Source: Deltaproteobacteria bacterium (lineage in GTDB: Bacteria > Desulfobacterota > Desulfuromonadia > Desulfuromonadales > BM103). Taken from it: DNA of 64,000 bases. Positions 1 to 64,000 of this stretch are shown here, one piece after another. Each line of letters opens with the position of its first letter. The stretch's first letter is position 1. The position numbers and the translations under genes are program-made. The notes under the pieces were generated by a model. The model worked only from the letters and a program-made list of their open reading frames with translations, was not told the origin of the DNA and searched no databases. Location: contig JAGXHM010000038.1 in assembly GCA_024636155.1 (NCBI GenBank), forward strand, positions 24,509-88,508, read 5' to 3'.

Positions 1-981
1 TATTCTTATTAGGTAACCTTCTAGTTCGCGAACATTATTGCAGATAGAATTAGCCAGAAAAAGAGCAACATCTTCGGGAATATTTATACTGTTTTGTTCC
101 GCTTTCATCTTTAAAATAGCTAATTTGGTTTCTACGTCTGGTGGTTGTATATCGGCAATTAATCCCCATTCAAATCTGGAGCGTAATCTTTCTTCGAGGC
201 CCGGGATCTCTTTTGGAAATTTATCGGAAGTAACAATTATTTGTTTATGTGATTCATAAAGAGCATTGAAGGTATGGAAAAACTCCTCCTGAGTACGTTC
301 CTTACCCGCTATAAATTGTATATCGTCAATCAAAATAACATCCATGGAGCGAAATTTGTTACGAAATTCATCCATGCGATTATAGCGTAATGAATTAATA
401 AGTTCATTCATGAATTTTTCAGACGTATAGTAGCAAATCCGCATCTGTGGGGATTTTTTTAGTATGGCGTTGCCTATAGCATTTGCTAGGTGGGTTTTAC
501 CTAAACCTACAGCACCGTAGATGAATAGTGGATTGTAGGTTGTTGCAGGGTTGTTGGCGACAGCCATAGCTGCAGCATATGCAAATTGATTTGATGAACC
601 TGCTACAAATTCGTCAAAGGTATATTTACGATTTAAATTTATATCTGCTGAATAATTATTGGTTATAGGTTTTAGGTCAATCACCGCAGAATTTGTTGAT
701 GTTTCCGCAATAGTGGTAGTTTTTGGTATGCTGTCTCTGTTTTTGCTGTCAACAGTGAAGTGAAGTTGATAGGTAATTGCAGAGAGCTCGGAGAGAATTT
801 TTTGGATGAGTTTGCTATAATTATCTTTAACCCAATCGAGAACAAACCGGTTTGGTACTTCAAGATAAACCATATCTTGCTCGATTTTGACGAGCTTCAA
901 CGGTTTTATCCAAGTTGAAAAGTGCTGAGGACTGAGATTCAGTTCCAGATGTGCGAGGGTATCACCCCAGAGTTTATTCAT
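1..981 (-). CDS. dnaA: Chromosomal replication initiator protein DnaA (partial, C-terminus beyond left edge)
   Basis: Not in ORF track because it has no stop inside the window. Minus-strand translation from ATG at 981 reads MNKLWGDTLAHLELNLSPQHFSTWIKPL...NPLFIYGAVGLGKTHLANAIGN...VILIDDIQFIAGKERTQEEFFHTFNAL; DnaA Walker A/B motifs. Confidence 0.95.
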   Translation of the reverse strand, partial: MNKLWGDTLAHLELNLSPQHFSTWIKPLKLVKIEQDMVYLEVPNRFVLDWVKDNYSKLIQKILSELSAITYQLHFTVDSKNRDSIPKTTTIAETSTNSAVIDLKPITNNYSADINLNRKYTFDEFVAGSSNQFAYAAAMAVANNPATTYNPLFIYGAVGLGKTHLANAIGNAILKKSPQMRICYYTSEKFMNELINSLRYNRMDEFRNKFRSMDVILIDDIQFIAGKERTQEEFFHTFNALYESHKQIIVTSDKFPKEIPGLEERLRSRFEWGLIADIQPPDVETKLAILKMKAEQNSINIPEDVALFLANSICNNVRELEGYLIRI

Positions 982-1286
982 ACCGGTATTATTCTTTACT
1001 TAAATTTCCAGATGACATAATAAAAGTTGGCTTATCCACAAACTTTTAAACAACCGTGGATAACTTCAAAAACATCGAAACATCAGTAGGTTAGGGGAAA
1101 AAACAGAGTTAATATTGCTGTTGAAGATTAGCAGAGGATTTTTTTTATTGCAAGTGAAAATTCTATTAGGATTTTTGGTTTAAACCTTTGATATTTTTTT
1201 AGTTCTTTACTTTTTTTTTCAACTATGCTTAAAAGTGCTGTTCACTAATACTACTAACATCCCGATAAACAGGAGATATATCTGTC
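982..1286. other. oriC: Putative oriC (dnaA-rpmH intergenic region with inverted DnaA boxes and AT-rich stretch)
   Basis: TTATCCACA at 1032-1040 and inverted CGTGGATAA at 1055-1063; very AT-rich tract about 1135-1230; located between divergent dnaA and rpmH. Confidence 0.7.
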
Positions 1287-1436
1287 ATGAAACGTACTTA
1301 TCAACCAAGCAAAGTCAGCCGCAAACGTACCCATGGTTTTCGCAGGCGTATGCGTTCGAATGGCGGTTCAAATATTATAAAACGTAGGCGTGCCCGGGGC
1401 CGTAAGTCTTTGGCTGTGTCTATTCCAATCAAGTAA
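1287..1436 (+). CDS. rpmH: 50S ribosomal protein L34 (49 aa)
   Basis: Translation [49 protein letters not shown]; below the ORF-track size cutoff. Confidence 0.97.
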
Positions 1437-1450
1437 TAACAAGTTAACGG

Positions 1451-1807
1451 GTGAAAGGTGAACAAACCTTTGAGAGGTTTCGCAGAATACGTCGCTCAAG
1501 TGATTACAAACGGACTTGGCAAGAAGGACGACGTTATCACACTACCCATTTTGTTGTGATTGTGAACCCTGGACGGGAGTTTTCTCGTCTGGGGATAACC
1601 GTAAGTCGCAAAGTCGGCAATGCTGTTTGCCGCAATCAACTCAAACGCTGGATTCGCGATTTATTTAGAAATAACTATAAACAGTTTGGTTTAATCGTGG
1701 ATCTATCGATTATTGCCAAGCGTCAAGCAGGCCCCCTGAGTCGTTCGCAAGTGGATCGGGAACTTCTGACAGTCTTTGCCCGCCTGGAGACCGAAGATCA
1801 TGTTTAA
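1451..1807 (+). CDS. rnpA: Ribonuclease P protein component (GTG start)
   Basis: RnpA-like sequence ([13 protein letters not shown]), position rpmH-rnpA-yidD. Confidence 0.93.
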
Positions 1808-2012
1808 ACGGTTAGCCTTAGCGGGTATTCGCTTTTATAGAGTATTTATTTCCCCACTAAAACCACCCACCTGTCGTTTTTACCCTTCTTGCTCTACGTA
1901 CACCCTGGATGCTGTTACCAAGTATGGCGCCATGAGTGGTATTTGGTTGGGAATTAAACGTTTAGCCCGTTGTCATCCCTGGCACCCTGGGGGATTTGAT
2001 CCGGTTGATTAG
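1800..2012 (+). CDS. yidD: Membrane protein insertion efficiency factor YidD (start trimmed to ATG 1800)
   Basis: [22 protein letters not shown] motif; gene order. Confidence 0.93.
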
Positions 2013-2041
2013 GATCTATAAACAGGAGTTTTTCTCAAATT

Positions 2042-3679
2042 ATGAATACATCTGAAAATAAAAATTTAGTCCTCGCTATGGTTCTCATGCTTGCAGTCTG
2101 GTTGGGCTTTTCCTTCTTTTTTCCACCGACCCCAAAAGAGCAGACGCAACCAGTTGTAAATCAGAAAGAACAGTCGGTCGTAGCGCCAACAACCGAGGAG
2201 CAACATGTCGCCAATAATGTTGCTGAAGTTACAGCACCGGTTGTTGATCCCGTAGCGGTTCTTATTGCTGAGACTTCCGCACCTGCGCGAGATATTGTTG
2301 TTGAGACAGATAAATATCAGGCTGTTTTTACCACCCAGGGCGCGCGTCTGGTTTCTTTCAAATTGAAGGATTACCATATAACAGCTGACCAAGCGTCTCC
2401 TCCTGTGCAGATGTTTGAAGAAGGGCCACAGCGCTATTCAACCTTGCGTACAACAGGTTCTGAGGGGTTTCTCTTAAGCGAGGATGCCCGCTTTGAAACA
2501 ATAGCGCAGGATCTTGTTGAGGTCGCAGGGAGTGAGCGAGTTACCATCCGCTTTCAGCATGTTGCTGCCAATGGCATGCAATACGTAAAGACCTTCGTTG
2601 TGAGTGGTAATGAATATCTGATCGACACTGGCTTTGAATTACACAACCCTGGTCCAACACCACTACGCGGCACAGTTGATCTTGCCCTGGTACAGCGCTG
2701 GGATGAGTCTCTTAATGATGACAGTTACTCCTTCTCTGGCCCAGCAACTCTGGTAGAAGATAAAATCGAAGAGGTGGACGTTGACGACCTGAAAGAAGGT
2801 TCTGTTGCGTACAGTAAAGGCCTTGTCTGGACATCTTTTCAAACCAAGTACTTTCTTTCGGTTGTGGTGCCTGGAGAGAGAACCGTAGAACGAATTCAGA
2901 TTTCGCGTAACGGTGATGCCATAGAGAATGTTTTGGAAACCCCTTACTTCACTTTACAGGGCGGAGAGAGTCGTAAGCTTGATTACCTGGTCTTCATTGG
3001 CCCGAAAGAACCTCAACTACTCACTGCTGCTGGTCATCAGTTGGATAAAATTGTTGGTTTTGGCTTTTTTGACCTTCTGGCTCAGCCTCTTTTTGTGGTT
3101 CTGACTTTTCTCTATGGTTATTTTAAAAATTATGGCGTGGCTATTATTCTCTTGACGGTGTTGATCAAGATAGTCTTCTGGCCCTTGACCCACAAGAGCT
3201 ATTCTTCAATGAAGTCGATGCAAAAACTGCAACCAGAGATGCAGAAGATGCGTGACAAGTACAAGAATGACAAAGAACGTCTGAATAAGGAGATGATGGC
3301 GCTTTATAAGACTAATAGCGTCAATCCCTTAGGTGGTTGTTTGCCCATGTTGGTGCAGATTCCGGTTTTCTTTGCGCTATATCAGGTGCTGCTTAACTCT
3401 ATCGCTCTTCGGCACGCCCCTTTTGCTTTTTGGTTGATGGACCTCTCTGCTAAAGACCCTTACTACATTACGCCTCTTCTGATGGGCGCGAGTATGTTTG
3501 TGCAGCAGAAGATGACCCCGACAACGGCAGACCCGATGCAGGCAAAAATCTTTATGATGATGCCGATCGTCTTTACTTTCATGTTCCTCAACTTCCCGTC
3601 AGGGTTAGTTATTTATTGGTTAGTGAACAATCTTTTAACTATTTTGCAGCAGTATTTCATTCATCGTAAAGCCACCTGA
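2042..3679 (+). CDS. yidC: Membrane protein insertase YidC/Oxa1
   Basis: 545 aa, periplasmic domain plus YidC_Oxa1 C-terminal motifs (NPLGGCLPMLVQIPVFFALYQVL). Confidence 0.97.
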   Translation: MNTSENKNLVLAMVLMLAVWLGFSFFFPPTPKEQTQPVVNQKEQSVVAPTTEEQHVANNVAEVTAPVVDPVAVLIAETSAPARDIVVETDKYQAVFTTQGARLVSFKLKDYHITADQASPPVQMFEEGPQRYSTLRTTGSEGFLLSEDARFETIAQDLVEVAGSERVTIRFQHVAANGMQYVKTFVVSGNEYLIDTGFELHNPGPTPLRGTVDLALVQRWDESLNDDSYSFSGPATLVEDKIEEVDVDDLKEGSVAYSKGLVWTSFQTKYFLSVVVPGERTVERIQISRNGDAIENVLETPYFTLQGGESRKLDYLVFIGPKEPQLLTAAGHQLDKIVGFGFFDLLAQPLFVVLTFLYGYFKNYGVAIILLTVLIKIVFWPLTHKSYSSMKSMQKLQPEMQKMRDKYKNDKERLNKEMMALYKTNSVNPLGGCLPMLVQIPVFFALYQVLLNSIALRHAPFAFWLMDLSAKDPYYITPLLMGASMFVQQKMTPTTADPMQAKIFMMMPIVFTFMFLNFPSGLVIYWLVNNLLTILQQYFIHRKAT

Positions 3680-3688
3680 TCGCTTGTT

Positions 3689-4321
3689 ATGAATCAACTG
3701 TACCTGCATGTTGAAGTTGCAGCAAAGAGCCTGGATGTTGCTGTCGAACAGGCTCTTGTGCAATTGAATTGCACAAGAGCCGAGGCAGACATTGACGTTT
3801 TGCAGCTCTATTCATCAGGACTTTTTGGTCTCTTTGGTCGGCGCTTGGCGCGGGTTCACGTCACAATACATGATCGCGGTATTCTTGCGCGTCAGTTTGC
3901 TCGTCGCTTGTTGTCTTTAAGTGGTCTGGAAGCCACTGTTGATTTGGTTTCAGCTAGTACCCAGACTGAGCTTCACTTGTCAGCACATGATACGAGCCTT
4001 GTGATTGGTCGTCATGGCCAGACATTAGAGGCACTGCAAAGCCTGGTTGGCACTATGACGGATCGGTTGACGACTGATCGTACGCCAATTATTCTCGATG
4101 TGGACGGTTACCGTGGGCGGCGACGTAATTTTCTTAATCGTCTGGCCCAACGTTTGTCTCAAAAGGTACGTCAATCAGGCAAACCAGCCTCTACCCCTCC
4201 CCTTGTTCTCAGTGAGCGCCGCATTCTACACGAATTATTTAAGCAGGAGTCGGACCTGCAATCTCATTCCAAGAATCACGAAGGTGGTCGCAAAATAATC
4301 ATTCTGCAGCCACGGGGTTAA
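3689..4321 (+). CDS. jag: Jag/KhpB-type RNA-binding protein (KH-like + R3H)
   Basis: VIGRHGQTLEALQSLV KH-like motif and R3H-like helix; located between yidC and mnmE. Confidence 0.85.
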   Translation: MNQLYLHVEVAAKSLDVAVEQALVQLNCTRAEADIDVLQLYSSGLFGLFGRRLARVHVTIHDRGILARQFARRLLSLSGLEATVDLVSASTQTELHLSAHDTSLVIGRHGQTLEALQSLVGTMTDRLTTDRTPIILDVDGYRGRRRNFLNRLAQRLSQKVRQSGKPASTPPLVLSERRILHELFKQESDLQSHSKNHEGGRKIIILQPRG

Positions 4322-4324
4322 CGG

Positions 4325-5695
4325 ATGTTGTCGTTTAATACAATTGTTGCTCCAGCTACACCGCCTGGCGAGGGAGGGGTCGGTATTATCCGCCTTTCCG
4401 GCCCTCGTGCTGTTGAATTTCTTGACGTTGTTTTTCAAGGAAAAACCCTCGCCACTGCGATGAAGTCACACCGTCTCTACCACGGTCATTTGTTCAATCA
4501 GCACTCTGTGCGGGTTGATGAGGTCCTTGTTGTGGTTATGCGAGCTCCTCGATCGTATACTGGCGAGGATGTGGTTGAGGTTCACTGCCATGGCGGCAGT
4601 CAGATACTCCGCACTGTTTTGGATCTTTTCTTGGCTTCAGGTGCCAGTATGGCGACCCCTGGAGAGTTTACCCAGCGCGCTTTTTTGAATGGTCGCATTG
4701 ATCTGACGCAAGCTGAAGCGGTTGTTGATATGATCAAGGCCCGTTCAGAGCGTGCCAGTCGCGTTGCTATGGACCAACTTGACGGTCACCTCTCACGGAA
4801 AATTTACCATTTTTCGGGGCAACTGAAAGATGCTCTGGCTTTACTTGAGGCCCATATCGATTTCCCGGATGACGAAGTCGGCACTCTGGATCTTCCTGGT
4901 TTACTCGTTCCGGTTCATGAGTTATCCCTTGAGATGGCATCTTTGGCGAGTAGCTTTGATGTTGGTCGTGCTTTGCGGGAGGGGATAAAGGTTTTGATTC
5001 TTGGTCGCCCCAATGTTGGTAAAAGCTCCTTGATGAATGCACTGTTAGGTGAATCAAGGTCGATTGTGACAGAGATAGCTGGTACCACCCGTGACACGTT
5101 GGAAGAGCAGTTGATTCTTGATGGTTTTCCGATCAGGTTGGTTGATGCGGCTGGTGTGAGGGACACTTTTGATCTGATTGAGCAAGAGGGTGTTCGTCGT
5201 GCTCGCGCAAAGGCGCTGACCGCAGACCTTATTTTGATGGTCGTGGATGGATGTTGCCCTTTGATTGATGAAGACTTCCTGGCGCTGGAATTATGCCACC
5301 CAAGTAAAACCGTGATTGTCGTCAATAAGAGCGATCAAGCTCAAGCTTGCGATTTAGAACTTTTGTCGAGTTTTCCGCAACAGGTTTCAATTTCAGCTAA
5401 ATATAATTTAGGTCTTACAGCGCTGCGGGAAGCTATTGTGGGACGACTCTCCAGCGACAAAGCACTCTCAGGTAGTGAGGGGGTCGTAATCACGGAGAGG
5501 CGACACCGAGACGCTCTCTTGCGAGCGATTGCAAGTTTGGAAGAGTTACAGAGGTCTGTGGACGCTGTTGCTCCACTTGAATGTTTGGCTTTGGAATTAC
5601 GTGAAGCCTTGTCAGCCCTTGGTCAAATTACCGGTGAAACCACACCTGATGAAATTCTAGATCACATTTTTAGCCAGTTTTCTATTGGTAAATAG
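4325..5695 (+). CDS. mnmE: tRNA uridine-5-carboxymethylaminomethyl(34) synthesis GTPase MnmE
   Basis: G1 GRPNVGKSSLMN, C-terminal DEILDHIFSQFSIGK (CIGK-like end). Confidence 0.97.
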   Translation: MLSFNTIVAPATPPGEGGVGIIRLSGPRAVEFLDVVFQGKTLATAMKSHRLYHGHLFNQHSVRVDEVLVVVMRAPRSYTGEDVVEVHCHGGSQILRTVLDLFLASGASMATPGEFTQRAFLNGRIDLTQAEAVVDMIKARSERASRVAMDQLDGHLSRKIYHFSGQLKDALALLEAHIDFPDDEVGTLDLPGLLVPVHELSLEMASLASSFDVGRALREGIKVLILGRPNVGKSSLMNALLGESRSIVTEIAGTTRDTLEEQLILDGFPIRLVDAAGVRDTFDLIEQEGVRRARAKALTADLILMVVDGCCPLIDEDFLALELCHPSKTVIVVNKSDQAQACDLELLSSFPQQVSISAKYNLGLTALREAIVGRLSSDKALSGSEGVVITERRHRDALLRAIASLEELQRSVDAVAPLECLALELREALSALGQITGETTPDEILDHIFSQFSIGK

Positions 5696-5699
5696 TATC

Positions 5700-5715
5700 T
5701 GTTCCACGTGAAACT
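5700..5715. promoter_or_regulatory. parS: parS centromere site 1 (TGTTCCACGTGAAACT)
   Basis: Matches the widely conserved ParB-binding palindrome TGTTNCACGTGAAACA with one end mismatch. Confidence 0.9.
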
Positions 5716-5735
5716 TTGAGTGTTTTTTGAATAAC

Positions 5736-5751
5736 TGTTCCACGTGAAACA
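5736..5751. promoter_or_regulatory. parS: parS centromere site 2 (TGTTCCACGTGAAACA)
   Basis: Match to TGTTNCACGTGAAACA; 36 bp from site 1; parAB 2.7 kb downstream. Confidence 0.93.
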
Positions 5752-5788
5752 TGTTCTCGGTGTTGATTGGCGTAAAAGGAAGGAATCT

Positions 5789-7636
5789 ATGGCTGAAAAC
5801 TACGATGTAATCGTGGTTGGTGCTGGTCACGCTGGTTGCGAGGCTGCGCTGGCTGCAGCCCGTATGGGGTGCCGAGCTCTACTTCTGACCCTTAATCTGG
5901 ACGCTGTCGCTCAAATGTCGTGCAACCCGGCGATAGGTGGGTTAGCTAAAGGACACCTGGTGCGTGAAATTGATGCGCTTGGTGGCGAGATGGCACGCAA
6001 TATTGACGCTACAGGTATTCAGTTTCGTGTTTTGAATACAAAGAAGGGGCCCGCGGTGCAGGCCTCGCGAGCTCAAGCTGACCGTGATCTTTACCGGGCT
6101 CGTATGAAGCAGGTGATTGAAGGTCAATCATGCCTCGATCTTAAACAGGGTCAAGTTGTTCGGTTGCTTGTTGAGGGAAATGTCGTTAAAGGAGTTGAAA
6201 CCCGCGATGGCCTGCTTTTTTCAGCACCAAGCGTTATACTGACAACCGGCACCTTTATGCATGGCCTAATCCATATTGGTTTGGTTAATTACCCCGGAGG
6301 CCGTGCCGGAGAACCGCCATCTGAAGGACTTTCAAGCCATCTGCGTTCGCTTGGTTTTACTGTCGGGCGCTTGAAAACCGGAACACCACCCCGCCTCTCT
6401 GCGGCAACGATTAACTTCTCCGAACTCGAAGAACAGCCCGGTGACCCCTGCCCCAAGCCGTTTTCTGCCGACACCGCGAAGATTGATCGCCCGCAAGTTC
6501 CCTGTCATATTACCTATACTAACGAACGCACCCACGAGGTGATCCGTGCTGGCCTGGATCGCTCTCCCTTGTATTCAGGCGTCATAGAGGGTGTTGGTCC
6601 GCGTTACTGTCCGTCTATCGAAGACAAGGTTGTGCGCTTCCCTGACAAGAATCAGCACCAGATATTCCTTGAGCCGGAAGGTCTTGCGAGCGGCGAGATC
6701 TACCCGAATGGTGTCTCTACCTCATTGCCTGTTGATGTGCAGTTGGCTTACCTGCGAACGATGAAAGGCCTCGAGAAGGTTGAGATAACGCGACCAGGAT
6801 ACGCGATAGAGTATGACTACGTCGATCCTATTCAATTGTATCCAACCTTGGAAACTAAACGCTTGCACGGTCTCTATCATGCTGGTCAGATTAACGGCAC
6901 CTCCGGTTATGAGGAAGCGGCTGCCCAAGGGCTTCTGGCGGGTATAAATGCGGCACTGCAGACGAAAGGGTGTGAGCCGGTAGTGATTGGTCGAGATCAG
7001 GGTTATCTTGGTGTGCTGGTGGATGATCTGGTTAATTTGGGCGCCAAAGAACCTTATCGGATGTTTACCTCGCGGGCTGAATATCGTCTTTTATTGCGTG
7101 AAGATAATGCCGACCAACGCCTCAGCCCCCTCGGACGAGAGATAGGATTATTGACCGATGATCGCTGGGAACGCTTCTCGGATAAGCTTTCTGGCCTGGG
7201 TCGGGGCCACGAGCGTTTACGTCAAGTGCGAATTTCTCCAGGAAATCGTGAGGTTTTGGCTCGACTTGGATTGCTGGATTTAAAAAATGGTGCTTCCCTT
7301 GAAGAGTTACTACGCCGGCCGGAGATCTGTATCGATGACCTTGGTTTCCTCGATGCGGAGTTGGCTGGCCTTTCTCACGAAGTCCGTAGAGAGCTGGAAA
7401 CGGAAGTCAAGTATGCCGGCTACATTGGCCGACAGAAAGAACAGGTTGAACGCTTTAAGCGTCTAGAAAATCTTGTTATTCCAGCTGACTTTGATTATGA
7501 CGCAATAAATGGCCTGTCCGCTGAGGTTCATGAAAAGCTTAAACTGGTGACACCTCGTACCCTTGGTCAGGCTGGACGAATTCCTGGCGTTACCCCGGCA
7601 GCGATTGCCATACTGGCGATTCTTTTGCGGCGTTAA
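5789..7636 (+). CDS. mnmG: tRNA uridine-5-carboxymethylaminomethyl(34) synthesis enzyme MnmG (start trimmed; ORF-track start lies inside parS site 2)
   Basis: [37 protein letters not shown] upstream of ATG 5789. Confidence 0.97.
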
Positions 7637-7646
7637 GGTGGAATGT

Positions 7647-8279
7647 ATGGTGTTGTCGGAACTGCTGGGCAGGCTCGACCTTGATGTCTCTTTGGAGGTC
7701 TTGCCTCCGTTGGAAGGCATAGTTGATGAGCTTTTGCGCTGGAATCCTCGCCGTAACCTAACCGCTATCACTGATCGAGAAGAAGTTTTGGAGAAGCATT
7801 TGGTCGATTCTTTGACTCTGCTCCCCTTTGCCCGCCAATCAACTCACCTGCTTGATATCGGCTCCGGTGCCGGTTTCCCGGCTTTGCCATTGAAGGTTGT
7901 CTGTCCAGAACTCGAAGTTGTTTCTGTTGATGCGGTCGGTAAAAAAATAGATTTCCAGCGCCATATTGTCAGAAAGCTTAGTTTGCAAGGCTTTGTAGCG
8001 CTTCATGCTCGTGTCGAGACGCTGACCGAATATCATGCCGGTTTTGATCTGGTAACCGCCCGGGCGCTGTGCTCTTTGGCGGAATTGGTTGCCCTGGCGG
8101 AGCCTTTTCTGTCTCCAGGCGGCCGTTTGGTGGCGATGAAAGGCTTGGAGGGAAGCCGTGAGCTTAACGAGCAACAAGGAGCTTTGAAGCAGGCTGGTTG
8201 GTTTGTCGTTTTGCATCGGTTAAACCTGCCCCTGTCCGGGGCTGAACGTTGCCTGATAGAGTTGACCCGTTTAGAGTGA
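7647..8279 (+). CDS. rsmG: 16S rRNA (guanine(527)-N7)-methyltransferase RsmG
   Basis: LLDIGSGAGFPALPLKVVCPELEVVSVDAVGKK; follows mnmG; start trimmed to ATG 7647. Confidence 0.93.
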   Translation: MVLSELLGRLDLDVSLEVLPPLEGIVDELLRWNPRRNLTAITDREEVLEKHLVDSLTLLPFARQSTHLLDIGSGAGFPALPLKVVCPELEVVSVDAVGKKIDFQRHIVRKLSLQGFVALHARVETLTEYHAGFDLVTARALCSLAELVALAEPFLSPGGRLVAMKGLEGSRELNEQQGALKQAGWFVVLHRLNLPLSGAERCLIELTRLE

Positions 8280-8283
8280 TTTT

Positions 8284-8330
8284 CCACCAGATGTAGTGTT
8301 TGTTTCAGGTTCTACCTCAATATCTGGTGG
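8284..8330. terminator. Inverted repeat CCACCAGAT...ATCTGGTGG between rsmG and parA (hairpin, possible terminator)
   Basis: 9-bp perfect arms plus inner GTAG/CTAC, followed by TTTG. Confidence 0.45.
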
Positions 8331-8423
8331 TTTGCAGTTGTCAGGCAAATTTCCTTTGAAGATCCAGGTGCTTATGTTAATCTGAGCGACTTGAAAAACA
8401 TCACCCGAAGGAGTTATTAGGGC

Positions 8424-9188
8424 ATGGTCCAGGTAATCGCGATCGCCAACCAGAAAGGTGGTGTAGGCAAGACCACGACAGCAGTAAATCTTGCTGCGTC
8501 TCTGGCTGTTGCAGAAAAGCGCACCTTGTTGGTCGATTTAGACCCTCAGGCCAATGCGACCAGCGGTGTTGGTGTCGATCCTAACCGCGTGAAGCAGACG
8601 GTCTACCATGCGTTGCTTGGTTCGGTTCCGGTTAGTGAATTGCGGCAAACAACAAGCATCGAGCCCCTTCATCTGTTGCCCGCGAATCCGGATCTGATTG
8701 GTGCCGAAGTAGAGTTGATCTCTGCGCTGGCACGCGAGAACAAATTAAAGACAGCCCTGTCTGAGATCACTGACGAATATGACTATATTCTTATCGACTG
8801 CCCACCTTCTCTTGGACTGTTGACAATTAATGCTCTGACTGCTGCTGACAGTGTACTGATCCCTTTGCAGTGCGAGTATTACGCCATGGAGGGGATGACA
8901 CAGTTGATCAACACGGTACGTCTGATCCAACGTGAGTTGAACCCGAGATTAGTTATTCGTGGCATTCTTTTGACAATGTTTGATGCTCGCAACAACTTAT
9001 CCCATCAAGTCAGTGCCGGGATTCGTGAACATTTCACCAAACAAGTTTTTGAAACCATGATTCCACGCAATGTGCGCCTTTCTGAGGCGCCCAGCCATGG
9101 TTTGCCAGCCCTCCTCTACGACATCTCTTCGCGGGGTGCTGTTGCTTATCTGGATTTGGCGCGTGAAATCATCGGTATGGAGTCGTAA
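8424..9188 (+). CDS. parA: Chromosome partitioning ATPase ParA/Soj
   Basis: IAIANQKGGVGKTTTAVNLAASLA Walker motif. Confidence 0.97.
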   Translation: MVQVIAIANQKGGVGKTTTAVNLAASLAVAEKRTLLVDLDPQANATSGVGVDPNRVKQTVYHALLGSVPVSELRQTTSIEPLHLLPANPDLIGAEVELISALARENKLKTALSEITDEYDYILIDCPPSLGLLTINALTAADSVLIPLQCEYYAMEGMTQLINTVRLIQRELNPRLVIRGILLTMFDARNNLSHQVSAGIREHFTKQVFETMIPRNVRLSEAPSHGLPALLYDISSRGAVAYLDLAREIIGMES

Positions 9189-9193
9189 GAAGA

Positions 9194-10051
9194 ATGGTTA
9201 AACGTCCCGCGCTAGGCAAGGGCATTGGTGCCCTTTTGACGTCCGCTTCCCAGGATGGCCGTCACAAGTATTTCGTCTGTCCGGTCGAAGAACTCAAGCC
9301 TCATCATCAGCAACCCCGTAAAACATTCAATGATGCCAAAATGGCAGAACTGGTTGCGTCGATCCGTGAGAAGGGCGTGATCCAACCACTGGTTGTTCGC
9401 CACACGGGTGATCATTATCAGATTATTGCTGGCGAACGACGCTGGCGGGCCGCCCAAAAGGCGGGTCTCAAGGAAATCCCGGTTGTTATTCAGGATGTCT
9501 CTGAAGACTGGGCCTTGGAGATGGCTCTGATTGAGAATATTCAGCGTGAAGATCTAAATCCGATCGAGGAGGCCGAGGCCTACCGTTACCTGATGAGCAC
9601 TTTTGATCTGTCGCAGGAAGAAGTTGCACGGCGCGTTGGGCGGGAGCGGCCGACGGTCGCCAACACTTTACGTCTTTTGCGCCTGCCTGCGACAATTCAG
9701 CAGGATGTGGTTACCGGTCTGCTTACCATGGGGCATGCCCGGGCCTTGTTGGCACTGGAAAATGCTGCACGTATCAAAGAGGTTCGCGACCAGGTTATTA
9801 AGAAGCAGTTTTCTGTGCGCCAGACCGAAGCTTTGGTTAAGAAGCTTAAAGGTGGCCAAGATAAAGTCGTGTCGCGCAAAACCCAGCTTGATCCAGAGTT
9901 GGCGGACCTGGCTGCTCGCTTACAGCGTAGTCTTGGCACCAAGGTGAGTATTCAGCCTCAATCCCGTGGTGGTAAAGGCGGTAAGATTGAAATCAGTTAT
10001 TATTCTCCTGAAGAATTTGAGCGGCTACTGGATATTTTTGAAAGTCGGTAG
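9194..10051 (+). CDS. parB: Chromosome partitioning protein ParB/Spo0J
   Basis: GERRWRAAQKAGLKEIPVVI, ENIQREDLNPIEEAEAY. Confidence 0.97.
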   Translation: MVKRPALGKGIGALLTSASQDGRHKYFVCPVEELKPHHQQPRKTFNDAKMAELVASIREKGVIQPLVVRHTGDHYQIIAGERRWRAAQKAGLKEIPVVIQDVSEDWALEMALIENIQREDLNPIEEAEAYRYLMSTFDLSQEEVARRVGRERPTVANTLRLLRLPATIQQDVVTGLLTMGHARALLALENAARIKEVRDQVIKKQFSVRQTEALVKKLKGGQDKVVSRKTQLDPELADLAARLQRSLGTKVSIQPQSRGGKGGKIEISYYSPEEFERLLDIFESR

Positions 10052-10104
10052 ATAAATCTTTGTAATTACAGTGTTTTAACTATTAACATCCAGGAACCCA
10101 AGAC

Positions 10105-10524
10105 ATGTTTAAAAAGAAGGAAAAAGGAACCATGCGAAAAGAAACTCCTATTGAAAAGAGTGAAATCAAGGCTTTTCTCGGCCCCGGCAGTCAGTTTGAA
10201 GGGAAGCTGGTGTTTAACGAAATTGTTCGTCTGGATGGTGCTTTTCGTGGCGAAGTGACCTCCCACGATACCCTGATCGTTGGTGAGAGCGCTGAGATCC
10301 AAGCTGACGTGCAAGTTGGCACCTTGATCTTGAGTGGACGCTTCAAGGGTAACGTCAAGGCCAAGACGCGGGTTGAGTTGCGGGCTCCAGCTCAGGTTGA
10401 TGGCACGATAGAGACACCAGCCCTGTCAGTTGAGGATGGCGTCATCCTCAACGGTACAATCACCATGACCCTTGGTGAAAACGCCCCCAGTGCAAAGCCT
10501 GTTGAGGTCAGTATTAAAAAGTAA
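10105..10524 (+). CDS. Bactofilin family cytoskeletal protein
   Basis: FLGPGSQFEGKLVFNEIVRLDGAFRGEV repeats typical of bactofilins; next to parAB. Confidence 0.92.
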   Translation: MFKKKEKGTMRKETPIEKSEIKAFLGPGSQFEGKLVFNEIVRLDGAFRGEVTSHDTLIVGESAEIQADVQVGTLILSGRFKGNVKAKTRVELRAPAQVDGTIETPALSVEDGVILNGTITMTLGENAPSAKPVEVSIKK

Positions 10525-10665
10525 GCGCTTTGGGGTTTCTGCCTGCAGGCTTCAGCTTGCTTTTTGAGGCAGGTTCTTGTGAAAAGAGCCTTGACATGGC
10601 TGAAATGCTATGGTAGTTCTCTCCTGCTTTTTCCTACAGGTTAAAGCGTTTCGGCCCTTTTTGAC

Positions 10666-10680
10666 TGTATACAGTATACT
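10666..10680. promoter_or_regulatory. GTATACAGTATAC palindrome upstream of atp operon (putative operator)
   Basis: GTATAC-A-GTATAC at 10667-10679, abutting TTGACT; same motif upstream of GntR gene and sfrB. Confidence 0.6.
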
Positions 10681-10719
10681 GCTGTGCGATGGCAGTAAGA
10701 ACTCAAATGAGGTTAGACA

Positions 10720-11145
10720 GTGATCAAGCTTGACTGGACACTGCTCCTGCAGTTTGTCAATTTCATGATTCTGATGGCGGTGCTCAATGCCCTGCTCTTC
10801 AAGCCGTTGCGAGCTGCTTTAAAGGCACGCAGGGATACCATTGAAGGTTCCCGGGCGAAGGTGCAGGATATCGACGAGCAGGTGCAGGCACAAATTGCTC
10901 GCTACGAAGCCCAACTTCAAGAGGCTCGTCAACAGGGCGGAGAAGAACGCTCTCTTCTGCGTAAGACGGCTCAGGAAGAAGAGGCTCGTATCCTTGGAGG
11001 TGCAAACCAGAAGTCTGCTGAAAAACTGCAGATGATCAAGGAGCAGATTCAGGAAGAGGCCGAAGTCGCCCGTCAGGCCCTGCGCAGTGAAACGAAGGCT
11101 CTGGCCAAGGATATTGCTGGCAAAGTTCTTGGGAGGGCGATCTGA
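10720..11145 (+). CDS. atpF': F0F1 ATP synthase subunit B' (GTG start)
   Basis: Short b-type subunit with single TM and long coiled coil; directly upstream of second b subunit. Confidence 0.88.
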   Translation: MIKLDWTLLLQFVNFMILMAVLNALLFKPLRAALKARRDTIEGSRAKVQDIDEQVQAQIARYEAQLQEARQQGGEERSLLRKTAQEEEARILGGANQKSAEKLQMIKEQIQEEAEVARQALRSETKALAKDIAGKVLGRAI

Positions 11146-11734
11146 TGAAACCATCCAACATTCAATCGACACTCCTCAAGGGTATGTTAATCGCCTCTCT
11201 GGTATTGGTTCCCGCCCTTGCGCTTGCTGCTGGTGGCGGTGGTCATGCTGAGAGCGGTGTTATCCTCAAAGACTTCCTCTATCGTTGCTTAAGCTTTGTT
11301 TTGATGGTTGGTCTGGTTGCTTATTTCGTGACCAAGCCGATTCGCAAAGGGCTCAAAGATCGCACGGTAGAGATTGAGAAGACTCTCGCTGATGCTCAAG
11401 CTGCTAAAGAAGCGGCAGAGGCTAAACATCGTGAATATAGTGAGAAGCTGGCCAAGGCTACAGAAGAAATTGGCTCCATCACCGCTTCGATTCGTCGTGA
11501 AGGTGAGCTTGAACGTGGAAAAATTCTGACTGCCGCTAAAGATATGGCCGTTAAAATAGAAGAGGAAGCTGAAAACAAGGCTTCCAGTGTGGTTGCCAAG
11601 GCACGCATCGAATTGCGTCAGGAAGCGGCCAACCTGGCTGTAGAGCTTGCAGAAGACATGCTTAGAAAGCAGGTCTCTGCTGACGACCAGAAACGTCTGG
11701 TCGATGAATATATGCAGAAAGTGGGAGAACTCAA

Positions 11735-11738
<4 letters not shown>
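11145..11738 (+). CDS. atpF: F0F1 ATP synthase subunit B
   Basis: N-terminal TM plus coiled coil; overlaps atpF' and atpH. Confidence 0.9.
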
Positions 11739-13811
<2,073 letters not shown>

Positions 13812-13836
13812 CAACACAATGATCGGGTAAGATGAG

Positions 13837-14712
13837 ATGGCAAATCTTAAAGACATTAAAAAACGAATAGGCACGGTCAAGAACACCCAGCAGATCACCA
13901 AGGCCATGAAAATGGTTTCGGCGGCCAAGCTGCGGCGTGCTCAGGATGCAGTTGTTGCGGCCCGTCCCTACGCGGACAAGATGGCTGATGTCCTTTCCAG
14001 CCTTGCTTTACGAGTAGATGCCGATGGCCATGCGTTGCTGGCAGAACGCGGCAAGGGCAAGGCCCTGATCGTACTGATCACTGGTGACCGTGGTCTCTGT
14101 GGCGGCTTTAATGCCAATATCTCAAAGGCCGCTGAACGGTTTATCCGTGATAATAAAGAGGGCTTTGAGAGCTATGAGCTGCTGATCGTTGGCCGTAAAG
14201 GTAACGATTATCTCAAGCGCCGCGCTGGAATGGTCATTGGCAAGGTGCACGAAAATCTGGTCGGTTCCGGCCAGGTGAGCTACCCGATTGGTGCCTTACT
14301 CGGACAAGAAGTCATCGAGCTTTATCGTAACGGTGAATACGACAGCGTCTTCCTGATTTATAACGCTTTCCAGAGCGCTATGACTCAGATCCAGACAGTG
14401 ACTCAACTGTTACCAATCGTGCCGAAGGTTGTGGACGAAGGTACGCAGCTTACCGATTATATCTACGAGCCGAATGCCACTCAGGTTTTGGATGAAATTC
14501 TGCCAAAGCACATCGAAGTGCAGATCTTTCGCTCATTGCTCGAATCCTCTGCTTCAGAACATGGCGCACGGATGACGGCTATGGATAGTGCAAGTAAGAA
14601 CGCTTCGGAAATGATTGGCAAACTGACTCTGCTGTACAACCGTGCACGTCAGGCTGCTATCACTAAGGAATTGCTGGAGATCATCTCCGGCGCAGAGTCA
14701 ATCAAGTCTTAA
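13837..14712 (+). CDS. atpG: F0F1 ATP synthase subunit gamma
   Basis: [30 protein letters not shown]. Confidence 0.98.
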
Positions 14713-16188
<1,476 letters not shown>

Positions 16189-16221
16189 TCAGTAGATTCC
16201 GGCTTAAAGGAAGATATAGGC

Positions 16222-16635
16222 ATGGCAGAAAAGCTCAAATTAGAAATGGTCACCCCCTATAAGCGCGTCTTATCGGAAGAAGTTGACGAAGTAACTGCTC
16301 CCGGTGCTGTCGGTGAGTTTGGTGTGCTTCCTGACCATACTTCCCTGCTGACCACCTTAAAGGTCGGCGAACTGACCTACAAGCAGGGCACTGAGACGTT
16401 TCGCGTTGCTGTGAACTGGGGTTATGTGGAAGTAGAAGATAACGTCATGACCGTTTTGGTAGAAACGGCTGAACCAGCTGACCAGATTGACGTGGAACGT
16501 GCCAAAGCTGCCCTTAGTCGCGCTGAAGAAGCTCTTAAGAAGCTCACCAACGAAGACAAGGAATTCAAGATCATGGAAGCTGCGTTAGAGCGCGCCCTGA
16601 TCCGCGTTCAGGTGGCAGGAAAAACGCTTCACTGA
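16222..16635 (+). CDS. atpC: F0F1 ATP synthase subunit epsilon
   Basis: VTAPGAVGEFGVLPDHTSLLTTLKVGEL. Confidence 0.96.
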   Translation: MAEKLKLEMVTPYKRVLSEEVDEVTAPGAVGEFGVLPDHTSLLTTLKVGELTYKQGTETFRVAVNWGYVEVEDNVMTVLVETAEPADQIDVERAKAALSRAEEALKKLTNEDKEFKIMEAALERALIRVQVAGKTLH

Positions 16636-16659
16636 TTCGTAGCAGAGTGATAATATCGA

Positions 16660-16690
16660 AAGGGCGGCTCATTTGAGTCGCCCTTTTTTA
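16660..16690 (+). terminator. Rho-independent terminator of atp operon
   Basis: AGGGCGGCTC-ATTT-GAGTCGCCCTTTTTT. Confidence 0.9.
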
Positions 16691-16727
16691 CGTATCGATG
16701 CGCCATTTCCTTTTGTTTGCTACCTGA

Positions 16728-17501
16728 TTAACAGAATAAAGCTTTCGTCTGTTGTATGGATCGTTTCAGGTGATCAAGCGTGTGTGCCTCCAGTGTCATA
16801 CTGGGCAGTCTTGAGATACGCTGTAGTTTGATTTGTAAAGGTGTAAAGTCAATTGTTCCCTCACCAACCGGCAGGTGCTCGTCAGCTCTACCGTGGTTAT
16901 CGTGCAGATGTAGATGAAAAAGTCGTGGACTGATTGCATCCAACCACTCCGCCATAGGCCGTTTACCAAAGAGGTGCCAGTGTCCGGCATCAAAGCAGTG
17001 GCCAAACCACTCTGAATCAATTTCTTCCACCAGCTCCACCAGTAGATCAGGTGTTTCCTCATAAATATTCTCGACCGCCAAGCGACAATCACAAGCTGCC
17101 GCCTGCTCGATAAGTGGCGGAAAAAAATCCTTAGCCAGGGACTTCCATACCTGGTCAAGGTTCGGGTAGCGCCATTTATCAACGCCTGGGTGAATTACCA
17201 TTAAGTGGGCGTTCAGTTGCTCAGCGACAGATAACGATTGCTTGAGGCGGTGGTATGTTACTTGACGGATCAAAGGGTCAAGAGCACCTGGATTGAGATC
17301 GAAGAAGGGCGCGTGCACTGTTGGCCTGATCGCGGCTGTTGCAAGAATCTGCGCTACATGGTCGAGAAGGGTTGGGTCTAAAGTGTCAAGCTCTGGTCCC
17401 TTAATGGCGATTTCAGGAGCCATGTAGAGATTGAGAACCAGCTTCAGATAAGTATCAACCTGAGCCCATGGAACGTGTGCACCCAAATGGAGATTGCTCA
17501 C
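16728..17501 (-). CDS. Sugar phosphate isomerase/epimerase (AP endonuclease 2-like TIM barrel)
   Basis: HPGVDKWRYPN..., AVENIYEETPDLLVELVEEI, CFDAGHWHLFG metal-site motifs. Confidence 0.8.
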   Translation of the reverse strand: MSNLHLGAHVPWAQVDTYLKLVLNLYMAPEIAIKGPELDTLDPTLLDHVAQILATAAIRPTVHAPFFDLNPGALDPLIRQVTYHRLKQSLSVAEQLNAHLMVIHPGVDKWRYPNLDQVWKSLAKDFFPPLIEQAAACDCRLAVENIYEETPDLLVELVEEIDSEWFGHCFDAGHWHLFGKRPMAEWLDAISPRLFHLHLHDNHGRADEHLPVGEGTIDFTPLQIKLQRISRLPSMTLEAHTLDHLKRSIQQTKALFC

Positions 17502-17956
17502 AGTTGCGAACCTCCGGCAATCCTTTCAAGTTGGTGCGGGTTTTTTTCCACGACCACGAAAGGTGTTGGTCTGGATTGGAATTCGCGACAGATGCGATGC
17601 CCTATACGGCCAAAACCGCAAATGATGTAATGATCTCTGAGTTTGCTGATGCGACTTTCCAATTTCTTTCTCCCAAGAATTGTGCGCAGCTGACCTTCAA
17701 GCGTGAACTGAAGCAGACAGCTGAGGGTATAGGCAATCATGCCTGTGCCTCCGATGATCAGGACAATGGTGAATAATTTACCTTCTTGATACAGGGGTCG
17801 TACTTCATTAAAGCCAACGGTGGCCAAGGTAATGACAGTCATATAGAGGGCGTCAAATGATTGCCAGCCCTCAATTGTGCTATAGCCGAGCGTGCCGAGG
17901 GCAATGATGGTAACAAGCGAGGCAAGAGAAATGCGAAGGTGGCGAACGGGATCCAT
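17498..17956 (-). CDS. Two-TM potassium channel with severely truncated RCK/TrkA-N domain
   Basis: Pore motif TLATVGFNEV; IICGFGRIGHRICREFQ begins a TrkA-N Rossmann fold but the ORF stops about 40 residues in; ATGA overlap with next gene. Confidence 0.75.
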   Translation of the reverse strand: MDPVRHLRISLASLVTIIALGTLGYSTIEGWQSFDALYMTVITLATVGFNEVRPLYQEGKLFTIVLIIGGTGMIAYTLSCLLQFTLEGQLRTILGRKKLESRISKLRDHYIICGFGRIGHRICREFQSRPTPFVVVEKNPHQLERIAGGSQL

Positions 17957-18053
17957 GAATTACCCTTTAATATAACGTATTCGATGATAATCATGGAAAG
18001 CTTAAAAGGCAAGCAGTTAAGTGGCTTAGCTCGTTATGCCGACCAGAAAGAGC

Positions 18054-18081
18054 TTGACAATAGCTGTATACTGTATACAAT
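18054..18081 (+). promoter_or_regulatory. Promoter TTGACA-N16-TACAAT with GTATACTGTATAC palindrome in the spacer (GntR autoregulatory operator candidate)
   Basis: TTGACA 18054-18059, palindrome 18066-18078, TACAAT 18076-18081. Confidence 0.7.
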
Positions 18082-18112
18082 TTGCCGAAGACAAATATAA
18101 CGGAGTTTCCTT

Positions 18113-18814
18113 GTGCGCAGAAAACAAATAGAAAGACACCAAACGTTACGCGAAAAAATCCTGGAAACAATTCGGGATGCTATCCTGAAAGGAACCATGA
18201 AGCCAGGCGAGCGTGTTTCCGAGCCGGATTTGGCAGAACGTTTTGGCATCAGTCGAACACCAATCCGGGAGGCCTTCCGCCAGCTGGAATCGGAAGGTTA
18301 TCTGGAAGTAGTGCCACGCAAGGGAGCTGTGGTTGCGTCTCTCTCTGAGCGGGATATTGAAGAGTTTTATGCGATCAAGATAATTCTTGAAGGTTTTGCC
18401 GCCAGGATGGCCGCGGAAAAATTAACCGGGAAAGAGATTGAACGTCTTGAATCGATCAATGAGCGCCTGCACAAAATTGCCAAAGAAGGTGATGTGAAGA
18501 CCTTCTTCCGCGTTCACAATGAGTTCCATGAGGTTTTTATCAAGGCTGCCGGCAACGATAAGCTTTCGGAAATGATCAATCAGTTGGTCATGAAGTTCAA
18601 ACGTCTGCGCCTGGCCTCTTTGTCACAGCCGGGTCGCATGGAAGTTTCCATAGAAGATCATAGCGACATGATTCAGGCCTTTAAGGATCATGACGGCAAT
18701 CGTGCCGACAGTCTGATACGCCACGCAGCAACGATTGGAGCCGAGGTGTTGATTCAAAGCATGCCCCAGGCAGAAACGGAAAAAGCAAAGCTTCTTCCGC
18801 GAACTAGTCTTTAG
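18113..18814 (+). CDS. GntR family transcriptional regulator (FadR/FCD type, GTG start)
   Basis: wHTH MKPGERVSEPDLAERFGISRTPIREAFRQLESEGYLEVVPRKGAVV plus FCD helices with HNEFHEVFIKAAGN. Confidence 0.93.
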   Translation: MRRKQIERHQTLREKILETIRDAILKGTMKPGERVSEPDLAERFGISRTPIREAFRQLESEGYLEVVPRKGAVVASLSERDIEEFYAIKIILEGFAARMAAEKLTGKEIERLESINERLHKIAKEGDVKTFFRVHNEFHEVFIKAAGNDKLSEMINQLVMKFKRLRLASLSQPGRMEVSIEDHSDMIQAFKDHDGNRADSLIRHAATIGAEVLIQSMPQAETEKAKLLPRTSL

Positions 18815-18850
18815 CAAATAGCAGGCAATTGATATTTTACATGCAGAAGA

Positions 18851-18886
18851 AGAGCGGCCCGTCCATCAGGACGGGCCGCTCTTCCT
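18851..18886 (+). terminator. Strong terminator hairpin after GntR gene
   Basis: AGAGCGGCCCGTCC-ATCA-GGACGGGCCGCTCTTCCT. Confidence 0.85.
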
Positions 18887-18969
18887 ATTGATAAGGAAGT
18901 ATGAGCGTAGAGAGTGAGAAGTCTTCGAGTCTGGAAGCGAAAGGGTCAAGCCGTTGGGAAGAAGCTGGC

Positions 18970-19758
18970 TTAGTTCCGGAGTCGATGACTACGGGAAATA
19001 AGGCTGGCGGCCCAAAGGAAAAGGATCACAGCCATGACCGTAACAACGCTAAAGGAGACGGTGAAAGGGAGATCGCCAACCCCGAGTAGAGCATAACGGA
19101 AGCCATCGATCAGATAGAAGAGAGGGTTGAGGTGCGAAAGCTTGGCCCAGAGCGGCGGCAAGATGGAGATCGGGTAAAAGACGCCACCAAGATAAATCAA
19201 CGGTAAGATGACAAAGTTGGTGTACATTGACAGGGAGTCAAAATTTTCGGCGTAAATAGCGGCAATGATGCCGAACTGGGCGAAGAGAAAGCTGGCCAGG
19301 CAGGCCATAACGAGGGCGGCAAAAGGGTGCGCCCAGGGTAACGAGGCAAACAGGCAGGAGATCAGCCAGACGACAAAACCGACAGCCAGACCCCGCAACA
19401 TAGCGGCTAAAGTATAGGCCATGATGAACTGGGTCGGAGTGACCGGTGTGACCAATAGATCGACAATGCTGCCAAGATAGCGTGACATGAAAAGCGAGGA
19501 GGCCACGTTGGCGAAGGAATTATTAATGACCCCCATCAGGATCAGCCCCGGAATAACAAACTGAGCATAGCTGAAGCCGTCAAGCACGCTGATCCGTTCG
19601 CCGAGGGTGGCTCCAAAAATAAAGAGATAAAGTGACGCAGTAATGACCGGGGTCACCAAGGTCTGTGATGCAACCCGTAAAAAACGACGTATTTCCTTCT
19701 GCAGAAGAGTGTAGAAGGGCAACCAGGCTATGAAAGGTTGGTCTTGGCGAGGCGTCAT
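18970..19758 (-). CDS. ABC-2 type transporter permease
   Basis: ABC-2 permease pattern, GLILMGVINNSFANVASSLFMSRYLGSIVDLLVTPVTP; coupled to ATPase gene. Confidence 0.88.
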   Translation of the reverse strand: MTPRQDQPFIAWLPFYTLLQKEIRRFLRVASQTLVTPVITASLYLFIFGATLGERISVLDGFSYAQFVIPGLILMGVINNSFANVASSLFMSRYLGSIVDLLVTPVTPTQFIMAYTLAAMLRGLAVGFVVWLISCLFASLPWAHPFAALVMACLASFLFAQFGIIAAIYAENFDSLSMYTNFVILPLIYLGGVFYPISILPPLWAKLSHLNPLFYLIDGFRYALLGVGDLPFTVSFSVVTVMAVILFLWAASLISRSHRLRN

Positions 19759-19761
19759 GTC

Positions 19762-20679
19762 TCAGCTCTGTCCGCTAGTCATCTGCAAAAAGATCTCTTC
19801 AAGGCCAGCTTTTCTGGTTTCAATGTCGGCGATCGGTAGACCAATATCGCAAAGGTTTTTCAGTAGGTCGCCGGTGGACTGGCTGGCTGACAGTGTTAAG
19901 TGCAGTATGGTGCCGGCGCCATTGAGTTCGGCACCCTGACAGCAGAGGTTCTCGGGCAAAGCCTTGACAGGCGTTTGCAGGTGAACCAGAATAGTGCGGG
20001 TTCCAAGCTCTTTCAGCAACGTCTCAGTAGATTCAAGAGCAATCACTTTGCCATGATTCATGATGGCGATGCGATCGCACATCTGCTCGGCTTCTTCCAG
20101 GTAATGAGTTGTCAGCAGGATGGTCGTCCCATGTTGGTTGATCTCGTGAACAAAGTCCCAGAGAGTGTGCCGTAACTCCACGTCGACACCGGCCGTTGGC
20201 TCATCAAGAATTAAGAGCCGTGGCTTGTGAATCAACGCTTTGGCAATCATGAATCGGCGTTTCATGCCACCAGATAATTTGATCATGACTTTGTGCAGGT
20301 GAGGCTTGAGTCCAAGACGGTCAATCAAGCGCTGACGCCATGCCGGGTCATCGCGAACGCCATAGTAACCCGCATGAAAACGTAGAGCCTGATCAATAGT
20401 GAAGAAGTTGTCAATAACAATTTCCTGGTGCATAACGCCAACCATGCGTCGGGTGGTAAGAGAGTCCCTTTGATTATCAAAGCCGAAGATTTCGATTGAA
20501 CCGCTGCCGATGCGAGAGACGCCACCGATCATATTGATCGCTGTACTCTTGCCAGCACCATTCGGTCCAAGCAGACCGAAAATTTCTCCCGGCTCAATCG
20601 TAAAAGAGATATCGTCGACGGCCAATGTGCCATCGTATTCCTTTAATAGATTTTTTATAGCAAGCGCTGGAATTGACAT
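19762..20679 (-). CDS. ABC transporter ATP-binding protein
   Basis: GLLGPNGAGKSTAINMIGG, LSGGMKRRFMIAKALIHKPRLLILDEPTAGVD. Confidence 0.95.
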   Translation of the reverse strand: MSIPALAIKNLLKEYDGTLAVDDISFTIEPGEIFGLLGPNGAGKSTAINMIGGVSRIGSGSIEIFGFDNQRDSLTTRRMVGVMHQEIVIDNFFTIDQALRFHAGYYGVRDDPAWRQRLIDRLGLKPHLHKVMIKLSGGMKRRFMIAKALIHKPRLLILDEPTAGVDVELRHTLWDFVHEINQHGTTILLTTHYLEEAEQMCDRIAIMNHGKVIALESTETLLKELGTRTILVHLQTPVKALPENLCCQGAELNGAGTILHLTLSASQSTGDLLKNLCDIGLPIADIETRKAGLEEIFLQMTSGQS

Positions 20680-20847
20680 GATGATTCAAGTTATGCCGCT
20701 GCCCGGAGTGAATGTCAAGGGTTGTACGGGTCAAGATTGACATGGCAGAGGCTAGCAGGTAATTATGTCTAAGAGTGAAACTTTTTAAGATTGTACCGCA
20801 GCATGGAGCGGTGTCTTTCAAAACCTAAAAATGGGAGGACGAGTATA

Positions 20848-21693
20848 ATGACAGGAGTTCGACGTATTATGGTTTTTCTGCTTGGACTGGTTTTAACCAC
20901 CAGCCTGGTTTATGCGGAGGTGGAAAAGAATCTGGTCAAAAGTCAGCCATTGGGCAGAGCGCCTCTGGATATCGCGCAGAGTGTAAGTGATGGTCGTCTG
21001 TTTGTACTGCTTGACGATGGAGTTGTCCAAATTTTTTCTGCTGATGGCCAAAAACAGGAACGAATCCAGATCGACAAGAATGTAACCACTATGACGGTCT
21101 CCCCGGACGGGCAAAGACTTTATCTTGGTAATGCAAAGAGTAATGAGCTGCAGTTTTATGACCTCTCATACGTACAACAACTGCCGGTGAACAATTCGGC
21201 GGTCAAGGGTGCGAAAAACGCTCCCGTCACGATTACCCTTTTCGATGATTTCCAGTGTCCTTACTGTGCTCGACTGGTGCCAACTCTGGACCAGATCTTG
21301 GCTACTTACCCGACGCAGGTTCGGGTGGTGTATAAGCATTTCCCCTTAAGCATGCACACGTTTGCCAGACAAGCGGCTATTGCCAGTATCGCCGCACGCA
21401 ACCAGGGCAAATTCTGGCCGTTGCACGATCAGCTCTTCGCCAATTACAATAAGCTTGACGATGCAAAAATTCGAGAACTGGCCGAGAGTGTTGGCCTTGA
21501 TATGGCGCGCTTTGATCAAGATATAGTAAATCCCGCATTGCAACAGGAAGTAGACGCTGATTTGCAGCTTGGCGCCAAGGCTGGAGTTCGTGGAACACCC
21601 GCAGCTTACATCAACGGCTTGTCGCTTCAGGATCGAAGTATCAATGGTTTTAAGAAAATTATTGATGCGGAGTTGAAGAAGGCTGCCAAGTAA
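20848..21693 (+). CDS. DsbA-family thiol:disulfide oxidoreductase with N-terminal beta-propeller-like segment
   Basis: Signal peptide; YVTN-like MTVSPDGQRLYLGNAKSNELQFYDL then FDDFQCPYCARLVPTL (CPYC active site) and GVRGTPAAYING. Confidence 0.85.
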   Translation: MTGVRRIMVFLLGLVLTTSLVYAEVEKNLVKSQPLGRAPLDIAQSVSDGRLFVLLDDGVVQIFSADGQKQERIQIDKNVTTMTVSPDGQRLYLGNAKSNELQFYDLSYVQQLPVNNSAVKGAKNAPVTITLFDDFQCPYCARLVPTLDQILATYPTQVRVVYKHFPLSMHTFARQAAIASIAARNQGKFWPLHDQLFANYNKLDDAKIRELAESVGLDMARFDQDIVNPALQQEVDADLQLGAKAGVRGTPAAYINGLSLQDRSINGFKKIIDAELKKAAK

Positions 21694-21718
21694 AAATCAA
21701 GCAACTGTTGATCAGATA

Positions 21719-21752
21719 AGGCGGGCCTGGATTTCCATTCAGGCCCGCTTTC
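21719..21752. terminator. Bidirectional terminator hairpin
   Basis: GGCGGGCCTG-GATTTCCATT-CAGGCCCGCTTT. Confidence 0.8.
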
Positions 21753-21785
21753 TTCTCGAAAGGAAGAGAGTGAGATGGTTTTTTC

Positions 21786-22547
21786 TTACAGCGAGCCTTT
21801 GTCTCCTTCTTCATCAGCAGAATCGCGTGTTTTGCCAAAGAATCTGGCAACGATAATACCGACTTCATAAAGGATGACAAACGGAACGGCGAGCGCGGTT
21901 TGTGAGAAGACATCTGGAGGGGTCAGCATGGCGCCGATCACGAAGGCGGTCAGAAGTGCAAACTTGCGGTTGCGCGCCAACATCTTGTGGTCGACAATGC
22001 CGAGACGTGCCAGGAAGAAAATCACTATTGGCAGTTCGAAGACCAGACCGAAAGCAAGGAGTAGCTTACTGGAGAGAGAGAGGTATGAACCCATGGAGAG
22101 CATGGCACTCAACTGGCCATCACCTGTGCCGAACTCGATGAGCACCTTGAAAACCATGGGGAATACAAAGCGAAAGCCAAAAAAAGCACCCGTCGCAAAA
22201 CAGAGGGTGCTGGCTAGTACAAAAGGAAAGACGTAACGCTTTTCGTTCTTGTAGAGTCCTGGTGCGATAAAGGACCAGATTTGCCAGAAGATCACCGGCA
22301 TAGAGACCAACAGGGCAGCCAGAGCACCGATTTTCAAATAAGTGAAGAATGGCTCCGTCGCGGTTATAAAGACCAGTGAAGAGCCTTCTGGCAAAGCCTG
22401 GCGGACCGGATCGGCAATGAGATTAAAGAGCTGTTCAGCATAAGTGTAGCAAGCCAGAAAGGCGACCAGCCATGAAATACCGGCAATGATCAACTTGCGG
22501 CGCAGTTCTTCCAGGTGAGTGGTCAACGGCATCTGTTCGTTACTCAT
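21786..22547 (-). CDS. tatC: Sec-independent protein translocase TatC (start trimmed to [18 protein letters not shown])
   Basis: TatC family motifs; overlap with TatB gene. Confidence 0.93.
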
Positions 22548-22893
22548 CCGGAGTGCCCTCAGCTTTGATCTTCTGCTCTGGAGTGATCTGCTCCTCATGA
22601 CTGGCAGAGACGCTGTCGGAAACGGGTTCTGCTTCGACAGGATTGGCTTTCGGTGGATATGGATCGAATATGGCACCGGGCGGCGTAAGTTTGCCAGGCT
22701 CTCCTGGCGGTCGTTTGAGGTCGTTACTGCGGATTTCATCGGAGAAGGTCTGCTTAAGTTCGTCGGACGCCCGTTTAAATTCCGAGAGGCCGCGACCGAG
22801 GGCCCGTGCCAGATCGGGTAGGCGCTTCGGGCCGAGGACGATCAGGGCGAGAGCCATTATCATGAGCAGTTCAGGAAAGCCAATACCAAACAT
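22540..22893 (-). CDS. tatB: Sec-independent protein translocase TatB
   Basis: [35 protein letters not shown]. Confidence 0.88.
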
Positions 22894-22990
22894 GTGTGGT
22901 CACCTTGATCAGGGTTTAAAGTCCGTGAAGTGTGCTGAGAATACCGGCAAAAAGAGGTCCTGTCAAGAACCGAGAGAGGGGTATAAGCAT

Positions 22991-23019
22991 TTGACATATC
23001 AAGGTTTTTACTCTACTAT
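22991..23019 (+). promoter_or_regulatory. Sigma70-type promoter upstream of nadA
   Basis: TTGACA-N17-TACTAT. Confidence 0.6.
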
Positions 23020-23052
23020 ACGGCAATCTTCAGGTAAGGAAACGGTTGTATC

Positions 23053-23967
23053 ATGAACGAGAACGAAATCATTAGTGAAATCCTGCGATTGGCAGACGAA
23101 CGCGATGCCTTGATTCTGGCACATAATTATCAGCGTGATGAAATTCAGGAGTTAGCACACGTTACCGGCGATTCTCTCGCTCTGTCGATAGAGGCCGCAC
23201 GCACCGACAAGCCGGTGATTGTCTTCTGCGGTGTCCACTTTATGGCAGAAAGCGCCGCTATCCTGGCTCCTGAAAAGATCGTTCTGCTCCCTCGCCTGGA
23301 TGCAGGCTGTCCAATGGCGGATATGATTACTGCGGAAGGGTTGCGCGAGTTTAAAAGCCAACATCCCGGAGTGCCGGTGGTGACTTATGTCAATTCAAGC
23401 GCTGCCGTCAAAGCCGAGAGCGATATCTGTTGCACGAGTTCTAACGCCGTCAATGTTGTTGCCTCGCTTGCGGAGCAGGAAGTGATTCTTGCCCCAGATC
23501 GTAACCTGGCTCGCTACATTGCTGCCCAGGTTGATAAAACCTGTTATTTCTGGGATGGTTACTGTCCGACCCACGAACGCTTTACCGTTGCAGATGCCAA
23601 GACGGCCATGGCTGACTATCCCGACGCCCTCTTTATGGCTCATCCGGAATGCCCCCCTGAGGTTCTGGCGCTGGCGGACCATGTCTGCTCTACCAGCGGC
23701 ATGTACACTTTTGCTCAGGAAAATCCGGCACAACAATTCATTGTCGGCACCGAAGCAGGTATTCTCTATCGTCTGCGCAAGGAGAATCCTGACAAGGAGT
23801 TTATCCTGCCGACGACGAGACTGATCTGTCCCAATATGAAACTGACCTCCCTTGAGGACATTCTCCTGGCGTTGCAGACCATGAGCCCGCGAGTGACGGT
23901 TCCCGAAGAGATCAGGCTTCCGGCCAAGGTGACTCTGGATCGTATGCTGGCCGTCCCACGTGATTGA
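23053..23967 (+). CDS. nadA: Quinolinate synthase NadA
   Basis: [31 protein letters not shown]. Confidence 0.95.
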
Positions 23968-24017
23968 TTTCCCCACGATAAAAAACAGCAAGACGTTTCC
24001 CTACGTCGAGTACCGGC

Positions 24018-27000
24018 ATGTCCGAAACGATTGAACCCCGCGTTCTAAATTTTACCTTATCCGGTCTCCTTGAACCATTTACCTCCGGGATCTTCGGCCG
24101 TACGGAGATCCTCGGCCTGAATGGCAGCAGTGATGCCTGGTTCGCTGCCGGGTTATTGGCTCGCAATGCACGCGCTGAATGTCTGCTGATCGTCGCCCCC
24201 AGTCAAGCTGAGGCACAACGCTTCCATCGAGCCTTGAGCTTTTTCCATGGCCGTCAGGCTGACATCCTTTTCTTTCCGCACTGGGAAACCGAACCCTACG
24301 CTCCGCTCAGCCCTCATTCTGAAATAGAAGCGACTCGGTTGGCTACCCTGGCAGCTCTCGCCAAAGGGCGTGGCAAAGCCATCGTCACCACCGTCAAGGC
24401 GTTGCAACAGAAGATTCTTCCACGCAAGGTACTCGACGCTTTACGGCTGCAACTCGAAGTCGGCAGCGAGATCTCACGTGATCTGTTGTTGCAGGGGGTG
24501 TCCTCGCTCGGTTATCAGCGCGTTACTCTGGTCGAAGATCGCGGCAGTTTTGCCGTGCGCGGTGATCTGGTGGACCTCTTCCCACCGATGCTGGAGCAGC
24601 CGGTGCGTCTGGCCTTTTTCGGTGACGAACTGGAAGAGATCCGTTGTTTTGATCCAGCTAGCCAACGTTCCTCTGATCATCACCTGACACGGCTTGAGCT
24701 TGCTCCAGCTCGGGAAATGATTCTGGCCGGAAGTCATCTGGAGACCTTTACCCGTCGGTTCAAGGAGCGCTGCGACGACCTGGAAATCCCGCGTGCCCAG
24801 CGTGAGGCGATACTCGACGAAGTTCGTGAGGGTCTGCTTGGCCCCGGTCGGGAAAACCTTCTGCCGCTCAATTATGATGTGCTTGATAGCCTCTTCGATT
24901 ACCTGGATCGCTTCTGTTGGTTGATGCTGGATCCTACAGCGATCACAACTGCCGCTGATGAGTTTGCCGAAGCGATAGAGTGCGGGCAAGAACGGGCGAC
25001 GCGTAGCGGCGAGCCGTTTGTCCCCGCTGCCGATTTTTATCTTGACAACCAGGAGCTGGAAACACGTCTGAGTCAGGGACCGCGCATCGATTTGGTCTCC
25101 TTGCAGCTTTACCAGCTTGAAGAAGATCATCCCGTCTACCGTGTGCCAGTAACGAACAATGCAGATTTACGCCCCGATAACGTGGAACATGATGGCAGCC
25201 TTGCCCCCTTGGTCGAGCGTTTACGGGGGTGGCTGAGCGACGGCTGGAAGATCCTCGTGGTTTGCCACCAGCGTGGTCAGGCAGAGCGCTTGCTTGACCT
25301 GCTGGCGCCGCATGAACTGCCGGTCTCCTGGGTGCCGGAGTTGGTGCCAGGCCGGGAGTTCCCGATCGGCTTGACCGTGACTATCGGTTCTCTGGATAGT
25401 GGTTTCAGGCATACCGAGGGGAAAAGAGTCATTATCTGTGATGACGAAATCTTTGGGCCGCGCACTCACCGCAAAGTCCGCCAGCGGCAAAGGGTCTTCG
25501 AATCCTCTCTGGCCGACCTGAAAGCCGATGATCTGGTGGTGCATGCTGATTACGGTATCGGTCGTTACCTTGGTCTGGTCCATTTGCAGACCGGTGATGT
25601 CGAAGGTGATTTCATACACCTTGAGTATGCGGGTAACGATCGTCTCTACCTGCCGGTTGAGCGTATTGAAAAAGTTCAGAAATACGTGGCTGATGGCTCT
25701 ACGCCGCGGCTTGACAAGATGGGTAGTGGCGCCTGGGAAAAGGCCAAGTTACGTGCGCGCGCAGCGATTGAGGAGCTATCTCGCGACCTCTTACAGGTTC
25801 AGGCGCGGCGGCAGATGGCAAAAGGCTTCAGCTATACGCCGCCGGATCGGCTGTTCCGTGAGTTCGAGGCGGCCTTTCCTTATGAGGAAACACCAGACCA
25901 GCTTGAAGCGATAGAGGCAGTGCTTGATGATATGACCTCAGAACGGCCAGTGGATCGTCTGATCTGTGGCGATGTTGGTTATGGCAAGACCGAAGTCGCC
26001 ATTCGTGCGGCGTTCAAGGCGGTGCTCGACAGTCGCCAGGTCGCAGTTTTGGTGCCGACTACGGTGTTGGCCCGTCAGCATCTGGAGACGTTCCGACAGA
26101 GATTTGCCGACTATCCGGTTAATGTGGAGATGTTGTCACGTTTTCGTACGCCTGCGGAGCAGAAGCGGATCCTTGGGCGCACGGCGGCCGGACAGGTTGA
26201 TATCCTGATCGGTACGCATCGCCTGTTACAGCGGGACATGCGCTTTAAGAACCTTGGCTTGATCGTTGTTGATGAAGAACAACGCTTTGGGGTGACGCAC
26301 AAGGAACGCTTGAAAAAGATGCGCGCCGAAGTCGATGTCTTGACTCTGACCGCGACGCCGATCCCGCGTACTTTGCATTTGAGCTTGGCCGGTCTGCGCG
26401 AACTGTCGATTATTGATACCCCGCCGGTAGACCGTCAAGCGATCCGCACCTATGTTACCCGTTTTGATGATGATCTGATCCGCGATGCAATTTTGCGTGA
26501 ACTGCGTCGTGGTGGCCAGGTCTATTTTATTCATAACCGGGTGCAGTCGATCGATGCCATGGCGGAGTTCCTGCAGCGCCTGGTTCCGCAAGCCAAGGTT
26601 GGTGTCGGCCATGGTCAGATGCCGGGGAAAACGCTGGAAAAGGTCATGCTCGATTTTATCGAAGGGCGCACCAATCTGCTGGTCTGTACGACGATCATTG
26701 AAAACGGCATCGATATTCCTACGGCCAACACCATGATAGTCAATCGGGCTGACTGCTTCGGCTTGTCGCAGCTTTATCAGCTGCGCGGTCGGGTCGGCCG
26801 CTCTCATCAGCGCGCTTATGCTTATCTGATGATTCCTGGCGAGGGACTGCTGACGAGAGATGCTCGCGAGAGACTGAAGGTTCTGCAGGAGCAATCGGAG
26901 CTGGGGGCCGGTTTTCGCATAGCGCGCCACGACCTCGAATTGCGCGGCGCAGGGGACCTGCTTGGTGCCCGGCAAGCTGGACAGGTGGCTGCCATCGGCT

Positions 27001-27506
27001 TTGAAATGTATACTGAGCTTCTCGAAGAAACGATTCAGGAGTTGCAGGGGCAGAGTCGTGAAGAACGCATTGACCCGGAGATACGCCTTGGCCTTTCTGC
27101 CTTCCTGCCGGAGAATTATGTCGCTGATCCCAACCAGCGTCTGGTGCTTTATCGCAAACTGGCGTCAGCCCGTGAAGATGTGGAAATTTACCAGGCTGGC
27201 GATGAGTTGCGTGATCGTTACGGTGAGTTGCCGGTCGCAGCGGAGTTGCTGCTTGAGGTCATGAAGCTACGGGTGCTCATGAAGCAGCTGCATGTCGAGC
27301 TGGCTGAGTTTGACGGTCATAACCTGGTGTTTGCATTTCCGGCTAACACCAAGGTGGCTCCTGAGCAAATAATGGCTTTGTTGGAAGATGGCAAAAAGTA
27401 CAGCTTCAGCCCGGATTACCGCCTAAGCATTCGTCTCGGTCGATTATCCCGGGAAGAGGTTTTGGCTATTGCTAAAAAGGAATTGCAAGCATTTTGTCGG
27501 CTATGA
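24018..27506 (+). CDS. mfd: Transcription-repair coupling factor Mfd
   Basis: 1162 aa; RecG-like helicase motifs ICGDVGYGKTEVAIRAAFKAV, DEEQRFGV. Confidence 0.98.
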   Translation: MSETIEPRVLNFTLSGLLEPFTSGIFGRTEILGLNGSSDAWFAAGLLARNARAECLLIVAPSQAEAQRFHRALSFFHGRQADILFFPHWETEPYAPLSPHSEIEATRLATLAALAKGRGKAIVTTVKALQQKILPRKVLDALRLQLEVGSEISRDLLLQGVSSLGYQRVTLVEDRGSFAVRGDLVDLFPPMLEQPVRLAFFGDELEEIRCFDPASQRSSDHHLTRLELAPAREMILAGSHLETFTRRFKERCDDLEIPRAQREAILDEVREGLLGPGRENLLPLNYDVLDSLFDYLDRFCWLMLDPTAITTAADEFAEAIECGQERATRSGEPFVPAADFYLDNQELETRLSQGPRIDLVSLQLYQLEEDHPVYRVPVTNNADLRPDNVEHDGSLAPLVERLRGWLSDGWKILVVCHQRGQAERLLDLLAPHELPVSWVPELVPGREFPIGLTVTIGSLDSGFRHTEGKRVIICDDEIFGPRTHRKVRQRQRVFESSLADLKADDLVVHADYGIGRYLGLVHLQTGDVEGDFIHLEYAGNDRLYLPVERIEKVQKYVADGSTPRLDKMGSGAWEKAKLRARAAIEELSRDLLQVQARRQMAKGFSYTPPDRLFREFEAAFPYEETPDQLEAIEAVLDDMTSERPVDRLICGDVGYGKTEVAIRAAFKAVLDSRQVAVLVPTTVLARQHLETFRQRFADYPVNVEMLSRFRTPAEQKRILGRTAAGQVDILIGTHRLLQRDMRFKNLGLIVVDEEQRFGVTHKERLKKMRAEVDVLTLTATPIPRTLHLSLAGLRELSIIDTPPVDRQAIRTYVTRFDDDLIRDAILRELRRGGQVYFIHNRVQSIDAMAEFLQRLVPQAKVGVGHGQMPGKTLEKVMLDFIEGRTNLLVCTTIIENGIDIPTANTMIVNRADCFGLSQLYQLRGRVGRSHQRAYAYLMIPGEGLLTRDARERLKVLQEQSELGAGFRIARHDLELRGAGDLLGARQAGQVAAIGFEMYTELLEETIQELQGQSREERIDPEIRLGLSAFLPENYVADPNQRLVLYRKLASAREDVEIYQAGDELRDRYGELPVAAELLLEVMKLRVLMKQLHVELAEFDGHNLVFAFPANTKVAPEQIMALLEDGKKYSFSPDYRLSIRLGRLSREEVLAIAKKELQAFCRL

Positions 27507-27564
27507 TAGTTTGATGACGCCACCCATGTGCCCTTACTCTCTCAAAGTCGACCTGCTCAACATC

Positions 27565-28524
27565 ATGCGTATATATCATTTACGAATTCTGCTTGTTCTT
27601 CTCCTTTGTCTCTTTGGCTTCGTCGCCGGTTGCGATTCTGAGCCAGTGGTTGAAAAGGTCTTGCCACTGATCCAAATTAATGATCAGGAAATAAGTAAGA
27701 CAGAATTCCTTGCTGAGTTTGAAAAAAATCTGCAAAAGGATCAGACGCTGAGCGGAATTGAGCGTGAGGAGCTGCAGAGATTATTCCTGGTACAGCTGAT
27801 TGATCGTGAATTGATTCATGCTGAGGCCACGCGCCTCGGCATTACTCTCACAGACGCTGATGTTGAAACCGCACTGCAAAGTTATCGTCAGGACTATCCT
27901 GATGCCAGCTTTGAGTCTATGCTTCAAGAGCGTGGCTTAACCGTGCAGTTCTGGCGAGAGGAGCTCAAGGAAAGCCTGATCATTGAGAAGCTTCTAGAAG
28001 AGGCCGTCTACTCCATGGTTGTGGTTACCGATACGGAGGTGGCAGCCTATTTCGAAGCTAACCGCGACCAATTTGATCGCCCCGCTCAAGTTCGGGCCCG
28101 ACAGATTGTCGTGGCTGATGAGGCAAAAGGATTGGAAATTTTAGGCCTACTGCGCCAGGGGCAGTCCTTTGCGGAGGTTGCTATCGAATATTCCCTGTCG
28201 CCGGATGCTCAGCAGGGTGGCGATCTCGGCTTTTTCGGTCGAGGCGAAATGCCACCGGTTTTTGACGAAATCGTTTTCGATTTGCCGGTTAATCGTGTGA
28301 GCGATCTGGTCAAAAGCGAGTACGGATATCATGTTTTCCTGGTTGAAGAAAAACGCAATGCGACCCGCCTCAGCAAAAATGAAGCGACAGAAGAGATCAG
28401 GTCGATTCTGGAGGGACGTAAAAAGGAGGAAGTCTACCTTGGGTGGCTGCAGGAGATGAGGGCCCGTGCCGTGATTTCCGTCGACTGGGCTCAGCTTGAA
28501 AAGAACGATAGAAAACATAAATAA
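27565..28524 (+). CDS. Lipoprotein peptidyl-prolyl isomerase (PrsA/SurA-like)
   Basis: Lipobox LFGFVAGC; rotamase domain VRARQIVV...GGDLGFFGRGEMPPVFDE. Confidence 0.88.
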   Translation: MRIYHLRILLVLLLCLFGFVAGCDSEPVVEKVLPLIQINDQEISKTEFLAEFEKNLQKDQTLSGIEREELQRLFLVQLIDRELIHAEATRLGITLTDADVETALQSYRQDYPDASFESMLQERGLTVQFWREELKESLIIEKLLEEAVYSMVVVTDTEVAAYFEANRDQFDRPAQVRARQIVVADEAKGLEILGLLRQGQSFAEVAIEYSLSPDAQQGGDLGFFGRGEMPPVFDEIVFDLPVNRVSDLVKSEYGYHVFLVEEKRNATRLSKNEATEEIRSILEGRKKEEVYLGWLQEMRARAVISVDWAQLEKNDRKHK

Positions 28525-28538
28525 AGGAAGAGAAGACC

Positions 28539-29486
28539 ATGAGACTTTTGGGAATGACTTTGTTATTGTTCTGTAGCATTGGTTTGAGCTCGGCGACTGC
28601 GCAAGTTGTCAGTCGTATTGCGGCTGTAGTCAATAAAGACATCATCACGACGTATCAACTTGACCAGAAGTTGCAAGAGCAGCTGGCCAAAAAAGAACGG
28701 CAGCCATCTCCCGCGCAACTGGGAGCCCTGCGCCAGGAGCTGCTTTCCCGTATGATCGAGGAAACTCTGGTTCAGCAGCGGATAAGAGCCCTCAACCTTA
28801 GCGTGTCCGAGGAGGAGATTGAAACGGCTCTGCTCGATGTGCAGCAAAAAAACCAGATGACCCGTGAGGCACTGGAGGATGCAGTCCAGACTCAAGGGCT
28901 GGAGTTTGATGCCTACCGTGAGAACCTGAGTAAGCAGATTCTGCGCTATAAATTGATTAGTGAAGAAGTGCGGAGCCAGGTCGATGTCTCCGAAGGTGAA
29001 GTCGTGGAATATTACCGTGCCCATCTGGATGATTACCGATTGGCCCCTGAAGTTCAGCTTAGTGCCATCACCTTCCCGATATCTGAAAAAGCCTCTGCTC
29101 AGGAACGTCAACAGATTCTAAACGTTGCTAATGATGCCTTGGCTCTTTTGCGACAAGATGAAGAGCTGGAACAAGTGGCCAGCAAATACAATGAGACTTA
29201 CGGTGCCACAGGTGGAGAATTGGGGCTCTTTGTCTATGAAGAGCTGGTTCCGGAATTTGTCGATGCAATCAATGGGGTTGCTGACGGGGCCTTCAGTGAG
29301 CCAGTGCAAACAGCCTCTGGCATCCATCTGTTGCGGGTTGATAAACGGTTGCCTGGTGGACTGCGGCAGTTTGATTCTGTCAACCATGAAATTTATCAGA
29401 TGATTCTGGACCAGAAGACTGATGCTCGTATCAAGGAATGGACCCGGGCGCTTAAGACAAAGTCATTTATTGATATCCGGTTATAA
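28539..29486 (+). CDS. surA: SurA-like periplasmic chaperone/PPIase
   Basis: Signal peptide, SurA_N RIAAVVNKDIITTYQLDQ, parvulin-like GGELGLFVYEELVPEF. Confidence 0.85.
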   Translation: MRLLGMTLLLFCSIGLSSATAQVVSRIAAVVNKDIITTYQLDQKLQEQLAKKERQPSPAQLGALRQELLSRMIEETLVQQRIRALNLSVSEEEIETALLDVQQKNQMTREALEDAVQTQGLEFDAYRENLSKQILRYKLISEEVRSQVDVSEGEVVEYYRAHLDDYRLAPEVQLSAITFPISEKASAQERQQILNVANDALALLRQDEELEQVASKYNETYGATGGELGLFVYEELVPEFVDAINGVADGAFSEPVQTASGIHLLRVDKRLPGGLRQFDSVNHEIYQMILDQKTDARIKEWTRALKTKSFIDIRL

Positions 29487-29554
29487 GGTTTCAGGAGTCT
29501 ATCGTTGGAAAAGGAGCAGCCCCCGCAAGGGGACTACTCACTTAAGGGTAAAAA

Positions 29555-29588
29555 AAGCCCACCTGTTGTTGCAGGTGGGCTTTCCTTT
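29555..29588 (+). terminator. Rho-independent terminator
   Basis: AAGCCCACCTG-TTGTTG-CAGGTGGGCTTTCCTTTT. Confidence 0.85.
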
Positions 29589-29607
29589 TCGGATGTGTAT
29601 GTTACGC

Positions 29608-29967
29608 CTACTGTTCGAGCGCATCTTTCAAGGCTTCGAAATGCTTTTGGTAGGTGCGGCGTTCTGCCTCGTCAAATTCAATAAACATGACGCCGCTGGT
29701 GCAAAGATCATCGGTCTCCGGTTGAGAATTGACCACCTGACCATTGACCTGAATGAGGTCATTGTCGAGACCAAGCGTGATGCGCAGTTGTTGCCCCGGT
29801 TCAAAGAACTGGCCGGTTTCCAGGCGTAGGCCGGTTTCGCTGACGTTAAGCGTGCGGGCCAAACTGCGGCCGAGAACCTCACCAGTTGCAGAGAGGACTT
29901 CGTAGTCAAGAAAGTTCAGGGCATAACGGCGCTCCGCTTCGCGGCGCTCAAACAGGTCATCATTCAT
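29608..29967 (-). CDS. PilZ domain protein
   Basis: ERREAERRYAL...LNVSETGLRLETG matches RxxxR and D/NxSxxG PilZ signature. Confidence 0.85.
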   Translation of the reverse strand: MNDDLFERREAERRYALNFLDYEVLSATGEVLGRSLARTLNVSETGLRLETGQFFEPGQQLRITLGLDNDLIQVNGQVVNSQPETDDLCTSGVMFIEFDEAERRTYQKHFEALKDALEQ

Positions 29968-30147
29968 CACATACTCTCCAATTCCGCATAACACGATGAA
30001 ATTAGGCAAAGTATAACTGCTTATGGCCGGTTTGAAAACCGCTTTCCTTTTTTGTCGTTCTTAAACAGAATTTGCAAATCAGGTTGAGGAGACTTTTGCA
30101 CTTGGGTTACACTGTAATTTAGTGCTGAATTTAAAGTAGAGGGAGTT

Positions 30148-31197
30148 ATGCAAAAACCACTTATCGTAACTATGGGAGACCCAACGGGTGTTGGCCCGGA
30201 AATCATTGTCCAGGCCCTCTGCTCTGGAGCCTTCAGTGCCTTTACCCGGCCCCTGGTTGTCGCAGGCGACATTGCGGTGCTGCAGCGAGCCGCGGCAGTA
30301 TGCGGAGTTGGTGCTCGTCTGCAATCAGGTTCACAGGTAGAGTTGGCCTCCGCTGAAATGCTCATCGGTAATTATGTCCTACCGGTTCGTGCGCTTTCGC
30401 AGCTTGATCTGGTGCAACAGAAATATGGCCAGCCGCAGCCCTCTTCCGGGCGTGCCATGGCTGACTATATCACTTGGGCCTGTGATACCTGCATCAGTGG
30501 TGACGCGGCCGGTATGGTGACAGCGCCAATCAATAAACAGGCACTGCAGGCTGCCGGAGTGGATTTTCCCGGGCATACCGAAATGTTGGCGGCTCGCTGT
30601 CAGGCCGACGAAGTTGTCATGATGTTGGCCGGTGTGCGTCTGCGGGTTTGCATGGTAACGACTCACTGTGCTTTGCGTGAAGTCCCACAGCGACTAACCG
30701 CCGAGCGGATCCTGACGACCATGCGTATTACATCTGACTCTCTGCAGAGACAGTTTGACCTGGTGCAGCCACGCCTGGCGGTTCTGGCTCTTAACCCTCA
30801 TGCTGGAGAAGGTGGCCTGTTCGGCGATGAAGAGGCCCGTCTCATCGTTCCGGCTATCGTAGCGGCTTGTGACGAGGGTATTGTTGCCAGCGGGCCGCAT
30901 AGTGCGGACACCCTTTTCTGGTTTGCGACGCAGGGACAATATGACGCGGTGATCTGCATGTATCACGATCAGGGCCTTATTCCACTCAAGCTGCTGCACT
31001 TTGACGATGCGGTTAATGTCACCCTCGGCCTGCCGATCGTGCGTACATCTGTGGATCATGGTACTGCTTATGATCTGGCCGGGACCGGTCAGGCGAGTCC
31101 AGCCAGTCTGATTGCCGCAGTTAAGATGGCCGACAAGATGGCTGAGAAGCAGGAACGCGGCACGAGGTACGAAGAAAACCCCACTCTTAAAGCGTAG
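30148..31197 (+). CDS. pdxA: 4-hydroxythreonine-4-phosphate dehydrogenase PdxA (C-terminus encoded by repeat arm)
   Basis: MGDPTGVGPEI, MYHDQGLIPLKLL, TSVDHGTAYDLAGTG. Confidence 0.95.
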   Translation: MQKPLIVTMGDPTGVGPEIIVQALCSGAFSAFTRPLVVAGDIAVLQRAAAVCGVGARLQSGSQVELASAEMLIGNYVLPVRALSQLDLVQQKYGQPQPSSGRAMADYITWACDTCISGDAAGMVTAPINKQALQAAGVDFPGHTEMLAARCQADEVVMMLAGVRLRVCMVTTHCALREVPQRLTAERILTTMRITSDSLQRQFDLVQPRLAVLALNPHAGEGGLFGDEEARLIVPAIVAACDEGIVASGPHSADTLFWFATQGQYDAVICMYHDQGLIPLKLLHFDDAVNVTLGLPIVRTSVDHGTAYDLAGTGQASPASLIAAVKMADKMAEKQERGTRYEENPTLKA

Positions 31198-31231
31198 GCT
31201 TTTGACTTTCGCGTGCCTCGTACCGCGTTCC
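31152..31231. repeat. Inverted-repeat element at pdxA 3' end / uvrA leader
   Basis: GGAACGCGGCACGAGGTACG (31152-31171) vs CGTGCCTCGTACCGCGTTCC (31212-31231): 18/20 complementary. Confidence 0.8.
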
Positions 31232-31272
31232 GAAAGTCTCGCCTTACGCAAGAAAAGTTAAAGATAAAAACC

Positions 31273-34086
31273 ATGGTTAATAAAATCATCATCAAAGGTG
31301 CTTGCGAGCACAATCTGAAAAATATCGACATTGAAATCCCGCGCGATCAGCTGGTTGTCATCACCGGGGTTTCTGGGTCAGGCAAGAGCACGCTGGCTTT
31401 CGATACCATCTACGCTGAAGGTCAACGACGTTACGTCGAAAGTCTCTCGGCCTACGCCCGTCAGTTCCTCGAACAGATGGACAAGCCGGATGTCGAAAGT
31501 ATTGAAGGGCTGAGCCCGGCTATCTCCATCGAACAAAAATCCACCTCGAAAAACCCACGTTCAACGGTGGGTACCGTCACCGAAATCTACGATTACCTGC
31601 GTCTGCTCTTTGCCAGGATTGGTCGGGTGCACTGCCCGTCCTGCGGTAAGGAGATCGCTTCACAGACGGCTGAGCAGATGGTGGAACGCGTGCTGGCTCT
31701 GCCGGAAAAGAGCAAGTTGTTGCTGCTTGCACCAATGGTTAGAGGGCGTAAGGGAGAATATCGTAAGGAGTTGCGCCAACTTCAGGCTGATGGCTTTGTA
31801 CGCGTACGCATCGATGGCGAAATGCAGGAGCTGGGTGAAGAGATTGCCCTCGACAAGAACAAGAAACACACCATCGAAGTCGTCGTCGACCGGCTCGTGG
31901 TTAAGGATGGCATTACCAGCCGCCTGGCCGATTCACTGGAGACAGCCTTGCGACTTGGTGAAGGTCTGGTTCGGGTCGAAGTGATCGGTGGCGAGAGTCA
32001 CCTCTTTTCAGAATGGCATGCTTGTGTGAAATGTGGCATTTCCCTGCCTGAGATGACCCCGCGCATGTTCTCCTTCAACAACCCGTACGGTGCGTGCCCG
32101 GATTGTTCCGGTCTGGGAACTCGCATGTATTTTGATCCCGACCAGGTTGTTCCCAATCGCCAGCTGTCGCTGCGGGAGGGCGCAATCCTGCCTTGGTCGA
32201 CCCGGACCGGCTATTATTATCTGCAGGTGATGGAAGCGCTGGCGAATTTTTACAAGTTTGATATCCGCACCCCTTTTGCTGAGCTACCAGAGCGTCTGCA
32301 AAATGTGCTTCTGCACGGTTCGGGCAAAGAGGAAGTAAAGTTTTTCTACGATCAGGGTAATCATCGACATTTCTATCACAAGCCTTTCGAAGGGGTCTTG
32401 CCGAACCTTGAGCGGCGACTGCGCGAGACTGATTCTGATGCGACCCGCGAGAAGCTTGAACAGTTTATGAACATCATGTCCTGTCCGAGCTGCAAGGGCG
32501 CGCGACTCAAGCCGGAGATTCTCTGTGTGCGAATCGCTGGTCGCAATATTCAGGAAATTTGCTCACTGAGTGTCACCGATGCGGAAGCCTTCTTTGGCCA
32601 GCTTGAACTGCCATCCAAGGAAGCGGAAATTGGCCGGCGCGTCCTCAAGGAGGTTCGCGAACGACTCTCTTTCCTGGTCAATGTCGGCCTTGATTATCTG
32701 ACTCTTGATCGGACTTCCGGCACACTCTCTGGTGGTGAGAGCCAGCGCATTCGACTGGCAACCCAGATCGGCTCGTCTCTGGTTGGGGTTCTCTATATCC
32801 TCGACGAACCTTCTATCGGGCTGCATCAGCGTGATAACCGACGGTTACTGGAAACCTTGAAACGCCTGCGCGATCTGGGCAATACCGTGCTGGTGGTTGA
32901 GCATGATGAAGAAACCATCCTTGAGGCAGACCACGTTATCGATATGGGGCCACGCGCCGGTCGCCACGGTGGCGAGGTGGTTGCCCAGGGGACACCCTAC
33001 GAAATCCTGAATCATCCCGACTCTTTAACCGGCGATTATCTCTCTGGTCGTCGGTCGATTCCGTTGCCAGATGTGCGGCGCAAGGCAACAGGAAAGTTGA
33101 GCATCAAGGGGGCAGTAGCCAACAATCTCAAAAGTATTGATGTCGATATTCCGTTGGGGGTTATGACCTGTGTCACCGGTGTCTCCGGTTCAGGTAAATC
33201 ATCCCTGGTGCTCGACACCTTGCACAAGGCTCTGGCTCAACGGCTCTATCATTCCCGGGAACGGGCAGGTTCGGTGCGCGCCATTGAGGGTCTTGATCTG
33301 CTGGATAAGGTCATTGATATTGACCAGTCGCCGATCGGTCGTACGCCGCGCTCCAATCCCGCCACTTACTCTGGGCTTTTTACCGATATCCGCGACCTGT
33401 TTGCCCGACTGCCTGAAGCGAAAGTTCGTGGTTACAAGCCGGGACGCTTCTCTTTTAATGTCAAAGGGGGACGTTGCGAGGCCTGCCAGGGCGACGGTAT
33501 CCTGCGCATTGAGATGCATTTTTTGCCCGATGTCTATATCCAGTGTGAGGCGTGCCTTGGGGCTCGCTATAACCGCGAGACGTTGCAGGTCAAATACAAG
33601 GGCAAGACCATCGCAGATGTGCTCGATATGACCGCTAATCAGTCGGCGGAATTTCTTGCCAATATCCCACGCATCAAGCGCAAACTGGAAACCTTGCGTG
33701 ACGTCGGTCTTGGTTATATCAAGTTGGGACAGAGCGCCACCACGCTCTCCGGAGGTGAGGCGCAGCGCGTCAAACTGGCCAAGGAGCTGAGCAAGCGCTC
33801 AACCGGTCGGACTATCTACATTCTCGATGAGCCGACCACGGGGCTGCATTTCCATGATATCGGCCGCCTGCTCACGGTCTTGCAGCGCTTGGTCGAATCA
33901 GGCAACAGCGTGGTAATCATCGAACACAACCTGGACGTCATTAAGACGGCTGATTACGTTATCGATCTTGGCCCGGAGGGGGGCAGTCGGGGAGGAGAGA
34001 TTGTCGCCTGCGGGACACCAGAAGAGGTGGCCCGCTGTGCAAAATCTTACACAGGGCGCTATCTACGCTCTTATTTGAATCTTTAA
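31273..34086 (+). CDS. uvrA: Excinuclease ABC subunit UvrA (start trimmed to [19 protein letters not shown])
   Basis: Two ABC modules and zinc-finger motifs. Confidence 0.98.
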
Positions 34087-34153
34087 ACGAAAAAGCCAGT
34101 AGGGAGCTCCCTGCCAGCTTTGGCTTGTCAAGCTTGTCAATAAGGCTTAAACC

Positions 34154-34612
34154 TCAGCGGCGCGGATTGACGTCGCGAATTTGTGCTACGTTGACCAGGT
34201 AGAAAGCTTCCTGATTCTGTAACAGAAAAAACCCTTTCGTCGCGTTGAGAAAGTCAAAAAGCCGGTTGCGCCCCTCCGGCATCTCAATAGTGAGTGTGCC
34301 TGAAAGTTGCTCACCGCCGACAAACTTGATGTTTGCATCGACGCGATCTCCCAGCGAGTTATACGCAGCGGTTTCCGTTGGTGGGTCGAAGCGGATATGT
34401 GTGATGGTCGCCTTGTTGGCAACACAGAAAGCCCCCGCTTCACTGCGGAACGGAAAGAAGTTCCCCGGTTCCTTCATCAGGTCGAGCAGGGTCTGTCTTC
34501 CCACATGGCTGTAGGCGCTGGCGCTCAAGAAAACAACGCCCTTCATGACAGAGCCGTCAGCCTGAAATATAACAACGGGTAGCTCAGTTTTTTCGACACG
34601 GTAGACGGACAT
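34154..34612 (-). CDS. Conserved hypothetical protein (start MSVYRVEKTELPVV)
   Basis: ORF with SD-like context; no family named with confidence. Confidence 0.6.
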   Translation of the reverse strand: MSVYRVEKTELPVVIFQADGSVMKGVVFLSASAYSHVGRQTLLDLMKEPGNFFPFRSEAGAFCVANKATITHIRFDPPTETAAYNSLGDRVDANIKFVGGEQLSGTLTIEMPEGRNRLFDFLNATKGFFLLQNQEAFYLVNVAQIRDVNPRR

Positions 34613-34729
34613 CGGCTTGCTCCTGATAAAATCCGGAAAGGGTTCGAATGCGGTTGACAAGATCACCGTGACCGATAATATTGATCTGCTTTTGTGTTTG
34701 TCAAACAATTTCATTAAGAGGAGAGCATT

Positions 34730-35239
34730 ATGGCTGACTTGAAGGGTAGTAAAACGGAAAACAATCTATTTGAGGCGTTTGCTGGAGAGTCTCAGGCTAA
34801 TCGCAAGTATCTGGCTTTTGCCGACAAAGCTGATGCTGAGGGACAAAAGCAGGTTGCTAAACTGTTTCGGGCTGCCGCTGCTGCAGAGACGGTACATGCT
34901 CACGCACACTTGCGAGTCGTCGGAGGAATTAAGAGCACGGAGGAAAACCTTCAGGAAGCGATCGCTGGTGAGACCCACGAGTTTACCACCATGTACCCGC
35001 AGATGATTGAAGAGGCCACAGCTGAAGGTCAGGATGCGGCTCTGCGCAGCTTCTCTTTTGCTAACACGGTTGAGAAGGTTCATGCCGAGCTCTACCAGAA
35101 GGCATTCGATAACCTCGGCAGCAATCAGGACGTTGACTACTACGTCTGCAAGGTTTGTGGTAACACCCTCGAAGGAGAGCCACATGGTCCCTGTCCGGTC
35201 TGCCAGGCCGGGCCTGCGGCATTCTTCAAGGTCGTTTAA
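34730..35239 (+). CDS. Rubrerythrin
   Basis: FAGESQANRKYLAFADKA ferritin-like plus CKVCGNTLEG...CPVCQAGPAAFF rubredoxin domain. Confidence 0.95.
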   Translation: MADLKGSKTENNLFEAFAGESQANRKYLAFADKADAEGQKQVAKLFRAAAAAETVHAHAHLRVVGGIKSTEENLQEAIAGETHEFTTMYPQMIEEATAEGQDAALRSFSFANTVEKVHAELYQKAFDNLGSNQDVDYYVCKVCGNTLEGEPHGPCPVCQAGPAAFFKVV

Positions 35240-35260
35240 TCTCCATCCCGCACTTATCGC

Positions 35261-35293
35261 AAAAAGCCGGGCCCTGGAGGCCCGGCTTTTTGT
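35261..35293 (+). terminator. Rho-independent terminator after rubrerythrin
   Basis: AAAAAGCCGGGCC-CTGGA-GGCCCGGCTTTTTGT. Confidence 0.9.
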
Positions 35294-35440
35294 CTTTCAG
35301 AATTCTCAATGCTGCTCTCTTAACGTTTTTGAGTGTGACTCACCGACAACAGACTGGACAACTTTACCGGGAAATGATTATCTTGCTGGGAGAGAGGGCT
35401 CTCACTTGCTGGCTGAAATGGAATTTATTGAGGAGTTATG

Positions 35441-35770
35441 ATGGAAAAGTGCCCGGTTTGTAAAGAGATGACTCGCGGCAAGAACTGGTGTGACTCATGT
35501 CATACGGTTTTTGTTTGCCCTGCGCCACGTTGCGAGGCTCCTAACCATCGCCGCGATGCCAAGGTTTGTGCAAAGTGCAGCCTGATTTTCGAAGACTATA
35601 TCACCAACCGCAAGATGTACCGTGAGTGTCCCAAGTGCAAAAAGAAGCAGGGGCTTTCCGATCCCCAATGCAAGTATTGTCGCTATTGGTTTAATTGTCC
35701 GAGTTGTGGACACAAAGTGCCTTCGACCAGCATGTTTACTTGCCCACGATGTGCTACGAGTTTGCGCTAG
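35441..35770 (+). CDS. Small protein made of multiple zinc-ribbon modules (eight Cys pairs)
   Basis: CPVC, CDSC, CPAPRC, CAKC, CPKC, CKYC, CPSC, CPRC in about 109 aa. Confidence 0.7.
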   Translation: MEKCPVCKEMTRGKNWCDSCHTVFVCPAPRCEAPNHRRDAKVCAKCSLIFEDYITNRKMYRECPKCKKKQGLSDPQCKYCRYWFNCPSCGHKVPSTSMFTCPRCATSLR

Positions 35771-35864
35771 CAGCCAGTTCATTGATGGTCCGACAGGCTG
35801 CTAGTAAGCGGTTGGATTCTCCATGAGCCACCTGTATCGTCAAACAGTCTCTCTCAGTGTGTAG

Positions 35865-35908
35865 ACACAACAACGCCTCGACTTACTGGTCGAGGCGTTG
35901 TTGTGTTT
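35865..35908. terminator. Strong 17-bp terminator hairpin (T-rich on + strand, A/T flanks both sides)
   Basis: ACACAACAACGCCTCGA-CTTACTGG-TCGAGGCGTTGTTGTGT. Confidence 0.85.
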
Positions 35909-35924
35909 TAGTCGTAACCGTGGT

Positions 35925-36089
35925 TCAGGTCTCTTCCGTTTTTGCCACTTCTTTGGTTTCTTCATCCTCCCGCACGGGGAGTTCACAGGCTCCGGAGAGT
36001 CAAGTCTGAATTCCGAAGCGTGGTAAAATCCAGCGGTTGAGAATGTACCAGGCAGCAAAAATGCCGACAAGGATCAGTAAACTTTTCAT
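35925..36089 (-). CDS. Putative small membrane selenoprotein (54 residues, Sec at residue 30 encoded by TGA 36002..36000)
   Basis: ATG at 36089 with SD GAGGAGA; MKSLLILVGIFAAWYILNRWILPRFGIQT-U-LSGACELPVREDEETKEVAKTEET; bSECIS-like hairpin CTCCC-CGTGC-GGGAG starting 18 nt after TGA. Confidence 0.65.
35967..35981 (-). promoter_or_regulatory. bSECIS-like hairpin downstream of in-frame TGA
   Basis: 5-bp stem CTCCC/GGGAG, loop CGTGC with G at loop position 2; loop begins 24 nt after TGA. Confidence 0.55.
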
Positions 36090-36348
36090 AATGTCTCCTC
36101 ATGTTTATCTGAGTGTAACTCTTCAGCTCTTCTGTGAAGGCATGCGCTCAGCGTCCAACGTTGTCATTTAACTTCCCGCTGGTAACAGTAACAGCCCACA
36201 AGCTGTGCAGAGAGAGCAGAGTGCTGAATAGTTACATCTTGGTTTCAATATATAGAAACTCTACGGGGCTTTCAATGTTTATAATGTTATGCAAGGCCAA
36301 CTTCCGGTCGCCTCTGACAAAGACTCCGCCCAGCTCTCTTGTGATTAC

Positions 36349-36666
36349 CTATCCGGCAGAAATGCTGGCAAAGATTAATCCTGCACTGCCAGTGTTCTCA
36401 ACGCCGTGGGAAATACCGGCAGGAGCGGAAAGAATAATCCCTGGGCTGATTGACAGTTCTTTTTGTCCCTCACTTAAGAAAAGCCCCTCACCTTCCAGCA
36501 CGATCCAGACATGGTCACCGGCGTGCACGTGAGGATGGATATGCTGGCCAGGTTTAAGGCACCAGAGTGTGGTGCGAGCATGGATACCTTCGGCAAGAAC
36601 CACTTTGCAGGCTTTTTCGTCACTGTAGTTGATCTTGTCGCGATAATCGCAGAATTCTGTATTCAT
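36349..36666 (-). CDS. Cupin domain protein
   Basis: LKPGQHIHPHVHAGDHVWIVLEGEGLF...PAGISHGVENTG. Confidence 0.88.
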   Translation of the reverse strand: MNTEFCDYRDKINYSDEKACKVVLAEGIHARTTLWCLKPGQHIHPHVHAGDHVWIVLEGEGLFLSEGQKELSISPGIILSAPAGISHGVENTGSAGLIFASISAG

Positions 36667-36886
36667 TTTATTCTCCAAAGTGTTTAGTTGAGAAGGGTCA
36701 CTATATGGACATTCCCCGATTCCATTATGAGAGATTTAACTTAACGCAAAGTCGCAAAAAGTAGATAATAAAAAAGACAGATGTAAATATCGAGAGGTTA
36801 AGAGGGGAACAGCGTGATATTCGTTTTGCTAAGTGGCCACTTTTTTTACAATGGGCAAATGTTTTGGAAAAGCTAGGGGTTATTAT

Positions 36887-37594
36887 ATGAACATTCGTTT
36901 TTGCGTTTTATCTCTGTTGGTTTTAGCTCTCAGTGCTGGCTGCGTGGCACAAAAGGTCACATTGAAAAAGCCAGAGATGTTTGCCTCTCTTGAAGATTAC
37001 AAGTCAGGCCCCAAGGGTGGTACTGATCTGGTCTGGTCAACAAAAAGAATCCGTGATGCTGAAACGTTAAAGACGACTTTGCAGAAATATGACAGCCTGA
37101 TCCTTGATCAGACCTGGCTGGTGGTCGACAAGGAATCAGCCAGCAAGCTTGATGACAAACAAATTCTGGCAACATCCCGGCACATGCTCAACGAGCTAAA
37201 AGCCAGGCTTGGTCAAGGGGTTAAGCTTGTTGATACGCCCACCGAAACCACTCTTCGCCTGAGTGTCGCGCTGACGAATATTGAAACATCTCTGCCGATT
37301 CTTGCCGTGACAAGCCATTTGTTGTACGTTGGATCGACTGCCTCGAGCGTATCAAGGATCGTTATGGGTGAACAGGTCAATACCGATCTTATCACTGTCG
37401 AGTTGCTGGTCAGTGATGCCAGGAGTAGAGAATCTCTGGTTGCAGTAATCGACAAGCAGTTCGATCATCAGGATCTCGGCACGATGATAGAGTCACAGGA
37501 TGGTGCGAAAGAGGCCATATCTTTGTGGGCTGATCGTCTCTGGATAACTCTGAGAGACTGGAATTGGATAAATAGTCGTACTGCCTACCCTTGA
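36887..37594 (+). CDS. Hypothetical lipoprotein (DUF3313-like resemblance is only tentative)
   Basis: Lipobox VLALSAGC; start at MNIRFCVLSLL. Confidence 0.7.
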   Translation: MNIRFCVLSLLVLALSAGCVAQKVTLKKPEMFASLEDYKSGPKGGTDLVWSTKRIRDAETLKTTLQKYDSLILDQTWLVVDKESASKLDDKQILATSRHMLNELKARLGQGVKLVDTPTETTLRLSVALTNIETSLPILAVTSHLLYVGSTASSVSRIVMGEQVNTDLITVELLVSDARSRESLVAVIDKQFDHQDLGTMIESQDGAKEAISLWADRLWITLRDWNWINSRTAYP

Positions 37595-37637
37595 CAACAA
37601 AGGACCTCCCGATAAACGAGAGGCCCTTTGTTGTTTT
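37594..37637. terminator. Terminator hairpin between convergent lipoprotein and sfrA genes
   Basis: ACAACAAAGGACCTC...GAGGCCCTTTGTTGTTTT. Confidence 0.8.
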
Positions 37638-37688
37638 ACCAATTGCTGTGATGACTCCAGTAGAGACAGGGTCACTGTCTGGTGTTGT

Positions 37689-40196
37689 TCAAGCCTTGGT
37701 CGCTGTAACTGTAACGCAGTTGCTGCCACTCGGGAAAATTTGCTGAATATTCATGTCGGCGAAGTTATCAGCTGCTGTGAGAAGGCCAACCGGAACCATG
37801 GCATGAATCATTACCTTGCCGCTTGCTGAACCAGCCGGACCTGTCACTTTCAGCTGACCACCATCGGCAACACCTAACTTGGCGGCGTCTTCAGGATTGA
37901 TAATGATCAGCCCAGCTGGTGCCAACTCATGGTTGGCGGCAGAGTAAGTGGTTGTTGTGCCGAACTGGAAAGGGCATTTCCCGACCAGTAGTTGCAGATC
38001 AGCAGCTTCTGGCGTCGTTAGTTCTGGTGTCGCGGCGAACAGGCTCTTCTCTGCAGGAGCATAGCCCTGTTTTGGGGTGCTAAGCCCCGCCATCTCCTGC
38101 TGGATGGCGCTTTCGCTTGGTTCGGATTTGCCAGTCAGGCGAGCAAAAAGATCGCTTAAAATGGCAAGGTCAGGACGCGCTTCGCCGGGAGGTGCTACGG
38201 CAATCCTCAGCTTGTTGACGCGCCGATCAAGGGAGGTCATACTGCCACGTTTCTCGGCAGTAGCGGCTCCGGGGAGGACAACTGTTGCCATCTCTGTCAG
38301 CTCACTGGCCAGAATATCTTGAACCACTAAGATGTCGAGTTTTGCAAGCGCTTTACGCCAGCGACTGTTCTCCGGGAAGTTGACCAACGGGTTGGTTCCG
38401 GCGAGGAAAAGGGCACGAATGGTACCTTTTTCAATTCCGTCCAGAATCCCGGTTGCATCGGCGCCACCTTCCGGTAGCGTGGTTTGCCATAAGGCCGCGA
38501 ACTTTTCTTTTCCAGCGGCATAATCTATCAGGCCGGGCAGGAATTCAGGAGCAGTACCAACCTCAATCAGACCTTGTGTGTTGCCTTTGGCGGCGATCGG
38601 GAAAAGCCCGCCGCAGTCACCTTGCAGAGCACCACTGACCAGGGCCAGGTTGACCAAGGCTGCAACACTTGCTTCCGCTTGGGTCGAGCCCATGACATCA
38701 CGACCAAAAATGATTGCTACAGAAGCAGCCTGACCGAGATGATCGGCAGCCTCTTCCAGTTGTTCACGGTTGACGCCGGTTGCAGCACAGGCTGCGTTGA
38801 GATCAAGCCCGTTCAAATATGCTTCGAGTTCAGCACGATTGGTGACGAAGCTGTTGAGAAAATCATTATCTGCCTGCCCCTTCTCGACCAGCAGTTTGGC
38901 CAGGGCACCGGCGAGATAGGCTTCACTGCCGGCACGGTACTGCAGAAAGCTTTCGGCCTGCTTGACTAATTTGGTCTGGCGTTGATTGGCGACGATCAGA
39001 CGGGTATCGTTTTTGCGGGCGGCCAACTGGACCTGCCAGTTGAGCGCCTGAGACTCGGAACGCAGATCAGCGCCAAAGACCAACACCGCCTCTGCCTGAC
39101 CGATACGATCGATGTGGTTGCTGGCACCACTCAGTTTGAGCTGTTTATGTAGTACCTTGGCGGCACGCAGGCTGCTGAAGCGGGCTTCTGAGTCAATATT
39201 GTTGCTGCCGAGAGCGACGCGGAAGAGCTTTTGAAAAAGATAGTTCTCTTCGTTGGTCAGGTGTGGAGAAGCCAGACCGGCAATGGCCTGTCCGCCTTTA
39301 TCGTCACGCAGGCTGGAGAGTTCGGTCACAACTTTATCGAGAGCGGTTTCCCATGAAGTCTCCTGTTGAGCAACCAGAGGCGCTGTCAGGCGCTGATCGC
39401 TGTTCAGATAGTCGTGGCCGAAGAAGCCACCGACACAGAGGTTGCCGTCATTAACTGTCGTGCCGTCTTCGGCAGTCACGCGCATGACTTTGCCCTGCTT
39501 GCTGTGCATGTCTACCTGGCACTGGGCCGAGCAGAGAGTACAGACTGAAGGGGTTTTGCGCAGTTCCCAGGGACGGGCTTTAAACTTGAAAGGTTTTGAA
39601 ATCATGGTGCCGGTCGGGCAGACCTGCACGCAGTTGCCGCAGAACTCACACTTGTTGAGATCCTTGTCGACAAACGCCTTGTCGCCCTTTTCGTTGACGA
39701 ACAGAGCGCTGGAGCCGATCGTTTCGTGGCAGGTTTTGACGCATTTTTCGCACATGATGCAACGGTTGGGTACCTGTTGGATCAACGGCCAGTGGTCTAT
39801 AGTGGCAGCATTGACGTCGTCAGCCTCGAATGGTTGGCGCACGACATTCTGGGAATAACAGATATCCTGCAGCTCGCACTCGCCGCCAGCATCACAGACC
39901 GGACAGTCAAGCGGGTGATTGACCAGCAGCAGTTCGACGATCTGACGTCGGATCACTGCCAGTTTCTCAGACTGGGTCGTAACAACCATACCGTCGACTG
40001 CACGGGTGTTGCAGGCGGTCATGGTTTTGTCTGCGCCCTCGACTTCAACCGCGCAGATGCGGCAGGCGCCGGTTGGGGAGACCTTTTTCAGGTAACAGAG
40101 GGTCGGGATCTTGACACCCACTCTTTCTGCAGCGTCAAGAATGGTGGCACCCGATAAAATCTGGACATCTTTGCCGTCGATCTTAAGGTTGATCAT
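37689..40196 (-). CDS. sfrA: SfrA-like NADPH oxidoreductase alpha subunit (NuoG/FdhA-type 2Fe-2S, 4Fe-4S, molybdopterin-fold protein)
   Basis: N-terminal 2Fe-2S (CYLKKVSPTGACRICAVEVEG), His-Cys cluster CELQDIC, CIMCEKCVKTC, CEFCGNCVQVCPTG; paired with sfrB. Confidence 0.85.
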   Translation of the reverse strand: MINLKIDGKDVQILSGATILDAAERVGVKIPTLCYLKKVSPTGACRICAVEVEGADKTMTACNTRAVDGMVVTTQSEKLAVIRRQIVELLLVNHPLDCPVCDAGGECELQDICYSQNVVRQPFEADDVNAATIDHWPLIQQVPNRCIMCEKCVKTCHETIGSSALFVNEKGDKAFVDKDLNKCEFCGNCVQVCPTGTMISKPFKFKARPWELRKTPSVCTLCSAQCQVDMHSKQGKVMRVTAEDGTTVNDGNLCVGGFFGHDYLNSDQRLTAPLVAQQETSWETALDKVVTELSSLRDDKGGQAIAGLASPHLTNEENYLFQKLFRVALGSNNIDSEARFSSLRAAKVLHKQLKLSGASNHIDRIGQAEAVLVFGADLRSESQALNWQVQLAARKNDTRLIVANQRQTKLVKQAESFLQYRAGSEAYLAGALAKLLVEKGQADNDFLNSFVTNRAELEAYLNGLDLNAACAATGVNREQLEEAADHLGQAASVAIIFGRDVMGSTQAEASVAALVNLALVSGALQGDCGGLFPIAAKGNTQGLIEVGTAPEFLPGLIDYAAGKEKFAALWQTTLPEGGADATGILDGIEKGTIRALFLAGTNPLVNFPENSRWRKALAKLDILVVQDILASELTEMATVVLPGAATAEKRGSMTSLDRRVNKLRIAVAPPGEARPDLAILSDLFARLTGKSEPSESAIQQEMAGLSTPKQGYAPAEKSLFAATPELTTPEAADLQLLVGKCPFQFGTTTTYSAANHELAPAGLIIINPEDAAKLGVADGGQLKVTGPAGSASGKVMIHAMVPVGLLTAADNFADMNIQQIFPSGSNCVTVTATKA

Positions 40197-40306
40197 CGAA
40201 TCTGCCTTTTAATCAATGTGTCTGTAAGAAGTCTTGATCGTTAGTTAAAGTCCGTCCGGAAACTCCGGATGGTTACAATGTGGGTTTCTGATTTGGAAAC
40301 CAGCAA

Positions 40307-40404
40307 TTTTTCGCAAGATCAAGGAAATCAAGCGTTTGAGCGGAGGCGTAGTACTTTACGCCGCACAATCAAATGCGCAGATTGACGCTGAGATTGCGGA
40401 AAAG
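40307..40404. other. Long imperfect hairpin in sfrB-sfrA intergenic region (structured RNA or palindromic element)
   Basis: TTTTTCGCAAGATC...GATTGCGGAAAAG outer arms, TCAAGCG../..CGCTGA middle, GGCGTA-GTACTT-TACGCC apical stem. Confidence 0.55.
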
Positions 40405-40423
40405 GGCGGTTTCCGGGCAGAAA

Positions 40424-42373
40424 CTAGTTAACTGCCAGCATGGCAACCCGGTAACAGCGCAGGCAACGCTCCGCTTCTCTGACCGCCTGACTTTCCGGCA
40501 TGGCCAGTTCGATTTCGTCGTAGTTGCTGGCGCGTTCGGCACCATCGATCTTGGGTTGATGCTCGCGATGCAGGCCACCGACGATGCCGATGTTTTCTGT
40601 TTTGTCGAACACACCAAGGTTGTTAACAATGTCCTCCATGGCATCCTCTTCATCGAGGTAGGCTTTGCCTTCAGTGAGGTAGCGATGCATGGTGCGAGCG
40701 GCTCTGTGGCCATGGCCAACGGCCAGAACGACGGTCATGGCGCCGTACTCACAGTCACCTCCGGCGAAGACACCTTCGTCATCGGTCATCATGGTGCCGC
40801 CCTTGGTGACGATACTGCTCCAGCGGGTCTGCTTAATGCCGTAGTCGCCGTCTTCCAGATAGCTGAGGTCGGGGTCCTGACCAATCGCCGGGATAACCAT
40901 GTCGCATGGGATGATATATTCGCTGCCGGCAACTTCCACCGGCCGGCGACGCACCGAGTCATCAGGTTCGCCGAGTTCCATCTTGATAACCTCGACACCG
41001 ACCACTGTGTTGTCTTCAACAATCAGACGGGTCGGGTTGCGCAGGAACTCGAACTGGACATTTTCTTCTTCAGCGTCATCAACTTCGTAGGATTCTGCTG
41101 GCATTTCCTTACGGGTCCGGCGGTAGACCAGGATTGAATCTTCACAGCCTTCGCGCAAAGCGACACGTACGCAGTCAATGGCCGTGTTGCCACCACCAAC
41201 GACGATAACACGCTTGGGTGTGACTATGTCTTCGCCCAGAGCAACGGCGCGCAGGTAGTTGATGCCGCCTTCGGAGAAGCCGGCGTAGCCTTCGTCTTCC
41301 CCTTCAACACCCATCGGCTTCGACTTGAAAGCGCCGGTGCCGAGGAAGACCGCGTCATACTGTTCTTTGAGCTCGCGTAGCGAAACGTCGCGACCAAGTT
41401 TGACGCCGTATTCGATCTCGACGCCGAGGGCAGAAATGATATCCGCTTCACGCTGTAGCAACGGGCGAGGCATACGGTAATCGGGAATGCCGACAGCTAC
41501 CGTGCCGCCGGGCTCGCTGAGCATGTCGATGATCTTGACCTTGTGCCCTTGCAGGGCCAGGTAGTAAGCACAGGTCAGACCGGCAGGACCGGCACCGACG
41601 ACGATGATTTTTTTGCCTGTTGGCTCCTTGGCTTTATGCGGCGGCTCCTGGACATGGAGCAACTCGTGGTCTGAGGCGACACGCTTGAGCACCATGATGC
41701 TGACCGGTTCGTCGATCAGGGCACGGCGGCAGGCCGTTTCGCAGGGGTGCGGACAGACACGGCCGCAGACAGCCGGGATCGGCATGCGATTGCGGATCGT
41801 ACCGAGCGCCTCATCGTGGCGATAGTCCTTGATTTCCTCTATGTAGGCCGGGATATCAATATGTGCCGGACAACGATCCATGCAGGGCGCAGTCAGTTTG
41901 TCGCGATAACTTTTGGCCTGTTTACTCTTGCGCTCACCACGCAGGAAGGCCATGTAATCATCACGGAAATATTTAACTGTATCGAGAATTGGCCTGGCAG
42001 CTGTCATGCAGAGTGTGCATTTACAGTTGTCAAGCAGATCAGACAACCCGGTCAGGGTGTCCAGATCACTCTCTTCGCCGTGTCCGGCAAGAATTCGCGC
42101 CAGCGTATCCATCATAACCCGCGTCCCACGTTTACCCGGGGTACACTTCGCACAACAGTACTTCTCCTGGACACGCTTCATATACTCAGCGGCCATGGTG
42201 ACAATATCAACATCTTTGTCCAGAACGATGACGCCGTCCCAACCCATGAAGGCGCTTACATTGCCTTCATCAAGATAGTTGCCCGGCAGCTTAAAGGCGG
42301 CTGCTTCTGGCTCACCACCCTGCCGATTGTCAATCACCTTGCCGCCCCAGCTGGAAAAAACCACTTCAGCCAA
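40424..42373 (-). CDS. sfrB: SfrB-like NADPH oxidoreductase beta subunit (NuoF C-terminal Fe-S region + GltB-type FAD/NAD(P) oxidoreductase); TTG start proposed
   Basis: YCCAKCTPGKRGTRVMMD, CMDRCPAHIDIPAYIE, VVGAGPAGLTCAYYLALQGHKV; SD GGGAGG 6 nt before TTG 42373. Confidence 0.85.
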   Translation of the reverse strand: MAEVVFSSWGGKVIDNRQGGEPEAAAFKLPGNYLDEGNVSAFMGWDGVIVLDKDVDIVTMAAEYMKRVQEKYCCAKCTPGKRGTRVMMDTLARILAGHGEESDLDTLTGLSDLLDNCKCTLCMTAARPILDTVKYFRDDYMAFLRGERKSKQAKSYRDKLTAPCMDRCPAHIDIPAYIEEIKDYRHDEALGTIRNRMPIPAVCGRVCPHPCETACRRALIDEPVSIMVLKRVASDHELLHVQEPPHKAKEPTGKKIIVVGAGPAGLTCAYYLALQGHKVKIIDMLSEPGGTVAVGIPDYRMPRPLLQREADIISALGVEIEYGVKLGRDVSLRELKEQYDAVFLGTGAFKSKPMGVEGEDEGYAGFSEGGINYLRAVALGEDIVTPKRVIVVGGGNTAIDCVRVALREGCEDSILVYRRTRKEMPAESYEVDDAEEENVQFEFLRNPTRLIVEDNTVVGVEVIKMELGEPDDSVRRRPVEVAGSEYIIPCDMVIPAIGQDPDLSYLEDGDYGIKQTRWSSIVTKGGTMMTDDEGVFAGGDCEYGAMTVVLAVGHGHRAARTMHRYLTEGKAYLDEEDAMEDIVNNLGVFDKTENIGIVGGLHREHQPKIDGAERASNYDEIELAMPESQAVREAERCLRCYRVAMLAVN

Positions 42374-42420
42374 GTTAAACCTCCCATTCAGGTCAGATAT
42401 TTCGATACAAAGAACCACAA

Positions 42421-42441
42421 GAAAAAAGCGCCTCAGCGCTT
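42421..42441 (-). terminator. Intrinsic-terminator-like hairpin in the sfrB leader (possible attenuator)
   Basis: Minus strand AAGCGC-TGAG-GCGCTTTTTTC, between putative promoter and SD. Confidence 0.55.
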
Positions 42442-42483
42442 GTCTGTCGCGGTGTGTGTCCTAATGTTTCTTCTGCCCGTATT

Positions 42484-42496
42484 GTATACAGTATGC
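42484..42496. promoter_or_regulatory. GTATACAGTATGC near-palindrome upstream of sfrB (putative operator)
   Basis: 12/13 match to GTATACNGTATAC; overlaps TATACAAT -10-like sequence on minus strand as at the GntR gene. Confidence 0.6.
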
Positions 42497-42654
42497 AGCT
42501 AAATACCACAAGGATAGCGGGAAAATCAAGGGAAAATTAAGCTCTGACCGCAGCGTTCAGTGGCGTTTTCGAAGCCGTAAAAAGTGGTTTTCAACTGCCA
42601 ACAAGACCAACTTGCAAGCATTCCTTTGTTCACCACTTACTTACTGAGTCCTCT

Positions 42655-43089
42655 TCAGGGGAAATCAGGAAAGGAGGTGGTAATGAGGAAACCCTGTTGC
42701 GTTGGGTCATCTCCCTCAAAATAGACCCAGATCTGATCGAAGGTGAAGGTCTTTACGGTCACTGATGGCAGCAGGTAATATTCCATTTCAATGGTCGTTT
42801 CAAAACGTCGATTCTCATCAGATGGCTGCAGATATAGAGTGTTGATCGCAAGAATTTGAATGTCCTTCAGTGGCATGAAGGTATTTATGAATTTCTTGCG
42901 ATGTTCTGGCAACATGAGGCTGGCGGCAACATTAAATTTCTTCCAGAGCATAGCATCCTTGAAGTCTTCCTGACTCAGTTCAGCGAGCTTGGCTGTTTGT
43001 TGTTGAGAATATTTTTGATGAACGCCGCATGCCGTCAGCATCAGCACCAGTATGAAACAGCACAACCTTTTCCAAAAAATTAAAATCAC
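42655..43089 (-). CDS. Hypothetical lipoprotein (GTG start)
   Basis: VILIFWKRLCCFILVLMLTACG lipobox; SD AAGGA upstream. Confidence 0.65.
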   Translation of the reverse strand: MILIFWKRLCCFILVLMLTACGVHQKYSQQQTAKLAELSQEDFKDAMLWKKFNVAASLMLPEHRKKFINTFMPLKDIQILAINTLYLQPSDENRRFETTIEMEYYLLPSVTVKTFTFDQIWVYFEGDDPTQQGFLITTSFPDFP

Positions 43090-43174
43090 AGGATTTTCCT
43101 TTTCGTGGCTTGCATCTTGCCTGGTATTGGGTAGTCTTAATCCCAATGAAGATCCCAACCGGACAGGCAGAGAC

Positions 43175-43441
43175 ATGAGTGTCAAAATTGAGATTTATAC
43201 CAAAGTTTACTGCGCTTATTGTCAGCGGGCTAAGGAACTGCTGCGCATCAAAGGGATGGACTTTGTTGAATATGATATCACCGATGATCAACACAGGGCA
43301 GCAGAAATGCAGCAACGTAGTCAGCAACAGACAACGCCAAAGATCTTCATCAACGATGCCTCGATCGGTGGTTGCTTAGAACTGTTCGATCTGGATGAAC
43401 AAGGTGTTCTGGACACCCTGTTAGAAGTCTGCCGGACTTAA
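43175..43441 (+). CDS. grxC: Glutaredoxin 3-like
   Basis: KIEIYTKVYCAYCQRAKELLRIKGMDFVEYD, TTPKIFINDASIGGC. Confidence 0.92.
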   Translation: MSVKIEIYTKVYCAYCQRAKELLRIKGMDFVEYDITDDQHRAAEMQQRSQQQTTPKIFINDASIGGCLELFDLDEQGVLDTLLEVCRT

Positions 43442-43576
43442 CAAAGCCTGCTACGAAATCGGCTGATTGGTCCAAATTTACAGCGATTGTCGACAAATAG
43501 CCATGCTCTTAGCTCTCAACCTCCCGTAAATCTGATCTCAAACTTCCAATCTCTCACTACGGATTATTCTTGATCG

Positions 43577-44158
43577 TCACGCTTCCTGCCAGTTGAAATC
43601 TGCGGTTTCTTCAAGAAACTGACGCAGGATCGCAGCCGTCAAGCCCCAAATGGTGTGTTCTCCGAACTGATAGAAATCAACCAGCTGTGTCCGGCCGAGA
43701 TGCTGCCAGTCCTCGACACGATGTATCGACGGGTCGCGAAAATGATCGAGTGGAGCTTCGAAAGTTCCGGCAATTTCAAAAGGATCGTGCTGCAGATTGT
43801 CGGGTTTGGGGATTGTGCCGACAAAGGGCACAACGTGGTAGCCATGTATCGAGTAGAAATCGTCCAAGCGACCTAATATTCTGATTTGCGTGCGGATAAT
43901 GCCGAGCTCTTCCTCGGTTTCGCGCAGAGCAGTCGCACACAGGTCGACGTCTTCGGCATCATGACCCCCGCCCGGAAAGGAAATCTCTCCGGCGTGGTGT
44001 TCAAGATGTGCTGTGCGCTCGGTAAAGAGCAGGTAGTCGCTGTCACCGCGTTGGTAGAGAGGGAGCAATACGGCGGCTGGTCGCAATGAACCGAGCGGAA
44101 TGGTTTGTCGTGGGAAAGCCTGTAGGTGGCTGGCCAGGCGGTTGCGGTCGAGCATCAA
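43577..44158 (-). CDS. NUDIX hydrolase (CoA pyrophosphatase-like)
   Basis: [36 protein letters not shown] box. Confidence 0.9.
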
Positions 44159-44820
44159 GTCGTTATGCTGCCAGCATTCTTCCGCAAGGCTGCGATGGTT
44201 GCGGCATAGTCGTTGGTATTGAAAACCGCGCTGCCGGCCACCAGCACGTCCGCCCCTGCGGCAACCACTTCACGAATGTTGTCGAGCTTGACGCCGCCAT
44301 CGACTTCCAGCTCGGTGGCGAGGCCGCGTTGTGTGATGCGTTGGCGCAGGGCGCTGATCTTGTCGAGCGCCGAGGGGATGAAAGACTGGCCGCCGAAACC
44401 GGGGTTGACCGACATGACCAGAACCAGGTCGAGGTCGTCAAGGATGACGTCAAGAGTCTCAACCGGTGTCGCCGGGTTAAGGGAGACACCAGCTTTTTTG
44501 CCGAGGCTCTTGATCAACTGTATGGTGCGATGCAGGTGCGGCACCGCTTCCTGATGGACCGTTATGATATCGGCACCAGCCTTGGCGAAATCGGCAATGT
44601 AAAGGTCCGGGTTTTCAATCATCAGGTGCACATCGAGAGGTTTGTCAGTCACCTTGCGCAAGGCATTAACGACCAGTGGACCGATAGTGATGTTCGGCAC
44701 AAAATGACCATCCATGACATCGATGTGGATATAGTCGGCACCGGCCTGGTCTACAGCGCGGACATCTTCACCCAAACGGGAAAAATCTGCGGATAGGATC
44801 GAGGGGGATATTTTGATCAT
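44155..44820 (-). CDS. rpe: Ribulose-phosphate 3-epimerase
   Basis: [37 protein letters not shown]. Confidence 0.96.
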
Positions 44821-44948
44821 GTGGCACTCCGATCGAAAGCGCATCCACCATGACCACGAAGATCACGAAGGAGACGAAGAAATGATAAGACGAGAACCTT
44901 TATAACCTATTTGAAAATGCTTTGCCTAGTTTCAGAAAAGGATAAAGC

Positions 44949-46319
44949 CTACTTTTTTAAAAACCTGACGGCAAAAAAAGCATCCATGCCATCGTGATGA
45001 TGCGGCAGCGTGCGAACGCTGCCGTTGTCGGTGGTCAGCTCCTGCCATGCTGTCGGCAAGAGAGAACGAAAATCTTCCTGAACAAAGTTCGCATGAGCGG
45101 CGAGAAAATTATGCACAATGGCATCGGTCTCTGCAGCGGTGAAGGTACATACCGAGTAGAGCAGATGACCCCCGCTGCGCAGCAGAGGTGAGACCTGTTT
45201 GAGAATCGTGCGTTGCAGTTCGACCAGCTCCTTGATGTCGGCGGGGCGGCGACTCCAGCGACTCTCGGGATTACGGCGTAACACACCCAGACCGCTGCAC
45301 GGGGCATCGACGAGGATTCGATCGAAACTCTCCGGCTCAAGGAACTCGGGTGGTTCGGTGAGGTCCCAGCAGCGTGCCGCGATGTTCTGAGCGCCGATTC
45401 TTTCGGCGCCTTGATTAATCAATTCGACCCGCTGTGGATATTTCTCCAGTGCCGTGATATGTGCTTGATTGTCGCTCAAGGCGGCAATATGCGTAGTTTT
45501 GCCGCCGGGAGCAGCGCAGGCATCAAGGATCTTATCACCTGGTTGAGGGTCAAGCAGATGAGCAATCAGCATGCTCGCTTCATCCTGAACCTGATACCAG
45601 CCTTCACGATCTCCGGGCAGAGGTTGCGCCGAGCGTTTTTCGACAATGATTCCTTCGGCAACGTAGCGGCAAGGGCGCGCAACATGTTCGGCTTCGACCA
45701 GTGCCACTAATAGAGTTTCGCGGTCGGTCTTCAGAGTGTTGGTCCGTAGCGTCAGCGGCGCGGCTGAGGTCAGCGCTTCCGCCAGAGCCTGGGATTCAAG
45801 ATTGGGGAACTGGCGTAACAGCTCTTTCGCCAACCAGCTTGGCAGGCTGCAAACATGCTGAAGATAGTCGCGAAGGTTCTCGGGTGGCGGCCAGACGATA
45901 GTGGCGCGCTCTCGTACCAGAGTACGCAGAGTGCCATTAACCAGTCCGGCAATCCGCTCCAGCCCAACCTGATGGGCCAGTTCGACCGTGGCGTGCACCG
46001 CCGCATGGGTGGGAATCCGGTCGAGTTCCAGCAATTGGTAGGCGCCGATACGTAAGAGGAGCAGAGCATCGGGTTCCAAACGCGGTAATTGCTGACGACT
46101 GAATAGTGCCAGGGCAAAATCGAGGCGGCCGCGCAGGCGCAAAATACCGTAGACCAGCTCGGTTAAGAGTCCTCGCTCGCGTGGGTCCATGCCAGGATGA
46201 CGCTGGAGATAACTGTCGAGCAGTCGATCAGCATAACCACCCTGTTCGACACGCTGTAGTATTTTGAATGCCCCGTAGCGGGCGTCCATTGGCTTGGGCT
46301 GTTCGTTATTACGAATCAT
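44949..46319 (-). CDS. rsmB: 16S rRNA (cytosine(967)-C(5))-methyltransferase RsmB
   Basis: NusB-like N-term, DACAAPGGKTTHIA, VDAPCSGLGVLRRNPE. Confidence 0.94.
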   Translation of the reverse strand: MIRNNEQPKPMDARYGAFKILQRVEQGGYADRLLDSYLQRHPGMDPRERGLLTELVYGILRLRGRLDFALALFSRQQLPRLEPDALLLLRIGAYQLLELDRIPTHAAVHATVELAHQVGLERIAGLVNGTLRTLVRERATIVWPPPENLRDYLQHVCSLPSWLAKELLRQFPNLESQALAEALTSAAPLTLRTNTLKTDRETLLVALVEAEHVARPCRYVAEGIIVEKRSAQPLPGDREGWYQVQDEASMLIAHLLDPQPGDKILDACAAPGGKTTHIAALSDNQAHITALEKYPQRVELINQGAERIGAQNIAARCWDLTEPPEFLEPESFDRILVDAPCSGLGVLRRNPESRWSRRPADIKELVELQRTILKQVSPLLRSGGHLLYSVCTFTAAETDAIVHNFLAAHANFVQEDFRSLLPTAWQELTTDNGSVRTLPHHHDGMDAFFAVRFLKK

Positions 46320-46338
46320 CTTCTGCGTCGCGATCCTC

Positions 46339-47280
46339 TCACTCCAGCGACATGCCTGGTTCAAGGTTGCAGCCACGCAAGAAATCACCAGCAGTCAGGC
46401 GTTTGCGGCCAGCCAGTTGCAGCTCCTTGACCAGCAACGTGCCGCTACCGCAGGCGATGCGCACGCCACTGCTGGCTGCAGAAACAACCGTACCTGCTTT
46501 GCCGCCGTCATTAACGTCAGGGCTGGTCTTGGCCAGTTTGAGTAGCTCGCCGTTAAGGGAAGTGTAAGCGCCCGGCCAGGGGTCGAGACCGCGAACATGG
46601 TTGTGGATTTCCAGGGAAGAACGACCCCAGTCGATGCGACCATCTTCTTTTTTCATCATTGATGCATAGGTACTCTGCTCGTCATCCTGAACTTCGCGCT
46701 GTAAAGTGCCAGCACAGAGTTGCTGCAGTGTCTCTTCCATCGTTTTACGGCCGAGGCTGGCTAGACGATCGTGTAGCTCGCCCGCTGTCTCTTCCGGGCC
46801 GATCGGCAGGCTCTTTCTGAGCAGCATGTCACCGGTGTCGAGACCGACATCCATGTACATGGTGGTAATGCCGGTTTCTGTTTCACCGTCGAGGATTGCT
46901 TTGTTGATCGGTGCTGCACCGCGATACGTGGGGAGCAATGAAGCGTGGACGTTGATGCAACCGTGAGCCGGGATATCGAGCACGCTCTTTGGCAGGATCT
47001 GGCCGTAAGCGACCACCACGATCAGGTCGGGAGCGAGAGCCTCCAGCTCAGCGACTGCTTCTGGTTGGCGTAGTTTGAGCGGCTGGTAAACCGGGATGCC
47101 ATAGTGCTGGGCCAATTCTTTGACCGGTGGTGCTGCCAACTGCTTGCCACGGCCCTTGGGCCGGTCGGGTTGGGTGTAGACGCCAACCATGTTGCAGCCT
47201 GCATCAATTAAGCCCTGCAAGGTCTGCAGGGCGAAATCGGGGGTTCCCATGAACACGGTACGTAAATCTTTTGGCTGCAT
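46339..47280 (-). CDS. fmt: Methionyl-tRNA formyltransferase
   Basis: VFMGTPDFALQTLQ, HASLLPTYRGAAPINKAI. Confidence 0.96.
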   Translation of the reverse strand: MQPKDLRTVFMGTPDFALQTLQGLIDAGCNMVGVYTQPDRPKGRGKQLAAPPVKELAQHYGIPVYQPLKLRQPEAVAELEALAPDLIVVVAYGQILPKSVLDIPAHGCINVHASLLPTYRGAAPINKAILDGETETGITTMYMDVGLDTGDMLLRKSLPIGPEETAGELHDRLASLGRKTMEETLQQLCAGTLQREVQDDEQSTYASMMKKEDGRIDWGRSSLEIHNHVRGLDPWPGAYTSLNGELLKLAKTSPDVNDGGKAGTVVSAASSGVRIACGSGTLLVKELQLAGRKRLTAGDFLRGCNLEPGMSLE

Positions 47281-47798
47281 TACATTTGCTCCATTAAGTG
47301 CTCCTGGATCTTCTGCCATTTTTTTCGAAACATGCTGCGTTTGAGCGGCGAGAGATGATCGACAAAAAGAATGCCGTCGAGGTGATCGATCTCGTGCTGA
47401 CAGGCAATCGCTGTCAAGCCCTGCGCTTCAATAACATGGGTTCGCTCGTCCAAATCCTGAAAGCGCACTTTGACCGTGCTGCTGCGGCTAACCTTGGCAT
47501 AGTATTCCGGGACCGAAAGACAACCCTCTTCTTCATAGCATTCACCTTCCTGATCGATAACTTCCGGATTGACCAGAACCAGCAGTTGCGCGTCTTCGTC
47601 GCGGCTCGAACAGTCAATTACTGTCAGGCGTTTGCTGATGCCTATCTGCGGCGCTGCCAACCCGATGCCTGGGGCAGCGTACATGGTCTCTGCCATGTCG
47701 TTTGCCAGTTGGCGCAAAGAATCGTCAAACTCAGTGACTGGCGTGGCCACCTTTTTCAGGACCGGGTCGGGGTAATGTCGAATCTTAAGTAAAGCCAT
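47280..47798 (-). CDS. def: Peptide deformylase
   Basis: GIGLAAPQIG, EEGCLSVPEY, QHEIDHLDGILF. Confidence 0.96.
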   Translation of the reverse strand: MALLKIRHYPDPVLKKVATPVTEFDDSLRQLANDMAETMYAAPGIGLAAPQIGISKRLTVIDCSSRDEDAQLLVLVNPEVIDQEGECYEEEGCLSVPEYYAKVSRSSTVKVRFQDLDERTHVIEAQGLTAIACQHEIDHLDGILFVDHLSPLKRSMFRKKWQKIQEHLMEQM

Positions 47799-47985
47799 AA
47801 ACATTCCTCTTGAGAGAGCTTTATCTGTTCCTCACATTTCAATGATAGATGTGGTTTTCGGTGCAAGTCAACCCTCGCTTTATCTGTTACACGTATGAGA
47901 GTTGCATAATGAACTATTTTTATGGTATCTAAGCAGTTCTGATTTTATGTGGTTTGTCATGTTTTGCAATAACAAGGAGGGGGCA

Positions 47986-48672
47986 ATGTCCTGCATCAAG
48001 GACTGGCCCGTGGCCGACCGGCCGCGGGAAAAGCTTCTGTCTACAGGTCCCGCAACACTCAGCGACACCGAACTGCTGGCGTTGATTCTGCGCTCCGGTC
48101 ATGCCGGCAACGGCACCACTGCGCTTGACCTTTCCCGCCAGCTTCTGACGCTGTTCGGTTCCCTGCGTGCCATGACCTCGGCATCGGTCGCCGAGCTCTG
48201 TCGTGTGCCTGGCATCGGTCCCGCCAAGGCAGCTGAAATCCTCGCTCTTGGTGAACTGGCTCGCCGATTTGCCGCCACCCCCCTCGCTCCAGGAACCCGT
48301 TTTACCAGCTCCCAGGAAGTCTTCGTCCATTTTCACGAGCGTCTCCGTGATCGTAAAAAGGAAGTCTTCCTTACTCTGATGCTCGACAGTAAAAACCGTG
48401 TGCTTCGTGAACTCCAGATCTCCGAAGGCAGCCTCAATGCCAGCATCGTGCATCCCCGGGAAGTTTTCCAGCCGGTGATCCGCGAGTCTGCTGCTGCGGT
48501 TCTTTTTGTGCACAACCATCCGTCCGGTGATCCCGAACCGAGTCGTGAGGATCTGGAATTAACCAGCCGTCTCTGTGATGCCGGGGCCTTAATGGGCGTG
48601 CGGGTGCTTGACCATATCATTATCGGTAGCGGCCGTTATATCAGCCTGGCGGATCGGGGGTTGATGGGGTGA
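47986..48672 (+). CDS. radC: DNA repair protein RadC/JAB domain
   Basis: DWPVADRPREKLLSTGPATLSDTELLALILRSG, HNHPSGDPEPSREDL. Confidence 0.94.
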   Translation: MSCIKDWPVADRPREKLLSTGPATLSDTELLALILRSGHAGNGTTALDLSRQLLTLFGSLRAMTSASVAELCRVPGIGPAKAAEILALGELARRFAATPLAPGTRFTSSQEVFVHFHERLRDRKKEVFLTLMLDSKNRVLRELQISEGSLNASIVHPREVFQPVIRESAAAVLFVHNHPSGDPEPSREDLELTSRLCDAGALMGVRVLDHIIIGSGRYISLADRGLMG

Positions 48673-48702
48673 GCTGATTGAATTTATAGAGAAAAAGGTT
48701 TT

Positions 48703-48785
48703 GCCACAGAGACACAGAGGGCACAGAGAAAACCGAACAATTATGGAAAAGCTGTTTTTTCTCTGTGTCTCCGTGTCTCTGTGGC
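48703..48785. repeat. Intergenic inverted-repeat element
   Basis: GCCACAGAGACACAGAGGGCACAGAG ... CTCTGTGTCTCCGTGTCTCTGTGGC. Confidence 0.85.
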
Positions 48786-48823
48786 TGATATGTCTTTAAC
48801 GTATAGAGTCTGTTCTATCTTTT

Positions 48824-49228
48824 GTGTTTATTCGTGCTGTCAGGAGGGGTCTTGTCATGGGAGAGGCAAAAGGGGTTGGTGGGTTTACGCTGGTTGAGGT
48901 GATGGTGTCGTTGCTGATTTTCATGATTGCCAGCATGGGGCTTGTGCCTTTGTTGATAACCAATCTGCAGGTTAATCATGGCAACAGCCTGCATGCTCAG
49001 GCGCAGCGCCTGGTTGGGGAGGCGATGGCGGAACTGCAGGTCGTTGATTATGCCAGCCTGACAGTGGTTGCCAATGAACCCTTGTTGGTTGCGGAGGTTG
49101 AGATTCAGCAAGAGGTTGAGCAGAACAGACCGCAGCCCGACCAGAGCAGAATCACGGTGACCGCGCTCTGGCAGCAGCAGGGCCGAAGCCACCGTTATCA
49201 ACTGCAAACGATTCGCTCGGCACCATGA
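48824..49228 (+). CDS. Type IV pilus minor pilin, PilV-like
   Basis: Prepilin signal GVGGFTLVEVMVSLLIFMIASMGLVPLL. Confidence 0.85.
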   Translation: MFIRAVRRGLVMGEAKGVGGFTLVEVMVSLLIFMIASMGLVPLLITNLQVNHGNSLHAQAQRLVGEAMAELQVVDYASLTVVANEPLLVAEVEIQQEVEQNRPQPDQSRITVTALWQQQGRSHRYQLQTIRSAP

Positions 49229-50160
49229 AAGGTGACCGCTGTGCCGGCATAACCCTGGTTGAGCTGCTAGTCGCCATGACGATCGCTGCTATCATTGGCA
49301 CCATGATTTTGCAAATGGTGATCAATTTTCAGTCGCGGATTCTGGCTGAAGTCAGTCGCAATGATCTGCAGGACCGGGCCGAACGTCTGATCCGTTTCCT
49401 GGCCAACGATATACGTGACAGTGCTTTTCTGCTCGGATCGGTACCGCGGGTGGCAGGAGGTGCGTCGCTGGCGCTGGTTCATGACAGCCTGAGTGGTGAC
49501 CCGCTGGAAAGCTTGCCTTTCTCAATTATCTCTGACGACTCCAGCGACGAGGATGATCGCCTGACAATCGTCAAGGCCGTTTCCTTTGCACCGGCGCTGC
49601 GTTTGGCGCAACCGGGGCTTTCAGGTGAGGCCGAATTGGTGCTGAATCGCCGCCCCAATCGCAGCCCGGGATCAAGCCGCGAGTTGCTACCAGCTCCAGA
49701 GGCGATCAACCATCTGGTTTTCGCCAATCATCGTGTCTGCTATACCGTACAATTTGCCGACTTGTCTCTGCAACTCAGCCAGCCCCTGGCCGAAGGTGTT
49801 CCCGCCGACACCGAACTTCTCGGTGCGCGCGCCTACAGCTATCAACTTGAGCCTTTCTCCGACAGCAAGCGCTTGCGGCGTGACGATTTCAGCAGTCGGG
49901 ATATTCTGGATGATGTGGTGGACGGACTTCAGTTTGAATATCTGCTTGGTGACGGTTCCCTGATTGACCAGCCAGCAAGGCCGCAGGATGTGCGTGGCGT
50001 ACGCATCAGTCTGCTGGTTCGGGATCTGCGTCCTGATCGGAACTACACCAATGCAACAATTTATACGCTGGGTAATCGTAGCTATGGCCCTTTTCGGGAC
50101 CATTATCGGCGTAGCCAGGTTTCGCAACTGGTCGAGGTGAAAAATCATGGTCTGCAATGA
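49225..50160 (+). CDS. Type IV pilus minor pilin, PilW-like
   Basis: AGITLVELLVAMTIAAIIGTMI prepilin segment; 311 aa. Confidence 0.85.
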   Translation: MKGDRCAGITLVELLVAMTIAAIIGTMILQMVINFQSRILAEVSRNDLQDRAERLIRFLANDIRDSAFLLGSVPRVAGGASLALVHDSLSGDPLESLPFSIISDDSSDEDDRLTIVKAVSFAPALRLAQPGLSGEAELVLNRRPNRSPGSSRELLPAPEAINHLVFANHRVCYTVQFADLSLQLSQPLAEGVPADTELLGARAYSYQLEPFSDSKRLRRDDFSSRDILDDVVDGLQFEYLLGDGSLIDQPARPQDVRGVRISLLVRDLRPDRNYTNATIYTLGNRSYGPFRDHYRRSQVSQLVEVKNHGLQ

Positions 50161-50683
50161 GCGGGGGATGGCGCTGGTCAGTGTGATATTGCTGTTGACA
50201 GTGCTGTTGACTTTGGCCCACATCCTTGCCGAGAAGGTCTGGCAGTCAACGCGCCAGACGGCAGATGCGGCCAATCGCGAACAGATCTTCTGGGCGGCGC
50301 AGGCGGGCATCGAGTCGGCGCGGCAACAACTGGCCGTCAGTTATGCCAGCTCTGGAGGCTGGCAGGATTTTCTGACGGCCGGTACGTCCCAGAGTTACCC
50401 GGTTACGCCTGCCTGGGTGACCGAGGTTAACGGCTTGCCGGTCGAGATTTACCTGCGTGACAACCCGGATGGTGACGGTGATGCCCGTAACGATAACGAC
50501 CTGAAAGTTTTTGTGCTGGCGCGTGCACGGGGGACGCGGGGAGCAGAGGCCATAATTGAAAGTCTCTGTGGCTTTGAGCTGCCAGCGGTTACCGGAAATA
50601 TGTTGCCATCAGGTCAGTCAGCGACCGGGACGGGTACGGATCTTTCCACTCTTCCGGTCAGTACCTATGGGATCGCGGATTGA
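50147..50683 (+). CDS. PilX-like pilus assembly protein
   Basis: ERGMALVSVILLLTVLLTLAH N-terminal segment; between PilW and PilY1. Confidence 0.8.
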   Translation: MVCNERGMALVSVILLLTVLLTLAHILAEKVWQSTRQTADAANREQIFWAAQAGIESARQQLAVSYASSGGWQDFLTAGTSQSYPVTPAWVTEVNGLPVEIYLRDNPDGDGDARNDNDLKVFVLARARGTRGAEAIIESLCGFELPAVTGNMLPSGQSATGTGTDLSTLPVSTYGIAD

Positions 50684-50719
50684 CTGTCTTTTTCGTCTTT
50701 GTAGCCGAAGCCAAGGTTC

Positions 50720-50849
50720 GCCACTAAGTCACCAAGGCACAAAGAACAACGAATAAGATTTTTTACGCAAGGCGAAAAACGCGAACGCTTGAAACTATTA
50801 TCTTTTTGCTCTATGGCAGCATTCCTTTGTGTCTTCGTGTCTTGGTGGC
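50720..50849. repeat. Intergenic inverted-repeat element
   Basis: GCCACTAAGTCACCAAGGCACAAAG ... CTTTGTGTCTTCGTGTCTTGGTGGC. Confidence 0.8.
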
Positions 50850-50907
50850 AAATACGTCCTTTGCGTTGTCTGCATGCTTATGCCTCATACATCTTTGGGA
50901 GGGGAAA

Positions 50908-52692
50908 ATGAAATGGTACCAAAAGCGACTGCCTGTATTGATCTGCCTTGGTCTCTCTTTGGCAGAGGGCAGCCAAGCCCTGGCGAGTGACCTGACGCAG
51001 GAGTATGTGACAACCAGCCCGGTGCTAGACGATGGTGTCCTCTATGTCGGCAGCTCAACATATCCCTGGCATCGCGGTCATTTGCGGGCAATCGATATTC
51101 TCGACATCTTCCAGGACACGCTCTGGGACGCCGCTGAGCGAATGCCGCTTGCCGGAGTCGGCGACAATCCGGGCGAACAGGTGAACAGTGATCCACCTGC
51201 TGTCATTCAGACCGACAACCAGTACCGCAGCATATTCACCAATATTGCCGGGACCTTGCTTCCTTTTACGGCTGGGCAGGCGGCAAGCTTACACTCTCTG
51301 CTGGGCGTTGCCTCGTCAGCAGAAGCGGAAGTCTTGCTGCATGCTGTGCGTGGTCGACGTGGCGGCTCGCTGGATCAGGTTGCCGGATCTGACGAGGAGC
51401 CACAGCGGCTCTGGAGTATCAGTCGTTCCTCTCCGCTCCTGGTAGGTCGCAGTTCGGTCAGCTCGGTGCTACGGCAGCGAGACAAGGTCATCTATGCCGG
51501 TGCAGAGGACGGTATGCTGCATGCGTTTTTTGTCAGCCGTTGGGATGCCGGTGTGGGGAATTACCTGATCGATGACCCTGACGGCGGCAAAGAACTTTGG
51601 GCATATCTGCCCGGCAGTTTCCTCCCTCATCTCAAGGAGCAGCCCCTCGACAATGACCTCGGTGAGCTTGCCGTGCATCTCGATGGCTCACCGCTGGTCA
51701 GGGAACTATTTCTCGACCTTGATGGCGATGGCCGTCGTCGCTGGTACACATTGCTGGTGGCAACCGGCACTATGGTGCAGAGTCGTCGCAGTTGTGTTTT
51801 TGTAATGGATATCAGCGACCCTTACCAGCCCGAACTGCTTTGGGAAAAGATTCTGCCAGGGGACGCTGTCGGTCGAACCCGCGGCGTCACACTTGACAGC
51901 TGTGGTGTCGCTTCAGTTTCATCAAACTGTCTTTATCTTACGGCAGATTTTACCGAAGGAAATCGCGAAGGGATTCACGCCCTCGCTATGGAGCTGGAAA
52001 CCGGTCAAGCTCTCTGGCAGTTCACCGCTCCTTATCTAGAAACGGGTCTGGTGGCCGAAGCGACGCCGGCGGTTCCAGTACTCATGGATCTCGACGGCAA
52101 TGGCGAAAGCAATACCTTGATTTTTGGCGATCTGGTTGGACAACTTTGGGCGTTGGGTCTTGAAGATGGTCGCGCTTATGGTGACGCGCCAATTTATCTG
52201 GTGCCGGGCGGTGCCGCAGAGCCGATCGGTGCCGGAGTCGTAGTCCATGGCCGGACAGCTATCTTTGGCACCGGCGGTGTGGAGTATAGTGATGATCGCT
52301 ACCAATATGCGGTTTACGCGGTAGATGTCCTGCGCGACGGTGGCCGCCTGCGTTGGATCTATCCTTTGGCGGTGGGAGAAAAGGTCTGGGAGACGCCGAA
52401 CGTAGATGCCTCGGGTAACTTGATTTTCGGCACGGCGGTCGATTATCTCTCCCTGGCCCGGTCCGGCGAACAGCTCACAACAGGCCGGATTATTTCGCTT
52501 AACAGGGACGGAGAGGAAGACGTCAGTCGAGATGCTGGTGCGGCAACTCTCGGGCGGGTGGTAACGGCTCCAGGGGTTGCTATCTCGGTAGCCTTGACGG
52601 GCGAAGTGACCCAGTTCGGAACTGTCAGCCGCTTGACCGGACCCGCTGGCAGAACCGGTTCGGTGAAGATTCTGTCATGGCGACAACTATGA
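50908..52692 (+). CDS. PilY1-like beta-propeller protein (short, propeller only)
   Basis: Signal peptide; KVIYAGAEDGMLHAFF, ELWAYLPGSFLPHL, DLDGDGRRRWYTLLVATG PilY1 motifs. Confidence 0.88.
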   Translation: MKWYQKRLPVLICLGLSLAEGSQALASDLTQEYVTTSPVLDDGVLYVGSSTYPWHRGHLRAIDILDIFQDTLWDAAERMPLAGVGDNPGEQVNSDPPAVIQTDNQYRSIFTNIAGTLLPFTAGQAASLHSLLGVASSAEAEVLLHAVRGRRGGSLDQVAGSDEEPQRLWSISRSSPLLVGRSSVSSVLRQRDKVIYAGAEDGMLHAFFVSRWDAGVGNYLIDDPDGGKELWAYLPGSFLPHLKEQPLDNDLGELAVHLDGSPLVRELFLDLDGDGRRRWYTLLVATGTMVQSRRSCVFVMDISDPYQPELLWEKILPGDAVGRTRGVTLDSCGVASVSSNCLYLTADFTEGNREGIHALAMELETGQALWQFTAPYLETGLVAEATPAVPVLMDLDGNGESNTLIFGDLVGQLWALGLEDGRAYGDAPIYLVPGGAAEPIGAGVVVHGRTAIFGTGGVEYSDDRYQYAVYAVDVLRDGGRLRWIYPLAVGEKVWETPNVDASGNLIFGTAVDYLSLARSGEQLTTGRIISLNRDGEEDVSRDAGAATLGRVVTAPGVAISVALTGEVTQFGTVSRLTGPAGRTGSVKILSWRQL

Positions 52693-53306
52693 TGACGTCG
52701 AGAAGCTCGCAGGGCTTTACCCTGCTGGAGCTACTGTTGGTGATGGCAATGATCGGTATCCTGAGCTGCATAGCGACCTGGGGCGGACAACACCTCGCGC
52801 GTGGCTGGCAACTTAAGCGGGCAGGACATCAGTTGCTTGAAGATCTCAAGGCGGTGCAGGGACGGGCCGAGATGTCTGGTAGTATGACCATGAGTAACGG
52901 GACTTTGGTCATGCAGCGAACTTTCCTGGTCTTTGATCCCACTGCTCATAGCTATCTGGCCTATCGCTGGCAAGACCGCAATGGTGACGGTGTTGCTGCG
53001 GCGGGAGAATCAGAGCAGCTTTGGCAGAAAGAGCTGCCGCCCGGCGTTTCCTTCGGCTGGGCTCCAGCTGTTGATCGCCGGGCCTGTAGCAATGCCATCG
53101 GCCCACCGACGAGCGCGATTTCTTTCTCCAGTCCTGCTTATGAGCCGTGCGCAGATCGTCCGTGCATCAAGTTTGACCAACATGGCTTTAGTGTCATGGG
53201 GCCTGGTGCTCTCTACCTGCGTGAGGGGGAGCAGACTTTGGCGATTACCGGAACCCGGCCGGGACACTTTGCTCTATGTGAGTGGAATGGTGAAAGGTGG
53301 CAGTAA
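52677..53306 (+). CDS. GspH/FimT-like pseudopilin
   Basis: QGFTLLELLLVMAMIGILSCIATW prepilin segment; overlaps PilY1 gene end. Confidence 0.85.
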   Translation: MATTMMTSRSSQGFTLLELLLVMAMIGILSCIATWGGQHLARGWQLKRAGHQLLEDLKAVQGRAEMSGSMTMSNGTLVMQRTFLVFDPTAHSYLAYRWQDRNGDGVAAAGESEQLWQKELPPGVSFGWAPAVDRRACSNAIGPPTSAISFSSPAYEPCADRPCIKFDQHGFSVMGPGALYLREGEQTLAITGTRPGHFALCEWNGERWQ

Positions 53307-53326
53307 AGGTCGAGACGTAAAGAGTC

Positions 53327-53740
53327 TTATTCGAAGTTCGTAAATACGGTTGCGCACTCAAGAGGAATCAGTCCTGCATAATATTTTTCCTGTTTGTCAT
53401 AGATGTCTAACAGTAACGAGTCCTTGTCCATGCTGATAATTTTGACTTTTGCTCCAGACTCTAAGATAAAAGCTGGCGTTCCGTTAGCCATATAAACCTT
53501 ACCATTAGTGGTTGCGTAACTGGGAGACAGACACACTTTGATTCTGCCGTCGTCCTTTATCTTTATAGCTCTTGTTCCAACATTGGTTACCGTGGCCCAC
53601 TCTCCGACATATGTAGCGAAAGGATCTGCATGTATCTGTTCTTTTAAATATTGATTATCTCCTACGTCACTCTGGTATTGATTCAAAGCACAACCAGCAA
53701 GAAGTAGAATTAAAAACAGGCTGAATTTGCAGTATTTCAT
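53327..53740 (-). CDS. Hypothetical lipoprotein
   Basis: MKYCKFSLFLILLLAGCALN lipobox. Confidence 0.7.
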   Translation of the reverse strand: MKYCKFSLFLILLLAGCALNQYQSDVGDNQYLKEQIHADPFATYVGEWATVTNVGTRAIKIKDDGRIKVCLSPSYATTNGKVYMANGTPAFILESGAKVKIISMDKDSLLLDIYDKQEKYYAGLIPLECATVFTNFE

Positions 53741-53898
53741 GGTTTCCCTCGTAACCTCCTGTGAATGAACTTTGTTCATTATCCACCATTCTATGGAGGA
53801 GTCAAACGAGTATTACATAGGTTTGACCTCCAGTTGGCACCCCGCGCATACCTTGCAGCTAGCGTCGTAGCGTGCTAGAGTGCTCAAGTATCTGGTCG

Positions 53899-53927
53899 GC
53901 CGGGGTTTTCCCGGCTTTTTCTTTCGA
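53899..53927 (+). terminator. Terminator-like hairpin upstream of U32 peptidase gene
   Basis: GCCGGG-GTTTT-CCCGGCTTTTTCT. Confidence 0.7.
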
Positions 53928-53941
53928 TTGACTCAAAGATT

Positions 53942-56326
53942 ATGACGTCCATTCACACACCTCAAAAACCGGAGCTACTCGCTCCTGCTGGCAGCCTCGA
54001 AGCCTTCTTCGCGGCCATGGAATTCGGTGCCGACGCGGTTTACGTCGGCCTCAAGGAATTCTCTGCCCGGGCCAAAGCCAAGAACGTCAATCGCGATGAA
54101 CTGGAGCGCATGGTCGGTTATGCTCACGCTCGCCAGCGCAAGGTTTTTCTGACTCTCAATACTCTGGTAAAAGAGAAAGAACTCTCGCATCTGATTGATG
54201 TGCTGGCTGCGGTCGAGGCCATCGGCGTTGATGCCATTATCCTTCAGGATATGGGCGTCTGGCGTCTGGCCAGGAAACACTTTCCCGGTCTCGAACTGCA
54301 TGCTTCGACGCAGTTGACTATTCATAATGCCGCCGGAGTCCGCATGGCGGAGCGCCTTGGTTTTTCTCGTGCGGTGTTGGCCCGTGAGTTGAGCCTTGCA
54401 GAGATCATGGCGATCAAGCGCGCGACCAACCTTGATCTGGAACACTTTGTCCATGGTGCGCACTGTTTCTCCTTCTCAGGTCAGTGCAGCTTCTCCTCCT
54501 GGCTCGGTGGTCTGAGTGGCAATCGCGGTCGTTGCGCTCAGCCCTGTCGACGGCGCTATCACCATAATGGTAAAGACGGTTACTACTTTTCGCCCAACGA
54601 TCTGTCGGCGATTGATCTCTTGCCGGAATTAGCTGCGGCTGGGGTCATGAGTTTCAAGATCGAGGGGCGCATGAAGAGCGCTGAATATGTAGCCAACGTC
54701 ATTCAGGCGTACCGCACAGTGCTCGATGCTTCGGAGCGGGATCGTGTTTCAGCAATTGATACAGCGAAAGAGCTGCTCAAAGAATCGTTCGGTCGCCAGC
54801 CAACCCGCGGTTTTCTGCCGGGAAATTCGCCTACCGACATGGTTAATCCCGGCGTGCACGGCGCCACCGGTCGATTGATTGGCAGTGTTGACCGCTGCGA
54901 AGGTGGTCTGCTCTCTTTTGTTCCACGCGACTCGGTGTTCCTCGGTGACCGTCTGCGCGTTCAGCCGGCCACTGACAAGCCGGGTACGGCTTTTACGATT
55001 CGTGACCTGCGGCTTGCTGATAAACCGGTTAACCGGGTCAATGCTGGTCAACGCGCTACCGTTGGTTCTCCACCGGAGAAGAGCTTTCGCGCTGGCGACC
55101 GTATCTACAAAGTTTCATCGGGCAAGGCTTTCAACCTGAGCCAGTCCGCCTGTCACAAGCGTTTGGAGAGTGTCTCTCCCGGTGAGGCGGTGGTCGATCT
55201 TGTCGTCGCCATGCCAACGCCTGAACGGATCGAATTGAGTGCAGCTTGTCATGGCCTGTCACTTGCTCGTCACTATACAGTTGAAACATTCCCTGCAACA
55301 GATCGGCCACTGTCGCATGAGGTTTTGGCCAAGGTCTTTGGTAAAACCGGTCAGTTGCCGCTGACGCTGGGGAGGCTCGAATGCGGGCCATTGCCAGCCG
55401 TGGTTTTGCCGCTCAGTCGGCTGAATGCCGTGCGTCGTGAGTTTTATCAAGAGTTGGCTGACCTCGTTGCTGAGCTTCAGCACGAGGCCCGCACTGATCA
55501 TCGGCGTCAGGCCATGGCAGACCTGGTCCCCGCCGGAACGGCACCGACCGCAACTCCTTGCCTCGCTGTAGTGCTCGGCAACCTGCATGATCTCTCTCTG
55601 CTCAAGCAGGAAGGTGTCGATGAGTTGATCCTGCCGCTCGCTCCTGGCGCTGCTGCCAAGCTCGAAACGAGCAGTCGTCTTGCCATCAAAAGCCCGGAGC
55701 GAATTCTCTGGGATTTACCTCTGGCGATTTTCGATGCAGACTGGTCGACGATGCAGGCTGAAGTAAACCGGTTGACAGAAATCGGTTTCCGGCGCTTCCG
55801 TTTACAGAACATTGGTCAGATGATGTTGTTTGATGGTGTTGAAGGCTTGTCGCTGGAGAGTGGTTATCGACTCTTTACTACCAATAGCCAGGCGGCCTGT
55901 GCCTGGCGCGAGCTGGGCTTGTCGTCAGCGACGCTTTATGTCGAAGATGACCAAGATAATATGGGCGCGCTTCTCAATCGCAAAACGGAACTGCCTTTGG
56001 CAGTGACCGTCTATGCCAGTCTGCCGATGATGGTTTCGCGTATCCCGTTGCGTAGCGTTAAGTCGGAGCACCCTTTGGTTTCCGATCGTGACGAGGCCTA
56101 CCGGGTGGATAATCGCACTGGGCTCACGGTGCTGCGTCCAGAACAGGATTTTTCCCTGGTTGGTCATCTCGGCGAATTACAGAAAATGGGTTGCGGCCGT
56201 TTTGTGGTTGATCTGGCTCATTTGGGCTCGACCTCTGCCGAGGGGCGTCGTGTGCTTGCAGCCTACGGGCAGGACTCGACTCTGCCGGGAACATCGACTT
56301 TTAACTATCTGCAGGAGATGATCTAA
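53942..56326 (+). CDS. U32 family peptidase
   Basis: ELLAPAGSLEAFFAAMEFGADAVYVGL, CSFSSWLGGLSGNRGRCAQPCRR. Confidence 0.93.
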   Translation: MTSIHTPQKPELLAPAGSLEAFFAAMEFGADAVYVGLKEFSARAKAKNVNRDELERMVGYAHARQRKVFLTLNTLVKEKELSHLIDVLAAVEAIGVDAIILQDMGVWRLARKHFPGLELHASTQLTIHNAAGVRMAERLGFSRAVLARELSLAEIMAIKRATNLDLEHFVHGAHCFSFSGQCSFSSWLGGLSGNRGRCAQPCRRRYHHNGKDGYYFSPNDLSAIDLLPELAAAGVMSFKIEGRMKSAEYVANVIQAYRTVLDASERDRVSAIDTAKELLKESFGRQPTRGFLPGNSPTDMVNPGVHGATGRLIGSVDRCEGGLLSFVPRDSVFLGDRLRVQPATDKPGTAFTIRDLRLADKPVNRVNAGQRATVGSPPEKSFRAGDRIYKVSSGKAFNLSQSACHKRLESVSPGEAVVDLVVAMPTPERIELSAACHGLSLARHYTVETFPATDRPLSHEVLAKVFGKTGQLPLTLGRLECGPLPAVVLPLSRLNAVRREFYQELADLVAELQHEARTDHRRQAMADLVPAGTAPTATPCLAVVLGNLHDLSLLKQEGVDELILPLAPGAAAKLETSSRLAIKSPERILWDLPLAIFDADWSTMQAEVNRLTEIGFRRFRLQNIGQMMLFDGVEGLSLESGYRLFTTNSQAACAWRELGLSSATLYVEDDQDNMGALLNRKTELPLAVTVYASLPMMVSRIPLRSVKSEHPLVSDRDEAYRVDNRTGLTVLRPEQDFSLVGHLGELQKMGCGRFVVDLAHLGSTSAEGRRVLAAYGQDSTLPGTSTFNYLQEMI

Positions 56327-56360
56327 CCGCCTGCCGGACAATCAGGTCTGAAGCGAAAAT

Positions 56361-56535
56361 TTAACACTAAGACGCCAAGAAAAATAAAGACGCAATGAAA
56401 GGCTCAGAAACAAGTCTATTGTTGAACGCAGATAAATTTGATAAATGCCGAGGAAAGACAAAGCCTTAAGCTTTTTGTTTTGAGCAAAGGATTTCTTTGT
56501 GCTCTTTCCTTTAACCTTTGCGTCTTTGTGTTAAA
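56361..56535. repeat. Intergenic inverted-repeat element (arms TAACACTAAGACGCCAAGA / CCTTTGCGTCTTTGTGTTA)
   Basis: Imperfect inverted arms flanking about 130 bp. Confidence 0.65.
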
Positions 56536-56611
56536 TGTTTAGAGCCTTTGTTTAGGGTATAGATCCTTTGTCTAATGCAAAAACAACTTTGACCAAGAAA
56601 GCGAATGAAGA

Positions 56612-57733
56612 ATGGAACAGATTGAAATTTTGACTACCAACGCCCAGGTCGCAGAACTGGCTGGGCTCCTTGCCTCCGAAACCACGATCGCTGTCGATCT
56701 TGAGGCCGATTCGATGCACAATTATCAGGAGAAGGTTTGCCTGATCCAGGTTTCAACGCCGCAGCGGACCGTGCTGATTGATCCTCTGGCAGCGACAGAT
56801 CTGAGTCCGTTAAAGCTGGTCCTGGCCAACCCCGCGATTCGCAAAATATTTCATGCCGCTGATTACGATCTGCGTAGCTTGAGCCGTGATTTCGATCTGG
56901 AGGTCAACGGTCTGTTCGATACGATGATCTGCGCTCAACTGCTGGGTGAAGATCGGATCGGTCTGGCAGATCTTCTGCGCAAGTATTTCAGCGTGGAACT
57001 CGACAAAAAGTTTCAGAAAGCCGATTGGTCACAGCGGCCCCTGCCGGTTGAAATGGTCCGCTATGCCGCCGAAGATACTCGCCATCTGCATCGACTCGTA
57101 ACCCTCTTTGAAGAACGTCTGGTGGAAATGGGCCGTATGAGCTGGTGCACGGAAGAGTTTGCCCTGATGGAGCAAGTGCGCTTTGCAGAAAACGATGGGC
57201 CGATCTGTCTCCGTTTCAAAGGTGCCGGTCTCTTGCCCCGACGTGAGCTCGGTGTTCTGGAAAAGCTGCTGCAGTGGCGTGAACAGGAAGGTGCTCGGCA
57301 CAATAAACCGGTCTATAAGATCCTCGGTAACCGACCTATCATGGAACTGGCAGAGCGTATGCCAAGGGACATAGGGCATCTACGTGGTATCGACGGTATG
57401 CCGCCGCGTCTGATCGAGCGCTATGGCCGTGCCGTGCTGGATGCCGTTCGTGACGGTCTGAATATACCTGAAGCTGATTTGCCTAAATTCCCGCGTTTAC
57501 CGCGGCGTGCAAAGGATCCGGGTCTTGAAGAAATGGTCAAGGTCCTTAAAAAGTGGCGGCAGCAGGAAGCCGCTCAATATGCTCTGGAGCCCGGTGTACT
57601 GATCAATAATGCGTCTCTTGAAATTCTGGCTCTGGCCAAACCGCAGTCTCTGGCTGAACTCAACGAAATTGTCGGTTTGAAAAACTGGCAGAAAGAGGAG
57701 CTGGGCAAGAGTTTGCTGGAAGTCCTGGTCTGA
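56612..57733 (+). CDS. rnd: Ribonuclease D
   Basis: DEDDy exonuclease motifs (VDLEADSMHNY, FHAADYDLRSL, YAAEDTRHL) plus HRDC. Confidence 0.93.
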   Translation: MEQIEILTTNAQVAELAGLLASETTIAVDLEADSMHNYQEKVCLIQVSTPQRTVLIDPLAATDLSPLKLVLANPAIRKIFHAADYDLRSLSRDFDLEVNGLFDTMICAQLLGEDRIGLADLLRKYFSVELDKKFQKADWSQRPLPVEMVRYAAEDTRHLHRLVTLFEERLVEMGRMSWCTEEFALMEQVRFAENDGPICLRFKGAGLLPRRELGVLEKLLQWREQEGARHNKPVYKILGNRPIMELAERMPRDIGHLRGIDGMPPRLIERYGRAVLDAVRDGLNIPEADLPKFPRLPRRAKDPGLEEMVKVLKKWRQQEAAQYALEPGVLINNASLEILALAKPQSLAELNEIVGLKNWQKEELGKSLLEVLV

Positions 57734-57750
57734 ACGGTTGAATTGAATCA

Positions 57751-58068
57751 ATGAAAAAGCTGCACACCTTCTCTCTCGCTGATCGCGCTGAAGCTGGCCT
57801 GCTGAAAGAGCTGCTGGAACGGGAAGGTGTGGTCTGTCTGATCCGCAATGAGCAACTCTTTGCTGCTCTCGGCGAAATTCCTTTTCTGGAATGCTTCCCC
57901 GAACTCTGGGTGGTTGACGATGAAATCTGGCCACGAGCCAAACGGCTGATCGACAACTGGCTCAAGCATGAGGAAGACACTCCTTCGTGGTCCTGTCTCT
58001 CTTGTGGGGAAATCTTGGAGGGACAGTTTGGGGCTTGCTGGAAGTGTGGGAAAGAGCGGGACGAGTAA
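57751..58068 (+). CDS. DUF2007-like protein with C-terminal zinc ribbon
   Basis: EAGLLKELLEREGVVCLIRNEQL; CLSCGEILEGQFGACWKCG. Confidence 0.75.
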   Translation: MKKLHTFSLADRAEAGLLKELLEREGVVCLIRNEQLFAALGEIPFLECFPELWVVDDEIWPRAKRLIDNWLKHEEDTPSWSCLSCGEILEGQFGACWKCGKERDE

Positions 58069-58094
58069 AGCTTACAGCTTACAGCTTACAGCTT
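58069..58094. repeat. Short tandem repeat (AGCTTACA)x3
   Basis: agcttacagcttacagcttacagctt. Confidence 0.9.
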
Positions 58095-58611
58095 GTTGTC
58101 TCACATATTCATACATGACCACCGAGGCGGCAATGCTGACGTTAAGACTCTGCACGCTGCCGAACTGGGGAATGGTCAACCTCTTCAGCTCCGGATAATC
58201 TTTCGGATCGAAGCTGAAACCGAACTCTTCATGTCCCAGCACGAAAGCACTTTTCTCTGGTAGTTCCGTTGCGCACAGTGATGTTGCCCCTTCTGGATTA
58301 AGCATAAAAAAAGTGTACTCTTGCGCAACCAGATCAGCGTGACAGTCGGCAAAGGTTTCGTGGAAGACCGCGGGAACCTTGCGAAACGAGCCTTTCGCCG
58401 GCGCTGGATCGAATTCGGCGACATTAATCAGATGCACGGCCGCCGCACCGAAAGCTTCGGCGCTACGAAAGATCTTGCCCACGTTGAAGCTGGGCTTCAG
58501 TTCGTCCAGGATCAGAACGAACTCGTGAGCCCCAGCTTTGGCCAGTACATTGCGTTGGCGTTCCTTGTTGTAGCGCAGCAACATATGATGGCGACTTTCT
58601 TTTCTGGTCAT
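58072..58611 (-). CDS. TrmH/SpoU-family RNA methyltransferase
   Basis: ILDELKPSFNVGKIFRSAEAFGAAAVHLIN, FVLGHEEFGF, QSLNVSIAASVVMYEYVRQ. Confidence 0.9.
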   Translation of the reverse strand: MTRKESRHHMLLRYNKERQRNVLAKAGAHEFVLILDELKPSFNVGKIFRSAEAFGAAAVHLINVAEFDPAPAKGSFRKVPAVFHETFADCHADLVAQEYTFFMLNPEGATSLCATELPEKSAFVLGHEEFGFSFDPKDYPELKRLTIPQFGSVQSLNVSIAASVVMYEYVRQQAVSCKL

Positions 58612-58632
58612 GTTTGTCCTTCTATAATGCTA

Positions 58633-58662
58633 ACAGGAACAGCCCCCGAACGGGGGCTGTTC
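58633..58662. terminator. Terminator-like hairpin
   Basis: AGGAACAGCCCCC-GAAC-GGGGGCTGTTCCT. Confidence 0.65.
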
Positions 58663-58705
58663 CTGGGTTTCCTCGGTTCTCGCGTTCCTCGTACCACGCC
58701 GCGGA

Positions 58706-60112
58706 TTATCGGGTTTTACCCGGTATCCCAGCTTCCGTCATCGGTCGGGGGTCGAGTAGTCGGTTTAGCTCCTCTTCTGGCAAGACCTGCTCCGCCATGG
58801 CAACTTCGCGCACCGTTTGCCCTGTTTCATGGGCTTGTTTGGCGATGGCTGCGGCACGGTCGTAACCAATCGCCGGAGCCAGGGCGGTACACATGGCCAG
58901 GCTTTCTTCGATCAGCCCTTCGCAACGCTTCCGGTCAGCGACGAGACCTTCCAGGCAGCGCTCGTTGAACTGTTCCACGACATTGGCCAGCAGGTCAATT
59001 GACTGCAGCAGGTTGTGCGCCATAACCGGCATCATGACGTTCAGCTCAAAATTGCCAGCGAGACCGCCAAGGGTGATGGTGGCATCGTTGCCGACCACTT
59101 GAGCGCAGACCTGCATCATACTTTCCGCCATGACCGGGTTGACCTTACCAGGCATGATTGAGCTACCCGGCTGGACCGTTGGTAGTTGCAGTTCACCGAG
59201 ACCACAGCGAGGGCCGCTGGCCAGAAAGCGGATGTCGTTGGCGATTTTAAACAGAGCGACTGCCGTAGTTTTCAGAGCCCCGCTGGCGGCCACGACCTGC
59301 TCCTTACCAGCCTGGGCGGCAAAGTGGTCTTTCGCTTCGCGCAACGGCAGTTTGGTGACTTCAGCCAGCCCAGCGATTACTTTCTGAGCAAATTCAGGAT
59401 GGGTGTTGAGGCCGGTGCCGACGGCCGTGCCACCGAGAGGCAGTTCGCAAAGGCCGTCCATGGCACGTTCCAGTTCACCTATAGTCAGAGTCACCTGGCG
59501 GAAGTAACCGCCGAAGATCTGGCCGAGCCGAATCGGCGTGGCATCCTGCAGGTGGGTGCGGCCAATGGTGACGATATCATCGAACTCTCGAGCTTTTTTA
59601 CCCAGAGTTTTGCAAAGGTCGCCAAGCGCCGGCAAAAGATGCTCGTTAATTTCCACGGCGGCCGCCAGATGCATAACGGTCGGGATGACATCGTTGCTCG
59701 ATTGGCCGTAGTTGACATGGTCGTTGGGGTGCACAATGCGGCTACCGAGTTCTTCACCAAGTAGCTGGCAGGCACGGTTGGCAATCACCTCGTTGGCGTT
59801 CATGTTGGTGCTGGTGCCGGAACCGGTCTGGAAGATGTCGAGAGGGAAGTGATCGTCCAGGTCGCCGACGATGACCTCTTCGGCGGCATCCATGACCGCT
59901 AAGGCCACACGCTTGTCGATCAGACCGAGCTCCCGATTGACCTGCGCCGCATGTTCTTTGACCATGCCGATCGCACGTAGAAATGGGCGGGGAAAACCGA
60001 TCCCCGAGATTGGAAAGTTGTCTCTGGCTCGTGCGGTCTGGGCTCCGTAGAGGGCGTCGGCGGGAACCGTCATGCTGCCCATGGAATCTTTTTCGGTGCG
60101 GGTTGCAGACAT
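58706..60112 (-). CDS. fumC: Class II fumarate hydratase
   Basis: DIFQTGSGTSTNMNANEVIANRA, GSSIMPGKVNPVMAE. Confidence 0.95.
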   Translation of the reverse strand: MSATRTEKDSMGSMTVPADALYGAQTARARDNFPISGIGFPRPFLRAIGMVKEHAAQVNRELGLIDKRVALAVMDAAEEVIVGDLDDHFPLDIFQTGSGTSTNMNANEVIANRACQLLGEELGSRIVHPNDHVNYGQSSNDVIPTVMHLAAAVEINEHLLPALGDLCKTLGKKAREFDDIVTIGRTHLQDATPIRLGQIFGGYFRQVTLTIGELERAMDGLCELPLGGTAVGTGLNTHPEFAQKVIAGLAEVTKLPLREAKDHFAAQAGKEQVVAASGALKTTAVALFKIANDIRFLASGPRCGLGELQLPTVQPGSSIMPGKVNPVMAESMMQVCAQVVGNDATITLGGLAGNFELNVMMPVMAHNLLQSIDLLANVVEQFNERCLEGLVADRKRCEGLIEESLAMCTALAPAIGYDRAAAIAKQAHETGQTVREVAMAEQVLPEEELNRLLDPRPMTEAGIPGKTR

Positions 60113-60170
60113 TTTTAAATCTCCTCTAAAGGTGATAAAAGGGTGGACTTATAAGTCGAGACGAAGGTTC

Positions 60171-60284
60171 GCCACGAAGGCACGAAGAAAAGACTTAGTA
60201 CCATTTGAAGGGCTGAGATACAAAGATATACTTTGTTGGGTAATCCTCCAAAAGCACTTCTTGCTGCCTTCGTGTCTTGGTGGC
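60171..60284. repeat. Intergenic inverted-repeat element
   Basis: GCCACGAAGGCACGAAG ... CTTCGTGTCTTGGTGGC. Confidence 0.75.
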
Positions 60285-60470
60285 CATCATCATCTTTGTC
60301 CAGGTTGTCGCGCTGTAAAAGTAAAGAAGATCATCCTGAAATCATTAGTTGTTTTAAGACCTTCAGCATATCAAGAGGAGCATTGCTGTCAACGTTGCAT
60401 CCGTCCCCTTTAGGCTCTTCAAAAAGATTTTAGTATCGCTAAACTTTCTGCTTGGTTAGAATAACGCCTC

Positions 60471-61340
60471 ATGTCGAATCTCGCCTTTACATTAATCCTT
60501 TTCTCCGCGTTAATGCATGCGTTCTGGAACCTGCTGGTCAAACGCAGTCAGGACAAGACCGTCTTCATCTGGTGGATGTTTGTCGCCTCTGGCGGCTTGA
60601 TGACCCTGGCGCTACCGCTGGCAGGGCTCTTTCCTCTGCCCTCATGGCGTGTGGTCGGTCTGGCGGCTGTTGGTGGCCTCTGTTTCATGCTTTACCATCT
60701 GTTCGCAGGTCGCGCCTACCGTGGTGGTGATCTGTCGTTGATTTATCCGCTGGCCCAGACTTCGATGTTCTGGGTGCCGATCTGGGGAATTCTCATCCTC
60801 GGCGAAAAGGTTTCTGGCCTTGGCACAGCAGGAATCGGTCTGATCCTGTTCGGAGCGTATTCAATACAGGTGCGGGCGCTGGCCTGGAGCGAGGTGATCA
60901 GGCCATTCCGTAGCCTGCGCGATCCGGCGGTGCTGGCGGCCCTGGCAGCTGGCTTTATCTATTCGATCGGAGCAGTGATCGACAAGACCGGCGTCATGCT
61001 CTACTCGCCCTTTCATTTCACCTACATGCTGGTCATCTTCATGCTGTTGTTCATGACGCTGAACATCATGCGACCCAAGTACCGGGGGCGGGTCGTGGCG
61101 GAATTCAGAAACAGCCGGGTTCTGGTCCTCGTCTCGGGGCCGATCATCATGGCGTCCTTCCTCTCCTTTCGTTATGGCCTTCAACTCGCACCGATGAGCT
61201 ATGCCGTGCCGGTCCGTCAGGTCAGCCTGCTGGTCGGTGTGTTGATTGGTGTGCTCTTTCTCGGTGAAGCGTGTGGCCGGATTCGCTTCATCGCCACACT
61301 TTTTATCCTCGGCGGTGTCACGTTGATCCGGCTTGGTTAG
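60471..61340 (+). CDS. EamA/DMT-family transporter
   Basis: About 10 TM segments, two EamA-like halves (PLAQTSMFWVPIWGILILGEKVSG; VPVRQVSLLVGVLIGVLFLGEACG). Confidence 0.88.
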   Translation: MSNLAFTLILFSALMHAFWNLLVKRSQDKTVFIWWMFVASGGLMTLALPLAGLFPLPSWRVVGLAAVGGLCFMLYHLFAGRAYRGGDLSLIYPLAQTSMFWVPIWGILILGEKVSGLGTAGIGLILFGAYSIQVRALAWSEVIRPFRSLRDPAVLAALAAGFIYSIGAVIDKTGVMLYSPFHFTYMLVIFMLLFMTLNIMRPKYRGRVVAEFRNSRVLVLVSGPIIMASFLSFRYGLQLAPMSYAVPVRQVSLLVGVLIGVLFLGEACGRIRFIATLFILGGVTLIRLG

Positions 61341-61345
61341 AAACG

Positions 61346-61454
61346 GCCACCAAGGCGTAAAGACTCCAAAAAAGCAAACTCTGGGTTTGCCCTTTTCTCT
61401 TTAGTCTTATTCCCTTACAATGGCCCTTCCTTTGTGTCTTAGTGCCTTTGTGGC
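61346..61454. repeat. Intergenic inverted-repeat element
   Basis: GCCACCAAGGCGTAAAG ... CTTTGTGTCTTAGTGCCTTTGTGGC. Confidence 0.75.
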
Positions 61455-61468
61455 GAAAGGTTTTACTT

Positions 61469-62041
61469 ATGAAAAACATCGCCAATTTCCTCTTCGAAGC
61501 CGGCATGCTCAAACGTACGCCGCGCACCGGTTTTCAATTTTTAGGCTCTGGTGCCGAATCGGTTGCGGAGCATAGCTTCCGCACCAGTCTGATCGGCTAC
61601 ACGCTGGCCCAGCTTGATGAAGAGGCTGATGCGGGCCGGGTGGTTCTGCTCTGTCTTTTTCACGATATTCCCGAAGCGCGCACCGGTGATCTGAACTATG
61701 TGAACAAGAAGTACGTCAAGGTTGATGAGCGCAAGGCGGTCGAAGATCTCGCCCGCACCCTCCCCTTTGGTGATGATTATCGCAGCTTGCAGTACGAGTT
61801 CATGGCCAAGGAAACTCGTGAATCACAGATTGCCCACGATGCCGATCAGCTGGAGATGATCCTCGCGCTCAAAGAGTACAAGGACCTTGGTAATCGTTAC
61901 GCTGATGAATGGTATCCGGTTACGCTCAAGAGATTGCAAACTGAGGCAGCCAGAACTCTGGCAGAAACGATCTGGGCGACCGATTCAACGCGTTGGTGGT
62001 TTGATGACGATACTGACTGGTGGGTTAAAGGAGAGAAATAA
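61469..62041 (+). CDS. HD domain hydrolase (YfbR/5'-deoxynucleotidase-like)
   Basis: SVAEHSFRTSLIGYTLA, LFHDIPEARTGDL HD motif. Confidence 0.88.
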   Translation: MKNIANFLFEAGMLKRTPRTGFQFLGSGAESVAEHSFRTSLIGYTLAQLDEEADAGRVVLLCLFHDIPEARTGDLNYVNKKYVKVDERKAVEDLARTLPFGDDYRSLQYEFMAKETRESQIAHDADQLEMILALKEYKDLGNRYADEWYPVTLKRLQTEAARTLAETIWATDSTRWWFDDDTDWWVKGEK

Positions 62042-62045
62042 ACGA

Positions 62046-62186
62046 GTAAAAAGTGAAAAGTAAAAGGTAAAAGGGTTGCAGAACCAATACTTGACGCGAC
62101 CCACGAGAGGTGTTAGAACTCCCTACTCTTATGCTGAAGAATGTTTTTCAGCTTTCACTCTTTACGTTTCACTTTTGACTTTTTAC
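62046..62186. repeat. Intergenic inverted-repeat element (GTAAAAAGTGAAAAGTAAAAGG / CTTTACGTTTCACTTTTGACTTTTTAC)
   Basis: Imperfect inverted arms upstream of serS. Confidence 0.6.
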
Positions 62187-62207
62187 CAAAACAGCGGAGC
62201 TGTTTTT

Positions 62208-63476
62208 ATGCTCGAACTCAAATTTCTGCGTGACAATCTGGAAGAAGTCGAACACCGCCTGGCAACCCGTGGTGGAGCTGTTGATTTCGGTGGCTTTCGT
62301 GAACTCGATGCCAAACGCCGAGTTCTGCTCAGCGAAGCAGAAACCCTCAAGGCCGAACGCAATCAGGTTTCTGCTCTGATCGGCAAGACCAAAGACAAGA
62401 GCCAGGTTCAGGGTGAAATCGTCCGCATGAAGGATGTTTCGACACGCATTAAGGAACTCGACGAGGAGTTACGTCAGGTTGAAGAAGACCTCAAGGGACT
62501 GTTACTGACTCTGCCGAACCTGCCTGATGTTAAATGCCCGATTGGTCAATCTGAAGAAGATAACCTGGAAGTGAGTACTTGGGGTGAGCCGACCCAGCTC
62601 GGTTTTGAGCCCAAAGCTCACTGGGACCTGGGCGAAGATCTCGACATCATTGATTTTGAACGCGCCACCAAGATCGCTGGTGCCCGCTTCTCCCTCTCCA
62701 AGGGAGCTGGTGCTCGCCTTGAGCGCGCTTTAACCAACTTTATGCTTGATACCCACACCGCGGGTGACAAGTACACGGAAGTACTGCCGCCCTATATCGT
62801 TAATCGCGACACCATGACCGGAACAGGTCAGTTGCCGAAATTTGAAGACGATCTCTTCCATCTCGACGACCCGGATTTTTTCCTGATTCCAACCGCCGAG
62901 GTGCCAGTCACCAATATCTTCCGCGAAGAGATCCTTGACGGCGCTCAACTGCCGATCTGTTACACGGCCCACACGCCCTGCTTCCGCAAAGAAGCTGGCG
63001 CTCATGGTCGTGATACGCGTGGCCTGATCCGTCAGCATCAGTTCAACAAGGTCGAACTGGTTAAATTTGTCCGCCCGGAAGATTCCGAAGTCGAATTGGA
63101 AAAACTACTGGCCGATGCCGAGGGCATCCTGCAAGCACTCAAATTGCCCTACCGGGTGGTTGATCTCTGTACTGCCGATATCGGTTTCTCTGCAGCCCGT
63201 ACTTTTGATATTGAAGTCTGGTTGCCCGCTCAGCAGGCCTATCGCGAAATTTCGTCATGTTCGAATTTCTGCGATTTCCAGGCGCGACGTGCTAATATCC
63301 GCTTCCGTCGCGAGCCGGGAAGCAAACCGGAGTTTGTGCATACGCTGAACGGATCAGGGTTAGCCGTCGGTCGCACTGTGGTCGCGGTCCTGGAAAACTA
63401 CCAGCAGGAAGATGGTTCGGTGGTTATTCCGGAAGCTTTACGACCTTATATGGGCGGTATTGAAAAAATCAGTTGA
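62208..63476 (+). CDS. serS: Seryl-tRNA synthetase (start trimmed to [18 protein letters not shown])
   Basis: Class II motifs, [33 protein letters not shown]. Confidence 0.97.
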
Positions 63477-63511
63477 TACGATCCTTAGGTTCGTATAAAT
63501 AGTAACAACAC

Positions 63512-63599
63512 GGAGGAGTGGCCGAGCGGCCGAAGGCGGCGGTCTTGAAAACCGTTGATGCGCAAGCGTCCGTGGGTTCGAATCCTACCTCCTCCGCCA
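63512..63599 (+). tRNA. tRNA-Ser(TGA), CCA encoded
   Basis: GGAGGAG/CTCCTCC acceptor, CGGTCT-TGA-AAACCG anticodon arm, long variable arm, GGTTCGAATCC. Confidence 0.97.
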
Positions 63600-63607
63600 T
63601 TTTCAAT

Positions 63608-63642
63608 TTGCTCTGTTTCTGTTAGGATCCGAAACGGAGCAA
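63608..63642. repeat. Hairpin between the two tRNA-Ser genes
   Basis: TTGCTCTGTTTC ... GAAACGGAGCAA. Confidence 0.6.
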
Positions 63643-63715
63643 ACGTTACAAATTTAATGATTGAAAAACGCGGACGACAGCTTTACACTGTGCGTCCGCA
63701 AAAAATGTGAAAAGT

Positions 63716-63805
<90 letters not shown>

Positions 63806-63871
63806 GTTTCTCTGTTAAGCCTGAAAAGACTTGACATTAAACTGGCATTAAGCGATAAACCTCGTTCCTTT

Positions 63872-63948
<77 letters not shown>

Positions 63949-63956
63949 TAAAAACA

Positions 63957-63994
63957 AGGACTTAGCTCTTAACGGGGCTAAGTCCTTTGTCGTT
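63957..63994 (+). terminator. Rho-independent terminator after tRNA-Arg
   Basis: AAGGACTTAGC...GCTAAGTCCTTTGTCGTTTT. Confidence 0.85.
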
Positions 63995-64000
63995 TTGGGG

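Follow-up and report, generated by a model that had tools for sequence, protein, structure and literature searches.

Is the palindrome that lies inside the promoter of a GntR/FCD gene in this window (the whole stretch of 64,000 nucleotides that was analysed) the operator of the protein encoded by that gene, and if so, which other genes would come under its control? In relatives of Geobacter acetate oxidation is complete, with the electrons going to metals and electrodes, and it is only partly known how flux through the TCA cycle and the respiratory chain is controlled in them. The features of the gntR locus are as follows:

18054..18059, + strand: -35 element TTGACA of the gntR promoter (direct reading and promoter scan; hardly varying among 30 loci of the order)
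18065..18079, + strand: predicted operator TGTATACTGTATACA, with the core palindrome GTATACTGTATAC at 18066-18078 and its centre at -16
18076..18081, + strand: -10 element TACAAT, sharing positions with the right operator half (direct reading and promoter scan)
18113..18814, + strand: gntR, GntR/FCD transcriptional regulator of 233 aa with a GTG start (Pfam)
18850..18883, + strand: possible terminator 3' of gntR, a G+C-rich hairpin AAGAGCGGCCCGTCC...GGACGGGCCGCTCTT, read directly

The preliminary description had reported a promoter pair holding the palindrome in its spacer, in front of the regulator's own gene, and direct reading confirmed its coordinates: the layout is TTGACA-N16-TACAAT (18054-18081), the pair was rated 11/12 in the promoter scan, and the GTG start at 18113 lies 34 nt past the palindrome. 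The hairpin after gntR was not reported by a terminator scan of the window. On the other side of the promoter, about 60 nt 5' of the gntR operator, there is a conserved block AAAAGGCAAGCAGTTA (18000-18025), which is also seen in family members and which shares bases with TTGCCT-N17-TATCAT (18012-17984), a divergent promoter predicted for an ion-channel gene at 17498-17956.

The assignment of the gene product to the GntR/FCD regulators, as made earlier from the letters, agrees with the Pfam results, in which both domains were found, viz. an N-terminal GntR winged helix-turn-helix (PF00392, 1.7e-18, residues 13-74) and a C-terminal all-helical FCD domain (PF07729, 1.5e-26), whose helices run from residue 79 on in the AlphaFold model (pLDDT 87.9, pTM 0.77). 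In a fold search with this model, the nearest structures were the FCD regulators Brucella 7u5q, PmiR and the VanR-group protein Atu1419. Within the order, most genomes have an ortholog with about 65-94% identity, while elsewhere in the class the identity is about 56-66%. The stretch ISRTPIREA, which is the HTH recognition stretch of the winged helix, is invariant in 34 orthologs, and so are His135, His139 and His183 of the FCD domain, while a C-terminal histidine varies; the correspondence of these residues to the metal site of Atu1419 (Asn137, His141, His192, His214) was judged by eye, without an alignment. The orthologs of G083, G085, G127, G048 and G126 each show one in-frame stop codon in the alignments, which may be real, a sequencing error or the end of a match.

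The form G[T/C/G]ATAC-N-GTATAC is found upstream of gntR at all of the 92 loci examined across the class. The perfect form GTATACWGTATAC is present in 30/30 gntR loci of the order, that of the window included, nearly always within TTGACA-N16-TACAAT. The further loci of named genomes with enough upstream sequence to test number 62 and are mostly from Geobacterales (with the genera Geomonas, Citrifermentans, Trichlorobacter, Oryzomonas and Pelotalea among them); the site is seen in all of them, with no more than one change. A distant locus (L192) has its site at -105, outside the TTGACA-N16 setting. When 231 distinct sites were collected with the flank positions left unconstrained, the flanking T and the flanking A were each present in 82% of them and the central position was A/T in 96%. 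Each GTATAC half is a GT-N2-AC box, and the consensus of the FCD subfamily is a single GT-N2/3-AC box, whereas here there are two, 7 bp apart; the putative operator may be read either as a palindrome of the 6-1-6 type, like that of AlkR, or as two such boxes.

The preliminary description had also stated that, besides gntR, the same 13-mer recurs in the window only upstream of atp and sfrBA. A scan of the window allowing at most two mismatches gave three matches, viz. at 10667 (exact), 18066 (exact) and 42484 (one mismatch), so that the statement holds as it stands for atp, but at sfrBA the copy is an inexact one. In shuffled versions of the window the mean was 0.44 matches, and three matches were reached in 2 of 100 shuffles. 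The two further sites and their predicted targets are:

10667..10679, + strand: predicted operator GTATACAGTATAC, exact copy upstream of the atp operon (window scan; 12 of the 15 genomes tallied have a site before atpX)
10720..16635, + strand: predicted target operon, atpX (10720-11145), atpF (11145-11738) and further ATP synthase ORFs (atpX and atpF confirmed by Pfam, the remaining ones assigned from ORF order)
42484..42496, - strand: predicted operator GCATACTGTATAC upstream of sfrBA, in the one-mismatch form GTATACAGTATGC (14 of the 15 genomes tallied have a site before sfrB)
40424..42418, - strand: predicted target, SfrB-like NAD(P)-binding oxidoreductase (name from position and domains)
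37689..40196, - strand: predicted target, SfrA-like NuoG/formate-dehydrogenase-type subunit (name from position and domains)

The assembly to which the window belongs (2.94 Mb, 72% complete) contains nine sites with at most one mismatch, and by flank reading and protein family tests these were placed before atpX, gntR, ato (a succinyl-CoA:acetate CoA-transferase-type gene), a NapC-type multiheme cytochrome, sfrB, gltA, nuoA, frdC (a b558-type sdh/frd cytochrome) and an ActP-like symporter. Since a simple count with equal base frequencies predicts about six such sites by chance in 2.9 Mb, the positions of these sites are more telling than their number. The site at the ActP-like symporter is doubtful; an inner position is broken in it and it lies about 600 nt from the ORF. 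With at most two mismatches there is no excess over the control in this genome (30 forward matches vs 48 of the control pattern), and hence only the tight motif, viz. GYATACNGTATAC or as a pattern G[TCG]ATACNGTATAC, should be counted. Isocitrate dehydrogenase was not found in this assembly and aconitase B gave weak partial matches alone, but due to the incompleteness of the assembly the lack of icd and acnB sites in it is uninformative. This genome has four other FCD genes, and no contig that carries one of them has a site with at most one mismatch.

Summed over 40 genomes, the tight motif gave 219 forward matches, while the reversed control pattern gave 5. Of the 120 sites tallied in 15 genomes, 109 are upstream of one functional set, consisting of gntR, gltA, acnB, icd, frd/sdhC, fum, mdh, ato, pyc, nuo, sfrBA, atp and glyQ; this tally was made by hand with the targets already seen, and the target list is thus partly defined by the data. 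The site precedes nuoA in all 15 genomes, sfrB and icd in 14 each, atpX and acnB in 12 each, glyQ (the glycyl-tRNA synthetase alpha subunit, e.g. in L086, L092 and L119) in 9, frdC in 7, gltA in 6 and fum in 3, and it is also seen at mdh, pyc and ato, the last of which recurs in G026. In one genome of Geobacterales (G084) the nine sites fall, without exception, on gltA, acnB, icd, frdC, fum, atpX, nuoA, gntR and sfrB. It is this recurrence across families that constitutes the evidence for the regulon. The preliminary description had suggested a dedicated energy-metabolism regulator and had named the genome-wide frequency of the motif, its conservation upstream of orthologs and its enrichment at particular genes as ways of checking this. 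In all these respects the suggestion is supported, as the tight motif is far above the control and upstream of genes, is kept before orthologs and is concentrated before genes of the TCA cycle and before nuo, sfr and atp genes. The same holds for the distribution of the site and the gene: sites are present in 49/49 genomes with gntR and absent in 14/18 genomes where gntR was not detected (Fisher p ~3e-11, a value that is overstated since related genomes are not independent). Of the four exceptions, G029, G060 and G112 keep sites at icd, gltA, nuoA or glyQ and G082 has one unassigned site; assembly gaps or a recent loss of gntR may possibly account for them.

The position of a site relative to the promoter, given here as its centre relative to a predicted, unmapped +1, bears on the sign of the regulation. 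At gntR all 46 of the promoters measured have the centre at -16, so that the autoregulatory geometry suspected earlier has been kept in every one of them, and because the operator overlaps the core promoter of its own gene, autorepression is predicted. The centres at icd (-7), acnB (-9), frdC (about +12), glyQ (+17) and atpX (about +48) are likewise over or downstream of the predicted core promoter, which predicts repression, and repression is thus what most of the predicted positions fit. However, in the order the nuoA site is centred at -54 (14/14) and the gltA site at -51/-52 (6/6), in both cases upstream of a conserved TTGACA (-35), whereas in Geobacterales these centres are at about +12 and about +15 (the latter scattered, from four sequences). 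Due to these upstream sites, which possibly indicate activation or an unusual form of repression, uniform repression is too simple a description. The positions in sfrB promoters are scattered.

Based on the comparative evidence, which is strong for both the predicted regulon and its operator, we consider it very probable that the palindrome is the operator of the adjoining GntR/FCD protein and that it marks a class-wide regulon for acetate oxidation and energy metabolism, with the binding, its sign and the effector as predictions. The protein, probably an autoregulated regulator throughout the class, would bind the 15-mer TG[T/C/G]ATAC-W-GTATACA as a dimer or higher oligomer and would repress its own promoter by covering the spacer and the -10 element. 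It would control a single regulon across the class, which serves acetate oxidation and energy conservation and includes citrate synthase, aconitase B, isocitrate dehydrogenase, succinate/fumarate oxidoreductase, fumarase and succinyl-CoA:acetate CoA-transferase, as well as complex I, SfrAB, ATP synthase and glycyl-tRNA synthetase. An effector bound in the pocket of the FCD domain, possibly a carboxylate of the TCA type, might relieve the repression, and at nuoA and gltA of the order the protein could act by activation or another mode from its site upstream of the -35 element. A further-reaching proposal would make one undescribed GntR/FCD protein the ancestral master regulator, across the whole class, of the oxidative TCA cycle, complex I, SfrAB and ATP synthase; it would repress and activate from one and the same operator, its sign at nuo and gltA would be switched between orders by the operator shift, and it would couple translation via glyQ. 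This proposal is tentative, and it is more apt to be wrong than right.

Other explanations of the same sites need to be considered together. That an A/T-rich palindrome similar to -10 elements has recurred by chance would agree with the lack of an excess at two mismatches in the window's own genome, but it is excluded for practical purposes by the abundance of the tight motif over the control and by its tie to one gene set. If, instead, another regulator such as HgtR were the main protein at the palindromes and gntR merely one more target gene, then sites at canonical targets could persist where gntR was not detected, as they do in three genomes, and the palindromes carried in relatives by the HgtR-repressed genes gltA, nuoA and atpG would be accounted for. 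However, the co-occurrence of site and gntR across the class, the presence of the site in every gntR promoter examined, and the binding of the same GTATAC core by a GntR/FCD relative (Atu1419) make this explanation very unlikely. There is a somewhat better chance that the protein acts mainly as an activator at these sites and limits itself at its own promoter. The nuoA and gltA positions of the order speak for this, but those at icd, acnB, frdC, glyQ and atpX, and at nuoA of Geobacterales, do not, and we regard it as improbable.

A different kind of alternative concerns the identity of the protein, which could be HgtR itself, or another described regulator under a different name, in which case the part of the regulon in Geobacter would already be partly known. 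HgtR (GSU3364) of Geobacter sulfurreducens is reported to be a repressor of gltA, nuoA and atpG. The overlap of these genes with the predicted targets is close, but text searches of the literature for the palindrome motif found no relevant paper. HgtR is, to our knowledge, a separate protein of no known family, and an identity of the two is unlikely, while still being the most probable of these alternatives. Another regulator of G. sulfurreducens, GSU0514, represses the TCA enzyme succinyl-CoA synthetase; it was rejected as the identity of the GntR protein, as it is described as a member of the IclR family.

Characterised FCD proteins provide the closest precedents for the proposed regulator. 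Atu1419 of Agrobacterium fabrum, a GntR/FCD protein of the VanR group, binds ATGTATACAT, with the core GTATAC; in its own promoter a copy is located between -10 and -35, and at its targets further copies cover the -10. The effector of Atu1419 is methylenetetrahydrofolate, citrate having been taken up fortuitously (PMC7797058). It thus shares with the GntR protein the GntR HTH plus FCD architecture, the GTATAC core and the site in its own promoter spacer. However, the identity is about 23%, its operator is one 10-bp box vs the two GTATAC boxes 7 bp apart here, and it represses three hydroxycinnamate genes vs the predicted energy regulon. PmiR of Pseudomonas aeruginosa (PDB 7xp0, 7xp1), for which the title of a cited reference reports 2-methylisocitrate sensing, is the best PDB sequence match (4.7e-29, about 31-33% identity) and is among the best fold matches. 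The FCD repressor NanR of Escherichia coli acts on closely spaced GGTATA repeats that are reminiscent of the tandem GTATAC boxes, but these are direct repeats and its regulon is that of sialic acid (PMC8012715); its sequence match to the GntR protein is weak (6.5e-4).

Relative to these precedents, what is new is a predicted class-wide GntR/FCD regulator of a known type with a broad and coherent putative regulon. One conserved operator before nearly a whole pathway is a direct handle on it, by way of one gene or one 13-bp site, with growth, current and metal reduction as readouts, and the shift of the operator between orders is a natural test of a change of sign in a regulon whose members remain constant.

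Some individual sites have additional features. A few adjoin cytochrome, IrrE-type peptidase or unassigned ORFs (L091/L093 in G029, L110 in G016, L207 in G049 and L222 in G064). The perfect site at position 2502 of L103 has a biotin-carboxylase/pyruvate-carboxylase-type gene 345 nt downstream and, on its opposite side, an ORF that was named TetR-like by eye. In nuoA promoters of the order (e.g. L007, position 1501) a third overlapping half site extends the sequence to GCATACAGTATACTGTATTT, giving three boxes in 7-bp steps.
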